Shown: positions 1 to 64,000 of the stretch, piece by piece
Layout: every line of letters begins with the position of its first letter
Position numbering within the stretch: the first letter of the stretch is position 1
From: Ahrensia sp.
GTDB taxonomy: Bacteria; Pseudomonadota; Alphaproteobacteria; Rhizobiales; Rhizobiaceae
Direction of reading: 5' to 3'
Length of the DNA: 64,000 nt
NCBI GenBank assembly: GCA_028817895.1
Contig: JAPPOQ010000030.1
Location: forward strand, 62,001 to 126,000
Made by a program: the position numbers and the translations under genes
Notes under the pieces: generated by a model
The model's database searches: none
What the model saw: only the letters and a program-made list of their open reading frames with translations
Told to the model about the DNA's origin: nothing

Positions 1-674
1 GCCATGCCGGCATCGAGACCGGCCACGAGACCGCCGGCAAAAATCTGGACGAGAAGCAACGCAACGATTGCAACACCCTGCCAGGTCGCCGAGGCGAGCG
101 CGCCACCTTCATGCCGCACGGTGGAGCGGGCAAGCCACAACGTGTAGGCAAGAATGATACAAGCGAGGGTCAAGTGAACGGCAAGCCTGATCTGGCTGAC
201 ATCCACACGCCCCACGAGACCGGATCTGACCATCCACCAGCCCACAAACCCCTGAAGGCTCCCAAGCGCCAGCAGCACAAGCAGCGGCAATTTCATGTGC
301 GGTGGAATGGCTTTGCGCAGCCAGAACCAAATGAGCGGACCAACAAAGGCCAGACCGATGACACGGCCCAGAAAACGGTGCCCCCATTCCCACCAGAAAA
401 TCACCTTGAACTGCGCCATCGTCATGACCGTGTTGATCGTCTGAAACTCGGTTGTCTCGCGATACATGGCAAAGGCGTCTTCCCAATCTGCTGCGTTGAG
501 CGGCGGAATCGCCCCACGTATGGGTGCCCATTCGGTGATCGACAAACCGGAATCGGTCAGCCGCGTTGCGCCGCCAACCAGCACCATAATCGCCACGAGG
601 ACAGCAACGCCGTAGAGCCACCAGCGAATGGCGGCGAGATCTTTTTCTCGGGCGTGAGAAGCTGAGGTTGGCAT
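1..674 (-). CDS. ctaA: Heme A synthase, COX15/CtaA family (3' end outside window)
   Basis: Converts heme O to heme A for aa3-type cytochrome oxidases, in the inner membrane. The 224 visible residues begin MPTSASHAREKDLAAIRWW and run into a first membrane helix followed by the family signature LVGGATRLTDSGLSITEW. Next comes WWEWGHRFLGR, with one of the conserved heme-ligand histidines, then further hydrophobic helices up to the window edge. I chose the ATG at 672-674 because this frame has no upstream ATG and a GGA lies at SD distance. The stop is beyond base 1. The family is certain; only the exact start is open. Confidence 0.95.
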   Translation of the reverse strand, partial: MPTSASHAREKDLAAIRWWLYGVAVLVAIMVLVGGATRLTDSGLSITEWAPIRGAIPPLNAADWEDAFAMYRETTEFQTINTVMTMAQFKVIFWWEWGHRFLGRVIGLAFVGPLIWFWLRKAIPPHMKLPLLVLLALGSLQGFVGWWMVRSGLVGRVDVSQIRLAVHLTLACIILAYTLWLARSTVRHEGGALASATWQGVAIVALLLVQIFAGGLVAGLDAGM

Positions 675-852
675 GGTGTTCCGGCGCGAAGTCCAAGGGC
701 GCGGTTGATTTGGCTGCGTTGCTTGGAAAAGTAAAGCGGCGCGCGCCGAACCGGATAGACACCAATTGTCGCGCTCACCCGTCTGCCCTTGTTTCAGGCA
801 ACGGCGCTGGTCTATTTCATCACACAGCAACCAAACCGGGCTTCACAGCACC

Positions 853-1071
853 ATGCGCACAACACTGCCAATCAGGGTCAAGAAGATGATGGGAATGTTC
901 CTCATTGTGGTCCTGGTTATTGTCTATGCGCTGGTGGCAGTCGCCGTGGCCACTGCAACGCTCGCCAACGCGCCATGGTATGCGCATATGCTTTATTTCA
1001 TGTTCAGCGGCGTGCTCTGGATCGTGCCGGCCATGGTGATCATCAAATGGATGGCGACTGAAGCCGACTGA
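853..1071 (+). CDS. DUF2842 small membrane protein
   Basis: A 72-residue protein beginning MRTTLPIRVKKMMGM, with two hydrophobic segments (about residues 13-35 and 42-65) and the acidic tail MATEAD. The opening basic stretch, the YALVAVAVA helix and the WIVPAMVIIKWM ending match DUF2842, a small alphaproteobacterial membrane family of unknown role that I recall near ctaA. The frame is open back to 766, but residues before 853 look random, so I start at this ATG. It is divergent from ctaA. Confidence 0.8.
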   Translation: MRTTLPIRVKKMMGMFLIVVLVIVYALVAVAVATATLANAPWYAHMLYFMFSGVLWIVPAMVIIKWMATEAD

Positions 1072-1119
1072 CACGCTGGCTTAGCATGAGATGCAGAGGC
1101 TCGTGTGAGCATCAATGCA

Positions 1120-2178
1120 TCAAGCCACATCCAGCTGGCGAAATCTGCGCCGAAGGCGGGTCGGTAGTCCCGATGCCAGAGGCGCGATATAGCGCAAATC
1201 CTGATACCAGCCATTGACGGAAATGCGCGGCAGCGCGGTCAAATGATCGATATGGGCAGGAAAGATCATACCCGGCCTGGTTGTTACGGCCGTCTCGAAA
1301 CCCATGGCATTGCTCGCCTTGAATTCGCGGGCGCCAGCAGCCGATCTGTAACCAAACGGGTAGGCGAGATGGGCCGGACGCTTGCCCATCTTCTTGGTTA
1401 GGCGATCAAGGCCGTCCAGCAGGTCCGCTTCCATGGCCTGTTGCGACAAGCGGGCAAGCGCCAGATGGTCGTTTCCATGGGCTCCGATGGTGCACAACGG
1501 ATCAGCAGCAAGGGTGCGCAGCTCGTCCCAACTCATAACGGCGTCGCGGGTCGCTGCGTCAATATCGATATCGTATTTCTCACACCAGGCGCGCACCGTG
1601 TCAGCAACATCCGCCTCCGGAACACCGGTCATAAGGTGATGTTCCAGATGGCATAGCGCGTTTCGTTTCTGCGATATGGTCTCGCAATCGAAGGTAAAAC
1701 TGGCTTCATGACCATCAATTTCGATTGATGACTGGTCGCGCACGATTTTTTCGATACCGCGCCACCACATCACGCCCGTGCCGTCGACGAGCCCGGTCGC
1801 AACGTAAACCGTGTAGGGTACATCCATTGCGCGCAGAACCGGTGTACCAAACTCGGCAAAGTCGCGATATCCGTCATCCACCGTAACGGCGGCGAATTTG
1901 CGCCCCTCCACCGGATTTGCGATGCGCTCGCGCACGTCATCCATGGCAACAAAATCGAAACCTCGATCCCGCAAATGCTTGATGGCTGCGGCGAGAAACT
2001 CCGGATGAACGGACAAATGCTTGTTTGGTGAAAATTCGGGTTCAGCGAGTGTCGAAACATGATGCAAGGTCAAGATGACCCCGCATTCGCCGGCCAGCCT
2101 CTCATAGAGCCGGTCGAGACCACTGCCACCGATGGCCGAAAGCGCAAGACGCATTCTTCGAGTTCGAAAATCAATCAT
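1120..2178 (-). CDS. Polysaccharide deacetylase family protein
   Basis: A 352-residue protein with the NodB-type fold of carbohydrate esterase family 4. Visible motifs are GVILTLHHVS near the N-terminus, AAVTVDDGYRDFAEFG (the TxDDG metal-site motif) and GAHGNDHLALARLS (the second metal-binding HxxxH-like motif), then AHLAYPFGYR. No signal peptide is clear, which suggests a cytoplasmic or membrane-peripheral enzyme, as in many EPS loci. The frame is open far upstream, but homology-like sequence begins only at MIDFRTRRMRLALSAIGG; a start at the second Met (MRLALS) is also possible. It is divergent from the acetyltransferase and probably modifies the polysaccharide made by this locus. Confidence 0.85.
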   Translation of the reverse strand: MIDFRTRRMRLALSAIGGSGLDRLYERLAGECGVILTLHHVSTLAEPEFSPNKHLSVHPEFLAAAIKHLRDRGFDFVAMDDVRERIANPVEGRKFAAVTVDDGYRDFAEFGTPVLRAMDVPYTVYVATGLVDGTGVMWWRGIEKIVRDQSSIEIDGHEASFTFDCETISQKRNALCHLEHHLMTGVPEADVADTVRAWCEKYDIDIDAATRDAVMSWDELRTLAADPLCTIGAHGNDHLALARLSQQAMEADLLDGLDRLTKKMGKRPAHLAYPFGYRSAAGAREFKASNAMGFETAVTTRPGMIFPAHIDHLTALPRISVNGWYQDLRYIAPLASGLPTRLRRRFRQLDVA

Positions 2179-2283
2179 AAGCGGCACGACAGGTAAACTG
2201 GAGGCTCCAGCCTTAGGCAAAACTTGTTTAGATTTCCCTGCTAAATCCTGATGTGATGTTCCAATAGCGCGAAGAGCCACAAA

Positions 2284-3477
2284 GTGCCGATCGATCAAGC
2301 GTCTGAGCCTTTGCCGAACAAGAACTCGGAACCAGCGGGGCCGCTGACACTGAGCGTTTCCAGCAATGTTCGCGATGTTCTGAGCGACTGGACGGAACTG
2401 GAGCGTCTTGGTTTGCCGAGCCTGTATCAGCGGCACGAATGGATCACGGCCTGGAATGAAGAACTGAACTCCTCCTCTCACCTTTCTCCGGCCTTTGTGC
2501 TTGGAGAACGTGACAATAAGACCCTGTTCTTGCTGCCATTGGGGATCAGAAGGCTGGGACCGGCGACACTCGTCGAGTGGTTGGCAGACTCGCATTCAAA
2601 CTACCAAACCGGGCTGTTTTCACCTGAATTCATCGCTGCAAGTGGCGCCACCACGATGCAGGATCTGCTCAACGACATTTCGTCAAAGTTTGGCGGCGTC
2701 GATCTTTTCAGCCTGCGCTGCCAGCCGACAAAACTTGCGGGCGAACGCAACCCAATGACGCATCTGCGTCACTACACTTCGTCCAATCCGGCTTTCACAC
2801 TTGACCTTACCGGAGGATTTTCAGCTGCGCTTGATCGCATAGGCGGAGCCAGACGACGCAAGAAATATCGCAAGCAGATCAATCGTATCGGGGGCGAAGA
2901 ACATGTCGCACTGCGCGTGGCACAAACGCCTCAAGATGTCGAAGAGATGCTGGATGAAGCCTTTCAGCACATCGAACAGCGGTTCCGGAAGCTTGGCATA
3001 TTCAATGTGTTCGAGGAGCCGGGCGCGCAGAGTTTCTTCAAACGGCTGGCGACGCAATCCTTGACACTCCAGGAACCGTTGTTGCGGGTGTTTGCGCTGG
3101 AAATCGACGGCAAGATGCGGGCATCTCTGTCTGGCGGCGTGGCGGCCGGCCAGTTTTCGGGTTGCTTCCTGTCGCTCAGCGAAGACGATTATGCTCAATA
3201 TTCGCCAGGCGATCTGCTTCTCTACAAAGTCGCCGAACACTGTGCAAAACAAGGCCTGACCAGCTTTGACTTGGGACGTGGTGAGGAACGCTACAAGCTG
3301 TCATGGACCAACAGAACGGTCGACATGATTGATGTCGTGGTGCCGATGACGGCACTAGGCCACAGCCTTGCCGCCCTGCAGCGCGGAAAATCGGAAGCCA
3401 AACGGCTGGTGCGCAACAATCAGTCCCTGTGGCAGGTGGCAAAGAAAGTGCGCGCAGGCCTTCGCCGCGCCGTCTGA
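2284..3477 (+). CDS. GNAT-fold acetyltransferase, CelD/BcsL type
   Basis: A 397-residue protein starting at GTG. It has the double-GNAT arrangement of the CelD/BcsL 'cellulose biosynthesis' acetyltransferases found in EPS clusters: an N-terminal half with SLYQRHEWITAWNEEL, and a C-terminal half with RRRKKYRKQINR followed by RVFALEIDGKMRASLSGGV and FDLGRGEERYKLSWTN. The last motif (DxGRGEExYKxxW) is a reliable family marker. It probably transfers an acyl group to a polysaccharide or its precursor. It is divergent from the deacetylase, which fits opposing decoration activities, and convergent with the ExoP-like gene. Confidence 0.85.
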   Translation: MPIDQASEPLPNKNSEPAGPLTLSVSSNVRDVLSDWTELERLGLPSLYQRHEWITAWNEELNSSSHLSPAFVLGERDNKTLFLLPLGIRRLGPATLVEWLADSHSNYQTGLFSPEFIAASGATTMQDLLNDISSKFGGVDLFSLRCQPTKLAGERNPMTHLRHYTSSNPAFTLDLTGGFSAALDRIGGARRRKKYRKQINRIGGEEHVALRVAQTPQDVEEMLDEAFQHIEQRFRKLGIFNVFEEPGAQSFFKRLATQSLTLQEPLLRVFALEIDGKMRASLSGGVAAGQFSGCFLSLSEDDYAQYSPGDLLLYKVAEHCAKQGLTSFDLGRGEERYKLSWTNRTVDMIDVVVPMTALGHSLAALQRGKSEAKRLVRNNQSLWQVAKKVRAGLRRAV

Positions 3478-3512
3478 GCCGCAGAGAGTGCTGCTTCGCT
3501 GAAGCTATGTCG

Positions 3513-5705
3513 CTAGGCAGCCATATCCAGACCGACCATTCGACGCTCGTCCCGGTTGGCGTGAATGATGATTGGCTCGGGGAATCGCGCCCGTGTCAGC
3601 ATTTTGCGGGTCAGTCCCGCCGCTGTGGCCTCGGCTGCATTTGTGTCGATTATCAGTATGGTCTCGGTGTTCCAGACACGCCGAAGCCCACCAATATCCG
3701 CCGAACCGCAATCGATGATCAGGAAGTCGTAGGTCGCATCAAGCGCGTCCAGAATGGTCGGCAGTCTCCCTGCGCCGCTTGGCCCAAATTGCGCCATCTG
3801 ACCACCGGTCGGCATAATATGCGCCTGCGACTGCCGGTCATTGTGAATGGCCTGTGAGAACGCCGCCTGACCGGCAAGCAGATCGCAAATCCCGGCAACG
3901 GGTTGAGACCCCAGCATAACCTTGGACGCGTTGCTCTGGCCCGTTAGATCAAGAACGATCGACGTGCGTCCACGCGAGGCCAGAATGCGTGCAAGAGCGA
4001 CCGACCCAGCGGATGTCACTTCGCCCTCAGGAGCGATGACCGCTACGCGCGCCGACCCCAGCATCGCCAATGACTGGGCGGCAATGGCTGCACTGGACGG
4101 CCCATCCGACACCACCGGACTGGTAAGACTTCCCATATTGGGAGCCATGGTTGCCACAGCAGGAGCGGCAGCGGGGCCAGCCGCGGTCGTCGGTGTTTCG
4201 TCTGCGTGCAGATTTTCACCAAACTCGCTTTTGGACTGCGCAGGTGTTGCCTGCGTTTCGAAGGCTGGTTCTGCTTGAACAACAGCGCCCTCAGGCAAGG
4301 GGGATACCCTGTGTGTGGCTGGACGCGCCGTCAACAGCGATACGGCCATAATACCCACAGCGCCCATCAGGAAGACGCCGAAGAAAGCGCCGGCGATGAT
4401 GGGGCCTTTCTTTGGAAAGTAGGATTTCGAAGGCACCTGCGCCTCCGAAAACACAAAGGCATCAGCCGGAACAAACTGCCGGTTTTGGCGCGCACGCGCC
4501 TCTTTGAAGCGAACCAGATAGCTGTTGAGCAATTGGCGTTGGGCGTCGGCTTCCCGCTCAAGGGAACGCAACTCGACCTGTGCGCGGCCAACACGACCGG
4601 CTTCGGACTTCAGCTGATTGCGACGCTGCGCAAGATCTTCCTCGCGGGCACGCGCCACGCGCGCTTCATCCTGCAAGCTCGCTTGTATCTTTTGTGCTTC
4701 ATTCGAAATCTGGCGTGACAACGTTTCAAGCTGTGAGCGCAGCGCCTGTATCCGGGGATGGCCCGGCAACAATGTCGTGGAAAGCTCAGCCAGTTCCGTG
4801 TTCAAATTGACCTGGCGCTCACGCAGCCGCTGGATGAGCGGAGACTGCAAAACGCTGGCTGCGGAATCGAGCGAACCGCTGCGCAGGGCTCTGCTGACAG
4901 CTTCAGCATTTGCTTCGGCACGCGAACGCTGCGACCGCACGCGGCTGAGTTCGGACGACAGTTCCGACAATTCCTGCGTTGCAAGCGTGTCGTTGTCCCG
5001 GCCGCGCAGCAGGTCGGAATTTTCGCGAAACTCCTCGACAGATGCCTCCGCCTTCATCACGCTTTCGCGCAGTCTGGCGAGTTCGGGTTCGAGTTTCTCC
5101 AGCTCGTCTGGAGCCGCACCGCGCTTCAACTCTTCCTGAAGAGACAGATATTCAGCTGCGATCAAATTGGGAACGGCGGCGGCAAGTTCCGGGTCCTCAG
5201 ACGAAAACTCGACAACGATCACGCGTGCCCGGTCTGCCTGATAGACACGCAGCTTGTCGTAATAACTTTCCAGAGTACGATCCATCGACGTTACGCCGCT
5301 GCTTCCTGCGCCCAATCCGACGATCGCCAACAAAGAACGCAGGCCTGATGGGTTGAGCGTCGAATCAAACTCCTCTTTCTCCGAAAGTTTGAGTTTCGAA
5401 ATCACCTGCATGGCGATGGTGCGCGATTCAAGGAGTTGAATTTGATCCGCGACGCCGCGCTCGTCGAACGCCGTCTGCGGTTGAATAGCCTGTGCAGCCG
5501 GGCTGGTCAGAACCGGGTCACTGGCGCGGATCAGAATGCGTGTCTCCGCCCGGTAATGCGGCGACAAAGACTGCACCACCACAAATGCGAGCAGGGCAGC
5601 GATGAAGCTTGCGGCCAGCAGACGAAACTTGTTGCGCCATACGGATGCAAAGATATCGCCAAGATCGATATCCTGATCGCGGGTCAGCTCATATTCTCCG
5701 GCCAT
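3513..5705 (-). CDS. ExoP/Wzc-like polysaccharide co-polymerase with degenerate kinase domain
   Basis: A 730-residue inner-membrane chain-length regulator. Order: cytoplasmic start MAGEYELTRDQDIDLGDIF, helix 1 (RLLAASFIAALLAFVVVQSL), a periplasmic Wzz region with long coiled coil (about residues 190-420), helix 2 (IIAGAFFGVFLMGAVGIMAV), an Ala/Pro-rich linker, and a C-terminal BY-kinase-like fold. The P-loop position reads VIAPEGEVTSAGSVALA without the GK(S/T) of Walker A; a hydrophobic FLIIDCG strand remains at the Walker B position, and no tyrosine-rich tail follows. The kinase therefore looks inactive. The frame is open to 5873, but the membrane-proximal Met at 5705 fits the family. It is divergent from the export lipoprotein gene. 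Confidence 0.88.
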   Translation of the reverse strand: MAGEYELTRDQDIDLGDIFASVWRNKFRLLAASFIAALLAFVVVQSLSPHYRAETRILIRASDPVLTSPAAQAIQPQTAFDERGVADQIQLLESRTIAMQVISKLKLSEKEEFDSTLNPSGLRSLLAIVGLGAGSSGVTSMDRTLESYYDKLRVYQADRARVIVVEFSSEDPELAAAVPNLIAAEYLSLQEELKRGAAPDELEKLEPELARLRESVMKAEASVEEFRENSDLLRGRDNDTLATQELSELSSELSRVRSQRSRAEANAEAVSRALRSGSLDSAASVLQSPLIQRLRERQVNLNTELAELSTTLLPGHPRIQALRSQLETLSRQISNEAQKIQASLQDEARVARAREEDLAQRRNQLKSEAGRVGRAQVELRSLEREADAQRQLLNSYLVRFKEARARQNRQFVPADAFVFSEAQVPSKSYFPKKGPIIAGAFFGVFLMGAVGIMAVSLLTARPATHRVSPLPEGAVVQAEPAFETQATPAQSKSEFGENLHADETPTTAAGPAAAPAVATMAPNMGSLTSPVVSDGPSSAAIAAQSLAMLGSARVAVIAPEGEVTSAGSVALARILASRGRTSIVLDLTGQSNASKVMLGSQPVAGICDLLAGQAAFSQAIHNDRQSQAHIMPTGGQMAQFGPSGAGRLPTILDALDATYDFLIIDCGSADIGGLRRVWNTETILIIDTNAAEATAAGLTRKMLTRARFPEPIIIHANRDERRMVGLDMAA

Positions 5706-5960
5706 TTCAAACACACCGCCAGACACATTGAATCGACTGCGAGTTTCTTCGCTTATGGTAACCAAGCCGTTAACCAATTGCGTTGCGCCGTTTGCGCGGA
5801 TCAGCAATTGCCTGCGGCTGCGATCCCGCCAGAGTTTACGGTGAATTAACCATGATTGGATTTTATTCGGCACAAGCGCGCTCAGTTCTTTGGCGCCAAC
5901 TGTAACCGGATAGGCCAGGCGGATTTTCGCGCCTCGTCCTGAAGTCGAGTAGGTTTTGTC

Positions 5961-6536
5961 ATGAACAGGCGTGGGTTTCTCGTCACCTGCCTTTCCGGCG
6001 CTGCTGCGCTGTCAGCTCTTTCCGGCTGCGCAACCGCCTATAATCCGCCGGCTGCCGCTTTTCATGAGATATTGCAGAAGCCCTATCGCCTCGACGCCGG
6101 CGATCAGTTGCGCATCACCGTGTTTGAGCAGGAAGAACTCACCAACACCTATCAGGTCGACAAGGCAGGCTACATCGCCTTCCCACTCGTCGGAGCCGTT
6201 CCTGCCCGGGGCCACACCATCAAGGATGTTGAAAGAACCGTTGCGCAGAAACTCGCTGAGGGCTTCATTCGAAATCCGGATGTCTCCGTCGAGGTGAACC
6301 GCTACCGCCCATTTTTCATTATGGGTGAAGTATCAACCGGCGGGCAATACACCTATGTCCCTGGAATGACGGTGCAAAACGCTATCGCGATTGCAGGTGG
6401 CTACACTGCACGAGCAGACCAGCAAACCGTAGATATCACCAGATCAATCAACGGCAAGGTGCTGACCGGTCGAGTGCCGATTACCGACCCCATCATGCCC
6501 AGCGACACGATCCACGTTCGCGAGCGCGTTTTTTAG
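5961..6536 (+). CDS. Polysaccharide export lipoprotein, Wza/ExoF/GumB family
   Basis: A 191-residue outer-membrane or periplasmic export component. The N-terminus MNRRGFLVTCLSGAAALSAL followed by SGCA is a lipoprotein signal with lipobox LSGC. The mature part holds the Poly_export domain (YRLDAGDQLRITVFEQEELTN, then YIAFPLVGAVPARGHT) and a SLBB-like segment (FFIMGEVSTGGQYTYVPGMT). It is short compared with Wza, like other ExoF/GumB relatives, so the outer-membrane barrel helix is missing. It lies 9 bp before the glycosyltransferase and likely starts the rightward EPS operon. The 255-bp divergent gap to the ExoP-like gene should hold both promoters. Confidence 0.92.
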   Translation: MNRRGFLVTCLSGAAALSALSGCATAYNPPAAAFHEILQKPYRLDAGDQLRITVFEQEELTNTYQVDKAGYIAFPLVGAVPARGHTIKDVERTVAQKLAEGFIRNPDVSVEVNRYRPFFIMGEVSTGGQYTYVPGMTVQNAIAIAGGYTARADQQTVDITRSINGKVLTGRVPITDPIMPSDTIHVRERVF

Positions 6537-6545
6537 GACACCATC

Positions 6546-7697
6546 ATGTCGGCAGCAGACGGCGAACCTGCGCTGCGCATCATGCATTGCTTCCGCTCAC
6601 CAGTGGGCGGAATTTTCCGGCATGTTCGGGACCTGATCGACGAGCAAATTGCCGAAGGACATCAGGTCGGCATCATTTGCGACGACAATACCGGCGGGAA
6701 TCTCGAAGAGAGCCTTTTGGAGGCCGTACGCCCCAAACTCGCGTTGGGCTTGCATCGTGTTTCGATGGAGAGAGCGATATCTCCGAGCGACCTGGCGGTG
6801 ACGTGGAAACTCTATCGCCAGGTGAAAGCGCTCAATCTCGACATTTTACACTCCCACGGTGCCAAAGGCGGCGCCTATGCGCGCATTATCGGCACATTGC
6901 TGCGCATGCGGTCTTCAAGACCGGCCCGGCTCTACTGTCCGCATGGCGGTTCCATCCATTACGACAAAACAAAGATTGGCGGACGGGTATTTTTCACGCT
7001 CGAACGCATCATGGAACGGTTCACCGATCGGCTGATATTCGTGAGCTCGTATGAAAAGAACGGCTACTTCGAGAAGGTCGGCGAACCACCCTGCCCGTGG
7101 TCTTTGGTCTATAATGGCCTGACAGAAGCCGAATTCGACCCGGTCGAACCCGCGAAGGATGCGACCGATTTCCTTTATGTGGGGATGATGCGTGATCTCA
7201 AAGGCGTCGACCTCTTTCTTGATGCCCTTCCGCTCATTGCTGACAATGCCGGTCCAAACATCAGCGCGACGCTGGTTGGCGAAGGCCCTGATCTGGCTCG
7301 CTACAAGGATCGCGCCAAAGCCTTTGATGAACGCATTCAGGTGCGTTTTTTCGACGCCATGCCTGTGCGAGAAGCCTTCAAGCTCGGCCGGGTGATGGTT
7401 GTACCCTCACGCGCGGAAAGCATGCCCTACATCGTGCTTGAAGCCTTGGCGGCGCGCATTCCGCTTGTTGCCACCCGAGTGGGCGGTATTCCGGAAATTT
7501 ACGCCGAACATGCTGAACAATTGGTTGAGCCGGCCAGCTCAAGCGCCCTGGCACAAAAAATGGGCGACGCTCTGCATTGCCCAAGCGCGCTTTCGCATAC
7601 GGGCGCCTTGCTGCCACGCATTAAGGATCGATTCTCCACGACCACGATGGCGGCAAGCATTATGGACGCCTACAAGGCCACGATTTCAAACAAATAA
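6546..7697 (+). CDS. Glycosyltransferase family 4
   Basis: A 383-residue cytoplasmic or peripheral GT-B enzyme. The N-terminal acceptor domain begins LRIMHCFRSPVGGIFRHVRDL. The C-terminal nucleotide-sugar domain has FLYVGMMRDLKGVDLFLDAL, VMVVPSRAESMPYIVLEALA and PLVATRVGGIPEI, which include the GT4 EX7E-type region (SRAESMPYIVLEA). It transfers a sugar to the lipid-linked EPS repeat unit; donor and linkage cannot be read from the sequence. It sits between the export lipoprotein and the initiating transferase on the same strand. Confidence 0.93.
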   Translation: MSAADGEPALRIMHCFRSPVGGIFRHVRDLIDEQIAEGHQVGIICDDNTGGNLEESLLEAVRPKLALGLHRVSMERAISPSDLAVTWKLYRQVKALNLDILHSHGAKGGAYARIIGTLLRMRSSRPARLYCPHGGSIHYDKTKIGGRVFFTLERIMERFTDRLIFVSSYEKNGYFEKVGEPPCPWSLVYNGLTEAEFDPVEPAKDATDFLYVGMMRDLKGVDLFLDALPLIADNAGPNISATLVGEGPDLARYKDRAKAFDERIQVRFFDAMPVREAFKLGRVMVVPSRAESMPYIVLEALAARIPLVATRVGGIPEIYAEHAEQLVEPASSSALAQKMGDALHCPSALSHTGALLPRIKDRFSTTTMAASIMDAYKATISNK

Positions 7698-7745
7698 TCG
7701 ATTGAGGCAATCGTCGCGGAAAGGGTTTCTTAGCGGCTTTTGCCT

Positions 7746-9341
7746 ATGGTTATACCAGTTTCGAGTATACTGGTTAGCGTTCCTGTTATGTCCGTGTCAG
7801 ACCCTTCAGATCCGAAGAGCACCTACAACGCACAAGCCGTTATGGCGTCGAGTATTGCTTCCGCGTCCCAAGGACCGCGCGGCGCAATCACGCTGAACGA
7901 GCGGGCTCAGCAGGTGGCATCGCAATTCGCCCAAAATGCGATCTCTCCGTTTCTGCTCGCCTCCGTCCTTAGGCTCATTGAGTTCACGGCGGTCTTCACA
8001 ATCGGCCTTGGCGTCTACGTGATGTATGTTGTGCCGCTGGACGGTTTCCGGGCAGTCTTCATCATTCCTCCCTTTCTGGGCGCGGCGCTGACACTGATCG
8101 CCCTACAGGCCACTGACAGCTATCAAATGAGCGCTCTGCGCACGCATGTGCGCCAGATGGGTCGGGTTTTGTTGGCGTGGACAGCCGTATTTGCAGCGCT
8201 GGCTTTGACAGCGTTTTTTCTGCGCATTTCGCTCGAGTTTTCGCGCGTCTGGTTCGGCACCTGGTATCTCTCCGGGCTTGTTTTCTTCGTCATGTTTCGC
8301 GGCATTGTGGCATCGCTGGTGCACAAATGGGCGCTTGACGGTCGTCTGGAACGCCGTGCGGTGATCGTTGGCGGCGGCAAGAACGCCGAAGACCTCATCA
8401 ACTCGCTAGAAGCGCAAGCCGACAACGACATCCGCATTTGCGGCATCTTTGATGATCGTTCCGGCGACCGTTCGCCGCCCATGGTGGCGGGTTATCCCAA
8501 ACTCGGCTCTATCTCGGAGTTGGTGGAGTTTGGCCGCAAGGCACGCATCGATATGTTGATCGTTTCCCTGCCCATCACGGCGGAAGGCCGCGTTCTGCAG
8601 CTGCTCAAGAAGGTGTGGGTGTTGCCGGTCGATATTCGTCTGTCAGCCCATACCAACAAGTTGCGGTTCCGCCCGCGTTCCTATTCCTATGTGGGCTCAG
8701 TTCCGTTTCTCGACGTCTTCGACAAACCGATTGCTGACTGGGATTCGGTGATGAAACGCGGTTTCGACATCTTTTTCAGCTGTCTGGCGCTCATCCTTTT
8801 GTCGCCGGTCATGCTGGCAACGGCTATCGCGATCAAGCTTGAAAGCAAGGGCCCGGTCATCTTCCGCCAGAAGCGCTTCGGCTTCAACAATGAGGTGGTC
8901 GAAGTGCTGAAGTTCCGCTCCATGTATACCGACATGGCAGATCACGACGCCAAAAAGGTCGTCACCAAGGATGATCCGCGTGTCACCAAGGTTGGCCGCA
9001 TCATCCGCAAAACATCGATCGACGAATTGCCACAACTCATCAATGTGCTGAGCGGTCGCTTGTCGCTGGTTGGCCCGCGCCCGCATGCCGTCAACGCGCA
9101 TACGCAAAACAAGCTGTGGGACGAGGTTGTCGACGGCTACTTTGGCCGCCACAAGGTCAAGCCCGGCGTGACCGGCTGGGCGCAAATCAATGGCTGGCGT
9201 GGTGAAGTCGACAATGACGAGAAAATCCGCCGTCGCGTCGAGCATGATCTCTACTATATCGAGAACTGGTCGATCATGTTCGACCTCTACATCCTGCTTG
9301 CGACGCCGCTGAAGCTGCTGAACACCGAAAACGCCTATTGA
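7746..9341 (+). CDS. Undecaprenyl-phosphate sugar-1-phosphate transferase (ExoY/WcaJ type)
   Basis: A 531-residue polyprenyl-phosphate hexose-1-phosphate transferase that starts repeat-unit synthesis. Several N-terminal helices (about residues 60-190) lead to a CoA-binding-like Rossmann segment (AVIVGGGKNAEDLINSLEAQ). The catalytic domain has the re-entrant helix FDIFFSCLALILLSPVMLA, VLKFRSMYTD, SIDELPQLINVLSGRLSLVG plus PRPHA, and KPGVTGWAQINGWRGE. The full-length architecture is WcaJ/WbaP-like rather than short ExoY. The start could be TTG 7740, ATG 7746 or ATG 7788; I chose 7746. It overlaps no neighbour and is followed closely by the ligase-like gene. Confidence 0.93.
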   Translation: MVIPVSSILVSVPVMSVSDPSDPKSTYNAQAVMASSIASASQGPRGAITLNERAQQVASQFAQNAISPFLLASVLRLIEFTAVFTIGLGVYVMYVVPLDGFRAVFIIPPFLGAALTLIALQATDSYQMSALRTHVRQMGRVLLAWTAVFAALALTAFFLRISLEFSRVWFGTWYLSGLVFFVMFRGIVASLVHKWALDGRLERRAVIVGGGKNAEDLINSLEAQADNDIRICGIFDDRSGDRSPPMVAGYPKLGSISELVEFGRKARIDMLIVSLPITAEGRVLQLLKKVWVLPVDIRLSAHTNKLRFRPRSYSYVGSVPFLDVFDKPIADWDSVMKRGFDIFFSCLALILLSPVMLATAIAIKLESKGPVIFRQKRFGFNNEVVEVLKFRSMYTDMADHDAKKVVTKDDPRVTKVGRIIRKTSIDELPQLINVLSGRLSLVGPRPHAVNAHTQNKLWDEVVDGYFGRHKVKPGVTGWAQINGWRGEVDNDEKIRRRVEHDLYYIENWSIMFDLYILLATPLKLLNTENAY

Positions 9342-9352
9342 GGTCGGCTGTC

Positions 9353-10663
9353 ATGTCGACCCAGTTGGCCACGGGGCATCATGCGGCTGCCAATTCGGCA
9401 GCCTCCCCCCTTTTTGCCGTCACGTCGCAACAGATGGGCCGCTGGGTTGTGGCTTTTTGCGCCTTTTTGGGCGCCTTCGTCATTCGCGAACCGGCGCCGT
9501 ATGAACTGGTGCTGCTGGCCGTCATGGCCGGGTTCATGCTGTTTGGCATGCGCCTTTCCGCTTTGGCTGTCACGCTCGCGCTGATCTTCGTCGTGTTCAA
9601 TTTCGGCGGTTTGCTGTCGATGTTCACCATGGCTGACTACAAGGGCATTCCGCTCTATCTTGCCGTGTCTCTGTTTCTTGGTCTGACCTCGGTTTTCTGG
9701 TGCGCCGCGATTGAGTCGGACATGGCGCGACTGCGCTCGCTGATGCGCGGCTATGTGATCGGCGCAGTGATCACATCGCTCATTGGCATTGGCGGTTATT
9801 TCGGCGCATTCCCGGGTGCCGAAATGTTCACACGCCATGGTCGCGCGGCCGGAGCGTTTCAGGATCCAAATGTGTTCGGCCCCTTTTTGATCCTGCCCTG
9901 CCTGTATCTGCTATACGGGCTGATCTATCGCAGCCCGTCACTGGCCCCTTTGCGCGCTGGCCTGCTGGCAATCCTGCTGTTTGGGCTTTTCCTGTCCTTC
10001 TCACGCGGCGCGTGGGGTGCGCTCGTCGTTAGCGGCGCGATCTTCTACCTCCTGCTGTTTGCAACCGAAACATCACAGGCCAAGCGCGCTCAGCTTCTCA
10101 TGTTGGCCGGCACCGGGTTGGTGGCGCTGGTCGTGGCGCTCATCATCGCGCTGCAATTCGATGCCGTTTCCCAGATGTTCGAGCAGCGTGCACGGGTCGT
10201 GCAGGAATATGACGGCGCGCGGCTTGGCCGCTTTGCCCGGCACGCGATTGGCTTTCAGTGGGCGCTGGAAAACCCGCTTGGCATAGGCCCGCTCGAATTC
10301 GGCCTGATCCTTGGCGAAGACACGCACAATATCTGGGTGAAATCGCTGATGGCTTATGGCTGGATCGGCTTTGCAAGCTGGTTGGCGCTCACCATCATCA
10401 CGGTGGTCGGTGGTGCACGCCTACTTGGTCGCGAGCGCGCCTGGCAGCCTTATCTGATGTGCGCTTGGGCAGTGTTTATCGCCCATATCCTGCTCGCCTG
10501 GCTGATCGATATCGACCACTGGCGCCATGCTTACATGATCATCGGTATCATCTGGGGCTGCATGGCACTGGAAATCCGGCACGGCCAAAAGGCAAAGATG
10601 GCAGGGGCAGCAGGATTTGAACCCGCGACCTACGGTTTTGGAGACCGTCGCTCTACCAACTGA
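9353..10663 (+). CDS. O-antigen ligase/polymerase-like membrane protein (Wzy_C)
   Basis: About 436 residues with 10-12 hydrophobic helices. The Wzy_C/O-antigen ligase region contains GRAAGAFQDPNVFGPFLIL and LLFGLFLSFSRGAWGALVV, followed by a periplasmic loop and ENPLGIGPLEFG...EDTHNIWVKSL, typical of this family. In this locus it probably polymerises EPS repeat units, although ligase activity is equally possible from sequence. ATG 9353 is chosen over TTG 9338. The frame ends at 10663, inside the tRNA-Trp gene of the opposite strand, so the last 20 or so residues (AGAAGFEPATYGFGDRRSTN) are antisense tRNA. Confidence 0.87.
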   Translation: MSTQLATGHHAAANSAASPLFAVTSQQMGRWVVAFCAFLGAFVIREPAPYELVLLAVMAGFMLFGMRLSALAVTLALIFVVFNFGGLLSMFTMADYKGIPLYLAVSLFLGLTSVFWCAAIESDMARLRSLMRGYVIGAVITSLIGIGGYFGAFPGAEMFTRHGRAAGAFQDPNVFGPFLILPCLYLLYGLIYRSPSLAPLRAGLLAILLFGLFLSFSRGAWGALVVSGAIFYLLLFATETSQAKRAQLLMLAGTGLVALVVALIIALQFDAVSQMFEQRARVVQEYDGARLGRFARHAIGFQWALENPLGIGPLEFGLILGEDTHNIWVKSLMAYGWIGFASWLALTIITVVGGARLLGRERAWQPYLMCAWAVFIAHILLAWLIDIDHWRHAYMIIGIIWGCMALEIRHGQKAKMAGAAGFEPATYGFGDRRSTN

Positions 10664-10674
10664 GCTATACCCCT
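10599..10674 (-). tRNA. tRNA-Trp (anticodon CCA)
   Basis: On the minus strand the sequence opens AGGGGTATAGCTCAGTTGG, has the anticodon loop CTCCAAA with anticodon CCA, a T-arm GGTTCAAATCC and acceptor strand TGCCCCT, then G and an encoded CCA. The seven acceptor pairs match AGGGGTA with TGCCCCT, including one T-G wobble. The gene is 76 nt including CCA. It overlaps the 3' end of the ligase-like CDS on the plus strand. Confidence 0.97.
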
Positions 10675-10756
10675 GCAGGCTGGCGCTTGCTATTGCCAGC
10701 AGCGCGGCACGGTGTAGTTTGAAACGCGATGATGTTCAAGCAGTGAATGCAGTGCC

Positions 10757-12409
10757 ATGCGTGAGAAAGCCGATGCCCTGATCGTCGGAGCAGGCCTTGC
10801 CGGACTGGTGGCGGCCTGCGAATTGGCGGCACGCGGCAAGAGTGTGATCATCGTTGACCAGGAAGGCGAGCAGAACCTTGGTGGCCAGGCGCATTGGTCG
10901 TTGGGCGGCCTGTTCATGATCGACACGCCCGAACAGCGGCGCATGCGCATCAAAGACAGCCGTGAACTGGCAATGTCAGACTGGATGGGCGCCGCGCAAT
11001 TTCATCGCGAAGAAGACGAGATGCCGCGTCGCTGGGCGGAGCGCTATATCGACTTTGCGGCTGGCGACATGCGCAACTGGTTGCATGATATGGGCATGCG
11101 GTGGTTTCCCGCGGTTGGCTGGGCCGAACGCGGCGGTTCCTTCGCCGATGGACACGGCAATTCCGTTCCGCGCTTTCACCTGACATGGGGCACCGGCCCC
11201 GGCGTGCTGGAGCCGTTCATCGCCAAAGCGCGCGACTATGAAAAACAGGGGCTTGTCGAGTTCCGCTTCCGCCACCGCGTTACAAGCATCAAGACGGATG
11301 GCGGGACCGTGACCGGTGTGACCGGCGAAGTTCTGGTAAACGACCCGGTGGAACAGGGTGGTGCGAGCAGCCGCGAGGTGACGGGCGAGTTTAACCTTAC
11401 CGCCGATGCCGTGGCGGTGACGTCCGGCGGGATTGGCGGCAATCACGATCTCGTTCGCAAGGTGTGGCCGCGTGACCGCCTTGGGGAACCGCCGAAAGAG
11501 ATGATTTGCGGCGTGCCGGAACATGTTGACGGGTTGATGCTCGACATCACGAAACAGGCGGGTGGTGCGCTCATAAACACCGACCGCATGTGGCACTATG
11601 TCGAGGGCGTCAAAAACTGGAACTCGATCTGGCCGAAACATGCGATCCGCATTCTGCCCGGCCCCTCCTCCATGTGGTTTGACGCGGAAGGAAACCGGTT
11701 CAAACCACCCTGCCTGCCGGGCTTCGACACACTGACAACGCTGAAAGAAATTTTGAGCACGGGTTATGAATATTCCTGGTTCGTGCTGACGCAGAAGATC
11801 ATTGAGAAGGAATTTGCCCTTTCCGGATCCGAGCAGAACCCGGATTTCACCTCAAAGAGCTGGATCGAAGTGTTGAAATCGCGCGTCGCAAGCGGCGCCA
11901 CTGCACCTGTCGAAGCCTTCAAGGAGAAGGGTGAGGATTTCGTCGTCGCCAATACATTGGAAGATCTTGTGGCCGGAATGAACCAACGTGGCGGCAATCT
12001 AATCGACCTTGAGAAACTGCGTGCGCAGATCGAAGCGCGTGATTTGCAGATGGACAACCCCTTCACCAAGGACGCGCAGATCATGGCAATCCGTACGGCG
12101 CGGAATTATCTGGGTGACAAGCTCGTGCGCACCGCAAAGCCGCACAAGATTCTGGACCCGGCAAACGGGCCGCTCATCGCGGTCAAACTCAACATCATGA
12201 CGCGCAAGAGCCTGGGCGGCATCCACACGGACATGAACGGTCAGGTGCTCAATGAAGCGGGCGACACGGTTGCGGGTCTCTATTCCGCCGGGGAAGCCTG
12301 CGGTTTCGGTGGCGGTGGCTATCACGGCTACAACGCGCTGGAAGGCACCTTCCTGGGCGGCTGCATATTCAGCGGGCGAACGATTGGCCGCACGATGCTT
12401 TCGGCCTGA
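10757..12409 (+). CDS. FAD-binding dehydrogenase (fumarate reductase/ketosteroid dehydrogenase superfamily)
   Basis: A 550-residue flavoprotein. The N-terminal dinucleotide fold is clear (ADALIVGAGLAGLVAACELA, with the acidic end IIVDQE), followed by NLGGQAHWSLGG. The C-terminal FAD contact is TVAGLYSAGEACGFGGGGYH. The family resembles PRK12834-type FAD-binding dehydrogenases, which act on unknown, possibly steroid-like or 2-enoate substrates. No heme or signal sequence is present. panE begins 2 bp after the stop, so the two are almost certainly co-transcribed. Confidence 0.87.
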   Translation: MREKADALIVGAGLAGLVAACELAARGKSVIIVDQEGEQNLGGQAHWSLGGLFMIDTPEQRRMRIKDSRELAMSDWMGAAQFHREEDEMPRRWAERYIDFAAGDMRNWLHDMGMRWFPAVGWAERGGSFADGHGNSVPRFHLTWGTGPGVLEPFIAKARDYEKQGLVEFRFRHRVTSIKTDGGTVTGVTGEVLVNDPVEQGGASSREVTGEFNLTADAVAVTSGGIGGNHDLVRKVWPRDRLGEPPKEMICGVPEHVDGLMLDITKQAGGALINTDRMWHYVEGVKNWNSIWPKHAIRILPGPSSMWFDAEGNRFKPPCLPGFDTLTTLKEILSTGYEYSWFVLTQKIIEKEFALSGSEQNPDFTSKSWIEVLKSRVASGATAPVEAFKEKGEDFVVANTLEDLVAGMNQRGGNLIDLEKLRAQIEARDLQMDNPFTKDAQIMAIRTARNYLGDKLVRTAKPHKILDPANGPLIAVKLNIMTRKSLGGIHTDMNGQVLNEAGDTVAGLYSAGEACGFGGGGYHGYNALEGTFLGGCIFSGRTIGRTMLSA

Positions 12410-12411
12410 CC

Positions 12412-13401
12412 ATGCGCGTTGCCATTGCCGGGGCCGGATCCATCGGCTGCTATGTCGGTGGCATATTGCAAACTGCAGGTGTTGACGTCACCTTCATCGG
12501 TCGTCCCTCCATGGCACAGCGCTTTGCCCGTGATGGTCTTCATCTTCAAACGCTTGAGGGAGTACGTCGCGATATCGATGCTGGCGATTTGAACTTCGCC
12601 ACCGACCCGGCGATGGCAAAGGACGCAAGTCATGTTCTGGTCTGCGTGAAAAGCATGGCGACGGCCGACATCGCCAAGGAGCTTCGCCCGCATCTCTCCT
12701 CTGAAGCCGTGCTGGTTAGTCTGCAAAACGGGCTGGACAATGCTACGACCTTGCAAGCCGCCCTGCCCGACCATCGCTGCCTGGCCGGAATGGTGGCCTT
12801 CAACGTGGTTCAACAGTCGGGAAATCGATTTGCGGCAACCACTGAAGGCGGCATCTATGTCGAACGTGACGCGTCTTTGAACCCGATTTCAGACGCTCTC
12901 AATCGTGCCGGAATAGACTGCACACAGCATGATGCCATGAACGCGGTTCAGTGGAGCAAATTGCTGCTCAATTTGAACAATGCGCTCAATGCTTTGTCCG
13001 GGGATCCTCTGGCGGCGCAATTGCGGAACCGCGGCTGGCGTCGTCTGCTTGCCGCCTGCGTGAGCGAGGGGCTTTCCGTTGCAAAGGCCAAGGGCATTGC
13101 CCCGGTGAAGATCGGTAAGGTGAAACCCGGCATCATTCCCTTCGTTTTGCGGCTTCCCGACTTTCTGTTTGAACGCGTTGCCGCGCAGATGCTGAAGGTC
13201 GATCCCGCCGCCCGATCTTCCATGGCTGATGATCTGGCCTTGGGCCGTGCTCCTGAGATTGATTATCTTAACGGCGCCATTGTGCGCCATGGACGCGAGC
13301 TTGGCGTTGTAACTCCAGTCAATCAGCGCGTTTGCGAGGCCGTCAAACATCGCTTTGAGAAACCCGATGGCCCGGCGATCGATCCCAATACGCTTTTGTG
13401 A
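12412..13401 (+). CDS. panE: 2-dehydropantoate 2-reductase family protein
   Basis: A 329-residue NADPH-dependent reductase of the ApbA/PanE family, reducing ketopantoate to pantoate in pantothenate and CoA synthesis, or a related 2-keto acid. The Rossmann motif MRVAIAGAGSIGCYVGGIL opens the protein. VCVKSMATADIAKELRPHL and VSLQNGLDN follow, and the C-terminal domain has VQWSKLLLNLNNALNALSG, holding the catalytic lysine. Several paralogues usually exist in this class, so true PanE activity is likely but not proven. It follows the FAD dehydrogenase by 2 bp. Confidence 0.85.
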   Translation: MRVAIAGAGSIGCYVGGILQTAGVDVTFIGRPSMAQRFARDGLHLQTLEGVRRDIDAGDLNFATDPAMAKDASHVLVCVKSMATADIAKELRPHLSSEAVLVSLQNGLDNATTLQAALPDHRCLAGMVAFNVVQQSGNRFAATTEGGIYVERDASLNPISDALNRAGIDCTQHDAMNAVQWSKLLLNLNNALNALSGDPLAAQLRNRGWRRLLAACVSEGLSVAKAKGIAPVKIGKVKPGIIPFVLRLPDFLFERVAAQMLKVDPAARSSMADDLALGRAPEIDYLNGAIVRHGRELGVVTPVNQRVCEAVKHRFEKPDGPAIDPNTLL

Positions 13402-13486
13402 GGCAACTCTGGTCTCACTTGTGGGCACTGGCCAAGGCCACGCTTGCATCATACAACTTCACTTCCTGCAATGAGGATCAGCGCTC

Positions 13487-15049
13487 ATGACACTTATCGG
13501 GACACCCAAGGAAAGCGCAAAGGGCGAAAACCGCGTCGCCATGACGCCGCAATCGGCCAGGGATCTTCAAGCGCTCGGCTTTGAATGCATGATCCAGACG
13601 GGCGCGGGGAAGGCTGCGAATTTTTCCGACGCTGACTATCGCGAAGCCGGCGTCACGGTGGCGCGCTCCGCAGCAGAGCTTTGGAAACAGGCCGATGTGG
13701 TGGCGAAGGTGCGACCGCCCACGACTGCCGAGGCCAAAAAGGCGCGCAGCGGGCAAACGGTCATCAGCTTCGTCTATCCGAGCGATAACAAGAAGCTGCT
13801 CGAAACGGCCAAGACCGCCAACAGCACGCTGATCGCCATGGACATGGTGCCGCGCATATCTCGAGCGCAAAAAATGGACGCGCTCTCCTCCATGGCGAAC
13901 ATCGCCGGCTATCGCGCGGTGATCGAGGCAGGCAACAATTTTGGGCGTTTCTTCACCGGGCAGGTCACGGCGGCGGGCAAGGTGCCGCCCGCAAAGGTGC
14001 TGGTCATCGGCGCGGGTGTCGCAGGCCTTGCAGCCATCGGCACAGCGCAATCTCTCGGTGCGATCGTGCGGGCCTTCGATGTGCGCCCGGAAGTTGCAGA
14101 ACAAATTGAATCCATGGGCGCCGAGTTCCTGTTTCTCGACTTTGAGGAATCCGGCTCCGGCGAAGGCGGCTATGCAGCGCCGTCCTCTCCCGAATTTCGG
14201 GCCAAGCAGTTGGACTTGTTCAGCGAACAGGCCCCGGACATTGACATCGTCATAACAACGGCGCTGATCCCCGGTCGCGACGCGCCGGTGCTTTGGACCA
14301 GGGACATGGTGGACGCCATGAAACGGGGTTCTGTGATCATCGATCTCGCAGCCGAGCGCGGCGGCAATTGCGAGTTGACCAAAAAGGACGAGAAAGTCGT
14401 GACACCCAGCGGGGTGACAATTATCGGCTACACCGATTTTCCAAGCCGTATGGCGACACAATCCTCCAATCTCTACGCGACCAATATTCGCCACATGATG
14501 GCCGACCTAACGCCGGAAAAGGACGGCGTGATCGTTCACGATATGGATGATGACGTGATCCGTGGTGCGACGGTCGCGCATGCTGGCGAGATCACCTATC
14601 CGCCGCCCAAGCCGAAAATCGAGGCGATCGCGAAGCCGCAACCCAAAAAGACTGAGCCGACACCAGAGGAAATCAAAACCCGCGAAATCGCCGCGCAGCG
14701 CGAGGCGGGCTTGCGCGAAATCGGCATGCTGGCCATTGGCGGCGTTATACTGCTGATCATCGGCATGTTCGCCCCTGTGAGTTTCATGCAGCATCTCATC
14801 GTATTCGCTCTGGCCTGTTTCGTTGGGTTCCAGGTGATCTGGAACGTGAGCCACGCGCTGCACACGCCACTCATGGCGGTCACCAATGCCATCTCGTCGA
14901 TCATCATCGTTGGCGCGCTGATGCAGATCGGCTCGGGATCATGGCTGGTCATGATCCTCGCGGCGCTTTCGGTGTTGATGGCGGGCATCAATATATTCGG
15001 CGGCTTCATGGTGACGCGGCGCATGCTCGCGATGTTCCAAAAGTCGTAA
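13487..15049 (+). CDS. pntA: Proton-translocating NAD(P) transhydrogenase subunit alpha
   Basis: A 520-residue protein. The N-terminal NAD(H)-binding domain resembles alanine dehydrogenase ([40 protein letters not shown]). A charged, proline-rich linker (about residues 365-405) leads to four C-terminal membrane helices. Many alphaproteobacteria carry this as two proteins, PntAA and PntAB; here they are fused as in E. coli. An SD (GAGGA) precedes the ATG. pntB follows after 16 bp. The complex uses proton-motive force to make NADPH. Confidence 0.96.
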
Positions 15050-15065
15050 AGAGGGGGCCGCGAAC

Positions 15066-16550
15066 ATGGAGTACGGATTTACCATCGCCGCCTATGTGGT
15101 GGCCGCTGTCCTCTTCATTCTCTCGCTTGGAGGTCTTTCCGATCAAGAAAGCGCCAAGCGCGCCGTCTGGTATGGAATTGTGGGGATGGCGCTTGCCGTC
15201 ATCGCCACATTGCTTGGGCCGGGGTCAGGGCTTTGGCTGCTTTCGCTGCTGCTGATCGCCATTGGAGGCGTTGTCGGCTGGCAACTCGCCCAGCGTGTGC
15301 AGATGACGCAGATGCCAGAACTTGTGGCTGCGATGCACAGTCTTGTGGGTTTGGCCGCCGTATTTGTCGGCTTCAATGCGCATGTTGAGATCGGTCGCGT
15401 TGCCGCCGCTTACAACGAGGCCAATTTGGCCTTTCCGCTGGCGGAAGCGGGAACGCCCGTCGCTGCGGTCATTTCGGACATATTCCGTGGTTTCGCTCTC
15501 GTTGTGGCGAAGAAAACCGGCGCCGAGATCACCATTTTGCGCGCCGAATTGTTCCTGGGGGTCTTTATTGGCGCCATCACGTTCACCGGTTCGGTGATCG
15601 CCTATGGCAAGCTTGCAGGCCGCGTGGACAGCGCTGTCAAGCAATTGCCCGGAGGCCATGCACTCAATGCCGGGGCGCTTGCGCTCAGCGTCGTGTGCTT
15701 GATCTGGTATATGGCAACCGGAGGGACCTTGCCGCTCGTTCTGATGGCGCTTGCCGCCCTGTTCGTCGGTTATCATCTCATCATGGGCATTGGGGGGGCA
15801 GACATGCCCGTCGTCGTCTCCATGCTGAACTCCTATTCCGGCTGGGCGGCTGCCGCGATTGGCTTCTCCCTTGGCAATGATTTGCTGATCGTGGTGGGAG
15901 CGCTGGTCGGCTCTTCGGGCGCGATCCTCTCCTACATCATGTGTAAGGCCATGAACCGGCAATTCATCTCGGTCATTCTTGGCGGTTTTGGCGGTGCCAG
16001 CGGCCCGGCGATGGACATTGAAGGCGAGATGGCCGCGACCAGTTCCGCCGCCGTCAGCGCCGCGCTGGAAGAGGCTGACAGCATCATCATCGTGCCGGGC
16101 TACGGCATGGCGGTGGCGCAGGCGCAAAGCTCCGTTTCCGAACTGACGCGCAAGCTGCGCGCGGCAGGCAAAACTGTGCGCTTCGGCATTCACCCTGTGG
16201 CGGGTCGACTGCCCGGCCATATGAATGTGCTGCTGGCAGAGGCCAAGGTGCCCTATGACTTTGTGTTGGAGATGGACGAAATCAATGATGATTTCCCCTC
16301 CACCGATGTTGTCATGGTCATCGGGTCCAACGACATCGTCAATCCGGCGGCGCAGGATGATCCGAACTCGCCCATCGCAGGAATGCCGGTGCTTGAGGTG
16401 TGGAAAGCCAAACAGGTCTTCGTCTTCAAACGCGGCCAGGGCACAGGCTATTCGGGGGTCGAGAACCCGCTTTTCTTCAAGGAAAACACGCGGATGTTTT
16501 ACGGCGATGCGAAATCTTCCGTCGACGAGCTTTTGAAATCCCTTCCCTGA
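15066..16550 (+). CDS. pntB: Proton-translocating NAD(P) transhydrogenase subunit beta
   Basis: A 494-residue partner of PntA. About nine membrane helices (to about residue 290) include the conserved [12 protein letters not shown] segment. The C-terminal NADP(H)-binding domain III has [36 protein letters not shown] and [20 protein letters not shown], the family signatures. Length matches E. coli PntB closely. pntA, pntB and nadK are in tandem, so NADP supply and reduction are encoded together. Confidence 0.97.
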
Positions 16551-16560
16551 GTATGACGTC

Positions 16561-17328
16561 GTGAGTGAGCCGAAGATCGCCCTGCTGGCCAGCGCCTCCG
16601 ACGATGCGCAGGCCGCGCTGCGGGCACTCGAAGCACTCTACACCGCCGTCAGCCCGGAAGACGCCGACATCATCGTTGCCCTTGGGGGTGACGGCTTCAT
16701 GCTGCAAACGCAGCTGCGCTTCATGAATTCGGGCGTGCCCGTCTATGGCATGAACCAGGGCACGGTCGGTTTTTTGATGAATGAGTTTCGTGCTGAAGAC
16801 CTTCCGCAAAGGCTGGCGCGGGCCAAGAAGGCGACCATTCATCCGCTTCTCATGTCCGCCACCGATGCATTTGGCGAAACCCATGAAGAGATGGCGTTCA
16901 ACGAGGTGTCGCTGTTTCGCCAGTCGGCGCAGGCGGCGCGGCTCAAAATCGATGTGGACGGGTCGGAGCGGCTTGCCGATCTGGTTTGCGATGGGTTGAT
17001 GGTGGCAACGCCACAAGGCTCCACGGCCTATAATCTATCCGCACACGGGCCGATCCTGCCGCTGAAAGCACCGCTTCTCGCCATGACGCCGGTCAGCGCT
17101 TTTCGGCCCCGCAACTGGCGCGGCGCGCTTTTACCCAACAGCGCGAAGGTGCGCATTGCGGTGCTGGAACACGAGAAACGACCGGTCAACGCCGTCGCCG
17201 ACAATACGGAAATCAAATCCGCCGTCGAGGTGCATATTCGCGAAGACCGCCAATCCAGCGGGATTTTGCTATTCGACCCCGAACATGGCTGGGAAGAACG
17301 GATATTGGACGAGCAGTTCCGGTATTGA
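16561..17328 (+). CDS. nadK: NAD kinase
   Basis: A 255-residue ATP/polyphosphate-type NAD kinase making NADP+. GGDG at residues 42-45 (VALGGDGFMLQT) is the catalytic signature; NQGTVGFLMNEF and DGLMVATPQGSTAYNLSAHG are the second and third conserved blocks. The start is GTG, 10 bp after the pntB stop. Its place behind pntAB suggests co-expression of NADP+ synthesis with the transhydrogenase that reduces it. Confidence 0.95.
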   Translation: MSEPKIALLASASDDAQAALRALEALYTAVSPEDADIIVALGGDGFMLQTQLRFMNSGVPVYGMNQGTVGFLMNEFRAEDLPQRLARAKKATIHPLLMSATDAFGETHEEMAFNEVSLFRQSAQAARLKIDVDGSERLADLVCDGLMVATPQGSTAYNLSAHGPILPLKAPLLAMTPVSAFRPRNWRGALLPNSAKVRIAVLEHEKRPVNAVADNTEIKSAVEVHIREDRQSSGILLFDPEHGWEERILDEQFRY

Positions 17329-17342
17329 GGAGTTTTGGCCGT

Positions 17343-17627
17343 CTACTCCGCGGCCTCGAGCGGTGCGGTTGCGCCCGGTGCCGGACCACCAATCAGCAAG
17401 GCTTTGGCGCTGATATATTCGTCAATGCCGTGCCAGCCAACAGCATCGCCAAAGGGCAGAATTTCCCATTCCAAACGCTGTTCAGGCGTTGCTGCGCTCA
17501 GTCGTGGGTACCACCAAAGTGGTGCAACGATGCGGCGTCCATCGGCCATGAGGAAAATGAACTCATTGTCGCCAATCTCGACATCGGCGACCTGCAATGC
17601 CTGCTCATCGATTTCCAAAGAAGTCAT
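17343..17627 (-). CDS. DUF2442 domain protein (possible toxin-antitoxin partner)
   Basis: A 94-residue protein starting MTSLEIDEQALQVADVEIGD. It has the DUF2442 pattern of a short beta fold followed by IFLMADGRRIVAPLWWYPRL and PEQRLEWEILPFGDAVGWHG. The domain is commonly encoded next to DUF4160, as here, and the pair has been proposed to act like a toxin-antitoxin module; biochemical function is unknown to me. The frame extends upstream, but ATG 17627 overlaps the DUF4160 stop by 23 nt, which suits translational coupling. It faces nadK tail to tail. Confidence 0.8.
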   Translation of the reverse strand: MTSLEIDEQALQVADVEIGDNEFIFLMADGRRIVAPLWWYPRLSAATPEQRLEWEILPFGDAVGWHGIDEYISAKALLIGGPAPGATAPLEAAE

Positions 17628-17844
17628 ACCAGGCTTTCGTGAAATGGTCTTTTTCGCGCCCCTCCTTCTTGAGAATAGCATTGACTTCGTGATCCGCAAA
17701 TCCGGCATTCCGTGCCACAGTCAAATCAGAGAGCCAGACTTTGAGTTGTCTGGGGCCTTTCAAGACGTGAACATGCGGCGGTTCGCCCGGTTCTCTGGAG
17801 TAGAAAAGGAGCTTGTAGCGCCGCCAATTCAGCAGAGTAGGCAA
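17605..17844 (-). CDS. DUF4160 domain protein
   Basis: A 79-residue basic protein with the family signature: MPTLLNWRRYKLLFYSRE, then GEPPHVHVLKG (the conserved PPHVHV motif), WLSDLTVARNAGFADHEVN and a WYDFFGN ending. DUF4160 is typically the upstream partner of DUF2442. It ends 23 nt inside the DUF2442 start and begins 4 bp after the GIY-YIG stop, so the leftward genes from 18730 look like one transcript. Function is unproven; a toxin-antitoxin role is inferred from pairing and size. Confidence 0.82.
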   Translation of the reverse strand: MPTLLNWRRYKLLFYSREPGEPPHVHVLKGPRQLKVWLSDLTVARNAGFADHEVNAILKKEGREKDHFTKAWYDFFGNR

Positions 17845-17848
17845 GTCA

Positions 17849-18730
17849 CTAATTCCCGTTCAACGTGATGGCTCGTCGGCCAAGCTTGGTTTTCCAGCGC
17901 AGTTCAGCTGCGAGGCCTTCATCTTTGGCCGCGAGGCTGCCCAGCGTTTGGAGAATGCTGAACTGGAAATCCTTGCGATTGAGATCGCCATGCTCCAAAC
18001 GCTCCATCATCACCCTGTTGCCGCCGTGCCCCGTTGAGACATAGTTGCGCCAGCGTCCCCACAGGCCATCGGCCCCTGTAGCCGATCCCACGTACAGATC
18101 ACCGCTGGATTTGTTGGTTATGAGATACACGCCGCGTGTGGATCGCAAGGCCTCGACCCACCCTGCTGCATCGTTTTCAACCAGGCTCTGAAGCTCAGAA
18201 AAAGTGAGTATGAGATCATCAAAACCTGGGAACGGGCGGGAGAGACCTTTGGCTCGCAATTCCCGAACCGGAAATTGATCTCGTACCATTCCGCCTTTGA
18301 AAAGCCATCGGTGGTGAGCGCGCCCTTCGGGCCACTCTATCACAAGCCGGTCGATCAGTTCATCGGCTCGGTTATCTACACGTATGTCATGCCAGATGCC
18401 GTCGCTGCGCAGAAAGCCCATCGCTCGGGACTGCTCCGCAGTCGCGCTTTCATGGGTCCAAGGATAGTCGCCGACGACACGCCTCAGCCCGATGAAGCGA
18501 GCAAGCCTGCCACTCTCGGGAAGGAAAAACGCCACCAGATTGTGGCCAAGTTGCCGACTGGCCTGTACGGCCTGAAACAGATCGATCTCACCTGCGTGAT
18601 AGATGTCCTCATAGGTTCTGCCGTGATGTTCGATGCAGCGTCCGACATTTCCATGTCGGTATAACTTCAAGTCTTCAGCAATATCGATCCCGCAGTCTTT
18701 GAAGATGTGGGGCAGGCTAAACGTCTTCAT
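17849..18730 (-). CDS. GIY-YIG nuclease domain protein
   Basis: A 293-residue protein. Residues about 1-190 form a domain I do not recognise (it includes AFFLPESGRLARFIGLRRVVG). Residues about 195-285 are a GIY-YIG-type domain: RGVYLITNKSSGDLYVGSAT, then the arginine-containing LWGRWRNYVSTGHGGNR and a final ELRWKTKLGRRA holding the probable metal-binding glutamate. The signature reads GVY...YVG here. Such free proteins are usually annotated as GIY-YIG nuclease family proteins with unknown targets. It heads a leftward cluster with the DUF4160/DUF2442 pair. Confidence 0.82.
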   Translation of the reverse strand: MKTFSLPHIFKDCGIDIAEDLKLYRHGNVGRCIEHHGRTYEDIYHAGEIDLFQAVQASRQLGHNLVAFFLPESGRLARFIGLRRVVGDYPWTHESATAEQSRAMGFLRSDGIWHDIRVDNRADELIDRLVIEWPEGRAHHRWLFKGGMVRDQFPVRELRAKGLSRPFPGFDDLILTFSELQSLVENDAAGWVEALRSTRGVYLITNKSSGDLYVGSATGADGLWGRWRNYVSTGHGGNRVMMERLEHGDLNRKDFQFSILQTLGSLAAKDEGLAAELRWKTKLGRRAITLNGN

Positions 18731-18778
18731 CGAAGTCGGCGTTCAATAGGTGTCATGCGAGCTGAGACATCGCCCACC

Positions 18779-18988
18779 TTACTCAGCAGCCTCCACCCTC
18801 CGCTCCAGAACGGCTTCGACGCATTCACGCCATTCCTTGAATGCGGCTGGGTCTTGGGTTGAGCCATAGTCTAAACCGTGCGCATCCGCGAGCACTTGGC
18901 GTACTTCCATTGATGGCACACGTTCGAAATTCATCTCAAGATACCGGATCATCGCTTGAAATGCCTGCTCTTCTGTCATCGTTTTCAT
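18779..18988 (-). CDS. Probable immunity protein for the adjacent toxin-like gene
   Basis: A 69-residue acidic protein beginning MKTMTEEQAFQAMIRYLEMN. It contains DYGSTQDPAAFKEW, followed by CVEAVLERR. The pattern EEQA..AM..YLE...ER.....VL.D....DG/YG...DPA.F.EW is one I recall from small immunity proteins encoded downstream of polymorphic (CdiA/hemagglutinin-type) toxin tips; this is memory, not a search result. ATG 18988 lies 1 nt after the toxin-like stop and has a GGAGA SD inside that gene, so the two are translationally coupled. TTG 19000 is an alternative start. Confidence 0.6.
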   Translation of the reverse strand: MKTMTEEQAFQAMIRYLEMNFERVPSMEVRQVLADAHGLDYGSTQDPAAFKEWRECVEAVLERRVEAAE

Positions 18989-18989
18989 G

Positions 18990-19283
18990 TCAGTCTCCAA
19001 GCCTTCTATGCGGGCGTTGGAAGCCTTCCGTTGCCGTAAAGCTCCATGGTGCCTCGTTGCGGCCGCCGTTTCTTATTGTGCCGTCAAAAACAACAGCCCA
19101 AAGCTGACTGCCATCTTGCTCGGTTGCAGCATAACAAGATTGCCCAAATTTGTCTTCGCCCAAATAGCTTTGGGCGTTGTTGACAAGGTTTAGTAACAAT
19201 TGCCGGTTCTCGGGAGTGTCCGTCAGATGCCCATGACGATCGCCAAAGATGTGGGGCAGGTTATCGGGCAGAAAATCGATCAT
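18990..19283 (-). CDS. Solitary polymorphic-toxin-like domain protein
   Basis: A 97-residue protein without signal or membrane segment. The blocks HIFGDRHGHLTDTPENRQLL, YLGEDKFGQSCYA, QDGSQLWAVVFDGTIRNGG and NEAPWSF follow the order H(I/S)F..GH..DT.ENR..L...NN...LG.DK(Y/F)G....A...DG.Q.W....G.I.NGG.N..P, which I recognise from C-terminal toxin tips of filamentous-hemagglutinin/CdiA proteins. Here it stands alone, 6 bp downstream of pccB and directly upstream of a probable immunity gene. It may be a remnant of a delivered toxin, a domesticated TA module, or an unrelated protein. Confidence 0.62.
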   Translation of the reverse strand: MIDFLPDNLPHIFGDRHGHLTDTPENRQLLLNLVNNAQSYLGEDKFGQSCYAATEQDGSQLWAVVFDGTIRNGGRNEAPWSFTATEGFQRPHRRLGD

Positions 19284-19289
19284 GCCGCC

Positions 19290-20822
<1,533 letters not shown>

Positions 20823-21012
20823 GGCGATTGGCGTTCTTCAATGCGGTTGGGGAACGGTAATGCGCAGCGGTGGCGCGTGCAATCTCGCATTGGCCAGCGG
20901 GCACTCAGATCGGTCATCTGATGGGGAAATCTGCTTGGCAAGCGCCTGAACGATTGTTCGATGCCCGTTTGCCACCCTATGCTGAAGGCGGTCATCGGTT
21001 GGCACAGTAGAA

Positions 21013-22017
21013 TTGCTCGTTTTGGAAACCGCACTCGCGACAATTCTGTCGCCCATCATTTTGTTTTTTGTGCTTGGCCTGTTGGCTTCGTTGCTGCGCT
21101 CGCAGATGAGCGTGCCGGAAGCCTTCGCCAAGGGCCTGGCGATCTACCTGATGATGGCAATCGGGCTAAAGGGCGGGGTGGAAATGTCCACCAGCACCCT
21201 GTCGGGCGATGTGGTGGCGATGCTGCTTGCGGGCATCGCACTTTCCTTCGCTCTGCCGGTTTTGGCCTATCGGTTGCTGATCATTACGACCAAGCTTGAT
21301 CCGGTGGATGCCGCTGCCGTCGGCGCGCATTACGGCTCGATTTCCATCGTCACCTTCGTTGCAGCCACGGAAGCCGTCCGCTTGGCAGGAATAGGCAGTT
21401 CCGGTCATCTTGTCGCCGTTGCTGCGCTTATGGAAACACCCGCCATCATTGCGGCGCTGCTGCTCTTGCAGAAAACCCAGAAGGTCGAAACCCAAAACCG
21501 TGAGGGAGCGTTGATTGCCGGTGCCGAGCGCGGTGAACTCGTGCGCGAAGTTCTGCTCAACGCATCCGTCGTGGTGCTGATCGGTGCCTTGCTGATCGGA
21601 TGGATCAGCGGTGAAGCTGGCATGGAGAAGGTTGAGGGCTTCTTCGTCACGCCGTTTCAGGGCGTCTTGTGCCTGTTTCTGCTCGACATGGGGCTGAATG
21701 CGGGGCGTGGCTTGCGACAGGGCTGGCGAAAGCTGGATGCGGGAACGATCCTGTTCGGGCTCTATATGCCGCTTGTAAGCGCCAGCATCGCCGCGCTGGT
21801 CTGTCTGGCTTTGGGGGCGCCACAGGGCGATGCGACATTGCTGATTACCCTTGCTGCCTCCGCCTCCTACATCGCGGTACCGGCGGCCATGCGTCTGGCG
21901 CTGCCGAAAGCCAATCCGTCGATCTATCTGACGTTGTCTCTTGGAATCACCTTTCCTTTCAACGTGACGCTGGGCATACCCGTTTACATCTATCTGGCAG
22001 GTCTCGTGGGAGGGTAG
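21013..22017 (+). CDS. SbtA-type sodium-dependent bicarbonate transporter
   Basis: A 334-residue membrane protein with about ten helices. It matches the SbtA/DUF897 family: LSPIILFFVLGLLASLLRSQ, AIYLMMAIGLKGGVEMS, VGAHYGSISIVTFVAATEA and LFLLDMGLNAGRGLRQG, with a central cytoplasmic loop around residues 150-180. SbtA imports HCO3- with Na+ in cyanobacteria and occurs in other bacteria. The start is TTG; no better ATG lies upstream. An SbtB-like PII protein gene follows 2 bp later, the classical pairing. It is divergent from pccB, a bicarbonate-consuming enzyme. Confidence 0.88.
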   Translation: MLVLETALATILSPIILFFVLGLLASLLRSQMSVPEAFAKGLAIYLMMAIGLKGGVEMSTSTLSGDVVAMLLAGIALSFALPVLAYRLLIITTKLDPVDAAAVGAHYGSISIVTFVAATEAVRLAGIGSSGHLVAVAALMETPAIIAALLLLQKTQKVETQNREGALIAGAERGELVREVLLNASVVVLIGALLIGWISGEAGMEKVEGFFVTPFQGVLCLFLLDMGLNAGRGLRQGWRKLDAGTILFGLYMPLVSASIAALVCLALGAPQGDATLLITLAASASYIAVPAAMRLALPKANPSIYLTLSLGITFPFNVTLGIPVYIYLAGLVGG

Positions 22018-22019
22018 AC

Positions 22020-22325
22020 ATGCACACCAAACAGCGCATCGAACTGTTTATCGAACGCATGGCCTACAAACGGGCCGGTCGCATTCTCGAAGCTGCGGGA
22101 GCAACAGGCTACACTGTTTTGCCAGCGCTGGCCGGCTTTGGAAGCACAGCCCATTGGCGTCGTGATTCTGACATTTCTGGCAGTCGCGACATGGTGCAGA
22201 TCGTTTCAATCGTTGATGACGCACTTGTTGAACCGGTCACAACAAGCCTGCGTGATCTTTTGGGCGACCATATCGGCATCGTCACGGTCAGCACTGTGCA
22301 GGTCCTGAGACCTGAACGGTTTTAG
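22020..22325 (+). CDS. SbtB-like PII-family regulator
   Basis: A 101-residue PII-like protein: MHTKQRIELFIERMAYKRAG, helix, GATGYTVLPALAGFGSTAHW, a polar T-loop-like segment RRDSDISGSRDM, then VQIVSIVDDALVEPVTTSL and the final strand GIVTVSTVQVLRPERF. SbtB binds adenine nucleotides and cAMP and controls SbtA in cyanobacteria. The ATG at 22020 is 2 nt after the transporter stop, so translation is probably coupled. Nucleotide preference cannot be read from the sequence. Confidence 0.85.
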   Translation: MHTKQRIELFIERMAYKRAGRILEAAGATGYTVLPALAGFGSTAHWRRDSDISGSRDMVQIVSIVDDALVEPVTTSLRDLLGDHIGIVTVSTVQVLRPERF

Positions 22326-22376
22326 GGTGATCTCGGCGCGACCGGGTCCCTGGACACGGTCCGCTGCTTACAAGAC

Positions 22377-23294
22377 TCAACCTTGATTGAGCATGATTTC
22401 CACGCGGATATTTTCACCGCTGGTCACCTTGAATGTGCGCCGAACCGCATCGTCGCCATGACGCACGGCGGCTTCGTAGGTCCCTTCCGCCAACACCATC
22501 ACCGGTGCGATATTGGTGCTTTCAAACACCTTCTCGCCATCATCGGTGAACACCGACCAGGCCGTATTGGCAATCGGGTCACCACCAAATTGCGAAACGA
22601 GCCGAAGGGCAACTTTCGCCGCCCGATGCTGGAGCGTGGCCTGTGTCACCTCGCCCGCCTTGACTTGCAGATCGGCCCGCACAGTTGCGTTGATAGTGCC
22701 GTAGCGAGATAAAATGTGGTAGGTGCCGGCATTCAGTCGGATCACGCGATCGGCACCAACATTTAGCGCGATCAGTTTGCGATTGCCTTCATCGTCCTGC
22801 TCCCACTCGTAAATGGAGAAGCGCAAAAAGCTCTCATCGATGGGATCACCCTGGGTTTTTGCAGTGAGTTGCAGGCCACCCGCCTGCAAAACGACTTCTT
22901 CATCAAGCGCCTCCCCCGAAAGCGTGACCTTTTTGGTCGCCCCCGCCCTGCCATAAGCCGCGTGGACGAGATAGCTGCCGGTTGGAAGCTCGAACGACGC
23001 CGATCCGCCCTGTGACGAAGCGATGAGGGGAAGCCGACCAGATTCATCGGCCCTATCGCCGAATACTCGCCAGACCATGCCGCGTTCGATAAGTGCGCCT
23101 TCACCGGTCAGTTTGGCTGCGAGATTGAGCCGCGTGGATGGTCCAGACGTGACGCCCGGCGGCACCAGATTGGTGGTCTGATTACTGGATTGGGCCAAGC
23201 TCGCATGAGCAAGAAAGGCCGTCGCGAGCCAAGCGACCGCCAAGCCAAACATATGGTGGCGCAACTTGGGGCGCTGGAAACACACATCGTTCAT
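22377..23294 (-). CDS. Secreted protein with repeated beta-sandwich-like modules
   Basis: About 305 residues from the chosen Met (MNDVCFQRPKLRHHMF). A signal peptide follows (FGLAVAWLATAFLAHASLAQ). The mature part has three similar modules, each with a WxVF/FxIYEW-like strand, a 'L..GTY...ARYG.A' turn (GSYLVHAAYGRAG; GTYHILSRYGTIN; GTYEAAVRHGDDA) and a strand ending in E or V-rich sequence. This suggests a triplicated prealbumin- or carboxypeptidase-regulatory-like fold in the periplasm. Function is unknown. The frame is open to 23393, but that would overlap the divergent nitroreductase start. Confidence 0.72.
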   Translation of the reverse strand: MNDVCFQRPKLRHHMFGLAVAWLATAFLAHASLAQSSNQTTNLVPPGVTSGPSTRLNLAAKLTGEGALIERGMVWRVFGDRADESGRLPLIASSQGGSASFELPTGSYLVHAAYGRAGATKKVTLSGEALDEEVVLQAGGLQLTAKTQGDPIDESFLRFSIYEWEQDDEGNRKLIALNVGADRVIRLNAGTYHILSRYGTINATVRADLQVKAGEVTQATLQHRAAKVALRLVSQFGGDPIANTAWSVFTDDGEKVFESTNIAPVMVLAEGTYEAAVRHGDDAVRRTFKVTSGENIRVEIMLNQG

Positions 23295-23391
23295 GCTGCG
23301 CTTTTTGACCGCCGCCGCGGCATTTTCAAGACCGCCTGCTTGGGATACATGTTTGCCTTGATCGAAGATTGCAGAAACACCGCTCCACTCC

Positions 23392-23961
23392 ATGCAACCG
23401 CTTGAAAACTATATGCGCACCCGGCGATCCGCCGTATCGGTCACGCTGGAGGAACCGGGACCGGACAGTGATGAGATTCGACGCATCGTCACCATGGCGA
23501 CGCGGGTGCCGGATCACGGCAAGCTTGTGCCCTGGCGAATCGTTCTCTGGTCGATGTCGCAGCGCGAGACCATGCATCGGCAACTGCTCACTCTGCTGGA
23601 CAGTCTGCCCGACATTGACGACAAACCCAAAAAACGAGCCAGCACCGACAAGCTGCTTCATGCGCCCTGCGTCATGGCAGTGATCAGCACGGCAGCGGAA
23701 CACCCCAAAATTCCGGTTTGGGAGCAGACGCTTTCGGCAGGTGCGGTGTGTATGAATGCGCTGATTGGATCAAATGCCTGCGGATACGAAGCCCAGTGGC
23801 TTACGGCCTGGTATGTGTATGCCGACGAAGCCCGAGACATATTGGAACTGCAGGACGGCGAGAAAATAGCCGGCATCATTCATATCGGTTCCACAAACAC
23901 ACCAAAGACCGAGCGGCCCAGACCGCAAATCGAAGACATTTTGACCATGAAAGACGATTGA
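23392..23961 (+). CDS. Nitroreductase family protein (YdjA-like)
   Basis: A 189-residue FMN-dependent oxidoreductase. MRTRRSAVSVTLEEPGP near the start and RRIVTMATRVPDHGKLVPWR (FMN phosphate-contacting region) are the family's N-terminal hallmarks. SAGAVCMNALIGSNACGYEA and GIIHIGSTNTPKTERPRP are the central and C-terminal ones. The short form with PDHGKL matches E. coli YdjA. The flavin reductase gene starts 6 bp later, so a two-gene flavin operon is likely. The substrate is unknown. Confidence 0.9.
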   Translation: MQPLENYMRTRRSAVSVTLEEPGPDSDEIRRIVTMATRVPDHGKLVPWRIVLWSMSQRETMHRQLLTLLDSLPDIDDKPKKRASTDKLLHAPCVMAVISTAAEHPKIPVWEQTLSAGAVCMNALIGSNACGYEAQWLTAWYVYADEARDILELQDGEKIAGIIHIGSTNTPKTERPRPQIEDILTMKDD

Positions 23962-23967
23962 CCCGCC

Positions 23968-24579
23968 ATGTTTTATGAAACGACCCAGCATCACGGCCTG
24001 GCCTACGACCCGTTCAAGGCCATTGTTGCTCCGCGGCCGATTGGCTGGATTTCGTCGCTCGATTCGTCGGGAAATCCCAATCTGAGTCCATATTCCTTTT
24101 TCAACGGCCTGTGCGACAAACCGCCGATCGTGATGTTTTCCTCCGGTGGAATGAAGGACAGCGCTCAAAACGCTGCCGAAACAGGTGAGTTCACAGTCAA
24201 CTTCGTTTCAAAAGCGCTCAAGGACCAGATGAATATCTCGTCGGGACCGTGGCCGCGCGGCCATAGCGAGTTTTCCGAAGCCGGGCTGGAAATGGCAGAA
24301 GGAACCACTGTCGCCTGTCCAAGAGTCGCTGCAGCACCTGCTGCGCTGGAGTGCAAAACACTCCAATTTGTGCAGCCAACCATGCTGGATGGCTCAAAAT
24401 CACCTTATATTTTGGTCATTGGGCAGGCCACGGGCATATATATTGATGATTCCATGATCACCGATGGCCGTTTTGATCTGATAAAGGCCGATCCCATCAT
24501 GCGCGCGGGATATCATGACTATGTCGCGATGGGGGATTTGTTTGAGATGGTTCGACCGAACTACCAACCTCCTTCATGA
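23968..24579 (+). CDS. Flavin reductase-like FMN-binding split-barrel protein
   Basis: A 203-residue protein of the DIM6/NTAB flavin reductase-like family. AIVAPRPIGWISSLDSSGNP is the FMN-binding start of the split barrel; NLSPYSFFNGLCDKPPIVMF, DSAQNAAETGEFTVNFVS and RAGYHDYVAMGDLFEMVRP follow in the usual order. It may reduce FMN or store it for the neighbouring nitroreductase-like enzyme; the partner is inferred from the 6-bp spacing. The stop is followed by a 214-bp gap containing the cold-shock gene leader. Confidence 0.9.
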   Translation: MFYETTQHHGLAYDPFKAIVAPRPIGWISSLDSSGNPNLSPYSFFNGLCDKPPIVMFSSGGMKDSAQNAAETGEFTVNFVSKALKDQMNISSGPWPRGHSEFSEAGLEMAEGTTVACPRVAAAPAALECKTLQFVQPTMLDGSKSPYILVIGQATGIYIDDSMITDGRFDLIKADPIMRAGYHDYVAMGDLFEMVRPNYQPPS

Positions 24580-24736
24580 AATCTATATCCCAAAAATGAC
24601 GATGTATAATTGGCTCCCGCCTTGTTCTTGGCTGAATTGCGCCCTAATTCAGCATCATCGATACGTGACGTACGACTGCTTTGCTTCCGCCATCGGTGAT
24701 GCGACTGCACTCTGACCAACACAATAATCGAAATCC

Positions 24737-24760
24737 GCGATCTGGAAAAAGCCAGATCGC
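24737..24760 (+). promoter_or_regulatory. Perfect hairpin in the cold-shock gene leader
   Basis: GCGATCTGG and CCAGATCGC form a perfect 9-bp stem around the loop AAAAAG, 33 nt before the cold-shock ATG. No T-tract follows, so it is probably not a terminator on the plus strand. Cold-shock mRNA leaders are often structured and control translation by temperature, which is the likely use; this is inference. Confidence 0.5.
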
Positions 24761-24793
24761 TACCCGTGCAGTGCCCCAACCAAGGAATGCTAT

Positions 24794-25003
24794 ATGACTC
24801 CCGGTACCGTGAAATTTTACAATGAAACAAAGGGCTACGGCTTCATTCAGCCGGAAGCCGGAGGCAAGGACGTTTTTGTCCATGCCACAGCGCTGGAGCG
24901 CAGCGGCATGAGCACGCTGTCTGAAGGCCAGAAGGTGCAGTTCGAGACCGATATCGATCCGCGCAGCGGAAAAACCGCTGTAAGTCAAATCCAGGCCGCT
25001 TAG
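24794..25003 (+). CDS. Cold-shock protein, CspA family
   Basis: A 69-residue OB-fold RNA/DNA chaperone: [20 protein letters not shown] contains RNP1 (KGYGFI), and [13 protein letters not shown] contains RNP2 (VFVH). The C-terminal strand reads [20 protein letters not shown]. It has the normal length for single-domain alphaproteobacterial Csp proteins. It is monocistronic, with structured sequence on both sides: a hairpin at 24737-24760 and a terminator-like hairpin at 25014-25036. Confidence 0.96.
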
Positions 25004-25013
25004 TGAAAGCTTG

Positions 25014-25036
25014 ATGGGCGGTTTACAACCGCCCAT
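25014..25036. terminator. Strong hairpin downstream of the cold-shock gene
   Basis: ATGGGCGGTT and AACCGCCCAT form a perfect 10-bp stem with the loop TAC, between the convergent cold-shock and lyase genes. There is no U-tract on either strand, so it may stop RNA polymerase only weakly, or work bidirectionally as an RNA 3'-end stabiliser. Confidence 0.6.
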
Positions 25037-25067
25037 GCTGCGTCGCTGATAGGGGCCAGCAGCGGCG

Positions 25068-25937
25068 CTACTTCTTTGCGCGCGCAAGGACATTGTGCGC
25101 TTTGCGCAGATGCGGCCGATCATACATCTCGCCATCTATGGCGAGCACTCCTGGACTGCCAGCCGCCTCGAACGCCTCGACGACTTTGCGGGCGGCGGAC
25201 AGCTCCTCTTCACTTGGCGTGAAAGCGGCATTGATGGGGGCGATCTGGGCTGGGTGTATGGCCATTTTTCCGGTGAACCCGTCACATGCGGCCTCTTTGC
25301 ATTCGCGATCTAGCCCTTCGATATCTGAAAAATCGGGAAACACCGTATCCAGCGGCTGCACTTGCGCGGCAACTGCCCCAAGCAGCGTCTGCATGCGGGC
25401 GAAGCGAAACACATCTCGGTAGCTGCCATCAGCATTGCGACGCTGTGATGCCCCGATATCGGCGCTCAGATCCTCTGCGCCCCAGGCGACCCCCGCCAGC
25501 CGAGAGCTGCACTCGCGATAAGTTGCGGCATGAAGCGTGCCAAGTGCCGTTTCGGTGATGATGGCAATGATGCTCGTCGAGGCGGAAGCGAGACCCAATT
25601 CGCTCTCCAGCGTGTCGAGTTTTACGGAAAGCGCCGCCACGTCGTCGCCATGCTGCGATTTGGGCAGAACGATCCCCGAAGGTGGGTGAGGCATGATCGC
25701 TGCGAGGTCATCGTCGATGTGCCCGCTGCGCAAATCATTGACGCGTACAAAAAGGGACGACGTGTCTCTCTTCCTTGTTTCTTGCTGTAGGAACTGAGCA
25801 GTCACGCGGCGCGCTTCCTGCTTGTTATCGAACGAAACTGAGTCTTCCAGGTCGATGAACAGCGCGTCAGCGTCACTCTTGACGCCTTTGACCAGCTTTC
25901 GCTCGCTATCGCCCGGAACGAACAGCGCCGATCTCAT
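25068..25937 (-). CDS. HpcH/HpaI-family CoA-ester lyase (CitE/malyl-CoA lyase-like)
   Basis: A 289-residue Mg-dependent lyase of the CitE-like group. MRSALFVPGDSERKLVKG is the typical start; ADALFIDLEDSV, VRVNDLRSGHIDDDL, IITETALGTLHA and GVAWGAEDLSADIG carry the metal and CoA contacts, and GFTGKMAIHPAQIAPINAAF is the C-terminal family block. Candidate substrates are citramalyl-, malyl- or beta-methylmalyl-CoA. The ATG at 25937 overlaps the MaoC stop as ATGA. With MaoC it fits hydration and cleavage of C4-C5 acyl-CoAs next to the propionyl-CoA genes. Confidence 0.9.
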   Translation of the reverse strand: MRSALFVPGDSERKLVKGVKSDADALFIDLEDSVSFDNKQEARRVTAQFLQQETRKRDTSSLFVRVNDLRSGHIDDDLAAIMPHPPSGIVLPKSQHGDDVAALSVKLDTLESELGLASASTSIIAIITETALGTLHAATYRECSSRLAGVAWGAEDLSADIGASQRRNADGSYRDVFRFARMQTLLGAVAAQVQPLDTVFPDFSDIEGLDRECKEAACDGFTGKMAIHPAQIAPINAAFTPSEEELSAARKVVEAFEAAGSPGVLAIDGEMYDRPHLRKAHNVLARAKK

Positions 25938-26389
25938 GATTGCGGCTTCCGACGCATCATCGCCTGCCGCTCGCAGGAACACACAAGCAGGTCGTCCTGA
26001 TTGAAGCCGCGATGCAGGAACGTAACAATACCGCGATCCGGTTTTGAAACGGAGGGGCGCAAAGCCAAAACCTCAGTGGTCACATGGATCGTGTCTCCCT
26101 GAAACACGGGAGCCGGAAATGTTGTTTCGCGCATACCCAAATTACCGATCGTGGTCCCGAGGGTCGTTTCCGAAACAGATATGCCGATCACCAATCCAAG
26201 TGTGAAAATCGAATTCACAAGTGGCTGCCCCCACGCAGTGTCTTTCGAAAAATGGCGGTCAATGTGAAGCGGTTGCGGGTTCAGCGTCATGTTGGAGAAG
26301 AGCATATTGTCGGCTTCAGTGACGGTTTTGCGCAACTCGTGGTGAAACATCTGACCGACGTGAAACTCGTCAAACCAAAGCCCTGCCAT
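25934..26389 (-). CDS. MaoC-family hotdog dehydratase
   Basis: A 151-residue (R)-specific enoyl-CoA hydratase-like protein. GLWFDEFHVGQMFHHELRKT is the usual opening; TEADNMLFSNMTLNPQPLHI carries the D...H-type active-site region (asparagine and histidine here, NPQPLH), followed by GQPLVNSIFTLGLVIGISV. This subgroup resembles mesaconyl-CoA hydratase-type MaoC proteins more than the fatty acid PhaJ type, but I cannot separate them without alignment. It overlaps the lyase gene by 4 nt, and the pair is translationally coupled. Confidence 0.9.
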   Translation of the reverse strand: MAGLWFDEFHVGQMFHHELRKTVTEADNMLFSNMTLNPQPLHIDRHFSKDTAWGQPLVNSIFTLGLVIGISVSETTLGTTIGNLGMRETTFPAPVFQGDTIHVTTEVLALRPSVSKPDRGIVTFLHRGFNQDDLLVCSCERQAMMRRKPQS

Positions 26390-26563
26390 ACCCGGTTCTC
26401 CCCTTCTCTTCGGATTCAGACGTTACAACCCGGACCGAACAAAGGCGAGACGTGTTGAATGTCTTAAAGGACGTGGTGAACGAAGGTTTAACCGTTTTCG
26501 CCTAAACCCGCTGTTGACTTGGGTACCAGCGATCTCAGGTATAACGCGCAAATAGGGTGAGCG

Positions 26564-27676
26564 ATGTTTTTGGAGCGGTTCAGACAGTGGTCGCAACGCG
26601 CAAATGCGCAAGAGCGTGCAGCCGCCATCGCCCAATTGGCAGAGACTTGGCTCGACGATCAGGTTGATGACTGTGATCGGCGCCAGACCGAGCAGGCCTT
26701 CACCTTGTATCTCGACGACCCGAACCTTGCTGTTCGCGTCGCATTGGCAAACGCCGTCGCACCGCACAGCCATGCACCGCGAAAGTTAATCTGGGCCTTG
26801 ATGCAGGACATCCCCGATGTCAGCGCCGTTGTATTTCAACAATCGACCGCTCTACGCCCGGCTGACCTTCTTCACGCCATCGAACGCAATGATCCCGCCA
26901 TTCAAACCGCCATCGCGTCTCGTCAGGATCTTGGTGTCGATCCGGTTCGCGCGCTGGTCAGGCAAGGCGGGGCGCAGGCCGCAGTCACCCTGTTGGAAAA
27001 CCCATCGGTGCGTCTCAGCCCGATGCTGAAGCATGATTTGGCGGAAAGACTGCGCCACGATGCGCGTTTGCGTGGAGTTTTGCTGGAGGACGATCAAATC
27101 CTTCCGCAGACGCGCCATCTGCTCGTCTCAACAGTCAGTGAGTCGCTGCGTCATCTTGGCAGTTTTGAGGGTTGGGTCGATGATGATCGGATGGCAATTA
27201 CCGCGCTGGATGCCTCGGGCAAAGCAGCGGTTGAGATTGCCTCAGCGCTGACACCCAGCGAAATGGCCAACTACGTCACGCATCTGCGCTCCACGAACCA
27301 ATTGACGGCCGCGGTGCTGTTGCGGGCTGTTTGCATTGGGAATCTGGGGCTGTTTCAGGCCGGTGTGGCCAATCTTTCCGGCGCCTCGTTTGGCAGAGTC
27401 GGGTCGATCATGTCTTCGGCGCGGCCATCCGCGCTCAATGCGTTGTTCGCAAAGGCTGGGCTTTCCAAATCAGCCCTGTTGGTCAGCATCGCCGCCCTGC
27501 AAATCTGGAAGTGGAGCCAAAGTGAAGAAGAGGCTCTTTCGGAGATCGTTGCAGCCGTGGAGGAGTCCCAGGAGATCGACGCAGCAACGCTGGCTCTGCT
27601 GGGGCGCATGGCTTGCGACATAGATCGCGATGCCGTCCGATACATGCGGGCGGATATCGAACTCCAGGCCGCCTAG
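26564..27676 (+). CDS. DUF2336 domain protein
   Basis: A 370-residue, mostly helical protein of the alphaproteobacterial DUF2336 family. LYLDDPNLAVRVALANAVAP looks like a HEAT-type repeat; LIWALMQDIPDVSAVVFQQS and PAIQTAIASRQDLGVDPVRAL repeat the same helix pairs. No enzyme motif is seen. HEAT-like DUF2336 proteins are thought of as scaffolds; the function is not known to me. It has its own upstream region of 174 bp between divergent MaoC and this gene. Confidence 0.85.
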   Translation: MFLERFRQWSQRANAQERAAAIAQLAETWLDDQVDDCDRRQTEQAFTLYLDDPNLAVRVALANAVAPHSHAPRKLIWALMQDIPDVSAVVFQQSTALRPADLLHAIERNDPAIQTAIASRQDLGVDPVRALVRQGGAQAAVTLLENPSVRLSPMLKHDLAERLRHDARLRGVLLEDDQILPQTRHLLVSTVSESLRHLGSFEGWVDDDRMAITALDASGKAAVEIASALTPSEMANYVTHLRSTNQLTAAVLLRAVCIGNLGLFQAGVANLSGASFGRVGSIMSSARPSALNALFAKAGLSKSALLVSIAALQIWKWSQSEEEALSEIVAAVEESQEIDAATLALLGRMACDIDRDAVRYMRADIELQAA

Positions 27677-27763
27677 CGTCTTTGGCCAAAGTCGTATTTT
27701 CGGCTGCCCGGCGCTTGAGACAGCCGCGTCAACTCGCGCGCCCTTGCGCGCATGTCTGAGCGC

Positions 27764-27782
27764 GGTCATACTTGGTATGACC
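27764..27782. promoter_or_regulatory. Palindromic operator before parDE
   Basis: GGTCATAC-TTG-GTATGACC is a perfect 8-bp inverted repeat with a 3-bp centre, ending 17 bp before the parD ATG. Antitoxin autoregulation sites of TA operons have this form and position, so it is the probable ParD operator. It may overlap the promoter. Confidence 0.65.
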
Positions 27783-27799
27783 AAAAAGGAGCGCGCCGG

Positions 27800-28072
27800 A
27801 TGACCGTCAAAACCGCAATAAGCATGACCGACCGACATCACGAATTCGCCAAACGCAAGGTAGCGGAAGGGTCCTACGCTTCCGTCAGCAGCTTCATCGC
27901 CGCCAATATCGAGCAGGCGATCCGCGACGAGGAAGAGCGCAACGCCGCTCTGGAAGCGATGAAAGAGACCATCCGCGAGCGGATGGAACTGCCGCGCGAT
28001 CAGTGGATCCCGTGGGACGAGGACAATCCTATCGAGCGGATTGTTGCGCGGCTTGAAGCCAAACGAGACTAA
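27800..28072 (+). CDS. ParD-family antitoxin (ribbon-helix-helix)
   Basis: A 90-residue protein: VKTAISMTDRHHEFAKRKVA forms the RHH DNA-binding strand and first helix, SYASVSSFIAANIEQAIRDE the second, and an acidic tail follows (WIPWDEDNPIERIVARLEAK) that should wrap the toxin. AAGGAG lies 9 nt before ATG 27800. The ORF extends upstream to 27752 through the operator, so I reject the earlier start. The toxin begins 4 bp after the stop. Confidence 0.85.
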   Translation: MTVKTAISMTDRHHEFAKRKVAEGSYASVSSFIAANIEQAIRDEEERNAALEAMKETIRERMELPRDQWIPWDEDNPIERIVARLEAKRD

Positions 28073-28076
28073 GCCG

Positions 28077-28394
28077 GTGGGTTATGCAATCGACCGCCAT
28101 CCTGAAATGGACCAAGACTTGGGGAACATTGCCGCACTCATTTCGGAATATGCTGGAACTGCCATAGCTGCAAACAAGCTGCGCCAAATCAACGCCGATG
28201 TCGGCAAGCTTACAGATTTCCCACATGTCGGAACTCTGCGCCACGAAATCTATCCTGAGCTTCGTGCCATACCCACCGCAGAAAAAGGCGTCATCGCTTT
28301 CACGGTCGACGATGCAACCAAAACCGTACTCATCCTTTCCATCACCTATGCGGGCGCTGACTGGGTGCGCATTGTGAGAAACCGCAAGGTCTGA
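28077..28394 (+). CDS. ParE/RelE-superfamily toxin
   Basis: A 105-residue protein starting at GTG with VGYAIDRHPEMDQDLGNIAA. The helix pair ALISEYAGTAIAANKLRQIN is followed by LTDFPHVGTLRHEIYPELRA, the ParE-type 'FP..G...' region, and the beta strands GVIAFTVDDATKTVLILSIT...IVRNRK. ParE toxins poison gyrase and RelE cleaves mRNA; the sequence suits the ParE branch. The P450 gene starts 5 bp after the stop, so read-through from the TA promoter is likely. Confidence 0.82.
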   Translation: MGYAIDRHPEMDQDLGNIAALISEYAGTAIAANKLRQINADVGKLTDFPHVGTLRHEIYPELRAIPTAEKGVIAFTVDDATKTVLILSITYAGADWVRIVRNRKV

Positions 28395-28399
28395 GGAAT

Positions 28400-29653
28400 A
28401 TGTCCTTCTCCTTTGACCCTCTGTCTCCTGCCTTTGCGGAAAACCCTTATGCAACCTATTCGGAACTGAGGGACTTCGATTGCCCCCATTTTGATGTGGA
28501 CCTCGAGATGGTCCTGCTGGCGCGCTACGAAGACATCGCCACGATCGCAACCAATCCGGCCATGTTGCGGTCTCTCGATGGAATAGAGACACCCGCCCAA
28601 GCCCGAGAAAGACAAGTCGAGGCCAATTGGCACGACATGCCTTTTCATGAGCGTTTCGTGCAGACTTCACTGCTGGACAGTGATGGGGACACCCACCGGC
28701 GCTTGCGCAAACAGATATTCGGTGAATTCACCGCGCGCCGCGTGGGCAAGCTTGAATCCACCGTTCAGGCCTTTGTCGATGCGCTGCTTGATGATTTGCA
28801 GCACAGCGACAGCTTTGATTTTGTCAACGATTTTGCAGCGCACATCCCAGGCCATGTGATCGGCCATTTGCTTGGAGTGCCGGCAGAGGATTGCCCACAA
28901 TTGCGGATCTGGTCCGAGCGGGTTGTGCAGTTTTTTGACGTCGATCGCAGCGACAAACGCAAGCAATTGGCCGAAACAGCGACACGCGAGTTTCACGACT
29001 ATTTGGTCGATCTGCGCCAAGAGCGAAGCGTCAGACCGCGCGATGATCTCATTTCGAAGATGATCGCGGACGAAAGGTCAGGGCATTATTCGCCAGATGA
29101 ATTCATCTCGACCTGTATGCTCATCCTGATGGCAGGCCATGGATCAACGATCGATGTGCTTGGCAGTGGTATGCACACTTTGCTGAAGTATCCCCACGAG
29201 ACGCGGCAACTGCGCGAGGACCCCAGACAATTGCCGAACGCGATCCAGGAGATGTTTCGCTATGAGTCGCCTCTCCCCTTTTTCCATCGTCATGCAACGG
29301 AAGATGTCATCTTGCGCGGACACCATTTTCCGGCGGGCACTACCTTTGGCCTGCTATACGGCGCGGCCAATCGTGATCCAGGTCAATTTGCCAATCCCGA
29401 CCGGTTCGACATCGCGCGCCATCCAAACCGTCATCTGGCGTTCGGCCTCGGGGCTCATCTGTGCCTCGGCAACAATCTGGCGCGGCTGAATATGCGCGTT
29501 ATCTTTGAAACGCTTCTGCGCCGATATCGCGTCATCGAACTCGCCGCCGATCACATAACCTACAAGCCGGGACTCTCCGTGCGTGGACCCACCGCCTTGC
29601 CGGTTAAGCTCCACTTTGAGAGCGGACCACTGGACAGCAGGCTACTGCACTGA
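28400..29653 (+). CDS. Cytochrome P450 with non-canonical I-helix
   Basis: A 417-residue soluble bacterial P450. ExxR is seen in EMFRYESPLPFFHRH, and the heme-thiolate loop in FGLGAHLCLGNNLARLN (Cys near residue 355). The I-helix oxygen-activation motif, normally (A/G)Gx(D/E)T, reads AGHGST at about residues 245-250, so the acidic residue is glycine. Such changes occur in P450s with unusual oxygen chemistry. No redox partner gene is adjacent. It starts 5 bp after parE, which suggests the TA module sits at the head of its transcript. Confidence 0.93.
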   Translation: MSFSFDPLSPAFAENPYATYSELRDFDCPHFDVDLEMVLLARYEDIATIATNPAMLRSLDGIETPAQARERQVEANWHDMPFHERFVQTSLLDSDGDTHRRLRKQIFGEFTARRVGKLESTVQAFVDALLDDLQHSDSFDFVNDFAAHIPGHVIGHLLGVPAEDCPQLRIWSERVVQFFDVDRSDKRKQLAETATREFHDYLVDLRQERSVRPRDDLISKMIADERSGHYSPDEFISTCMLILMAGHGSTIDVLGSGMHTLLKYPHETRQLREDPRQLPNAIQEMFRYESPLPFFHRHATEDVILRGHHFPAGTTFGLLYGAANRDPGQFANPDRFDIARHPNRHLAFGLGAHLCLGNNLARLNMRVIFETLLRRYRVIELAADHITYKPGLSVRGPTALPVKLHFESGPLDSRLLH

Positions 29654-29686
29654 CAGTTTGGCAACGGGGACGGGAGACGCAGCGCG

Positions 29687-30454
29687 GTGAGACGCAGACT
29701 CGGAGCACGGTTTTTGCGAACCGCAATGGTTGCGGGGCTTTGCTTCGCCGTCGGCGGAAATGGAATGGCCAGGACGGCTCTTGATCGCTGCACCGAAGAC
29801 GCGATCCTCGTTTTCGACGGGTCGGGCTCCATGGCTGAAATGGGCTATAATGGCCTCGATCTTCCTCGTATCATGGAAGCGCGAGAGGCTTTGCGAGAGT
29901 CGCTTCCCGAGATCACACCATTTCGCCGGGTTGGTCTGGTTGTCTACGGTCCCGGACGGGATGAACCCTGTCTCAATGTGAAGTTGCGCCTTCCGCCAAC
30001 GCCAGACGCGGCTGGTCTGATCATCTCGGAAGTCGACCAGCTTGACCCCGGCGGCCAGACACCGCTCACCCGTGCGGTTGAAGATGCGGCGCATGCCCTG
30101 TCTTTCCGCGACCGGCCCGGCACGATTGTTCTGATCACAGATGGCAAGGAGAATTGCGGCGGCGCGACCTGCCAGTTGGCCGCACAGTTAGCCGCAGACG
30201 GGCTGGACCTCACGGTTCATGTCATTGGCTTCAAGGTTCGAGACCGCCAGTTCAACTGGCAGAGCCAGAAGGGCGTTGACCAGCAGCACGGCAAAACCAT
30301 CGCGCGCTGCCTGGCGGATCGAACCGGTGGAAAATATGTGTCCACCGAATCGATAGGTGAGTTGGTTCAGGCACTCCAGGAAACGCTGGCTTGTCCGATG
30401 GTTGGTCAGTCTGCGCCGCCAGAGCCGCCTGTCGCCATTCGATCCACAGTGTGA
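29687..30454 (+). CDS. Secreted von Willebrand factor A domain protein
   Basis: A 255-residue protein starting at GTG, with a purifiable AGGGGACGGGAG-like SD region before it. A signal peptide covers about residues 1-30. The VWA domain has a complete MIDAS: AILVFDGSGSM (DxSxS), the threonine in LDPGGQTPLTRAVEDAAHAL and the aspartate in GTIVLITDGKENCGG. The cysteines (about five in the mature region) suggest disulfides in the periplasm. The ligand is unknown. The M4 protease gene follows after 73 bp. Confidence 0.85.
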   Translation: MRRRLGARFLRTAMVAGLCFAVGGNGMARTALDRCTEDAILVFDGSGSMAEMGYNGLDLPRIMEAREALRESLPEITPFRRVGLVVYGPGRDEPCLNVKLRLPPTPDAAGLIISEVDQLDPGGQTPLTRAVEDAAHALSFRDRPGTIVLITDGKENCGGATCQLAAQLAADGLDLTVHVIGFKVRDRQFNWQSQKGVDQQHGKTIARCLADRTGGKYVSTESIGELVQALQETLACPMVGQSAPPEPPVAIRSTV

Positions 30455-30465
30455 CAATCGTCACA
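30450..30465. promoter_or_regulatory. CRP-type palindrome before the M4 protease gene
   Basis: TGTGACAATCGTCACA matches TGTGA-N6-TCACA exactly, the consensus for CRP-family regulators. It spans the stop codon of the VWA gene and ends 62 bp before the protease ATG. The flanking GT and AC extend the dyad to 18 bp (30449-30466). The regulator is not identified. Confidence 0.5.
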
Positions 30466-30527
30466 CAAGAGGCGTCCAGCTCACATTAGGGTTGTGGTAG
30501 GGGCAGCAGACGAGAGCGGAGGTCGTC

Positions 30528-31628
30528 ATGTGTTCGCGCCCTAATCAATATCATCGTCATTCCATCAACTGCATCATTCCACCCCACATGCTGGAGGTGG
30601 TGGCCATGCGTGGTGATGCATCCATGCGCAAAATGGCCAACACTATGCTGAAGCAGTCCAGCAAGGTGCGCGAGGAACGTGCCAGCCAGGCGTCAGGAAG
30701 CATGGTGGAAGTGGATGCCCCACGTGGGCTTTTTGTTTCGGTGGCACTTGCCGCAACACCGCAGCAGCACAGCATCGACCGTGAAATCTATGACGGGGAA
30801 AACAAGGCTGCTTTGCCCGGAAAACTCGTCCGCAAGGAAGGCGATGGCCCGACGGGCGATGACGAGGTTGACCGCGCCTATGACGGAGCGGGCGATGTCT
30901 ACGACCTCTACAGCAAGGAATATCAGCGCGACTCACTTGACGGCGACGGCATGAAGCTGGTCGCGACAGTTCATCATCGGCGCAAATACAACAATGCGTT
31001 CTGGGATGGCACACAGATGGCCTATGGCGACGGCGATGGCGTCTTATTCAAAACTTTCACCGAGCCTTCTGTCGTGGCCCACGAAATGTCACATGGCGTG
31101 GTGCAGTTTTCCGGCGGGCTTGTTTATCAAGGCCAGTCCGGAGCTCTGAATGAGAGTTTTGCAGATGTTTTTGGTGCGCTCTCCCTTCAGCGCAAGCACG
31201 GACAAACGGCAAGCCAGGCCAGTTGGCTGATTGGCGAAGGCATATTGGGCCCTGACATCAATGGTGTCGCTTTACGCAGCATGAAGGCACCGGGGACAGC
31301 CTATTCCGATGCCGTGCTGGGCAAGGACCCTCAGCCCTATCATATGGACCTTTTCGTCAACACGACGGGAGACAATGGCGGCGTCCACATCAATTCGGGA
31401 ATTCCGAACCACGCCTTCTATCTGTACGCGCAATATATCGGTGGGAACGCCTGGGAAGTGCCGGGGCAGATCTGGTACAAAGCCCTGCAAAAGCTGAACA
31501 ATCCGATGGCGACGTTCACTGATTGGGCTGCGCAGACTCTGGACGCTGCGATTGATCTGCACGGACTGGGCAGTATTGAGATGGTGATGTTGCGCCGGGC
31601 CTGGCGACTTGTTGGCATAGGGGTTTAG
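30528..31628 (+). CDS. Protealysin-like M4 (thermolysin-family) metalloprotease
   Basis: A 366-residue zinc endopeptidase. VVAHEMSHGVV holds HExxH (about residues 185-189) and NESFADVFGAL the third zinc ligand; DNGGVHINSGIPNHAFYL carries the C-terminal catalytic histidine. There is no classical signal peptide. The N-terminus (MCSRPNQYHRHS, then CIIPPHMLEVVAM) is the short PPHML-type propeptide of the protealysin group, whose members often work inside the cell or are released by other routes. A GGAGG SD precedes the ATG. An emfourin-like gene follows at 14 bp. Confidence 0.94.
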   Translation: MCSRPNQYHRHSINCIIPPHMLEVVAMRGDASMRKMANTMLKQSSKVREERASQASGSMVEVDAPRGLFVSVALAATPQQHSIDREIYDGENKAALPGKLVRKEGDGPTGDDEVDRAYDGAGDVYDLYSKEYQRDSLDGDGMKLVATVHHRRKYNNAFWDGTQMAYGDGDGVLFKTFTEPSVVAHEMSHGVVQFSGGLVYQGQSGALNESFADVFGALSLQRKHGQTASQASWLIGEGILGPDINGVALRSMKAPGTAYSDAVLGKDPQPYHMDLFVNTTGDNGGVHINSGIPNHAFYLYAQYIGGNAWEVPGQIWYKALQKLNNPMATFTDWAAQTLDAAIDLHGLGSIEMVMLRRAWRLVGIGV

Positions 31629-31642
31629 CGCTAATCTGAGCC

Positions 31643-31963
31643 ATGTCGAGTGCTGCAACGCTGGCCGCAGGATGTGTCGCCGTGATCATTGAAGTTACGT
31701 CAAGCGGTGGGATTGGTGGCATTGCCGCTGCGGGAATTAACAAGCGCGTGGTGACACAAAGCGCGAACGCTGCAATGCGCGATGCTTTGTGCGAAGCGTT
31801 TGACCCGAAGCGGCTGCGCAAGATCGAAGGCGCTCATCCCGGTGCGGCAGACCAATTTAGTTACAGGATTCGCGTGACGCAGGATAACGGTGATACCCGC
31901 ACGTTCCAACTGCCGGAAACCGCCTTGCCTGCCGAAATGCTCGATCTGATTGACGCGATGTAG
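31643..31963 (+). CDS. Emfourin-like protease inhibitor
   Basis: A 106-residue protein, or 93 residues if translation starts at GTG 31682. The core IIEVTSSGGIGGI is the emfourin opening (strand plus SGG), followed by a long helix and YRIRVTQDNGDTRTFQLPET. Emfourin inhibits protealysin and is typically encoded directly downstream of it, as here. The GTG start gives the usual N-terminus; the ATG at 31643 adds 13 residues. Either way, the gene pair is the clearest evidence of function. Confidence 0.78.
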   Translation: MSSAATLAAGCVAVIIEVTSSGGIGGIAAAGINKRVVTQSANAAMRDALCEAFDPKRLRKIEGAHPGAADQFSYRIRVTQDNGDTRTFQLPETALPAEMLDLIDAM

Positions 31964-31972
31964 CCTGAACCG

Positions 31973-32335
31973 ATGCACAAGCATCGAGGCTTTCCATCAC
32001 GGCTGCCGGGGACGGATTATCAGTTCACCATTCGGCGCGAAAACCCCAGGGGGGCGACTCCCTTAAAAGCGCGGGCACGATACAAGGACCGCAGCCCGGC
32101 CGACACCACGGCAGACGTCAATTTCCTGGCCTGCCTTGTCCAGCATTTTGGTGATGAACCTTTCATGAGGGGCAATCTCGATGCCGGACGCCTGTCCTGG
32201 CTCTTGGATCGCGAAGTCGTAGCCGCCGAAGATCCTTTTGACCCGGCGAGTTATGATGCGCTGCTGCGCATCAACCGACCGGTTGCCGAGAAGAGCTTTC
32301 CGGATGCTTTTGACGAAAGCCAGTGGATCGACTGA
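31973..32335 (+). CDS. Conserved-looking hypothetical protein in the protease operon
   Basis: A 120-residue charged protein starting MHKHRGFPSRLPGTDYQFTI. It has RYKDRSPADTTADVNFLACL and a tail ending FPDAFDESQWID. I recognise no domain. It follows the emfourin-like gene by 9 bp, so it is likely the third gene of the same transcript. No signal or membrane segment is present. Confidence 0.65.
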   Translation: MHKHRGFPSRLPGTDYQFTIRRENPRGATPLKARARYKDRSPADTTADVNFLACLVQHFGDEPFMRGNLDAGRLSWLLDREVVAAEDPFDPASYDALLRINRPVAEKSFPDAFDESQWID

Positions 32336-32383
32336 GGTGGCTGTCGCGTTTGGTTTGGAAAGCAAACCAGCCGGAGCTCCATC

Positions 32384-32704
32384 ATGATTGTCAGCACAAC
32401 CAATTCAGTTCCCAACCGCGACATCGCTCACAGTCTTGGCATCGTAGCCGGAGAAGCCGTGCTGGGCGCCAATGTGTTTCGCGATCTTTTTGCCGGGATT
32501 CGAGACTTTGTCGGCGGTCGCGCTGGCGGCTACCAAAAGGTCTTGCGCGACGGACGAAACCTGGCGCTGGACGACATGATCGCAGAGGCGAAAGCAGCCG
32601 GAGCGGATGCGGTCATCGGTGTTGATATCGACTATGAGGCCATTGGCTCAAATGGTTCGATGCTGATGGTGTCCGTCAACGGCACGGCTGTAAAACTGCG
32701 CTGA
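32384..32704 (+). CDS. YbjQ/UPF0145 family protein
   Basis: A 106-residue pentamer-forming YbjQ-family protein: MIVSTTNSVPNRDIAHSLGI, VAGEAVLGANVFRDLFAGIR and AGADAVIGVDIDYEAIGSNG are all family blocks. The role is unknown, although annotations mention heavy-metal binding. GGAG lies at SD distance. It sits between the protease cluster and pccA, 69 bp before pccA. Confidence 0.9.
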   Translation: MIVSTTNSVPNRDIAHSLGIVAGEAVLGANVFRDLFAGIRDFVGGRAGGYQKVLRDGRNLALDDMIAEAKAAGADAVIGVDIDYEAIGSNGSMLMVSVNGTAVKLR

Positions 32705-32773
32705 CATTGCACCGCCCGCGCTTGCCATGCCCGCTTCACAACGGCATAGAAAACTGCCGTTCGGAGGAAGCGC

Positions 32774-34777
32774 ATGTTTGACAAAATTCTGATCGCCAAT
32801 CGCGGGGAAATCGCCTGTCGCGTTATCAAGACTGCCCGCAAAATGGGCATCAAAACCGTGGCGATCTTTTCTGATGCAGACCGCAATGCGGTTCATGTGA
32901 AAATGGCTGACGAAGCGGTGCATATCGGCCCTCCACCGGCCAGCCAATCCTACATCGTGATCGACAAGGTGATGGAGGCCATCCGCACGACCGGAGCGCA
33001 GGCTGTTCATCCAGGCTACGGTTTTTTGTCGGAGAACCCGAAATTTGCCGAAGCGCTGAAGAAAGAAGGCGTTGCCTTTATCGGTCCGCCAGTCGGTGCC
33101 ATCGAAGCGATGGGCGACAAGATCACTTCCAAGAAGCTTGCTGCTGAAGCCGGGGTTTCCACCGTGCCGGGCCATATGGGGTTGATCGAGAATGCCGAGG
33201 GGGCCGTGAAAATCGCCTCCGACATTGGCTATCCTGTCATGATCAAAGCCAGCGCTGGCGGCGGCGGTAAGGGCATGCGCATCGCCTGGAATGACGAGGA
33301 AGCGCGCGACGGCTTTCAGTCATCCAAGAATGAGGCGGCGAACTCCTTCGGGGATGACCGCATCTTCATCGAGAAATTCGTGACGCAGCCGCGGCATATC
33401 GAGATTCAGGTGCTTGGGGACGCGCATGGCAACTGCATCTATCTGGGCGAACGAGAATGCTCCATCCAGCGCCGTAACCAGAAGGTGATAGAGGAAGCCC
33501 CCTCTCCTTTCCTGGATGAAGACACCCGCAAGGCCATGGGCGAACAGGCTGTCGCGCTTGCAAAGGCCGTCGACTACACAAGCGCGGGCACTGTCGAGTT
33601 CATCGTGGATGGTGAGAGAAATTTCTACTTTTTGGAGATGAACACGCGCCTGCAGGTGGAGCATCCGGTGACCGAATTGATCACCGGCATCGATCTTGTT
33701 GAACAGATGATCCGCGTGGCAGCGGGTGAAAAGCTCTCCATCACACAGGACGATGTGAAGCTGAATGGCTGGGCTATGGAAAGCCGCCTTTATGCGGAAG
33801 ACCCCTATCGCAATTTCCTGCCCTCCATCGGTCGTTTGACACGTTACCGCCCGCCGCAAGAGGGTGAACGGGACGACGGCACGATCATCCGCAACGATAC
33901 AGGGGTATCGGAGGGTGGTGAGATTTCAATGTATTACGACCCGATGATCGCCAAATTGTGCAGTTGGGGTGAGGATCGCGCGGCGGCCATTGAAACGATG
34001 CGGCAGGCGCTGGACGGATTTGAGCTTGAAGGCATCGGCCACAATTTACAGTTTCTGTCTGCGGTTATGGACCATGACCGGTTCATCAGCGGCAATATCA
34101 CCACGGCTTTCATTGAGGAAGAATATCCCGAAGGATTTGCGGGCGTTGAGCCAGACGCGGACACGTTGCGCAAACTGGCAGCCGTCGCCGCCGTCATGAA
34201 CATGATCGCGCAGTTGCGACGCACGCGCATTTCCGGGGCCATGACCAATCACAAGCGCCGTGTCGGCAAGGCCTGGATCGTGAAGCTTGGCGAAGATCGC
34301 TTCGACATGAAGCTGAAAGCCCGAAACGAAGGTGCGAAGATCAAGTTCTCTGACGGCGCCAAGTTGAAAGTCTTGACGCAGTGGCGGCCCGGCATGGCTC
34401 TGCTGACGGCCACTGTTGACGGCAACGCCATGCGGGTGAAAGTGGAACCGACCGCCTCCGGCTACCGTCTGCGCCATCGCGGCGCGACCCTGGACGCCAG
34501 CATCATGTCACCGCGCATTGCGGAACTGGATGCGCTGATGCTGAGAAAGGAAGCAGCGGACACATCGAAGCAGCTTCTCTGCCCGATGCCCGGGCTCATC
34601 GTCACTATCAATGTTGTTGAAGGTGACGAAGTTCAGGAAGGGCAGGCCCTCGCCACGGTTGAAGCGATGAAGATGGAAAATATCTTGCGCGCAGAACGCA
34701 AAACGCGGGTCACAAAGATCAATGCCGCCAAGGGCGATAGCCTCGCCGTTGACGACGTGATCATGGAGTTTGAGTGA
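32774..34777 (+). CDS. pccA: Propionyl-CoA carboxylase alpha subunit (biotin carboxylase + BCCP)
   Basis: A 667-residue protein. The biotin carboxylase domain starts FDKILIANRGEIACRVIKTA, with the ATP-grasp glycine loop KASAGGGGKGMRIAW and the catalytic MNTRLQVEHPVTE. A middle BT domain follows, and the C-terminal biotinyl domain carries VEAMKMENIL, whose lysine (about residue 632) is biotinylated. It pairs with pccB at 19290-20822, 12 kb away. The stop (TGA) is immediately followed by the azoR stop on the other strand. Confidence 0.96.
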   Translation: MFDKILIANRGEIACRVIKTARKMGIKTVAIFSDADRNAVHVKMADEAVHIGPPPASQSYIVIDKVMEAIRTTGAQAVHPGYGFLSENPKFAEALKKEGVAFIGPPVGAIEAMGDKITSKKLAAEAGVSTVPGHMGLIENAEGAVKIASDIGYPVMIKASAGGGGKGMRIAWNDEEARDGFQSSKNEAANSFGDDRIFIEKFVTQPRHIEIQVLGDAHGNCIYLGERECSIQRRNQKVIEEAPSPFLDEDTRKAMGEQAVALAKAVDYTSAGTVEFIVDGERNFYFLEMNTRLQVEHPVTELITGIDLVEQMIRVAAGEKLSITQDDVKLNGWAMESRLYAEDPYRNFLPSIGRLTRYRPPQEGERDDGTIIRNDTGVSEGGEISMYYDPMIAKLCSWGEDRAAAIETMRQALDGFELEGIGHNLQFLSAVMDHDRFISGNITTAFIEEEYPEGFAGVEPDADTLRKLAAVAAVMNMIAQLRRTRISGAMTNHKRRVGKAWIVKLGEDRFDMKLKARNEGAKIKFSDGAKLKVLTQWRPGMALLTATVDGNAMRVKVEPTASGYRLRHRGATLDASIMSPRIAELDALMLRKEAADTSKQLLCPMPGLIVTINVVEGDEVQEGQALATVEAMKMENILRAERKTRVTKINAAKGDSLAVDDVIMEFE

Positions 34778-35374
34778 TCAGGCGGCCTTTGCGATCTGCT
34801 CATGCGCTGCGTCCAGCGCTGCCTGCTCGTCTGCCATTAATCGGTCTGCATTGACCAGCGTCACGTCGGTGATGCCCAGAAAGCCCAGCACGTGTTTGAC
34901 GTAACCGCTGGCGAAATCGATTGGGCCTCCCACTTCCGTGCCGCCTGATGTCATCACCACATAGGCCTTTTTGTTTTCAAGCAAACCAACCGGACCATCG
35001 GGCGTATAGCGGAAGGTGACATTGGCGCGTGCGACCTGGTCGATCCAGGCCTTCAGCGTTGCAGGAACCGAAAAGTTGTAGATCGGCACGCCGATGACAA
35101 TCACATCCGCGGCTTGAAGTTCTCTCACCAAAGCGTCCGAACCGAAAAGCCGCTCTTGCTGATCGGCTCTTCGCGAGCCGGCCGGTGTAAAATTCGCCTC
35201 GATCCAATTCTGATCAACGAATTCGACACCTTGTGCGACGTCTCGTTCGATGACCTCAACATGCTGATGGCCGCGCGAAAGCTGTTCAACCAGGTTGCTT
35301 CCAAGCTTGCGCGAATACGACCCCTCCGCCCGACCGCTCGAATTGACATGAAGAATGGTGAATTTGTCTGACAT
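34778..35374 (-). CDS. azoR: FMN-dependent NADH-azoreductase
   Basis: A 198-residue flavodoxin-fold quinone/azo reductase: ILHVNSSGRAEGSYSRKLGS binds FMN phosphate; ADVIVIGVPIYNFSVPATLK and AYVVMTSGGTEV are the AzoR/AcpD family signatures. ATG 35374 (MSDKF) is chosen; an upstream ATG at 35383 (MSEMSDKF) is possible. It is divergent from a TetR gene across a short region holding an 11-bp inverted repeat, and likely repressed by that TetR, as usual for azoR/TetR pairs. Confidence 0.92.
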   Translation of the reverse strand: MSDKFTILHVNSSGRAEGSYSRKLGSNLVEQLSRGHQHVEVIERDVAQGVEFVDQNWIEANFTPAGSRRADQQERLFGSDALVRELQAADVIVIGVPIYNFSVPATLKAWIDQVARANVTFRYTPDGPVGLLENKKAYVVMTSGGTEVGGPIDFASGYVKHVLGFLGITDVTLVNADRLMADEQAALDAAHEQIAKAA

Positions 35375-35395
35375 TTCCGACACCTGTTGATTTAT

Positions 35396-35457
35396 GTACC
35401 ATATCGTATATAAATAGCACTGAACGCCGGTGTCAATATTTTTATTCGATATGGTAC
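35396..35457. promoter_or_regulatory. Inverted repeat between azoR and tetR
   Basis: GTACCATATCG at 35396-35406 and CGATATGGTAC at 35447-35457 are perfect 11-bp reverse complements, 40 bp apart. The second covers the tetR start codon (ATG at 35451) and the first lies in the azoR leader. The two could be operator half-sites or full sites bound by the TetR protein to shut both genes. The wide spacing also allows DNA looping. Confidence 0.6.
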
Positions 35458-36053
35458 AAAAAAAGCGCGGACGGCCCCGAGCCTTTGACGAGGATACAGC
35501 GCTGGATGCAGCGATCGAGATCTTTTGGCGCCAGGGCTACGATGGCACGTCGCTCGATGATCTGACCGGCGCGATGGGCATTGCCAAACCGAGCCTGTAT
35601 GCAAGCTTCGACAGCAAGGAAAAGCTCTTCAAAACGGCCGTGTTGCGCTATCAGAAAACCATCGCCTCCAAAGCAATGACCGCCTTTGACAGCGAGCAAG
35701 ATATTCGAGCTGCCTGCGAGGCCTTTCTGGAAACGTCACTGGAGGGCAATAATCGGGGAGGTGACTTTGCAACGGGGTGTTTGATGGGCAGTTGCGCCAT
35801 CGCTCAAGCCGACACGAACCCGGACATCCGTTCGCTGCTTTCAAAAGCTCTGTTTCACACCCAGGCGGCTCTGGCCAAACGCCTTGGCGAAGAACAGCAG
35901 ACCGGCACTATCAGCGCAGAAAAGTCACCCGAGTTCATGGCGCAGCAACTCGTCGACAATGTTCAGGCGCAGGCCTATCGCGCTCGAATCGGCGAGAGCA
36001 TGACGGACCTGCGCCAACAGATTCCGTTTAGGGTTCAAGCGCTGCTGCGGTGA
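35451..36053 (+). CDS. TetR/AcrR-family transcriptional regulator
   Basis: A 200-residue repressor. GRPRAFDEDTALDAAIEIFW and GYDGTSLDDLTGAMGIAKPS, then LYASFDSKEKLFKTAV, form the helix-turn-helix. The ligand domain has ETSLEGNNRGGDFATGCLMG, typical of the YxaF/LmrA-like TetR group controlling quinone or azo reductases. The ATG at 35451 is preferred over an upstream start at 35430, since the HTH follows at normal spacing. It is divergent from azoR and probably autoregulated. Confidence 0.92.
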   Translation: MVQKKRGRPRAFDEDTALDAAIEIFWRQGYDGTSLDDLTGAMGIAKPSLYASFDSKEKLFKTAVLRYQKTIASKAMTAFDSEQDIRAACEAFLETSLEGNNRGGDFATGCLMGSCAIAQADTNPDIRSLLSKALFHTQAALAKRLGEEQQTGTISAEKSPEFMAQQLVDNVQAQAYRARIGESMTDLRQQIPFRVQALLR

Positions 36054-36090
36054 TCAGCTTCTATCGGGTAAGCCGTTGTTATTGCGATGG

Positions 36091-36501
36091 TTACCGCAAT
36101 ACGAGAACCGGGCATTTGGCATGCCGGACAACTCTGCTCGCGGTAGACCCAAGAAAGTAATCGGCCAAATCCGGTCTGTGAGACGAGATGATAATGAGGT
36201 CTGCAGCGAGTTTCTCCGCCTGCGTCAAAATTGTTCGGCCGGCATGGCCCTTGACCGCATAGGCGTTCAAATCATCCCCCATGGTTGCCGCAACTTCCTC
36301 CAGAACCCGACGTACTTCGCTCACGCTGGCCGCGAGGGCCTCGGCGGGCACGTAGCTCTCCACATACATCGGCACTTCTTCGACGACATTGAGAAGCGTA
36401 ATCTTGCCGCCGTCTGACAGAAGCATGCGAGCCGACTCGACAGCCGTTTTCAGCCGCTCCTCATCATCCATGAAAGTGGGAATGAGTATGTGATCATACA
36501 T
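36091..36501 (-). CDS. Universal stress protein (UspA family)
   Basis: A 136-residue single-domain Usp: MYDHILIPTFMDDEERLKTA, ITLLNVVEEVPMYVESYVPA, and ADLIIISSHRPDLADYFLGS plus TASRVVRHAKCPVLVLR. The ATP-binding G-2x-G-9x-G(S/T) pattern reads SHRPDLADYFLGSTA, so the first glycine is replaced and ATP binding is doubtful. A perfect FNR/FixK box lies 60 bp upstream, which suggests induction under low oxygen. It converges with tetR across 37 bp. Confidence 0.93.
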   Translation of the reverse strand: MYDHILIPTFMDDEERLKTAVESARMLLSDGGKITLLNVVEEVPMYVESYVPAEALAASVSEVRRVLEEVAATMGDDLNAYAVKGHAGRTILTQAEKLAADLIIISSHRPDLADYFLGSTASRVVRHAKCPVLVLR

Positions 36502-36561
36502 GACTGATCCTCCTCAACGTTCGAATGATGTCGAGTCTGTTTGAGGGCCGAGCCGAAATCC

Positions 36562-36575
36562 TTGATCTGTATCAA
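36562..36575. promoter_or_regulatory. FNR/FixK box (anaerobox) upstream of usp
   Basis: TTGATCTGTATCAA is an exact TTGAT-N4-ATCAA palindrome. Its near end is 60 bp from the usp start, which suits class II activation (site centred near -41 of a leader of about 27 nt). Alphaproteobacterial FnrL/FixK regulators bind this consensus. It is divergent from the hydrolase gene as well, but 168 bp away. Confidence 0.7.
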
Positions 36576-36742
36576 TGGGAATGTGAATTGATACAGACGC
36601 TGTGTGGCACAACCGACAGGCCACCAATCGCATGAGCACATCGCGGTTGCCGCTTCTGCTCTTTCATCAAATCGCTTCAATAAGAACGAGACTTGCTTTA
36701 GCAGGACATGGGCGTAAGCCATCAATGGGTCAAAGCACTGCC

Positions 36743-37819
36743 ATGCGCATAATCAAATTGCTCCTCGCCACCGTCGTCCTGCTGATCGGCGCGTTTTGGG
36801 TGTCATCATATTTGCTCATGCGAGATACCGAACCGCATGCCTATGCGCCGGTGACCGAAACGGAGAAACAGGAAGCGGAGGCCTATATTGCTTCGGGTCT
36901 CGCATCCATGCCTACCGGTTGGAAATGGGGCACGTTTGAACCACAACCCGGTGTCGTGTTGCGCACCGGTCAAGCGAAGACCAGCACGTCGCCGCGCAAG
37001 GGAACGGTCGTGCTGGTGCCAGGCTATACGGCAATGCTCGAACTCTATTCCGAGACCTTCCAGACGTTCTTGAACGATGGTTATGACGTGGCAGCGCTGG
37101 AATATCGCGGGCAAGGCCTCTCCCATCGTGAACTGGACAATCCCGAGAAGGGCTATGTCTCAAGCTATGACATGCTGACCGGGGAACTTGCAGACTTCAT
37201 CAACCAGTTGAAAGTGGACGGGGCCGGCCCTGTCCACATCTATGCCAATTCCATGGGCGGCCACATCGCTTTGCGTATGGCGGGGCAGGATCGGCCAGAT
37301 GTCGCTTCCTATTTTCTCCTGGTGCCAATGGTGAAAATCGAAACGGGAGACTTTCCTTACGGTGTCGCGCGCGTTCTAGCCGGCTTTTACAGTTACACAG
37401 GGCTTGGCAATGCGTTCGCGCCCGGTCAGGGCCCTTTCGTGCCAGGGCAAGAGAAGCTCGGCACCCCCTCCCCCTGCATGAACAATGCAAAAACCGCGCA
37501 AATTCGCGACGCGCTTTTCATTCGCAACGAAGCCTATCGCGTGACCGGCACCACCAATGACTGGGTGACGCGGACCATGGCATCCACCGATCTGATCGCA
37601 TCGCAGAGTTTCGTTGATCGCGTCAAGAAGCCAGTTTTCATGGTGACGGCTGGAGACGATCGCTGGGTGAGCACCGAGGCAGCCACGCAATTGTGTGAGC
37701 GTTTGAGCAGCTGCGAAATCGCTCATTACGAGGAATCACGCCACTGCATTGCGCGCGAAAAACCCGAAACCGCGCAAGACATTTTCCGCAAGGCCAAGGA
37801 TTTCTTTGCGGCGAACTGA
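36743..37819 (+). CDS. Membrane-anchored alpha/beta hydrolase (serine aminopeptidase/lysophospholipase type)
   Basis: About 358 residues. An N-terminal helix (IIKLLLATVVLLIGAFWVSS) anchors or exports the protein. The hydrolase fold has VVLVPGYTAMLELYSETFQT, AALEYRGQGLSHREL, the nucleophile elbow IYANSMGGHIAL (serine in NSMGG), MVTAGDDRWVS (aspartate) and YEESRHCIAREKP (histidine). This is the Hydrolase_4 lysophospholipase-like family. ATG 36743 is the first Met before the helix; MGQSTAM at 36725 is an alternative. A MITE-like repeat follows 33 bp after the stop. Confidence 0.85.
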   Translation: MRIIKLLLATVVLLIGAFWVSSYLLMRDTEPHAYAPVTETEKQEAEAYIASGLASMPTGWKWGTFEPQPGVVLRTGQAKTSTSPRKGTVVLVPGYTAMLELYSETFQTFLNDGYDVAALEYRGQGLSHRELDNPEKGYVSSYDMLTGELADFINQLKVDGAGPVHIYANSMGGHIALRMAGQDRPDVASYFLLVPMVKIETGDFPYGVARVLAGFYSYTGLGNAFAPGQGPFVPGQEKLGTPSPCMNNAKTAQIRDALFIRNEAYRVTGTTNDWVTRTMASTDLIASQSFVDRVKKPVFMVTAGDDRWVSTEAATQLCERLSSCEIAHYEESRHCIAREKPETAQDIFRKAKDFFAAN

Positions 37820-37852
37820 ACGAGATAAGCCGACGGTCGATCAGTTCGAGGC

Positions 37853-38163
37853 TAGAGCAAGTCTCGTCCAGATTGGAGCAGTTTGATGGGATGGATTTTT
37901 CGATCTGGCAAGGAGAACACCGCAGAGCGATGCTGGGCATCGCGCGAGGATTTCGACGCCGCCAGAGCGGAAAAGACACCCAAGCAAATCGTATGCAAGG
38001 CAATGAAAGTGAAAAGTAATCTGCAATCGTTTGAGCTTGTGTCTTTGCGCCCTGACTGCGTTGCGCACGAACTTGTGGTGCCCGCACCGCGGCGTCGCAC
38101 GCGCCTTGTCAGGTCACAAATTCCCCGCGCTCAAACGATTCAATCTGGGCGAGATTTGCTCTA
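37853..38163 (+). repeat. MITE-like element, copy 1
   Basis: A 311-bp element flanked by TA on both sides, with imperfect terminal inverted repeats GAGCAARTCTCGYCCAG. It is full length and about 90% identical by eye to copy 3 at 57976-58286. No transposase is encoded. The right end reaches into the SH3-like gene on the minus strand, whose last 16 residues ([16 protein letters not shown]) and stop come from it. An ORF of 93 codons crosses the element but looks neutral. Confidence 0.85.
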
Positions 38164-39277
38164 GTTGAAATTCGCGTGGTGTGGTGAGGTCGTCGCTGCA
38201 CACAACCTGAATTGTGCCCGCTGCTTCATCGACCTTGCCGCCAGCAATCCCACTGCACTTCCCGTCCTTCAAGAGCTGCAAAGCATGATGGCGCAGCGTT
38301 ATGACGGATTTCTCCGAAAGGTCGGAATTCATGCCCGGCAGAACCGCAAGTCTTTCATCCAGCAATTCCAGCGTCATGATGGTCGGAACACTCGCCGACG
38401 CCGGTTGCTTGAGCGCCTCGATGCGCTGTTCAACACTGGCAGACGGTGAGAGCTTCAATTCCGGTTCGACATCATTCTTCACCTTCGCAAGAACAGAGCC
38501 ACGATTGGCGGCGATCCAGGCCGCCATCTTGTCGTCGGTGAGCCCGGTCGAGCCTTCCGGCTCAACCGGATTGAGTGCCACCTGAGTGGGTCGCAGTTTC
38601 TCCACCACGGCGGGGCGGGACGGGGTCTGCGCAGGCGTAACCAAGGTGCTGGGTTGCAAGGGCGCCGCGGTCAACGTGAAACTGTCGTTGGGCAAGGTCT
38701 GGACTGCGGCAGTGGTTGGCTTTGGCTCAACTGCAGTCTGGCTGGCTTGCTCGATGGTGCTGTCGCTGTCTTGTTGGGTCGTCTCGTTCAGCGCCGCCGT
38801 CTCAGTGCGCACAGTCTCAATGGGCAACGCGGCGGTGGCGCTATCAGGGCGATGAACAGGCAAAGTCACCAGACGCTTCTGGCGTTGGTTGCGTGCCCGT
38901 TCACGTGGCTTGCTTGACGCGGCAGCTGAAGGGGCACCGTCGCCGGCAATTCCTTCAACATCGCCGGTGATCTTGAGTGTTGACAGCCTGATCCAGTGTG
39001 CTGGCGTTTCCGGCACCTTTTCTCCATAGCGAAGCACCAGCGCTGGACGGTCCAGATAGGGCGAAATACGTGCCCAGCCGGAGCGCGTTTCGAACACCTC
39101 AAGCTTCGAGGTCAAAGTGTAAGGGTGATAAGAAACCGAAAAACACGTCACCGGACACAGCCGCACCGTTGGAAAACGTTCTCCTGCGGCTTCGGCAGGG
39201 GCAGAAGCCAATCCTAACATCGAAACCGATGCTGCAAGCGCTGCTGCAATTGCAAGTCTGAGCATCAAAAATCGCAT
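38114..39277 (-). CDS. Secreted SH3-like protein with element-derived C-terminus
   Basis: About 387 residues. A signal peptide (MLRLAIAAALAASVSMLGLA, cleaved near AEA) precedes a Cys-containing N-terminal domain (VRLCPVTCFSVSYHPYTLTS, SGWARISPYLDRPALVLRYG) resembling a bacterial SH3 fold, then a long Thr/Ala/Pro/Gln-rich low-complexity linker and a helical C-terminal domain (SVEQRIEALKQPASASVPTI; LDERLAVLPGMNSDL). The final 16 residues are translated from the MITE end. The start is ATG 39277 rather than TTG 39280. A CtrA-like box lies 62 bp upstream. Function unknown. Confidence 0.75.
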   Translation of the reverse strand: MRFLMLRLAIAAALAASVSMLGLASAPAEAAGERFPTVRLCPVTCFSVSYHPYTLTSKLEVFETRSGWARISPYLDRPALVLRYGEKVPETPAHWIRLSTLKITGDVEGIAGDGAPSAAASSKPRERARNQRQKRLVTLPVHRPDSATAALPIETVRTETAALNETTQQDSDSTIEQASQTAVEPKPTTAAVQTLPNDSFTLTAAPLQPSTLVTPAQTPSRPAVVEKLRPTQVALNPVEPEGSTGLTDDKMAAWIAANRGSVLAKVKNDVEPELKLSPSASVEQRIEALKQPASASVPTIMTLELLDERLAVLPGMNSDLSEKSVITLRHHALQLLKDGKCSGIAGGKVDEAAGTIQVVCSDDLTTPREFQLEQISPRLNRLSAGNL

Positions 39278-39339
39278 CAATCGAAACCACCTCGGCTCGA
39301 AGCAAAGTAGCAGCTTTCTGCACTGCCCGAGCGCTATGC

Positions 39340-39355
39340 TTAACGTTTGGTTAAC
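39340..39355. promoter_or_regulatory. Full CtrA-type box
   Basis: TTAACGTTTGGTTAAC is TTAA-N7-TTAAC, the full CtrA consensus of alphaproteobacteria. It lies 62 bp before the secreted SH3-like gene (minus strand) and 102 bp before the mutase gene (plus strand), so either could be the target. Cell-cycle control of a surface protein is the simpler guess. Confidence 0.5.
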
Positions 39356-39457
39356 CGCGTTTCCCTGTCATGCCCAAATTTGCGGCATGAGTTTGGCGAA
39401 GCGGGCAGCACCGGTTAGATTTGATCCAATGCAACGCAGCGCCCGTGAAGTGCACCC

Positions 39458-41620
39458 ATGAGATCAGACCGCCAGCCCGCCGACACATTGCCAAGAGACT
39501 GGCTCGACCTCGCCTCCAAGGAAATGAAGGGCGGTGATCCGGCCTCTCTCGTTTGGCACACGCCGGAAGGCATCCCCATCAAGCCCGTCTACACTGCTGA
39601 CGATCTTGATGAGTTGGAGCATTTGGGGTCCCTTCCCGGTCATGCCCCGTTCACGCGCGGGCCGAAGGCGACCATGTATGCCGGTCGACCATGGACGATC
39701 CGCCAATATGCCGGTTTTTCGACGGCGGAAGAATCCAATCGGTTTTACCGTCAGGCACTGGCCGGAGGACAAAAGGGCCTTTCCGTAGCCTTCGATCTTG
39801 CAACCCATCGCGGCTATGATTCAGACCATCCACGCGTTGTTGGCGATGTCGGCAAGGCGGGGGTCGCCATCGATTCCGTCGAAGACATGAAAATCCTGTT
39901 TGACGGCATTCCCTTGGACGAAATGTCCGTCTCCATGACAATGAATGGCGCGGTGATCCCCGTTCTCGCGGCCTTCATCGTGGCGGGTGAAGAGCAGGGC
40001 GTTGAACGCGCCAAGCTTTCCGGAACCATTCAAAACGATATTCTGAAGGAGTTCATGGTTCGCAACACCTATATCTATCCGCCGGAACCCTCCATGCGGA
40101 TCGTGGCGGACATTATCGACTACACGGCGCGGGAAATGCCGCGTTACAATTCGATCTCCATCTCCGGCTATCACATCCAGGAAGCCGGTTCGACAATCGT
40201 GCAAGAACTCGCCTTCACACTGGCCGATGGGCGCGAATATGTGCGGGCCGCGCTCGCCAAGGGCATGGATGTCGATGCGTTTGCCGGGCGGCTGTCCTTC
40301 TTCTTCAATATGGGCATGAATTTCTTCATGGAAGCCGCGAAGCTTCGCGCAGCGCGCTGTTTGTGGTCACGCATCATGAAAGACTTAGGTGCGTCAGAGC
40401 GCAGCCAGATGCTGCGCACCCATTGCCAGACATCAGGCGTATCGCTGCAAGAACAGGATCCTTACAACAATATCGTGCGCACAGCTTACGAAGCCATGAG
40501 CGCCGCGCTTGGCGGCACGCAAAGCCTGCATACAAACTCCTTCGACGAGGCGATCGCGCTGCCAACGGATTTTTCCGCCCGCATTGCGCGCAACACGCAG
40601 CTCATTCTCCAGCATGAAACGGGTGTGACCAATGTCGTCGACCCGCTGGCCGGGTCCTATTATGTCGAGAGCCTCACCGGTGCTCTGATCGATGAAGCCT
40701 GGGCGTTGATGGAGGAGATCGAAGAGCTGGGCGGCATGACGGATGCCATCAACAAGGGCATGCCCAAGGCTCGCATCGAAGAGGCCGCCGCGCAGAAGCA
40801 GGCGCGCATCGACCGGGGTGACGAAGTCATCGTCGGCGTGAACAAATACAATCGCAACGCGCAGGACCCGATTGAAGTGCGCGATATCGACAATGCCGCC
40901 GTACGCGATGCGCAGGTGGCGCGCCTCAATCGCATTCGCAAGACCCGCGATCCGGATGCACATGCTCGATCGCTCGCCAATTTGGAAGACGTCGCACGGT
41001 CCGGCGAGGGCAACATTCTGGAAGCCGCCGTCGAGGCCGCCCGCACCCGCGCCACGGTGGGCGAAATCTCATGGGCAATGGAGCAGGCCTGGGGCCGTCA
41101 CGTCGCCGATGTCGTGACCATCGAAGGCGTTTATGAAGACGGATGGGCGGAGGATTCAAACTTTGTCCGCTCGCGCGAAAGTCTCGCCGCCTTCGCCGAG
41201 CGCCTTGGCCGCAAGCCACGCATTCTGGTCGTCAAAATGGGGCAGGACGGGCATGATCGCGGCGCCAAAGTCATCGCCTCTGCCTTCACCGATCTTGGCT
41301 TCGACGTGACCGTCGGGCCGTTGTTTGAAACACCCGCCGAAGCCGCTGATCTGGCGGTCGAGCATGATGTCGACATTGTCGGCGTCTCCAGCCATGCGGC
41401 CGGACACAAGACGCTGGCGCCCATGCTGCTGGCCGAACTTGCCAACCGCGACGCAGCCGACAAGATCGTGATCTGCGGCGGTGTGATCCCGAGCCAGGAT
41501 TATGACTTTCTGAAGGATGCCGGCGTCAAAGCGATCTTTGGCCCGGGAACGAATATCCCGAAAGCAGCGGAGTCGTTGATCGGGCTGTTGAAGGAGCAAT
41601 TGAGGGGGCGGAATCGGTAG
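39458..41620 (+). CDS. scpA: Methylmalonyl-CoA mutase, single-chain (large) form
   Basis: A 720-residue adenosylcobalamin enzyme turning (R)-methylmalonyl-CoA into succinyl-CoA. The N-terminal TIM-barrel part holds [40 protein letters not shown] and [14 protein letters not shown]. The C-terminal B12 domain carries the DxHxxG motif in [15 protein letters not shown] (about residue 597), then [17 protein letters not shown] and [13 protein letters not shown]. It is one chain, not the small-plus-large heterodimer. No meaB GTPase gene is nearby. It completes the propionyl-CoA to succinyl-CoA route begun by PccA and PccB. The gene is also called mcm or bhbA. Confidence 0.97.
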
Positions 41621-41628
41621 TGGTTCAA

Positions 41629-42417
41629 TCAGAGTAGCAGATCACCTTGGGCATCCTGATCCAATCGGATGAGACCAACCAAAAGCCACTGGTTATTTGT
41701 GCCATAAGTCACGTTACGGCGACTATGAGTACTAAACGCCAGAACCAAGCCTGAACGAAAATACTGATCCTCGTATTTCTCTCTCAAAATCTCCATCGCG
41801 CGTTTGGAACCGTATTTGCGCAAGAAACGCAAATACGCGCTGGATGTTTCCCAATCGTCGCAATGGTGATTGCCGATTCTGCCCTCCTGATCCCGCCATC
41901 GAATTGTGAACCGCACTGGACTTGGCTCCAGTGGTTTCGCTGTAGAGTCGAAGAAAGACATCTGCTTTGCGAGTTCCGCGTGTTTTTGACGTTCGGAAGT
42001 CAGTTCAGATTGGGATTTTTCAGACCATCTGAGCTCCAAAGTCAGAGGGCGCAGTATAGTTAGACTCTCACCACGCGCATTGGCGTCCGAAAACGTTTCT
42101 CGAACCAACGGATTCAGAAACGAGGCGCGCTCGGTTTTCCTCAACTCGCCAGCCAATTTCAAGCTTTCGGGAACGACCTTCTGGCTTTCGGCTCTCAGGT
42201 CTTCTGCCGGCTTGGTACACTGGTACTCAATCCAGTCCCAACGTTTAAATTTCTGGGTGTCGTTCAGTATGCGAAATGGAACTGGATACTGGCGCCTCCA
42301 CTTTCCATCCCGTCCTATTCCGGCGCAACAGACAGTTTCGTGGTATTTACTTGATCTATGCGGCTGCGCTTTCACGAGTATGAAACACTCGTCCTTTTGC
42401 AAACTCTTCTGCCGCAT
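41629..42417 (-). CDS. Hypothetical protein paired with DUF488
   Basis: About 262 residues. It starts CFILVKAQPHRSSKYHETVC style: strand, then CAGIGRDGKWRRQYPVPFRI and FKRWDWIEYQCTKPAEDLRA. The C-terminal part has VRFTIRWRDQEGRIGNHHCD and VLAFSTHSRRNVTYGTNNQW. I recall similar proteins next to DUF488 genes but know no function. ATG 42417, preceded by GGGG, is used; TTG 42432 is an alternative. It overlaps the DUF488 3' end by 62 nt, so the pair is tightly coupled. Confidence 0.68.
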   Translation of the reverse strand: MRQKSLQKDECFILVKAQPHRSSKYHETVCCAGIGRDGKWRRQYPVPFRILNDTQKFKRWDWIEYQCTKPAEDLRAESQKVVPESLKLAGELRKTERASFLNPLVRETFSDANARGESLTILRPLTLELRWSEKSQSELTSERQKHAELAKQMSFFDSTAKPLEPSPVRFTIRWRDQEGRIGNHHCDDWETSSAYLRFLRKYGSKRAMEILREKYEDQYFRSGLVLAFSTHSRRNVTYGTNNQWLLVGLIRLDQDAQGDLLL

Positions 42418-42868
42418 TTGTCGGCACCCCAAGATGAATCGCTTTACATCCCAAAGCTCTCTCTAAGTGATCGGAAACAATTTTGCGATGGCAGACATGA
42501 TGGTCGCGTTCATAGCACATGAGGCAAATTTTCTTTTCCTTTGCCAAGCTTTCGACTTCTGAAAGTGCATTCTGCGCAGTTTCCTCAGAAAGCACTGCGA
42601 TGAATATCTTCCTGAACTTGTCCATTAAGCCTGCACGCGCTGCTTCCCTGCCTTCTTTTGGATCTCCAAGCGCTTTGATGTGAATGTAGTCTATACCGGC
42701 ATCACCAACTGCTTCGGCTAGTGCTGTTTTCGAGAAACCACGTCGACGAGACTGCGCCCTGTCCCGGATATCCACGAGCACCTCAATTTTGCGATCTACC
42801 AACGTCGCAACGAAATCATCAAGAGAGCATTTCTCGTAGCCAATGGTCGCAAACATCCAATTATCCAA
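42356..42868 (-). CDS. DUF488 family protein
   Basis: A 170-residue protein with the DUF488 signatures FATIGYEKCSLDDFVATLVD, VLVDIRDRAQSRRRGFSKTA and a C-terminal CLMCYERDHHVCHRKIVSDH, where Cys and His residues form a likely metal or catalytic site. The biochemical role is unknown to me. Its tail overlaps the downstream hypothetical gene on the same strand. Such coupled pairs often behave as accessory modules. Confidence 0.88.
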   Translation of the reverse strand: MDNWMFATIGYEKCSLDDFVATLVDRKIEVLVDIRDRAQSRRRGFSKTALAEAVGDAGIDYIHIKALGDPKEGREAARAGLMDKFRKIFIAVLSEETAQNALSEVESLAKEKKICLMCYERDHHVCHRKIVSDHLERALGCKAIHLGVPTNAAEEFAKGRVFHTRESAAA

Positions 42869-42884
42869 CTAAAATCACTCTTAG

Positions 42885-42979
42885 GATGAACGCGGACTAC
42901 GGCATTTGTTATGCAAATGGAATCCCCAACAGAACAGAGGTCGAACGCAAATGGCCTCAATCTGGTTGATTACCACTGA
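42885..42979 (+). pseudogene. Probable remnant of a HigB-type toxin gene
   Basis: One frame reads MNADYGICYANG; after a frame change the same DNA reads NGLNLVDYH and stops at 42977-42979. HigB toxins end in (N)xxYRICFxW...VDYH, as the intact HigB at 60682 does (KWRLCFRWTNEGAEDVEFVDYH-like ending). The higA ATG follows 12 bp later, the normal place for it. Only the last third is recognisable, and it is frameshifted, so the toxin is dead. Confidence 0.5.
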
Positions 42980-42991
42980 GGGAACCAAACC

Positions 42992-43279
42992 ATGCCCATG
43001 AGAAACCCGCCTCACCCCGGTGAAATGGTCCGCGAAGAGCTGCTTATGCCTCATGGTCTTTCCGTTACGGAAGCGGCGAAACTGCTAAAGGTCACGCGCC
43101 AGACTTTGAACAATCTCGTCAACGAAAAGTCTGGAATAAGCGCGGAAATGGCGATGCGGCTTGAGAAAGCCTTTGGCGGAAACGCTGACTTTTGGTTGCG
43201 TTTGCAATCAACCTACGACCTTGCACAGGTTCGAATGCGGGAAGAAGACTTCGACATCGAGCGCTACACTGCAGCCTGA
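42992..43279 (+). CDS. HigA-family antitoxin (orphan)
   Basis: A 95-residue XRE-type HTH protein: NPPHPGEMVREELLMPHGLS, VTEAAKLLKVTRQTLNNLVN (helix-turn-helix), EMAMRLEKAFGGNADFWLRL and a short acidic tail. GAGGGAACC precedes the ATG. Intact HigA pairs with HigB upstream; here only a frameshifted remnant remains. It may act as a free DNA-binding regulator or anti-toxin against a HigB elsewhere. Confidence 0.85.
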   Translation: MPMRNPPHPGEMVREELLMPHGLSVTEAAKLLKVTRQTLNNLVNEKSGISAEMAMRLEKAFGGNADFWLRLQSTYDLAQVRMREEDFDIERYTAA

Positions 43280-43350
43280 CTGTTCCGCATGTTGCAACGG
43301 CACAACTCGCGTAGGCTGCAAAACCCCGACCACTCTGCTATCGACGCCTG

Positions 43351-43686
43351 ATGCCCCGCACGCCGCCGCCCTTTGTCTCGCCGCCGGAGCCGGACCCGAT
43401 CTGCGCTTTGTGTGGGCGGCCTGTTCCGGCGCATGCAAAACAGTCCGGGCATCATCTTGTGCCGAAGCTGAAAGGCGGCAAGGGCGGGCCGGTCGTGTTG
43501 CTGCACCAGATTTGCCACAATGAAATTCATGCCACGCTGACCGAAGCCGAATTGGCGCGTGATTACGCGACACCTGAGGCGCTGCGCGCGCATCCCCGGC
43601 TGCAAAAGTTCATCGCCTGGATCTCAAAGAAACCGAACGACTTTCACAGCCGCTCGCAAAAAAGCCACCGCCGCCGAAAAAGGTAG
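43351..43686 (+). CDS. HNH endonuclease family protein
   Basis: A 111-residue protein with a structural zinc CxxC (PICALCGRPVPA) and the HNH nuclease motif in QSGHHLVPKLKGGKGGPVVL, then LHQICHNEIHATL. A basic C-terminus (SRSQKSHRRRKR) follows. Small HNH proteins of this type (restriction-like) have unknown targets. No methylase or phage genes are adjacent. It is a single gene in the accessory stretch. Confidence 0.85.
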   Translation: MPRTPPPFVSPPEPDPICALCGRPVPAHAKQSGHHLVPKLKGGKGGPVVLLHQICHNEIHATLTEAELARDYATPEALRAHPRLQKFIAWISKKPNDFHSRSQKSHRRRKR

Positions 43687-43718
43687 CGATGGCTTTTGCA
43701 AAGGATGTGCGGCGGTGA

Positions 43719-44072
43719 TCAGCGAATGCGGGCCGTACCGAAAGTTGATGAGAAGCGCTTGCAGTATATATGAACAGAGGTGATCGATTTCGCGACGCTA
43801 GCGGGGATCGAGTATGTCTGTGTGCCGCTGAACCGGCGCAGTTTTGCTACGCGGCGCGTCGGGCGGCCATTGCCCACATAGACGAACAGATCAGGCCCCG
43901 AGCTGGTGCGGAAACCCGACAGGGTGATCTTGCCAGAGGAGGAGACCTTCACCGTGCCGCGCACGGAATAATTGCCCACCGACCGGAACGAGCCGGACTT
44001 GTCGGCCGCGAAAACGGGAATGGTGAACAGGCTGAGCAGAAAGGCGCAGACAATGGCAAGGCGCGAAAGCAT
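43719..44072 (-). CDS. Secreted DM13-domain protein
   Basis: About 117 residues. A signal peptide (MLSRLAIVCAFLLSLFTIPV, then FAAD) precedes a DM13 domain: GSFRSVGNYSVRGTVKVSSS, LSGFRTSSGPDLFVYVGNGR, FSGTQTYSIPASVAKSI and the cysteine in VHIYCKRFS. DM13 is proposed to be an extracytoplasmic redox or electron-transfer fold. AGGAGG lies just before ATG 44072, which settles the start. It is divergent from moaA. Confidence 0.87.
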   Translation of the reverse strand: MLSRLAIVCAFLLSLFTIPVFAADKSGSFRSVGNYSVRGTVKVSSSGKITLSGFRTSSGPDLFVYVGNGRPTRRVAKLRRFSGTQTYSIPASVAKSITSVHIYCKRFSSTFGTARIR

Positions 44073-44212
44073 TTGGGGGAATCCTCCTCTGTATGATCTT
44101 GAAAGACCATACGTATCGCGTTCACACTGCGCCACTCACTTGCCTTCACCAATCGGTGACGGACTGCTAGAACTATAGTCCAAACTGACGGACCGACTTG
44201 CAAAGTAAGCGT

Positions 44213-45220
44213 ATGAGCCAGACATCTCCCATGATCGACCCCTTTGGCCGAACGGTCGATTATCTGCGCGTTTCGGTGACGGATCGCTGCGACTTTCGCT
44301 GCGTATATTGCATGGCGGAGGACATGACGTTTCTGCCCAAGCGCGATCTGCTGACGCTGGAGGAACTGGACCGGCTGTGCACGGCCTTCATCGACAAGGG
44401 CGTGCGCAAATTGCGGCTAACGGGCGGCGAACCGCTGGTGCGCAAGAACATCATGTCGTTGATCCGCAATCTGTCACGGCATCTGAATTCCGGTGCCCTC
44501 GATGAGCTGACGCTGACCACAAACGGATCGCAGCTTGCAAAATATGCAGGCGAACTTGCCGATTGCGGTGTGCGACGCATCAATGTATCCATCGACACGC
44601 TTGACCGCGAGAAGTTCAAAAAAATCACCCGCTGGGGCCAATTGGGCAAGGTGATGGAAGGTCTGGACGCTGCCCGTAAGGCCGGGCTTGCCGTCAAGAT
44701 CAATGCCGTGGCTCTTAAGGACGTCAATGAGTTCGAAATCCCCGACATGATGCGCTGGGCGCATGGCGAGGGCTTTGATCTCACGCTGATCGAAACCATG
44801 CCGCTTGGCGAGATAGACGAGGACCGCACCGATCAGTATCTGCCGCTGTCACTCGTCCGTCGCCGCCTGGAGGAGGACTTCACGCTCACGGAAATTCCCT
44901 ACAAGACAGGGGGGCCAGCGCGCTATGTCGAAGTGGCCGAGACCGGCGGGCGACTCGGCTTCATCACGCCGCTGACCCACAATTTTTGCGAAAGCTGCAA
45001 CCGTGTCCGCGTCACCTGCACGGGCACTTTGTTCATGTGCCTTGGCCAGGAGGACGCCGCCGATCTGCGGGCGCCATTGCGGGCATCTGAAAGCAATGAG
45101 CTGCTGTCGCAGGCCATTGACGAGGCGATCGGACGCAAGCCCAAAGGCCATGATTTCGTCATCGATCGCCGTGGCGGAAAGGCCGCTGTCGGCCGCCATA
45201 TGAGCATGACGGGCGGCTGA
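44213..45220 (+). CDS. moaA: GTP 3',8-cyclase MoaA
   Basis: A 335-residue radical-SAM enzyme that starts molybdenum cofactor synthesis. The first [4Fe-4S] cluster ligands are in [17 protein letters not shown] (Cys 26, 30, 33 from this start). [14 protein letters not shown] follows, and the C-terminal cluster ligands lie in [20 protein letters not shown]. The usual GG C-terminus is present (MTGG). ATG 44213 is used rather than TTG 44198. No other moa gene is adjacent. A truncated paiB-like fragment follows. Confidence 0.96.
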
Positions 45221-45235
45221 AAGGAGCGACCGCAG

Positions 45236-45424
45236 CATCCCAATCCGGCATTTCGGGGAGAGGCGCGTGAGCGCAACATCGCCTTTGCGCGGCAGCTTTG
45301 TTTTGGTGCGCTGTGCATCAACGCTGATGACGGGCCGCTGGTCAGCCATGTGCCGTTTCTCTTAAGCGAAGACGGCAAGAAGCTCGAAGCCCATATGGTG
45401 CGCTCAGCCGAGCTTGGCGAGTAG
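45236..45424 (+). pseudogene. Truncated PaiB-like (FMN-binding negative regulator) fragment
   Basis: One frame gives HPNPAFRGEARERNIAFARQ and FGALCINADDGPLVSHVPFL, then LSEDGKKLEAHMVRSAELGE and a stop. This is the N-terminal third of the PaiB family (FMN-binding split barrel). No ATG precedes it, and the C-terminal two thirds are missing. It overlaps the last 21 bp of a leftward gene. It is best read as a decayed fragment. Confidence 0.6.
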
Positions 45425-45928
45425 CTTCGTCGCCCGTCCTGCAACGCTTTTGCGCGTCTCTCCGGTGAGCCGCTCCAGATGCGGTTTCAGCCAAACCGCC
45501 AGGTCGGGATCATCCCCGCTCCATTCAAACAGCACCTGCATGGAATTGTTGAGCACGATCCAGTCGTTATGCTGAGCAAGATTGCGCTTCATGATCTCCT
45601 TACCACGGTCCGTCTGGGCATCGCTCAACAGGTCCTTGGTCAAGTTGAACAGCAACGCCAGCGTCCATTGCGTTGAGGCCTGATCGATCGCTGCAACATC
45701 GCTTTGCAGCCCATCCATGAAATCCATCGTCCAGTCTGGATGTTCGATGGTGACCCGCTTCATCGCATTGGATACGCGCAGGCGAACGATCTCATCGTCA
45801 GAGAAATAGCATTGGTAAAGCTCAGCCTGTTTCGCCCGATCTGCGAGCACGGTGTCAACCACTTCCAGGGTACGCCCCAAAGAGTTCGGGTGCCCACCCG
45901 TCAGCATCTGTTCGAATGTTTCGTTCAC
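45404..45928 (-). CDS. Hypothetical helical protein (HEAT-like)
   Basis: A 174-residue helical protein: NSLGRTLEVVDTVLADRAKQ, VRLRVSNAMKRVTIEHPDWT and IVLNNSMQVLFEWSGDDPDL look like consecutive HEAT-type helix pairs. Its tail (SVAGRATKLLAKLG) resembles DNA-alkylation-repair-like repeat proteins. I assign no function. It overlaps the paiB fragment by 21 bp at its 3' end and starts 15 bp from the vapC stop. Confidence 0.68.
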   Translation of the reverse strand: MNETFEQMLTGGHPNSLGRTLEVVDTVLADRAKQAELYQCYFSDDEIVRLRVSNAMKRVTIEHPDWTMDFMDGLQSDVAAIDQASTQWTLALLFNLTKDLLSDAQTDRGKEIMKRNLAQHNDWIVLNNSMQVLFEWSGDDPDLAVWLKPHLERLTGETRKSVAGRATKLLAKLG

Positions 45929-45943
45929 TGATTTACGATCCCT

Positions 45944-46357
45944 CTAGCAGACCACGGCCCTCACATAGCCTTCTTTGGCGTAGCGCACGATATTGCGGTC
46001 TCGTGTGACGATACGATAGCCGTATTCACGTGCCGTGGCGATGATGATGCGGTCGGCGGGGTCCTGACCAGCACAGTTGGGCAGAGTGGTCGATTGGATC
46101 AGAATGCGGGCGGACATGTCACAATATTGCACACCAACCCGCATGAACTGCTCAAGCCATCGTTGCGGTTCCGTTGGCAACTTCAGTCGCCCTTTGGCAC
46201 TCATCAATCCTACTTCCCAAGCGGTGATTGGGGAAATGTAAACAGGGCTTCCTTGGTCGAACGCTTCCTGAATTTCTTTCTCAGCTTCCGCTGTGATTTC
46301 CGCGTCATCGGCAAGCCACAAAACGCAACACGTGTCGAGCAGCAGGGCATCAGTCAT
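45944..46357 (-). CDS. PIN-domain toxin (VapC type)
   Basis: A 137-residue PIN-domain RNase: ALLLDTCCVLWLADDAEITA has the first conserved Asp, VYISPITAWEVGLMSAKGRL the Glu, and GQDPADRIIIATAREYGYRI plus IVTRDRNIVRYA the last acidic residues. The antitoxin gene overlaps its start by 8 nt. VapC toxins of this subtype cleave tRNA or rRNA. Confidence 0.92.
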   Translation of the reverse strand: MTDALLLDTCCVLWLADDAEITAEAEKEIQEAFDQGSPVYISPITAWEVGLMSAKGRLKLPTEPQRWLEQFMRVGVQYCDMSARILIQSTTLPNCAGQDPADRIIIATAREYGYRIVTRDRNIVRYAKEGYVRAVVC

Positions 46358-46760
46358 AAACCCTGCCCCAATCGGGGTCTGCCGGCGCAGTCAGGTCGAG
46401 ATCATCGGGAATTGTGATCATACCTTTCATGCACCCGAAAATAGGATGGCGGCGTTTCTCACCACCCTGATCGGGAACAGGCGGGAACCCCGTCGCACCG
46501 CCATCTGCGTCAGACGGCTCGCTGACCCGCCGGAAGACCAGGCGTTCTGCGGCCATATCGACCTCTTCCGTTTTGAAACCAGCCGCAATCCAGACTTTCG
46601 TCATGACACTGTTCTGCTTATTGTTGCTCCACCAAGCGCGGTTTCGCGAAGATTTCGGCAGCTTGAAGTTCAATAGTTTCTCAATCTCCACAAACGACAT
46701 CACTATGCGACTGCCAGTTTGTGCGGCAAGGTAGCGACCAAGCGGATCATATTTGGACAT
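46350..46760 (-). CDS. Antitoxin-like protein with an N-terminal DUF7662-like domain
   Basis: A 136-residue protein. Residues about 1-75 (SKYDPLGRYLAAQTGSRIVM, RAWWSNNKQNSVMTKVWIAA, then GFKTEEVDMAAERLVFRR) resemble a small domain I recall as DUF7662. The tail HPIFGCMKGMITIPDDLDLT plus APADPDWGRVYD is the toxin-binding end of antitoxins paired with PIN toxins. An ordinary DNA-binding domain is missing. ATG 46760 has TGAGGAT as SD. The coupling to vapC supports the antitoxin role. Confidence 0.72.
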   Translation of the reverse strand: MSKYDPLGRYLAAQTGSRIVMSFVEIEKLLNFKLPKSSRNRAWWSNNKQNSVMTKVWIAAGFKTEEVDMAAERLVFRRVSEPSDADGGATGFPPVPDQGGEKRRHPIFGCMKGMITIPDDLDLTAPADPDWGRVYD

Positions 46761-46770
46761 ACAATTATCC

Positions 46771-46807
46771 TCACAAATATGTACTGTGTGAAACATACAT
46801 ATTGTGA
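46771..46807. promoter_or_regulatory. Imperfect inverted repeat upstream of the PIN-toxin operon
   Basis: TCACAAATATGTA (46771-46783) and TACATATTGTGA (46796-46807) form an almost perfect dyad with one extra A, separated by 12 bp, starting 10 bp before the antitoxin ATG. It is a good candidate operator for autoregulation. It ends next to the stop of the ABC-F gene. Confidence 0.6.
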
Positions 46808-46808
46808 G

Positions 46809-48629
46809 TTAAGCCTCAAGCTCTTCACGCAGCATTTCCAGTTCCAGCCAGCGATTTTCGGCGTCCTGCAACTCGCTTTGTGTTTTTTCGAGCAATTTGA
46901 CGAGTTGGTCCGCGCGTTTGGGGTCTTTCTCAAAAAGGGCGGGCTGCGCCAGCGCCGCATTCACCTTGGCGACATCGCCTTCCAGCTTGGCAATCGTCGC
47001 GGGCAAGGTGTCCAAAGCATGTTTGTCTTTGAAAGACAGTTTGGCGGATGTTTTCGCTTTTGCCTTCTGAGGCTCAGACCGGACCGGCTGCAACTCAGTG
47101 TGCTGTCGCGCCGCAGCTGTTTTGGAAGCTGCATTGCCTCGCCGTTGAGCCATCATGTCGGAGTAGCCGCCTGCATAGTCGATCCAACGGCCCGGCTGAT
47201 CGGGGTCAGGTGCAATGACGGATGTGCAGATGCGATCCAGGAAATCACGATCATGGCTGACGACAATCACAGTGCCCGGATAGTCCGCGACCATTTCCTG
47301 CAAGAGATCGAGTGTTTCCAGATCGAGATCGTTTGTGGGCTCGTCCAGAACCAGCAGATTGGACGGGTGACGCAGATGCATGGCGAGCATCAAGCGTCCC
47401 CGCTCCCCGCCAGACAGTTTTGAAACCACCGTACCGGCTTGCTCGGGCAAAAAGAGGAAGTCCTTCATATAGGCTATGACGTGTTTGGTGGTCTCACCGA
47501 TGCGAACCAGATCACTGCCACCGCCGGTCAAAGCGTCACGAACCGTAGAATTTGGGTCCAGCGCAGCGCGTTTCTGGTCAATCGTCAGCATATCTATGTT
47601 GGCGCCGAGCTTGACCGTGCCGGTATCCGGCTGCAAAGACCCGGTGAGCAGCCGCACAAGTGTTGTTTTGCCAACGCCATTGGTGCCGACCAGACCGACG
47701 CGTTCGCCTCTCGCCACCCGTATCGAAAAGTCCCGAACCAAATCACGATCGCCAAAGGATTTGCTGATCTTTTCTGCGCGGATCACCAGCTTGCCGGGAT
47801 TTTGTCCCTCGGCAACGGTCATGGTGACATCACCCGTCGGGCGCATGCGCTCGGCTTGCTGCTTTCGCAGTTTGGCAAGATCGCCCAGCCGTTTCATGTT
47901 GCGTTTGCGACGGCCGGACACGCCATGGGTGACCCAGTGTTCCTCGCGCACGATCTTGCGGTCGAGCTTGTGCGCGTCGAGTTCTTCCTTCTCCAGAAGC
48001 TCATCGCGCCATTCTTCAAAATGCGAAAAGCCCTTCTCCAAGAGCCGTGAACGGCCTCGACCTATCCAGACCGTGGAACGCGTCAGCGTGTCGAGGAACC
48101 GCCGATCGTGGCTGATCGTCACGATGGCTGATCGCAGCGCGGACAATTCCCCTTCGAGCCATTCAATCGCGGGCAGGTCGAGATGGTTGGTCGGCTCATC
48201 CAGCAGGATGATGTCTGGTTCGGGAGCCAGTACGCGAGCGAGTGCTGCTCGGCGCGCTTCGCCGCCGGAAAGGTTGGCGGTGCCACTTTCGGGATCAAGC
48301 CCGAGGGTCTCAAGATACAAGCGTCCACGATGCGGATCATCGGCTTCCTCCAATCCGGCATCGACATAGGCGCCAATGGTCGTGAAAGTTGAGAGATCCG
48401 GCTCCTGCGGCAAATAACGCACGGTTGTTCCCGGCTGCACGAAAACAGCGCCCGCATCCGGTTCGACCAGCCCCGCCGCGATTTTCATCAGCGTGGATTT
48501 GCCGGACCCGTTGCGCCCGACCAGGCACAACCGATCACGTGCATATACGGCCAGATCGGCGCGTGTGAGTAGCGGCGTTGAGCCGAATGTCAGCGCAATA
48601 TCACGCAGATGCAAAAGAGGTGGCGCCAT
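46809..48629 (-). CDS. ABC-F family ATPase, Uup-like
   Basis: A 606-residue soluble twin-ABC protein. First domain: Walker A LVGRNGSGKSTLM, signature NLSGGEARRAALA, Walker B IILLDEPTNHLDL. Second domain: LVGTNGVGKTTLV, KLSGGERGRLMLA, LLVLDEPTNDLDL. A C-terminal coiled-coil tail (from about residue 540) is typical of Uup. ABC-F proteins act on the ribosome (Uup also on DNA repair or replication). It is downstream in a tandem with pgm, 33 bp from the pgm stop. Confidence 0.92.
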   Translation of the reverse strand: MAPPLLHLRDIALTFGSTPLLTRADLAVYARDRLCLVGRNGSGKSTLMKIAAGLVEPDAGAVFVQPGTTVRYLPQEPDLSTFTTIGAYVDAGLEEADDPHRGRLYLETLGLDPESGTANLSGGEARRAALARVLAPEPDIILLDEPTNHLDLPAIEWLEGELSALRSAIVTISHDRRFLDTLTRSTVWIGRGRSRLLEKGFSHFEEWRDELLEKEELDAHKLDRKIVREEHWVTHGVSGRRKRNMKRLGDLAKLRKQQAERMRPTGDVTMTVAEGQNPGKLVIRAEKISKSFGDRDLVRDFSIRVARGERVGLVGTNGVGKTTLVRLLTGSLQPDTGTVKLGANIDMLTIDQKRAALDPNSTVRDALTGGGSDLVRIGETTKHVIAYMKDFLFLPEQAGTVVSKLSGGERGRLMLAMHLRHPSNLLVLDEPTNDLDLETLDLLQEMVADYPGTVIVVSHDRDFLDRICTSVIAPDPDQPGRWIDYAGGYSDMMAQRRGNAASKTAAARQHTELQPVRSEPQKAKAKTSAKLSFKDKHALDTLPATIAKLEGDVAKVNAALAQPALFEKDPKRADQLVKLLEKTQSELQDAENRWLELEMLREELEA

Positions 48630-48662
48630 CGAGAGGACCGCAAATTCGGGTGACCGTTTCGG

Positions 48663-50441
<1,779 letters not shown>

Positions 50442-50454
50442 TCAGGACATCACC

Positions 50455-52269
50455 ATGTTTCGCCGCCTCAGTCTCATCGCAGCTTCTTTTGCTTTGCTTT
50501 TTGCTACTGGCTACGCGCAGCAGGCAACCGACGAGGTCGCTCCGGAAAGCGGCACGACCCAACAACAGGCACCGGCAGATGATGGTGTTGTGGCTCCCAA
50601 GCCCGGCGCGCGGATCGCATCCCCCAATCTCCGACCGGCGATCAAGGCGCAAAAATGGATGGTGACTGTCGCCAATCCGCTGGCGGCACAGGCGGCGGCG
50701 GATGTGCTGAAGGGTGGCGGCAATGCGGTTGATGCTGCCGTTGCGGCACAAGCCATGCTTGGCCTGGTGGAGCCGCAATCGTCCGGTCTCGGCGGCGGTG
50801 CCTTTCTGGTTTATTTCGATGCCAAAGCTGGTCGTCTGACTACGCTTGACGGGCGCGAAACCGCACCCGCAGCAGCCACGCCAACCTTGTTTCAGGACGA
50901 TAATGGTGAGCCGCTAGAATTTTTCGACGCCGTGATTGGCGGACGCTCGGTTGGCGTGCCGGGAACGCCTGCCCTTATGGTCGAGATGCACCGCCGTTGG
51001 GGCAGCCGCAAATTTGGCGATTTGCTGCAACCCGCCATCGATCAGGCCCGTCGCGGATTTGTTGTCTCGCCAAGATTGGCGGCCTTGACGGAACGCAGCG
51101 CGGAGTTTCTCGCCAAGCAAAAAGAAGCGGCGGACTATTTCCTGCCCGGTGGACTGCCCGTTGACGCTGGCCGCCTGCAGGTCAATCTGGACTATGCCGA
51201 AACGCTATCACGGCTGGGCAATGACTTGGGACGCAGCTTCTATGAAGGCGGCGACGCGACAGCGATTGTTTCGACGATCAAGGGATTTGCGGCCAATCCC
51301 GGCGTCATGGAGATGGCCGATCTCGCCAATTACTCTGTTAAGGAGCGCGAGCCGGTCTGCATCGCCTATCGCGTTTACGATGTGTGCGGCATGGGCCCGC
51401 CATCTTCCGGTGCGCTGACCGTTGGTCAAATTCTGGGACTCATCGAACCGTTCGACATTGCTGCTCTCGGGCCGAACGATGTCGATTCGTGGCGGCTGAT
51501 CGGCGACGCATCGCGCCTCGCCTTTGCAGACCGGAGTCGTTACATGGCCGACAGCGATTTCGTTCCCATGCCCACCAAAGGCCTGATGAAAGACGATTAT
51601 CTGGCCGAAAGAGCGCGGATGCTGGAAAGCGACCGCGCGCTCACCAAGGAACAGGTTGCGCCCGGCTCTCCAAGTTGGGATCACGCAACGCTTTTGGCTG
51701 ATGATGAGTCGCTGGAACTGCCCTCCACATCACATTTTTCCATAATCGATGAGGCGGGCAACGCGGTTTCCATGACCACGACCATCGAAAACGCGTTCGG
51801 GTCGCGCTTGATGGTCAACGGGTTCCTGCTCAACAATGAGCTCACCGATTTTTCCTTCCGCAGCCATCGCGACGGCGTCCCGATTGCCAATCGCGTCGAA
51901 CCGGGAAAACGGCCACGTTCCTCCATGTCACCGACAATCGTGATGAAAGACGGCAAACCTGTTCTGCTGATTGGATCGCCAGGCGGTAGCCGCATTATCG
52001 GCTATGTCGCCAAAACGATCATCGCGCATCTGGATTGGGGCATGAACATTCGCGCCGCAATCGAATTGCCTCATCTGGTCAACCGGTTCGGCACATATGA
52101 TCTGGAAGCAGGCACTGATGCGGAAAGCATGAAGGCCGTCCTCGAAAATATCGGTTATGAGGTCAATATTCGCGATCTCAATTCAGGCCTGCACGGCATT
52201 TCAATCTATGAAGACGGGTTGCAGGGCGGAGCTGACCCGCGCCGCGAGGGTGTAGTGATCGCCGAATAG
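50455..52269 (+). CDS. ggt: Gamma-glutamyltransferase
   Basis: A 604-residue periplasmic enzyme acting on glutathione. A signal peptide is present (MFRRLSLIAASFALLFATGY AQQ). ANPLAAQAAADVLKGGGNAV and VEPQSSGLGGGAFLVYFDA open the mature part; the autoprocessing threonine lies in ELPSTSHFSIIDEAGNAVSM, and PRSSMSPTIVMKDGKPVLLI is the C-terminal signature. Large and small subunits would form by self-cleavage. A short MITE-like repeat begins 12 bp after the stop. Confidence 0.95.
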   Translation: MFRRLSLIAASFALLFATGYAQQATDEVAPESGTTQQQAPADDGVVAPKPGARIASPNLRPAIKAQKWMVTVANPLAAQAAADVLKGGGNAVDAAVAAQAMLGLVEPQSSGLGGGAFLVYFDAKAGRLTTLDGRETAPAAATPTLFQDDNGEPLEFFDAVIGGRSVGVPGTPALMVEMHRRWGSRKFGDLLQPAIDQARRGFVVSPRLAALTERSAEFLAKQKEAADYFLPGGLPVDAGRLQVNLDYAETLSRLGNDLGRSFYEGGDATAIVSTIKGFAANPGVMEMADLANYSVKEREPVCIAYRVYDVCGMGPPSSGALTVGQILGLIEPFDIAALGPNDVDSWRLIGDASRLAFADRSRYMADSDFVPMPTKGLMKDDYLAERARMLESDRALTKEQVAPGSPSWDHATLLADDESLELPSTSHFSIIDEAGNAVSMTTTIENAFGSRLMVNGFLLNNELTDFSFRSHRDGVPIANRVEPGKRPRSSMSPTIVMKDGKPVLLIGSPGGSRIIGYVAKTIIAHLDWGMNIRAAIELPHLVNRFGTYDLEAGTDAESMKAVLENIGYEVNIRDLNSGLHGISIYEDGLQGGADPRREGVVIAE

Positions 52270-52280
52270 ACACCGCCTAA

Positions 52281-52512
52281 TAGAGCAAGTCTCGTCCAGA
52301 TTGGAGCAGTTTGATGGGATGGATTTTTTGATCTGGCAAGGAGAGCACCGCAGAGCGATGCTGGGCATCGCGCGAGGATTTCGACGCCGCCAGAGCGACA
52401 AAAGACACCCAAGCAGGTCGTTTCCGACACTCTAAAACTGAGCCGAAATCTGCAATCGTTTGAACTTGTATCTTTGCGCTCAAACGATTCAATCTGGGCG
52501 AGATTTGCTCTA
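52281..52512 (+). repeat. MITE-like element, copy 2 (internally deleted)
   Basis: A 232-bp copy in the same orientation as copy 1, with the same TA-flanked ends. About 79 bp of the right half are missing, between short GCG repeats, and several point changes have accumulated. Its right end gives the TAG stop of the DUF2312 gene on the minus strand. Confidence 0.82.
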
Positions 52513-52782
52513 ATTTTCGCTTTCTGAAATGCCATCACCGGGAATCATGCCCAGCGCTGACAGATACAGATCGAGCATGGCTTCCTGCTCCTGCCGTTCG
52601 GCGACTTCAACCTTGCGCAGACGAACGACCTGACGCAGCGTTTTGACGTCAAATCCATTGGCCTTGGCTTCGGCGTAGACATCGCGAATGTCGTCGGCGA
52701 TGGCTTTCTTTTCCTCTTCGAGGCGTTCGATACGCTCAACGATAGACCGCAACTGATCGCGGGCAACCGATGTGTCGGCCAT
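52510..52782 (-). CDS. DUF2312 protein (GapR-like)
   Basis: A 90-residue protein: [40 protein letters not shown] and [20 protein letters not shown] form the long coiled-coil helices of DUF2312, the family of the nucleoid-associated protein GapR. AGGAGA precedes ATG 52782. The stop codon TAG is formed by the end of MITE copy 2. GapR binds overtwisted DNA in Caulobacter; whether this paralogue does so is inferred. Confidence 0.9.
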
Positions 52783-52892
52783 GTGAGTCTCCTGCATGAG
52801 GCGCGGACGGGAACAGCGTGTTCAACAGCAATCCGCGCTGCTGTTCAACCGCTCAGTTGGCTCAAACGCGTGGATTGCTCAACCACCCAGTG

Positions 52893-53198
52893 TCAGCTGT
52901 GCGTGTGGCTTTCCGCGAAGGCCTGTTTTTGGGCATCTGTCGCTTCTGTCTGATATTTCTCCCGCCACTCATCAAAGGGCATGCCATAGATGATTTCGCG
53001 GGCTGAAAGCTTGTCTAGATCGATTCCCCGGTCATTCGCCGCCTCCTGATACCAGCGCGACAGGCAATTGCGGCAAAAGCCGGAGAGATTCATCAAATCG
53101 ATGTTCTGCACATCGGTGCGTTCGCGCAGATGAGCCACCAGAGTGCGAAAGGCGGTGGCCTCCAATTCGGTTTGTGTGGCTTTGTCGATATCCGTCAC
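52893..53198 (-). CDS. DUF1244 protein
   Basis: A 101-residue protein starting at GTG (MTDIDKATQTELEATAFRTL). LRERTDVQNIDLMNLSGFCR and NCLSRWYQEAANDRGIDLDK, with IIYGMPFDEWREKYQTEAT, are the full DUF1244 signature. Function is unknown. The start overlaps the upstream amidohydrolase stop by 4 nt (GTGA), which shows translational coupling. Confidence 0.93.
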   Translation of the reverse strand: MTDIDKATQTELEATAFRTLVAHLRERTDVQNIDLMNLSGFCRNCLSRWYQEAANDRGIDLDKLSAREIIYGMPFDEWREKYQTEATDAQKQAFAESHTHS

Positions 53199-54004
53199 AG
53201 GCTTTCTCCCGTATCGGCCGGGGCGTCTGCCCGCGAGCCGTAAAACTTGATTTCATGCATATCGGCCCGGGTATTGGCCTCTTCAAGCAGTGGCGCGAGC
53301 CTGTCCGCCCATCTACGCACCCCTTCATCATCTGCGATGAGATCGTTGCGGACTTCCACCAGCGTGTGTGGCAGGCCGTGCTGGGTTGCGTGGGTGTACA
53401 TGGTGTCGTTCTTCAACGCGCCATCATAGGGCTCATTGTCGCCGACGACGAGAGAGGGGTCCGCGCATAGGCGGTCCAGCATGAAGCGGGTCAAGCGTGG
53501 ATCCTTGTCCCACAAAAACCCAGCATGCCATTTGCGCGGCCTGCCCTTCCATGCCGGAGTAAAGGAGTGGATGGAGAAAATCATCGGCGCTATGCCGCTG
53601 TTCGTCGCGCGGCTGATGACGCGCGCAATCGCCATGCGATATGGAGCATGGTAAAGCTCGATGCGGCGCTGGATTTCCTCTTCATCGATCGGATGGTTGC
53701 CCGGGACGACCGTCCCATCCGATAAACGCATGATGACGGTTGGGTCGTCAGTTCCCCGATTGGGGTCGATAAGCAGACGTGAAAACCCACTCAACACAGC
53801 AGGAACGCCCAGCCGTTCGGCCAGAGCGAGGGTCAGATCGGCAGCGCCAATGTCATAGGCAATGTGGCGCTCAAACTCGGATGCCGGCAGACCGAGGGTT
53901 CCGTAATGTTCGGGAAGTGCGTTTCTGGCGTGGTCGCACAGCAAAACGATCCCGCCATCATAGGCCCCGTCGACAATCTCAAAGGCATGGAAGTATTCGC
54001 TCAT
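53195..54004 (-). CDS. N-formylglutamate amidohydrolase family protein
   Basis: A 269-residue hydrolase. IVLLCDHARNALPEHYGTLG, HIAYDIGAADLTLALAERLG and LLIDPNRGTDDPTVIM hold the metal-binding region of the FGase family, with ELYHAPYRMAIARVISRATN and MIFSIHSFTPAWKGRPR following. It may work in histidine degradation or on an N-formyl or N-acyl amino acid; no hut genes are nearby. The Met at 54004 is chosen over TTG 54022. It is coupled to DUF1244 by GTGA overlap and divergent from the DMT transporter. Confidence 0.88.
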   Translation of the reverse strand: MSEYFHAFEIVDGAYDGGIVLLCDHARNALPEHYGTLGLPASEFERHIAYDIGAADLTLALAERLGVPAVLSGFSRLLIDPNRGTDDPTVIMRLSDGTVVPGNHPIDEEEIQRRIELYHAPYRMAIARVISRATNSGIAPMIFSIHSFTPAWKGRPRKWHAGFLWDKDPRLTRFMLDRLCADPSLVVGDNEPYDGALKNDTMYTHATQHGLPHTLVEVRNDLIADDEGVRRWADRLAPLLEEANTRADMHEIKFYGSRADAPADTGESL

Positions 54005-54084
54005 GCGTGGGTCGTCCGGCAATCAGAGAACTAGGTTCGAAAAGCTGAAGTCTGGCTTATTGTCACAGCGCTTCGGGTGGTTCA

Positions 54085-55038
54085 ATGCTTGGACATCAGG
54101 CCACGACTCGACCAAGGACAGGGCAAAGCGTGTCCCGCAAAATTGCCGAACCCGAACTGCCCTTCACGACCGCTTTCGCCGCACTGGTCGTCGGGGCCAT
54201 CGCCATGGGCATTTCTCCGGTTTTTGTGCGCATTGCCGAAATCGGCCCCTTTGCCAGCGCCTTCTGGCGGGTTTTTCTGGCACTTCCGGTGCTCATTTTG
54301 TGGGTGATCTGGGAATGCAAGCGCACCGGTCGCGATCTGCCGACCTGGCGGTCCTATGACCGCGCAATCCTTCTGTGCGGCGCGTTCTTTGCCGGCGATC
54401 TCTTTTTCTGGCATCTGGCGATCCTGAACACCACCATCGCCAATGCGACACTTTTGTCTTGCCTAGCGCCGGTTTGGGTTGCCCTGTTTTCAGGTCTCTT
54501 CATCGGGGAACGGGTGACCCGGGAAGTTTGGGGCGGATTGGTCATTTGCCTGCTTGGCGCGGTTCTGCTGATCGGGTCGAGCTACAGCCTCGTGCCTGAC
54601 CGATTGATCGGCGACATATATGGTGTCTTCACCTCGCTTTTCTTTGGGCTGTATATTCTCGCAGTTCGCGTCGCGCGTCGCAGCCATGGTGCCGGAGCCA
54701 TGACCTTTATGAGCGCCACCGTGACCGCGCCGATCCTGTTTGTTACGGCCATCATTGCCGGGCAGTCTTTCATTCCCGAAACAATGACCGGCGTCGCCGC
54801 ACTGGTCGCGCTCGGTGTCCTGTCTCACTCGGGTGGTCAAGGCCTGCTTGCGGTCGCGCTTGGGTCACTTTCGGCTGCTTTTTCTTCCCTGGTCATCTTT
54901 ATTGAAGCCCTTGCCGCTGCCTTTGTCGGGTGGCTGGTCTTTGCGGAGACGCTCACCCCCTTGCAGGGTCTTGGGGGTCTGCTGATCCTGTTCGGCATCT
55001 GGACGGCCCGTCAAAAACCATCAGAGGGCGCGCGTTGA
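54085..55038 (+). CDS. DMT-superfamily (EamA) transporter
   Basis: A 317-residue membrane protein with ten helices in two EamA repeats: FAALVVGAIAMGISPVFVRI and ASAFWRVFLALPVLILWVIW in the first, GVFTSLFFGLYILAVRVARR, SHSGGQGLLAVALGSLSAAF and VIFIEALAAAFVGWLVFAET in the second. Likely an exporter of small metabolites. The first 15 residues (MLGHQATTRPRTGQS) look doubtful; GTG 54130 could be the true start. The gene is followed by the DUF1036 gene after 50 bp. Confidence 0.88.
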   Translation: MLGHQATTRPRTGQSVSRKIAEPELPFTTAFAALVVGAIAMGISPVFVRIAEIGPFASAFWRVFLALPVLILWVIWECKRTGRDLPTWRSYDRAILLCGAFFAGDLFFWHLAILNTTIANATLLSCLAPVWVALFSGLFIGERVTREVWGGLVICLLGAVLLIGSSYSLVPDRLIGDIYGVFTSLFFGLYILAVRVARRSHGAGAMTFMSATVTAPILFVTAIIAGQSFIPETMTGVAALVALGVLSHSGGQGLLAVALGSLSAAFSSLVIFIEALAAAFVGWLVFAETLTPLQGLGGLLILFGIWTARQKPSEGAR

Positions 55039-55088
55039 CAGGTCGCGGGGAAACGGGCAACAGATTTCAAACGGGACGAGGACCCGAT

Positions 55089-55538
55089 ATGCAGTCAAAA
55101 AGCCCTTTTTCACAAACGCTTGTGGCGGCGCTTGCGCTGGTCGGCGGCGTGACGGCAGCAAGCCCAGCTCAAGCCGATCTGCAGGTGTGCAACGACACAA
55201 AATCGCTTGTGGGCGTGTCGATCGGCTACCGGCTTGATGATGACTGGATTACGGAAGGCTGGTGGCGCGTTCCTGCTACCGTCTGCACGTCAGTGATCGA
55301 AGGAAAGCTTAATGCGCGTTATTTCTACATTCATGCCGAAGAGGCCGACGCCGGCGGTCGTTGGCGTGGCCCCGTTTTCATGTGCACGTCAAACAAGCAA
55401 TTCAAAGTCCAAGGTGTTCAGGACTGCTTCGCCCGTGGTTATGAGCGCGCCGGTTTCTTTGAGGTGGATACGGGCGAGCAGGAAAGCTGGCAGGTTCGGC
55501 TGACAGAAGCTGATCGAAAGGACGATTCAGAGCAATGA
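55089..55538 (+). CDS. Secreted DUF1036 protein
   Basis: A 149-residue periplasmic protein. A signal peptide (FSQTLVAALALVGGVTAASP, then AQA) precedes the DUF1036 domain: DLQVCNDTKSLVGVSIGYRL, WITEGWWRVPATVCTSVIEG, RYFYIHAEEADAGGRW and FMCTSNKQFKVQGVQDC. Four cysteines are conserved. Function is unknown. The pyk ATG overlaps its stop as ATGA. Confidence 0.9.
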   Translation: MQSKSPFSQTLVAALALVGGVTAASPAQADLQVCNDTKSLVGVSIGYRLDDDWITEGWWRVPATVCTSVIEGKLNARYFYIHAEEADAGGRWRGPVFMCTSNKQFKVQGVQDCFARGYERAGFFEVDTGEQESWQVRLTEADRKDDSEQ

Positions 55539-56986
55539 ACCGCAACCGCCGCGTCAAAATTCTGGCGACTTTGGGGCCAGCCTCCAACAATCCGGAGATG
55601 ATCTTCAAACTCGCAAGCGCCGGGGCTGATGTTTTTCGCATCAATATGAGCCATGCCAGCCACGATGTGATGCGCGGTACAGTGGCGGCCATACGCGGTG
55701 TGGAAGAGCAATTGGGCTTTCCCATTGGCATTTTGGTCGACATCCAAGGCCCCAAGCATCGACTCGGAGTTTTTGAGAAGGGCGAGATTGACGTCCAGCC
55801 GGGTCACGTCATCACGCTGGACAGCGACCCGAAGCCCGGAAACACCGAACGTGTTCATCTGCCACATCGCGACATTTTGGACGCGATGCAGATTGGTCAT
55901 CGCATGCTCGTCAATGACGGCAAGGTCGAACTGCGGGTGATCGAGACCGGCGACGGGTGGGCACGCGCAGAAGTGGTATCCGGCACCTGGCTTGCCGACA
56001 AGAAGGGCGTCAATCTGCCTGATTCCGAACTCGCATCAGGCGCGCTCACCGAGAAGGATCGCAAGGACCTGGACGCTGCCCTGCAGGAAGAGATTGATTG
56101 GGTGGCTCTGTCCTTCATCCAGCGACCTGATGACCTGGCGGAAGCCCGCAAAGTCTGTCGCGGACGGGTCGGCCTTATGGCCAAGATCGAGAAACCGCAG
56201 GCCATGCAACGGCTCGACGAAATCATTGAAAACTCTGATGCAGTCATGGTCGCGCGCGGTGACCTCGGCGTAGAGATGCCGCTTGAGCTCGTACCGTCCA
56301 TGCAGAAAAAGATGATCCGCAAATGCCGCAAGGCGGGACGCCCCGTGGTCGTTGCCACGCAGATGCTGGAATCGATGATCAACGCACCCGTGCCAACCCG
56401 CGCGGAAGTCTCTGATGTGGCCAACGCGGTCTATGAAGGCGCCGACGCCATTATGCTGTCGGCGGAATCAGCGGCTGGCGATTATCCACTCGAGGCTGTC
56501 TCCACAATGAACTCAATTGCCGAGGCCATCGAGAGTGACAAGGGCTATCTCGACACGATTGCAAGCCAGCGCCCCGAGCCCGAGCCCACCGGTTCCGACG
56601 CGATTTCTTATGCTGCTTCCGAAATCGCCGACACGCTCGGCCTTGCAGGAATTGTGTGTTTCACAGCCTCCGGCTCCACCGGCCTGCGTGCGGCCCGTGC
56701 GCGCCCTGCCAAGCCGATTTTGGCCTTGTCGCCGGTCCCCAAAACCGCCAGACGCCTCGCCCTCGTGTGGGGAACACAATGCGTCATCACGCCGGATGCT
56801 GGTGATTTGGACGATATGGTCGACAAGGCCTGCCGCGCCGCTTATCGCGAAGAACTGGCTCGGCCCGGCGACCGCATCATCATTTCAGCAGGCGTACCAT
56901 TACGTACGCCCGGTTCGACCAATATGCTGCGCATCGCCTATATTGGCAGCGACGGGCAGGGCAGCATTCACCGCTCGACTGATTGA
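55535..56986 (+). CDS. pyk: Pyruvate kinase
   Basis: A 483-residue glycolytic enzyme: RRVKILATLGPASNNPEMIF, FRINMSHASHDVMRGT, GLMAKIEKPQAMQRLDEIIE (catalytic Lys), AVMVARGDLGVEMPLELVPS and VVVATQMLESMINAPVPTRA, then EVSDVANAVYEGADAIMLSA. The C-terminal regulatory domain is complete. The start codon overlaps the DUF1036 stop by 4 nt. Its 3' end overlaps a convergent hydrolase gene by 19 bp. Confidence 0.96.
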   Translation: MNRNRRVKILATLGPASNNPEMIFKLASAGADVFRINMSHASHDVMRGTVAAIRGVEEQLGFPIGILVDIQGPKHRLGVFEKGEIDVQPGHVITLDSDPKPGNTERVHLPHRDILDAMQIGHRMLVNDGKVELRVIETGDGWARAEVVSGTWLADKKGVNLPDSELASGALTEKDRKDLDAALQEEIDWVALSFIQRPDDLAEARKVCRGRVGLMAKIEKPQAMQRLDEIIENSDAVMVARGDLGVEMPLELVPSMQKKMIRKCRKAGRPVVVATQMLESMINAPVPTRAEVSDVANAVYEGADAIMLSAESAAGDYPLEAVSTMNSIAEAIESDKGYLDTIASQRPEPEPTGSDAISYAASEIADTLGLAGIVCFTASGSTGLRAARARPAKPILALSPVPKTARRLALVWGTQCVITPDAGDLDDMVDKACRAAYREELARPGDRIIISAGVPLRTPGSTNMLRIAYIGSDGQGSIHRSTD

Positions 56987-57945
56987 GCAATTGATTGCGC
57001 CGCCACTCTGCGGATCGCACCCACAACGACATCGGTGGCGATGTAATCGGGCTTATGGCCAACGCCCGGAAGAACCGTCATTTGTGCTCCCGCTATATCA
57101 CGCTCCAAACCGACCGAGTGGATCTCGGGCAACACGACATCGTCTGAATCGCCGGTGATGATTTCGGTGGGCGCGGCAATGGATTCGTAACGCGGCTGAA
57201 AGCGTGTCACGAAAGCCTTCAGCGTCGCAACATCATGAGCGTTGTGGCGAAAAGTCTGTGGTCGCAGAACAAGTTTGACGGCGCTGTCGCTGGCATAGTC
57301 GGGCACTGGCTTATTCGGCTTGAAGACGCTGGCGACCCCTGAATCAAGACCGACTCGACCAAAGGGCAGCGTGAGCGTTTCGGTAAACAGCCAGCCGATG
57401 ATCGGCAAGCTTGCAATGTCATAGTACCAGGTCACGCCGCCGGGCCATTCATGCGTTGCTGGCGCAACGAATACCAGACCCTGCACTCTGTCGGGGTGAT
57501 TTACGGCCATGGCGGCAGCCGATGCGCAGCCAAGCGAATGGCAGACGATAATGGCGCTTTCCACACCGATTTCGGACAGAAACTGCGCATAGATGTCAGC
57601 CTGCTTAGCCGGATCATCGGCGCCTGCCCGGTCCGAATAGCCGTGGCCGGGTCGGTCTATGAATATCAGCCGTCCAGTACCCGAAAGCGCATTTTCATAG
57701 GCCACGCGCTGATCATTGAGGTTGCCGCTCGCGCCATGGATGAAAAGAATTGGCGGAAGATCGCCCCGGGCCTGCAAATCAACGAAATGGAGGCGACCAT
57801 TGGAGAGTTCGACGAATTGACCCTGCGGAGGATGAGCCTGTTCGATCTGCGCAACCTGCAGCCGAGTCCAGATGAACAGTGCAACAAATATCGCGACGAC
57901 CAGGACGAGAGTGATCAGAAGAACCTTCAAAACCGAAACCGCCAA
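56968..57945 (-). CDS. Membrane-anchored alpha/beta hydrolase
   Basis: A 325-residue hydrolase. An N-terminal helix (SVLKVLLITLVLVVAIFVAL) leads to LPPILFIHGASGNLNDQRVA (oxyanion HG), LIFIDRPGHGYSDRAG, the nucleophile elbow IIVCHSLGCASAAAMAV, EIITGDSDDVVLPE with the Asp, and LPGVGHKPDYIATDVVV with the His. It resembles haloperoxidase/epoxide-hydrolase-like esterases; the substrate is unknown. It ends 19 bp inside pyk, tail to tail. The MITE copy 3 lies 30 bp upstream of its start. Confidence 0.87.
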   Translation of the reverse strand: MAVSVLKVLLITLVLVVAIFVALFIWTRLQVAQIEQAHPPQGQFVELSNGRLHFVDLQARGDLPPILFIHGASGNLNDQRVAYENALSGTGRLIFIDRPGHGYSDRAGADDPAKQADIYAQFLSEIGVESAIIVCHSLGCASAAAMAVNHPDRVQGLVFVAPATHEWPGGVTWYYDIASLPIIGWLFTETLTLPFGRVGLDSGVASVFKPNKPVPDYASDSAVKLVLRPQTFRHNAHDVATLKAFVTRFQPRYESIAAPTEIITGDSDDVVLPEIHSVGLERDIAGAQMTVLPGVGHKPDYIATDVVVGAIRRVAAQSIAQSVER

Positions 57946-57975
57946 GCCATTCCTGAACCTATGGGGCCCTGACCC

Positions 57976-58286
57976 TAGAGCAAATCTCGCCCAGATTGAA
58001 TCGTTTGAGCGCAGGGAATTTGCGGTTTGACAAGGCGCGTGCGACGCTGTGGTGCGGGCACCACAAGCTCGTACGCAACGCAGTCAGGGCGCAAAGTGCC
58101 AAGCTGGAACGATTGCAGATTATTCTTCATTTTCATTGCCTTGCATACGGTTTGCTTGGGTGTCTTTTCCGCTCTGGCGGCGTCGAAATTCTCGCGCGAT
58201 GCCCGGCATCGCTCTGCGGTGTTCTCCTTGCCAGATCGAAAAATCCATCCCATCAATCTGCTTCAATCTGGGCGAGACTTGCTCTA
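57976..58286 (-). repeat. MITE-like element, copy 3
   Basis: A full-length 311-bp copy in reverse orientation to copy 1, with the same TIRs (GAGCAARTCTCGYCCAG) and TA at both ends. By eye it differs from copy 1 at about 30 positions. It fills the gap upstream of the hydrolase gene and its other end forms the TAG stop of the TPR protein gene. Confidence 0.85.
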
Positions 58287-58958
58287 GATACCGCTTCCGG
58301 CCAACTCTTCTTCAAGACGCAGAACAGCTGTCTGAGCAGGACGCATCGCGGGATAGACTTCAAGCGCGCGATACCAGGTCGCCAATGCCCGTTTTTTGTA
58401 ACCCTGTTGCTCCAAAATGTTGGCCAAACCCGCCAAGGCACCGAAGTGACGCGGCTCCAGTGCCAGCGTGCGCTCAATGTCTGCCACCGATTTCGAAAAA
58501 TTCTTCATCATGAAATGCAATGTGGCGCGTTGGTTGAAGCCTTCTGCATAGTTGGGGCGCAAAACCACAACCTGATCGAGAAGATCGAGCGCTTTGCCAA
58601 AGCTTTTACGCTCGGCTGCCGCCCGTGCCCATGTGGTTAACAGATCGACGGATCGGCTGTCTGAACGGTGCCAGTGTTCCCAGATTGCAGTTGAAATCCG
58701 CTCCGCTCGCTTCTGGGAGGCCGCACGCTTTAATTGCGCAAACAAGCTATCGAGATCCTTTGCCAGAACAAAGCCGGGCTGCGGCACATCAGGAATGTGC
58801 AGCTCATTGTCCTCGGCTTCCGCGTCTTCACGCTGAACGGGTACCTGTTGTGACTGGGAAGGCTGGGCTTGCTTGTTGGGTTGCGAAGCGGTCTGCGCAA
58901 ATGCGGGTGCCGCTGCGAGCATAGTGCTGAGCGCACCGATGATGGCGAGCCTGATCAT
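58284..58958 (-). CDS. Secreted TPR-repeat protein
   Basis: A 224-residue protein with a signal peptide (MIRLAIIGALSTMLAAAPAF, then AQ), a Gln/Pro-rich stretch and then TPR units: SVDLLTTWARAAAERKSFGK, ALDLLDQVVVLRPNYAEGFN, QRATLHFMMKNFSKSVADIE, RTLALEPRHFGALAGLANIL and ATWYRALEVYPAMRPAQTAV. A periplasmic scaffold is likely. The TAG stop is supplied by the end of MITE copy 3. An inverted repeat (CGTCAGC/GCTGACG, 58961-58980) lies directly upstream of the start. Confidence 0.88.
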   Translation of the reverse strand: MIRLAIIGALSTMLAAAPAFAQTASQPNKQAQPSQSQQVPVQREDAEAEDNELHIPDVPQPGFVLAKDLDSLFAQLKRAASQKRAERISTAIWEHWHRSDSRSVDLLTTWARAAAERKSFGKALDLLDQVVVLRPNYAEGFNQRATLHFMMKNFSKSVADIERTLALEPRHFGALAGLANILEQQGYKKRALATWYRALEVYPAMRPAQTAVLRLEEELAGSGI

Positions 58959-59054
58959 GACGTCAGCTTAAGCGCTGACGCCACAACGTCAATTCACGAA
59001 AAACGGATCAGTCTGGTCAGTTTGCCACATCAAACGGCGGTTGGCTACGATGGA

Positions 59055-59180
59055 TTATCCCTGGCGCGCCTTGAAACGCGGGTTGACCTTGTTGATCACA
59101 TAGACCTTGCCTTTGCGGCGCACCAGGCGATTGGCGCGGTGACGGCCTTTGAGCGAGCGAAGGGAATTTTTGACTTTCAT
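59055..59180 (-). CDS. rpmJ: Ribosomal protein bL36 (zinc-free form)
   Basis: A 41-residue protein: [20 protein letters not shown], then [20 protein letters not shown] and G. It lacks the four zinc-binding Cys/His residues of the C+ form, which is normal for the longer, C-minus paralogue found in alphaproteobacteria. It is monocistronic, with its own promoter-like sequence and a terminator-like hairpin in the leader. Confidence 0.95.
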
Positions 59181-59197
59181 CGGTCCGGTCCTGCAGG

Positions 59198-59228
59198 AAA
59201 CAACAAAACGCGCCCAACATGGGGCGCG
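59198..59228 (-). terminator. Intrinsic terminator in the bL36 leader (possible attenuator)
   Basis: On the minus strand, CGCGCCC-CATGTT-GGGCGCG is a 7-bp all-GC stem followed by TTTTGTTGTTT, the form of a factor-independent terminator. It lies 18-48 nt upstream of the rpmJ ATG, between the candidate promoter and the gene. No minus-strand gene lies upstream that needs it. It is thus a candidate attenuator of rpmJ. Confidence 0.6.
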
Positions 59229-59238
59229 CGGTGAGGGT

Positions 59239-59267
59239 GAGCTACAAACAGTTGGCCGAAATGTCAA
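59239..59267 (-). promoter_or_regulatory. Candidate promoter for rpmJ
   Basis: On the minus strand a consensus -35 TTGACA (59262-59267) is followed after 17 bp by a weak -10, TAGCTC (59239-59244). Transcription would start near 59232, just before the terminator-like hairpin. The weak -10 keeps confidence modest. Confidence 0.4.
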
Positions 59268-59426
59268 CGGCCACGCCTCTCGGCAACACAGAACTTCATT
59301 CGCTCCCGCACCGTCGCGCTTTGGCGGTCGGATGTCGCATTGTGCCGCAGATCGTGACAGGGTTGGCCTTATCCACCAAAGTCAGGCTAGAACCCTCACA
59401 AATCGCCATCGAACCTTCGCTGCACT

Positions 59427-60680
59427 ATGCGCAATTTCAACGCTTTCACACTCGCCCGCGAGGCGCTGCGCGGCCACAAAGGCTGGGGGAAACAGTGGCG
59501 TTCTCCCGAGCCGAAGAAGTCCTATGATGTCATCATCATCGGCGCGGGCGGCCACGGCTTGGGCACGGCCTACTATCTGGCGAAAGAACACGGCATCACC
59601 AATGTCGCCGTGCTGGAAAAGGGCTGGCTCGGTGGCGGCAATACCGGCCGCAACACCACGATCATCCGTTCCAACTATTTGTACGACGAAAGCGCCGGTC
59701 TTTACGACCATTCCGTCAAGCTTTGGGAAACGCTGAGCGAAGAACTGAACTACAACGTCATGTTCTCTCAGCGCGGCGTGATGATGCTGGCGCATAATGT
59801 TCATGACGTGCAGTCGGCGCAACGCCATATTCATGCAAACCGTCTCAACGGCGTCGATAATGAATGGCTGACCCCGCAGCAGGCGAAGGACTATTGCCCG
59901 CCGCTCAGCATCTCAAAGTCAGCGCGCTATCCTGTCATGGGTGCTGCGTTGCAACGGCGTGGCGGTGTCGCTCGGCATGATGCGGTAGCCTGGGGCTTTG
60001 CGCGTCAGGCATCCGCCATGGGTGTTGATATCATCCAGAATTGCGAGGTTATCAGCATCGACCGCGCACCCTCCGGCGAAGTCACGGGCGTTCAAACCAC
60101 CAAAGGTCCGATCGGCGCCAAAAAGGTTGGCGTGGTCGCAGCGGGCCACACCTCCGTGCTCATGGAAATGGCGGGCGTTCGCATGCCGCTTGAGAGTTAT
60201 CCCCTCCAGGCGCTGGTCTCTGAGCCGGTCAAGCCGGTCTTTCCCTGCGTGGTCATGTCAAATGCGGTGCATGCCTATATCAGCCAATCCGACAAGGGCG
60301 AGTTGGTCATCGGCGCGGGAACGGACAGCTATCTGTCCTATTCGCAAACCGGATCCATGCACATTTTGCAGCACACGCTGGATGCGATCATCGAGCTTTA
60401 CCCGATGTTTTCGCGTATGAAGATGCTGCGCACATGGGGCGGCATCGTGGATGTGACGCCGGATCGTTCGCCGATCCTCGCCAAAACGCCGGTGCCAAAT
60501 CTGTACGTCAATTGCGGCTGGGGCACCGGTGGCTTCAAGGCGACGCCGGGCAGCGCCAATGTCTTCGCGCATACGATCGCACGCGATGAGCCGCACAAGA
60601 TCAATGCCGGTTTCACGCTGGAAAGGTTCAGAACGGGCCGCTTGATCGACGAGGCCGCTGCGGCGGCGGTGGCGCATTGA
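59427..60680 (+). CDS. soxB: Sarcosine oxidase beta subunit
   Basis: A 417-residue flavoprotein subunit of heterotetrameric sarcosine oxidase, which demethylates sarcosine. [20 protein letters not shown] with the [20 protein letters not shown] continuation binds [23 protein letters not shown] and [20 protein letters not shown], then [20 protein letters not shown], are beta-subunit signatures. It should be followed directly by soxD, but a higBA pair intervenes. It is divergent from rpmJ. Confidence 0.95.
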
Positions 60681-60681
60681 T

Positions 60682-60963
60682 GTGATCATATCGTTCAAAG
60701 ACAAACGCTTATCGAAGATACTGGAAGGCCATGCACCAAAAGGATTCCCGGCGAATACCGCGGTCAAAACACAAGCTTTGCTGGAGCTTTTGGATGCGGC
60801 AGATGAGTTGGACATGCTACGACACCCGCCGGGAAACCGTCTCGAGAAACTGACCGGAAATCGGAAGGGTCAGCATTCCTTGCGAGTAAATGCTAAATGG
60901 CGGCTTTGTTTCCGCTGGACGAACGAAGGAGCAGAAGATGTCGAGTTCGTCGACTATCACTGA
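60682..60963 (+). CDS. HigB-family toxin inserted in the sox operon
   Basis: A 93-residue RelE-superfamily mRNA-interferase-like protein starting at GTG, 1 bp after the soxB stop. IISFKDKRLSKILEGHAPKG, LLELLDAADELDMLRHPPGN and RLEKLTGNRKGQHSLRVNAK, then WRLCFRWTNEGAEDVEFVDY and H, match HigB exactly. The spacing suggests translation from the sox transcript. HigA overlaps its 3' end by 26 nt. Confidence 0.92.
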   Translation: MIISFKDKRLSKILEGHAPKGFPANTAVKTQALLELLDAADELDMLRHPPGNRLEKLTGNRKGQHSLRVNAKWRLCFRWTNEGAEDVEFVDYH

Positions 60964-61279
60964 AGCGCACAAGCGCAACGGACTTGGTCGCAGAATGCGA
61001 CCAGGAGAGGTGCTTGCGGAACTCTACCTCGACCCGCTGGATATGACGGCGCATGACCTGTCGCAGAAAATCCTGATGCCAGAAGCGACAATTCAGTCTT
61101 TCCTCGATGGAGAGCGAGCCGTAGATGTCGATTTGGCATTGCGCTTAGCCCGGTATTTCCGAACCAAACCCCAGCTCTGGCTGAATATGCAGGCAAATCA
61201 CGATCTTCAGCAACGTTCTCAGGAGATGAAAGAGGAACTGGACGCGATTTCACCTCGACAGGCCCAGGACGCCGCCTGA
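60938..61279 (+). CDS. HigA-family antitoxin inserted in the sox operon
   Basis: A 113-residue XRE-type protein: NGLGRRMRPGEVLAELYLDP, MTAHDLSQKILMPEATIQSF (helix-turn-helix), DVDLALRLARYFRTKPQLWL and a charged tail. GAAGGAG is the SD for ATG 60938, inside higB. The soxD ATG starts 2 bp after its stop. Confidence 0.9.
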   Translation: MSSSSTITEAHKRNGLGRRMRPGEVLAELYLDPLDMTAHDLSQKILMPEATIQSFLDGERAVDVDLALRLARYFRTKPQLWLNMQANHDLQQRSQEMKEELDAISPRQAQDAA

Positions 61280-61281
61280 CC

Positions 61282-61584
61282 ATGCTCCTGATCCACTGCC
61301 CCTATTGCGAGGCCGAACGGCCGGAACTTGAATTCGCCAATGCCGGTGAGGCCCATATCGTGCGTCCCAAAGACATGTCGCAAATGTCCGATGAAGACTT
61401 TGAGGCGATGTTCTTCATCCGCGACAACCCCAAAGGGATCAATCTTGAGCGCTGGCGCCATGTCCATGGCTGCGGGCGGTTCTTCAATGCAATTCGCAGC
61501 ACCGTGACCGACAAGTTCCTGAAGACATACAAGGCTGGCGAGCCGCGCCCGAGCGGCGACGAAATCGCGGAGTTGATGAAATGA
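61282..61584 (+). CDS. soxD: Sarcosine oxidase delta subunit
   Basis: A 100-residue protein: LLIHCPYCEAERPELEFANA holds two of the zinc cysteines, and DFEAMFFIRDNPKGINLERW and RHVHGCGRFFNAIRSTVTDK the remaining His/Cys ligands. This is the SoxD zinc subunit. It is separated from soxB by higBA and from soxA by a RIME-like repeat. Confidence 0.95.
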   Translation: MLLIHCPYCEAERPELEFANAGEAHIVRPKDMSQMSDEDFEAMFFIRDNPKGINLERWRHVHGCGRFFNAIRSTVTDKFLKTYKAGEPRPSGDEIAELMK

Positions 61585-61611
61585 GCGATCCGGTTGCAAC
61601 ATGCGCCTCAT

Positions 61612-61734
61612 TCTCTCCCCTTGCGGGAGAGATGTCTGAGCGGCAGACAGAGAGGGGTAGCGCGCCAAACGTGGATACATTTATCCCCCTCTGCCTCCGC
61701 GTCGCTCCGGCATCTCCCCCCCAAGGGGGGAGAG
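61612..61734. repeat. RIME-like palindromic intergenic repeat
   Basis: About 123 bp with hairpins at both ends: CTCTCCC/GGGAGAG at 61613-61631 and a C-rich/G-rich stem CTCCCCCC/GGGGGGAG at 61714-61732, and an inner GTCTG/CAGAC stem. The block CTCTGCC...GGCATCTCCCCC is typical of RIME-type elements of Rhizobiales. It separates soxD and soxA. Confidence 0.7.
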
Positions 61735-61756
61735 TGGGTGGTGGAGAATTCACCCG

Positions 61757-64000
61757 ATGAAACCGTCTTCCACCCAACCCTTCCGCATCGCAAAGCGCGG
61801 GGCTCTTTCTGCTGCGCGGGAGGTGCAGTTCACATTTGACGGTCGCTCCTATGCAGGTCTGGAGGGGGAAACACTCGCCTCCGCGCTGCTGGCGAATGGC
61901 GTGCATCTCATGGGGCGTTCGTTCAAATATCACCGCCCACGCGGGGTGATGGCCGCTGGCGTGGAAGAACCCAACGCACTTGTCGGCATCACAAGAGACA
62001 ATGCGCGCCACACACCCAATGTGCGAGCCTCGGTGCAGGAGCTTTATGACGGGTTGACGGCCACCAGCCAGAACCGCTTTCCCACGCTGAATTTCGACCT
62101 CGGCGCGTTCAACTCATTGATGTCGACCTTCTTTCCCGCCGGCTTTTATTACAAGACCTTCAAATGGCCGCGTTCCGCCTGGGATAAGGTGTATGAGCCG
62201 TTCATTCGCCGTGCCGCAGGTCTGGGAACGGCCCCTAGTGAGGCCGATCCGGATCGCTACGCCAATCGCTTCGCCCATTGCGATGTGCTGGTGATCGGGG
62301 GCGGTGCTTCCGGCATGATGGCGGCGAAAACAGCCGTCGATCGCGGACAGTCCGTCATTTTGTGCGATGAAAACCCAACGCTTGGCGGATGGTTGCTCTC
62401 CGATACGGATGTCACGATCGACGGCCAGCCGGGCGTTCAATGGGCAGCCACCATGGCGACCGGCCTTGCAGCCCATGACAATGTGCGCCTGCTGACCCGT
62501 ACCACTGGTTTCGGCTATTTCCAGCAGAACATGGTGGCGTTAGCCGAACGCCTGACCGACCATCTTGCGACGCCCGGTCCAGCGCTTCCTCGTGAACGCC
62601 TGTGGCAGGTGCGCGCCAAACGCGTTGTCCTCGCCCAGGGCGCTATTGAACGCCACATGGTGTTTCCAGACAACGACAGGCCTGGCATCGTTCTGGCCGG
62701 TGCGGCGCAGACCTGGTTGAACCGCTATGGCGTGTCGGTCGGTAAGCGCGTCGGCGTGTTTACAGCCTGCGACACCGCCTATCAGGCGGCGTTTGATCTG
62801 GCGGAAGAAGGTGTCGACGTGCCTCTCATCGCCGATACGCGCCCGCAGGTCGCGGAGGACATTCTCGCGCAGGCCGAGGAATTTGGCATCGAAATCATCA
62901 CGGATGCGCAAATGACAGGCACGACCGGACGTTTGCGGATGAATTCGATGATTGTGAATGGCGATCGCGAAGAAGAAGTCGATGCGCTGATAACGAGCGC
63001 AGGCTGGACACCCTCGCTGCATCTCTACTCTCAATCACGCGGCAAACCGCAATGGGATGCGAAAACTCAGCGTTTCGTGCCCGGCCAGTCTCCGCAAGAT
63101 TGTGTCACTGTCGGTGCCTGCAATGGTGCGACTGATCTCCAGACCGCTTTGCACGAAGCTGCGCTCGCGGTGGGCGGCAAGCCAGCGGATTTTGCCATCG
63201 CGGATGATGTCTCAATCGCCGGTGGCATGATCGGCGAAACAAGAATGCCGCAAAAGCGCGGCAAGGCGTTTGTCGATTTCCAGAACGATGTCACGGCGAA
63301 AGACATCAAACTGGCCGTGCGCGAAGGCATGCATTCCATCGAGCATGTCAAACGCTACACCACCAATGGCATGGCAACCGATCAGGGCAAACTGTCGAAC
63401 ATGCACGGTCTCGCCATCGCAGCCGAAATGCTGGACAAGCGCATTCCTGAAGTTGGCCTCACCACATTTCGCGCACCCTACACACCGACCACCTTCGGCA
63501 CATTCGTTGCCCAGGCAACGGGACCACTGTTTGATCCCGAACGGCGCACACCGATCGACGGATGGGCTGAGGAAAATGGCGCAGTGTTCGAACCCGTCAG
63601 CCTTTGGCGGCGCGCATGGTATTTCCCGCAAGCGGGTGAGGACATGCGCGAGGCGGTTGATCGCGAATGCCAGACCGTTCGGAAAACGGCCGGGATCTTC
63701 GACGCGTCGACCCTTGGCAAGATCGAGGTTGTCGGCCCCGACGCCGCCGCCTTCATGGACATTATTTACACCAATGGCTGGTCGAAGCTGAAACCGGGCC
63801 GCGCGAAATATGGCATCATGCTGCGCGAAGACGGTTTCATCTATGATGACGGTGTTGTCGGCAAACTGTCGGATACCCGCTTCCATGTCACCACAACGAC
63901 GGGCGGCGCGCCGCGCGTGCTGAACCACATGGAAGACTATCTGCAGACCGAATTCCCCGACATGCGGGTGTGGCTGACCTCTACAAGTGAACAATGGGCA
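61757..64000 (+). CDS. soxA: Sarcosine oxidase alpha subunit (3' end outside window)
   Basis: 748 codons visible. VQFTFDGRSYAGLEGETLAS and ALLANGVHLMGRSFKYHRPR are the N-terminal (2Fe-2S-like, Fer2_4) domain; HCDVLVIGGGASGMMAAKTA binds NAD or FAD; TPIDGWAEENGAVFEPVSLW starts the C-terminal aminomethyltransferase-like domain (folate binding). No stop occurs before base 64000. ATG 61757 is the first Met in this frame with the domain at normal spacing; it lies after the RIME-like repeat. Confidence 0.95.
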   Translation, partial: MKPSSTQPFRIAKRGALSAAREVQFTFDGRSYAGLEGETLASALLANGVHLMGRSFKYHRPRGVMAAGVEEPNALVGITRDNARHTPNVRASVQELYDGLTATSQNRFPTLNFDLGAFNSLMSTFFPAGFYYKTFKWPRSAWDKVYEPFIRRAAGLGTAPSEADPDRYANRFAHCDVLVIGGGASGMMAAKTAVDRGQSVILCDENPTLGGWLLSDTDVTIDGQPGVQWAATMATGLAAHDNVRLLTRTTGFGYFQQNMVALAERLTDHLATPGPALPRERLWQVRAKRVVLAQGAIERHMVFPDNDRPGIVLAGAAQTWLNRYGVSVGKRVGVFTACDTAYQAAFDLAEEGVDVPLIADTRPQVAEDILAQAEEFGIEIITDAQMTGTTGRLRMNSMIVNGDREEEVDALITSAGWTPSLHLYSQSRGKPQWDAKTQRFVPGQSPQDCVTVGACNGATDLQTALHEAALAVGGKPADFAIADDVSIAGGMIGETRMPQKRGKAFVDFQNDVTAKDIKLAVREGMHSIEHVKRYTTNGMATDQGKLSNMHGLAIAAEMLDKRIPEVGLTTFRAPYTPTTFGTFVAQATGPLFDPERRTPIDGWAEENGAVFEPVSLWRRAWYFPQAGEDMREAVDRECQTVRKTAGIFDASTLGKIEVVGPDAAAFMDIIYTNGWSKLKPGRAKYGIMLREDGFIYDDGVVGKLSDTRFHVTTTTGGAPRVLNHMEDYLQTEFPDMRVWLTSTSEQWA

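Follow-up and report, generated by a model that had tools for sequence, protein, structure and literature searches.

A TA-bounded MITE in Ahrensia sp. whose first base completes TAG stop codons at gene ends

Three copies and their neighbor genes

The window, the whole 64,000-nucleotide stretch of Ahrensia sp. DNA that was analyzed, contains three copies of a MITE, and all three adjoin the 3′ ends of genes (Table 1). The 21-bp end pattern of the element has six matches in the window, where none is expected, and each copy possesses both ends. A GapR/DUF2312 gene and a TPR-protein gene run into two of the copies. As claimed in a preliminary description of this DNA, both genes end in a TAG that is composed of the flanking TA and the first G of the element, at 52510-52512 and 58284-58286, respectively. 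An Rfam search of 52200-58400 returned two matches, both far below their gathering scores.

Table 1. The three MITE copies of the window, their target duplications, and the adjoining genes
Feature	Position	Strand	Basis
MITE copy, 228 bp, internally shortened; L end left, R end right	52283..52510	+	Element boundaries and 21-bp ends
Left TA target duplication of the 228-bp copy	52281..52282	.	Junction sequence
Right TA target duplication of the 228-bp copy; with element base 52510 makes the TAG of the DUF2312 gene	52511..52512	.	Junction sequence
GapR/DUF2312 gene; empty site AAT TAT TAG, one residue lost by insertion	52510..52797	-	PF10073 (E=3.5e-35); empty-site rebuild
MITE copy, 307 bp; R end left, L end right	57978..58284	-	Boundaries and 21-bp ends
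Left TA target duplication of the 57978-58284 copy	57976..57977	.	Junction sequence
Right TA target duplication of the 57978-58284 copy; makes the TAG of the TPR gene with the G at 58284	58285..58286	.	Junction sequence
TPR-protein gene; stop older than the insertion, empty site ATC TAG GGT	58284..58958	-	Empty-site rebuild and orthologues
Third MITE copy, 307 bp, target CTAG; TA at 37853-37854 and 38162-38163	37855..38161	+	Boundaries and 21-bp ends
Called gene without Pfam match; enters the R end of the third copy for 16 codons (stop included); empty-site end ...FQLASN*	38114..39115	-	Gene call, empty-site rebuild
Alpha/beta hydrolase gene; ends 33 bp short of the third copy's TA	36743..37819	+	Gene call, Pfam

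Restoration of the stop by the insertion, as proposed in the preliminary description, is correct for only one of the two genes. In a search of 14 other genomes of the genus, all 12 orthologues of the TPR gene that were found have their last residue at the same position, followed by TGA, TAA, or TAG. The TPR stop is a true restoration of a pre-existing one. For the GapR/DUF2312 gene, the orthologues have C-terminal ends that vary at that place, and its stop was created by the element one codon before the old TAG rather than restored. Relatives do have a stop at this place for the TPR gene; the empty site of the DUF2312 gene reads TAT TAG. The third copy is inserted four codons before the end of the called gene, whose final three residues are exchanged for fifteen others.

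The element and its target site

The element is a MITE of ~307 bp that is bounded by TA and has the terminal inverted repeats and small size by which MITEs are recognized. Its inverted ends are 21 bp long and follow the pattern GAGCAA[G/A]TCTCG[C/T]CCAGATTG. The L end usually begins with GAGCAAG, and the R end usually begins with GAGCAAA. The end pattern was matched 116 times in the genome (46 contigs, 3.54 Mb), with 100 of these among the matches listed. The junction set is made up of 103 junctions that begin with the six letters GAGCAA, have no more than two mismatches to either end form, and are flanked by at least 12 bases. These comprise the paired junctions of 27 two-ended sites and a further 49 that are single, many of which lie at contig ends. 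Among the two-ended copies, 20 are 305-310 bp long, four are 328-335 bp, and three are 143-228 bp. Their mean pairwise identity is 86%, with a range of 54-100%. At one locus (L051), two R-type ends lie on the same strand 24 bp apart (G000 C7:155347 and 155371), possibly due to a nested or repeated insertion.

The bases in front of the element are strongly conserved. Across the 103 junctions, the first is C or T in 97, followed by T in 91 and A in 96; the base that precedes TA is C in 61, T in 36, A in 3, and G in 3. TA itself is present at 86 of the junctions and on both sides of 19 of the 27 two-ended sites. Empty sites were rebuilt by joining the flanks at these 19 sites; this set does not include the 8 two-ended sites that lack TA on one side or the 49 single junctions. 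The target is YTAR at 17 of the 19 sites (CTAG 8, TTAG 5, CTAA 2, TTAA 2), and the remainder are CTAC and ATAA. At many sites the base outside the TA differs between the left and right flanks, and therefore only the TA is duplicated, rather than all four bases.

Elements of the IS5 type duplicate YTAR as 4 bp. Membership of the IS5 group is ruled out here, together with a 4-bp duplication, by unequal flanking tetranucleotides, e.g., TTAG and CTAG at C7:96060. IS5-type transposases (PF01609) were also considered as the partner of the MITE and rejected. The genome has three matches (L119, L120, and L121), two of them with internal stops, and no paired GAGC ends were seen around them by eye.

Since the target is YTAR and not bare TA, a TAA or TAG can be read on either strand of almost all targets. 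This is the key fact that was absent from the preliminary interpretation. Both ends of the element start with G, so the strand that enters the element reads YTA-G. In the consensus element, the frames other than TA+G continue for ~11 or 55 codons from the L end, and for 18 codons or without any stop from the R end. The TA+G frame is therefore the sole clean ending.

In-frame stops and the supply of YTAR sites

Genes were called on the fetched loci with a simple, home-made, codon-based scorer. At 20 of the 103 junctions, the gene entering the element stops in frame at TA plus the first G of the element. Of the 22 called genes whose frame stays open up to a junction, 20 end there and the other two read past it. 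At three of the 20 stop junctions, the TA is preceded by G or A.

Of the 19 rebuilt empty sites, five lie in an existing in-frame stop (four TAG and one TAA), two in the last four codons of a gene, and 12 between called genes. No insertion is found deeper in a gene among these 19 sites, although called CDS contain 1182 of the 2006 YTAR half-sites. The proposal that a TA target and a G tip regenerate TAG from TAG or TAA thus holds beyond the window. Gene ends are also upheld as a harmless landing place, where insertion in a TAA or TAG stop leaves the protein unchanged.

Orthologues were sought in four genomes for 18 of the stop-junction genes and in the genus for the other two, with the best 14 matches at or above 45% of the best score listed. 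They were found for 17 of the 20 genes. At least one listed orthologue has the identical end residue in 12 of these 17, and all listed orthologues do so in five. No gene among the 17 has exclusively longer orthologues, where the C-terminal offsets of variable tails are approximate and derive from BLAST ends.

The preliminary description called for a genome-wide survey of stop enrichment. The supply table for this comparison covers 805 kb of the 3.54 Mb, with the element-poor contig C32 over-represented. It contains 824 non-coding YTAR half-sites, and stop codons account for 82 of these, or ~10% of half-sites and ~20% of sites. At the level of junctions there is a mild enrichment, with 20 stops among 103 junctions compared to 82 among 824 non-CDS half-sites (Fisher p=0.007, the two junctions of a site being treated as independent). 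An earlier supply table of 415 kb gave p=0.004 for the same excess.

Most of the enrichment disappears when either gene-end supply or target letters are matched. With proximity to gene 3′ ends matched, stops and the next 60 bp are used at 20:19, where 82:97 are available (p=0.60); the same split for YTA flanks only is 17:11 (p=0.16). With the exact target letters matched, five stop sites are seen and 4.4 are expected (n=17). Stop use is shown to be near supply. Junctions located at a stop or no more than 60 bp after it number 39 of 101, compared to 179 of 824 half-sites (p=0.0004; the two read-through junctions are left out). The stop surplus largely reflects an excess at gene 3′ ends, as expected if promoter and gene-body hits are lost. 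A small residual excess is observed at TTA-flanked junctions, with nine stops of 31 and ~9% expected. Hits at stops and in the final 45 nt of genes stand at 20:2 against a supply of 82:23 (p=0.24), which gives no clear sign of avoidance of the latter. Regeneration of stops had been offered as a possible reason why copies abut gene ends. This does not hold in general, as in-frame stops are absent from 83 of the 103 junctions and from the third window copy.

Explanations, relatives, and known systems

The best explanation, with a probability of roughly 0.84, is that the element is an IS630-type MITE whose YTAR target and G tip regenerate TAG and whose harmful hits are lost, with no extra stop-seeking mechanism needed. 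The MITE is probably non-autonomous and moved in trans by an IS630-type (Tc1/mariner-related) transposase. The junctions show that it inserts at the TA within a YTAR palindrome, its preferred target (most commonly CTAG), and duplicates that TA. By the sequence, a hit in a TAA or TAG stop produces an in-frame TAG with the protein unchanged; in the other two frames, the gene reads on into the element. Insertions in gene bodies would be removed by selection, and the distribution suggests that the survivors are those between genes, at stops, and in the last few codons. The clean rebuilt targets and the lack of any match to the MITE in the 14 other genomes of the genus may reflect transposition. 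The effect is a neat yet fairly ordinary consequence of the target preference of a known transposon.

IS630/Tc1-mariner insertion sequences and their MITEs, e.g., RUP with IS630-Spn1, have the same TA duplication, YTAR/CTAG target, and inverted ends as the element described here. A preference of IS630 transposition for the TA in CTAG is stated in the title of a work cited in PMC2170065. ISY100 is described as transposing by cut-and-paste into TA.

IS630 loci were sampled as 30 PF13358 loci, a subset of the matches listed, and paired ends were sought 850-1400 bp apart. TA-bounded inverted ends are present at ten of the 30, at distances of 1023-1179 bp, compared to none of 300 shuffled control loci. 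A narrower limit of 1000-1060 bp gives six candidates of 30. The tips of the ten candidates are GAGC in five, AAGC in one, and other in four, and the target is YTAR in nine. The half with tips other than GAGC speaks against the best explanation. Two candidates lie in stop codons (L223 and L225), and both belong to the five with GAGC tips. These five, found in genomes belonging to the same family, combine the GAGC tip of the MITE with a YTAR target; of the end sequence, the tip alone is common to them and the MITE, and the full 21-bp ends were not found in them. No autonomous element with these ends was found with two end patterns in genome contigs and one in viral contigs, collections from which the genome itself is possibly absent. 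One IS630-type element with paired ends was seen in this genome (L122 1004-2026, G000 C24). It has GAGCG ends, a TA duplication, the target CTAA, and two overlapping frames, and has only the GAGC tip in common with the MITE.

Of 296 other genomes of the family, six match the end pattern with two to three mismatches. One of the six contains a true relative, an element of ~303 bp with the same architecture in a different genus (G289, L126 1503-1804). The two ends of this element have changed in concert, which suggests that they may have coevolved with another transposase. Twelve end-like junctions were classified from four genomes that belong to two other genera; four of them are in-frame TAG stops, all in one genus, with L127 resting on a weak gene call (score 9). 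The set of 12 excludes L124, L125, and L130, which have no GAGC tip. Both ends are in hand for only two of these elements (L126/L216 and L219/L220). It is unlikely that IS630-type elements combine a YTAR target with a G-first tip as an adaptation in its own right, conserved across diverged families and genera because stops are a safe harbor in TA-poor genomes.

Retention of copies at gene ends for a function, e.g., as transcription terminators or 3′-end stabilizers, is unlikely. The copy at 52281-52512 forms a strong predicted hairpin (z -5.8), and the excess of junctions at or within 60 bp past a stop would agree with such a role. Stop junctions are formed by 15 L ends and five R ends (p=0.044). 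At distances of up to 30 bp, the gene boundary facing an L end is a 3′ end in 22 cases and a start in one, whereas the numbers for R ends are 15 and 12 (p=0.0013). However, these orientation tests are post hoc, and the two-ended sites have no bias (nine in tandem sense and eight in antisense). Moreover, the nearest gene reads away at 48 of the 103 junctions, the element has no match in the rest of the genus genomes searched, and the loss of promoter hits would yield the same 3′ excess.

Stop codons could also be actively sought, with target choice coupled to translation termination or evolved toward stops. The junction-level surplus over the ~10% of non-CDS half-sites and the excess at TTA-flanked junctions are in its favor. 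This is nevertheless very unlikely, as the ratio of stop to downstream hits near gene ends equals supply, five of 17 rebuilt YTAR sites are close to the 4.4 expected, and most rebuilt sites (12 of 19) lie between genes. Least credible is coincidence or a gene-calling artefact: though any TA-G junction yields a chance TAG in one frame out of three and the gene caller is simple, nearly all genes that reach a junction end at TA+G (20 of 22), and this reading is refuted for the TPR gene and for four other genes in which all listed orthologues end at the identical residue.

Repeats that supply stop codons are already known, and the probable IS630-type MITE described here adds a tidy general rule. 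RUP is reported to have stop codons in all six frames (PMC2229807). It is thus closed in six frames, whereas one frame into the R end of the present element is open through the consensus. In pneumococcus, 58 CDSs overlap BOX repeats, and for 36 of them the repeat supplies the stop, with no strong evidence that they are truncated (PMC3049150). Both elements supply stops, but the section on BOX draws no link to target and first base, and host and element differ. Pneumococcal repeats are also described as over-represented between convergent genes. In Coxiella, QMITE1 and QMITE2 overlap gene 3′ ends by 1 to 50 bp (PMC5896051). These short overlaps are alike, but the QMITE cases are presented singly in the account consulted, which contains no availability test. 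MITEPsy1 has a similar target, CTAG or YTAA, and is listed as derived from ISPsy2 and marked "IS5?" (PMC3189936); it has a 4-bp duplication, in contrast to the TA observed here. No statement of the TA+G (target-plus-first-base) rule was found in the literature searched, which gave partial coverage.

According to this rule, the target letters of a transposon and its own first base together determine if an insertion at the end of a gene is silent. Any TA-inserting element with G as its first base, or with A to give TAA, is predicted to occupy TAA and TAG stops free of cost. For annotators, a TAGAGC that ends a gene may mark the boundary of a repeat. Contig C32 (351 kb) has a single standard element end, at the very end of the contig. 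Its TAG stops (73) outnumber its TAA stops (36), and when the triplets after these TAG stops were checked for TAGAGC, AGC was outside the eight commonest. At the R ends of four loci, L040, L052, L063, and L093 (G000 C1:41181, C7:171608, C14:230, and C36:55), the flanking TA is only 1-3 bp from a called start codon, and therefore the usual ribosome-binding region is replaced by the element.
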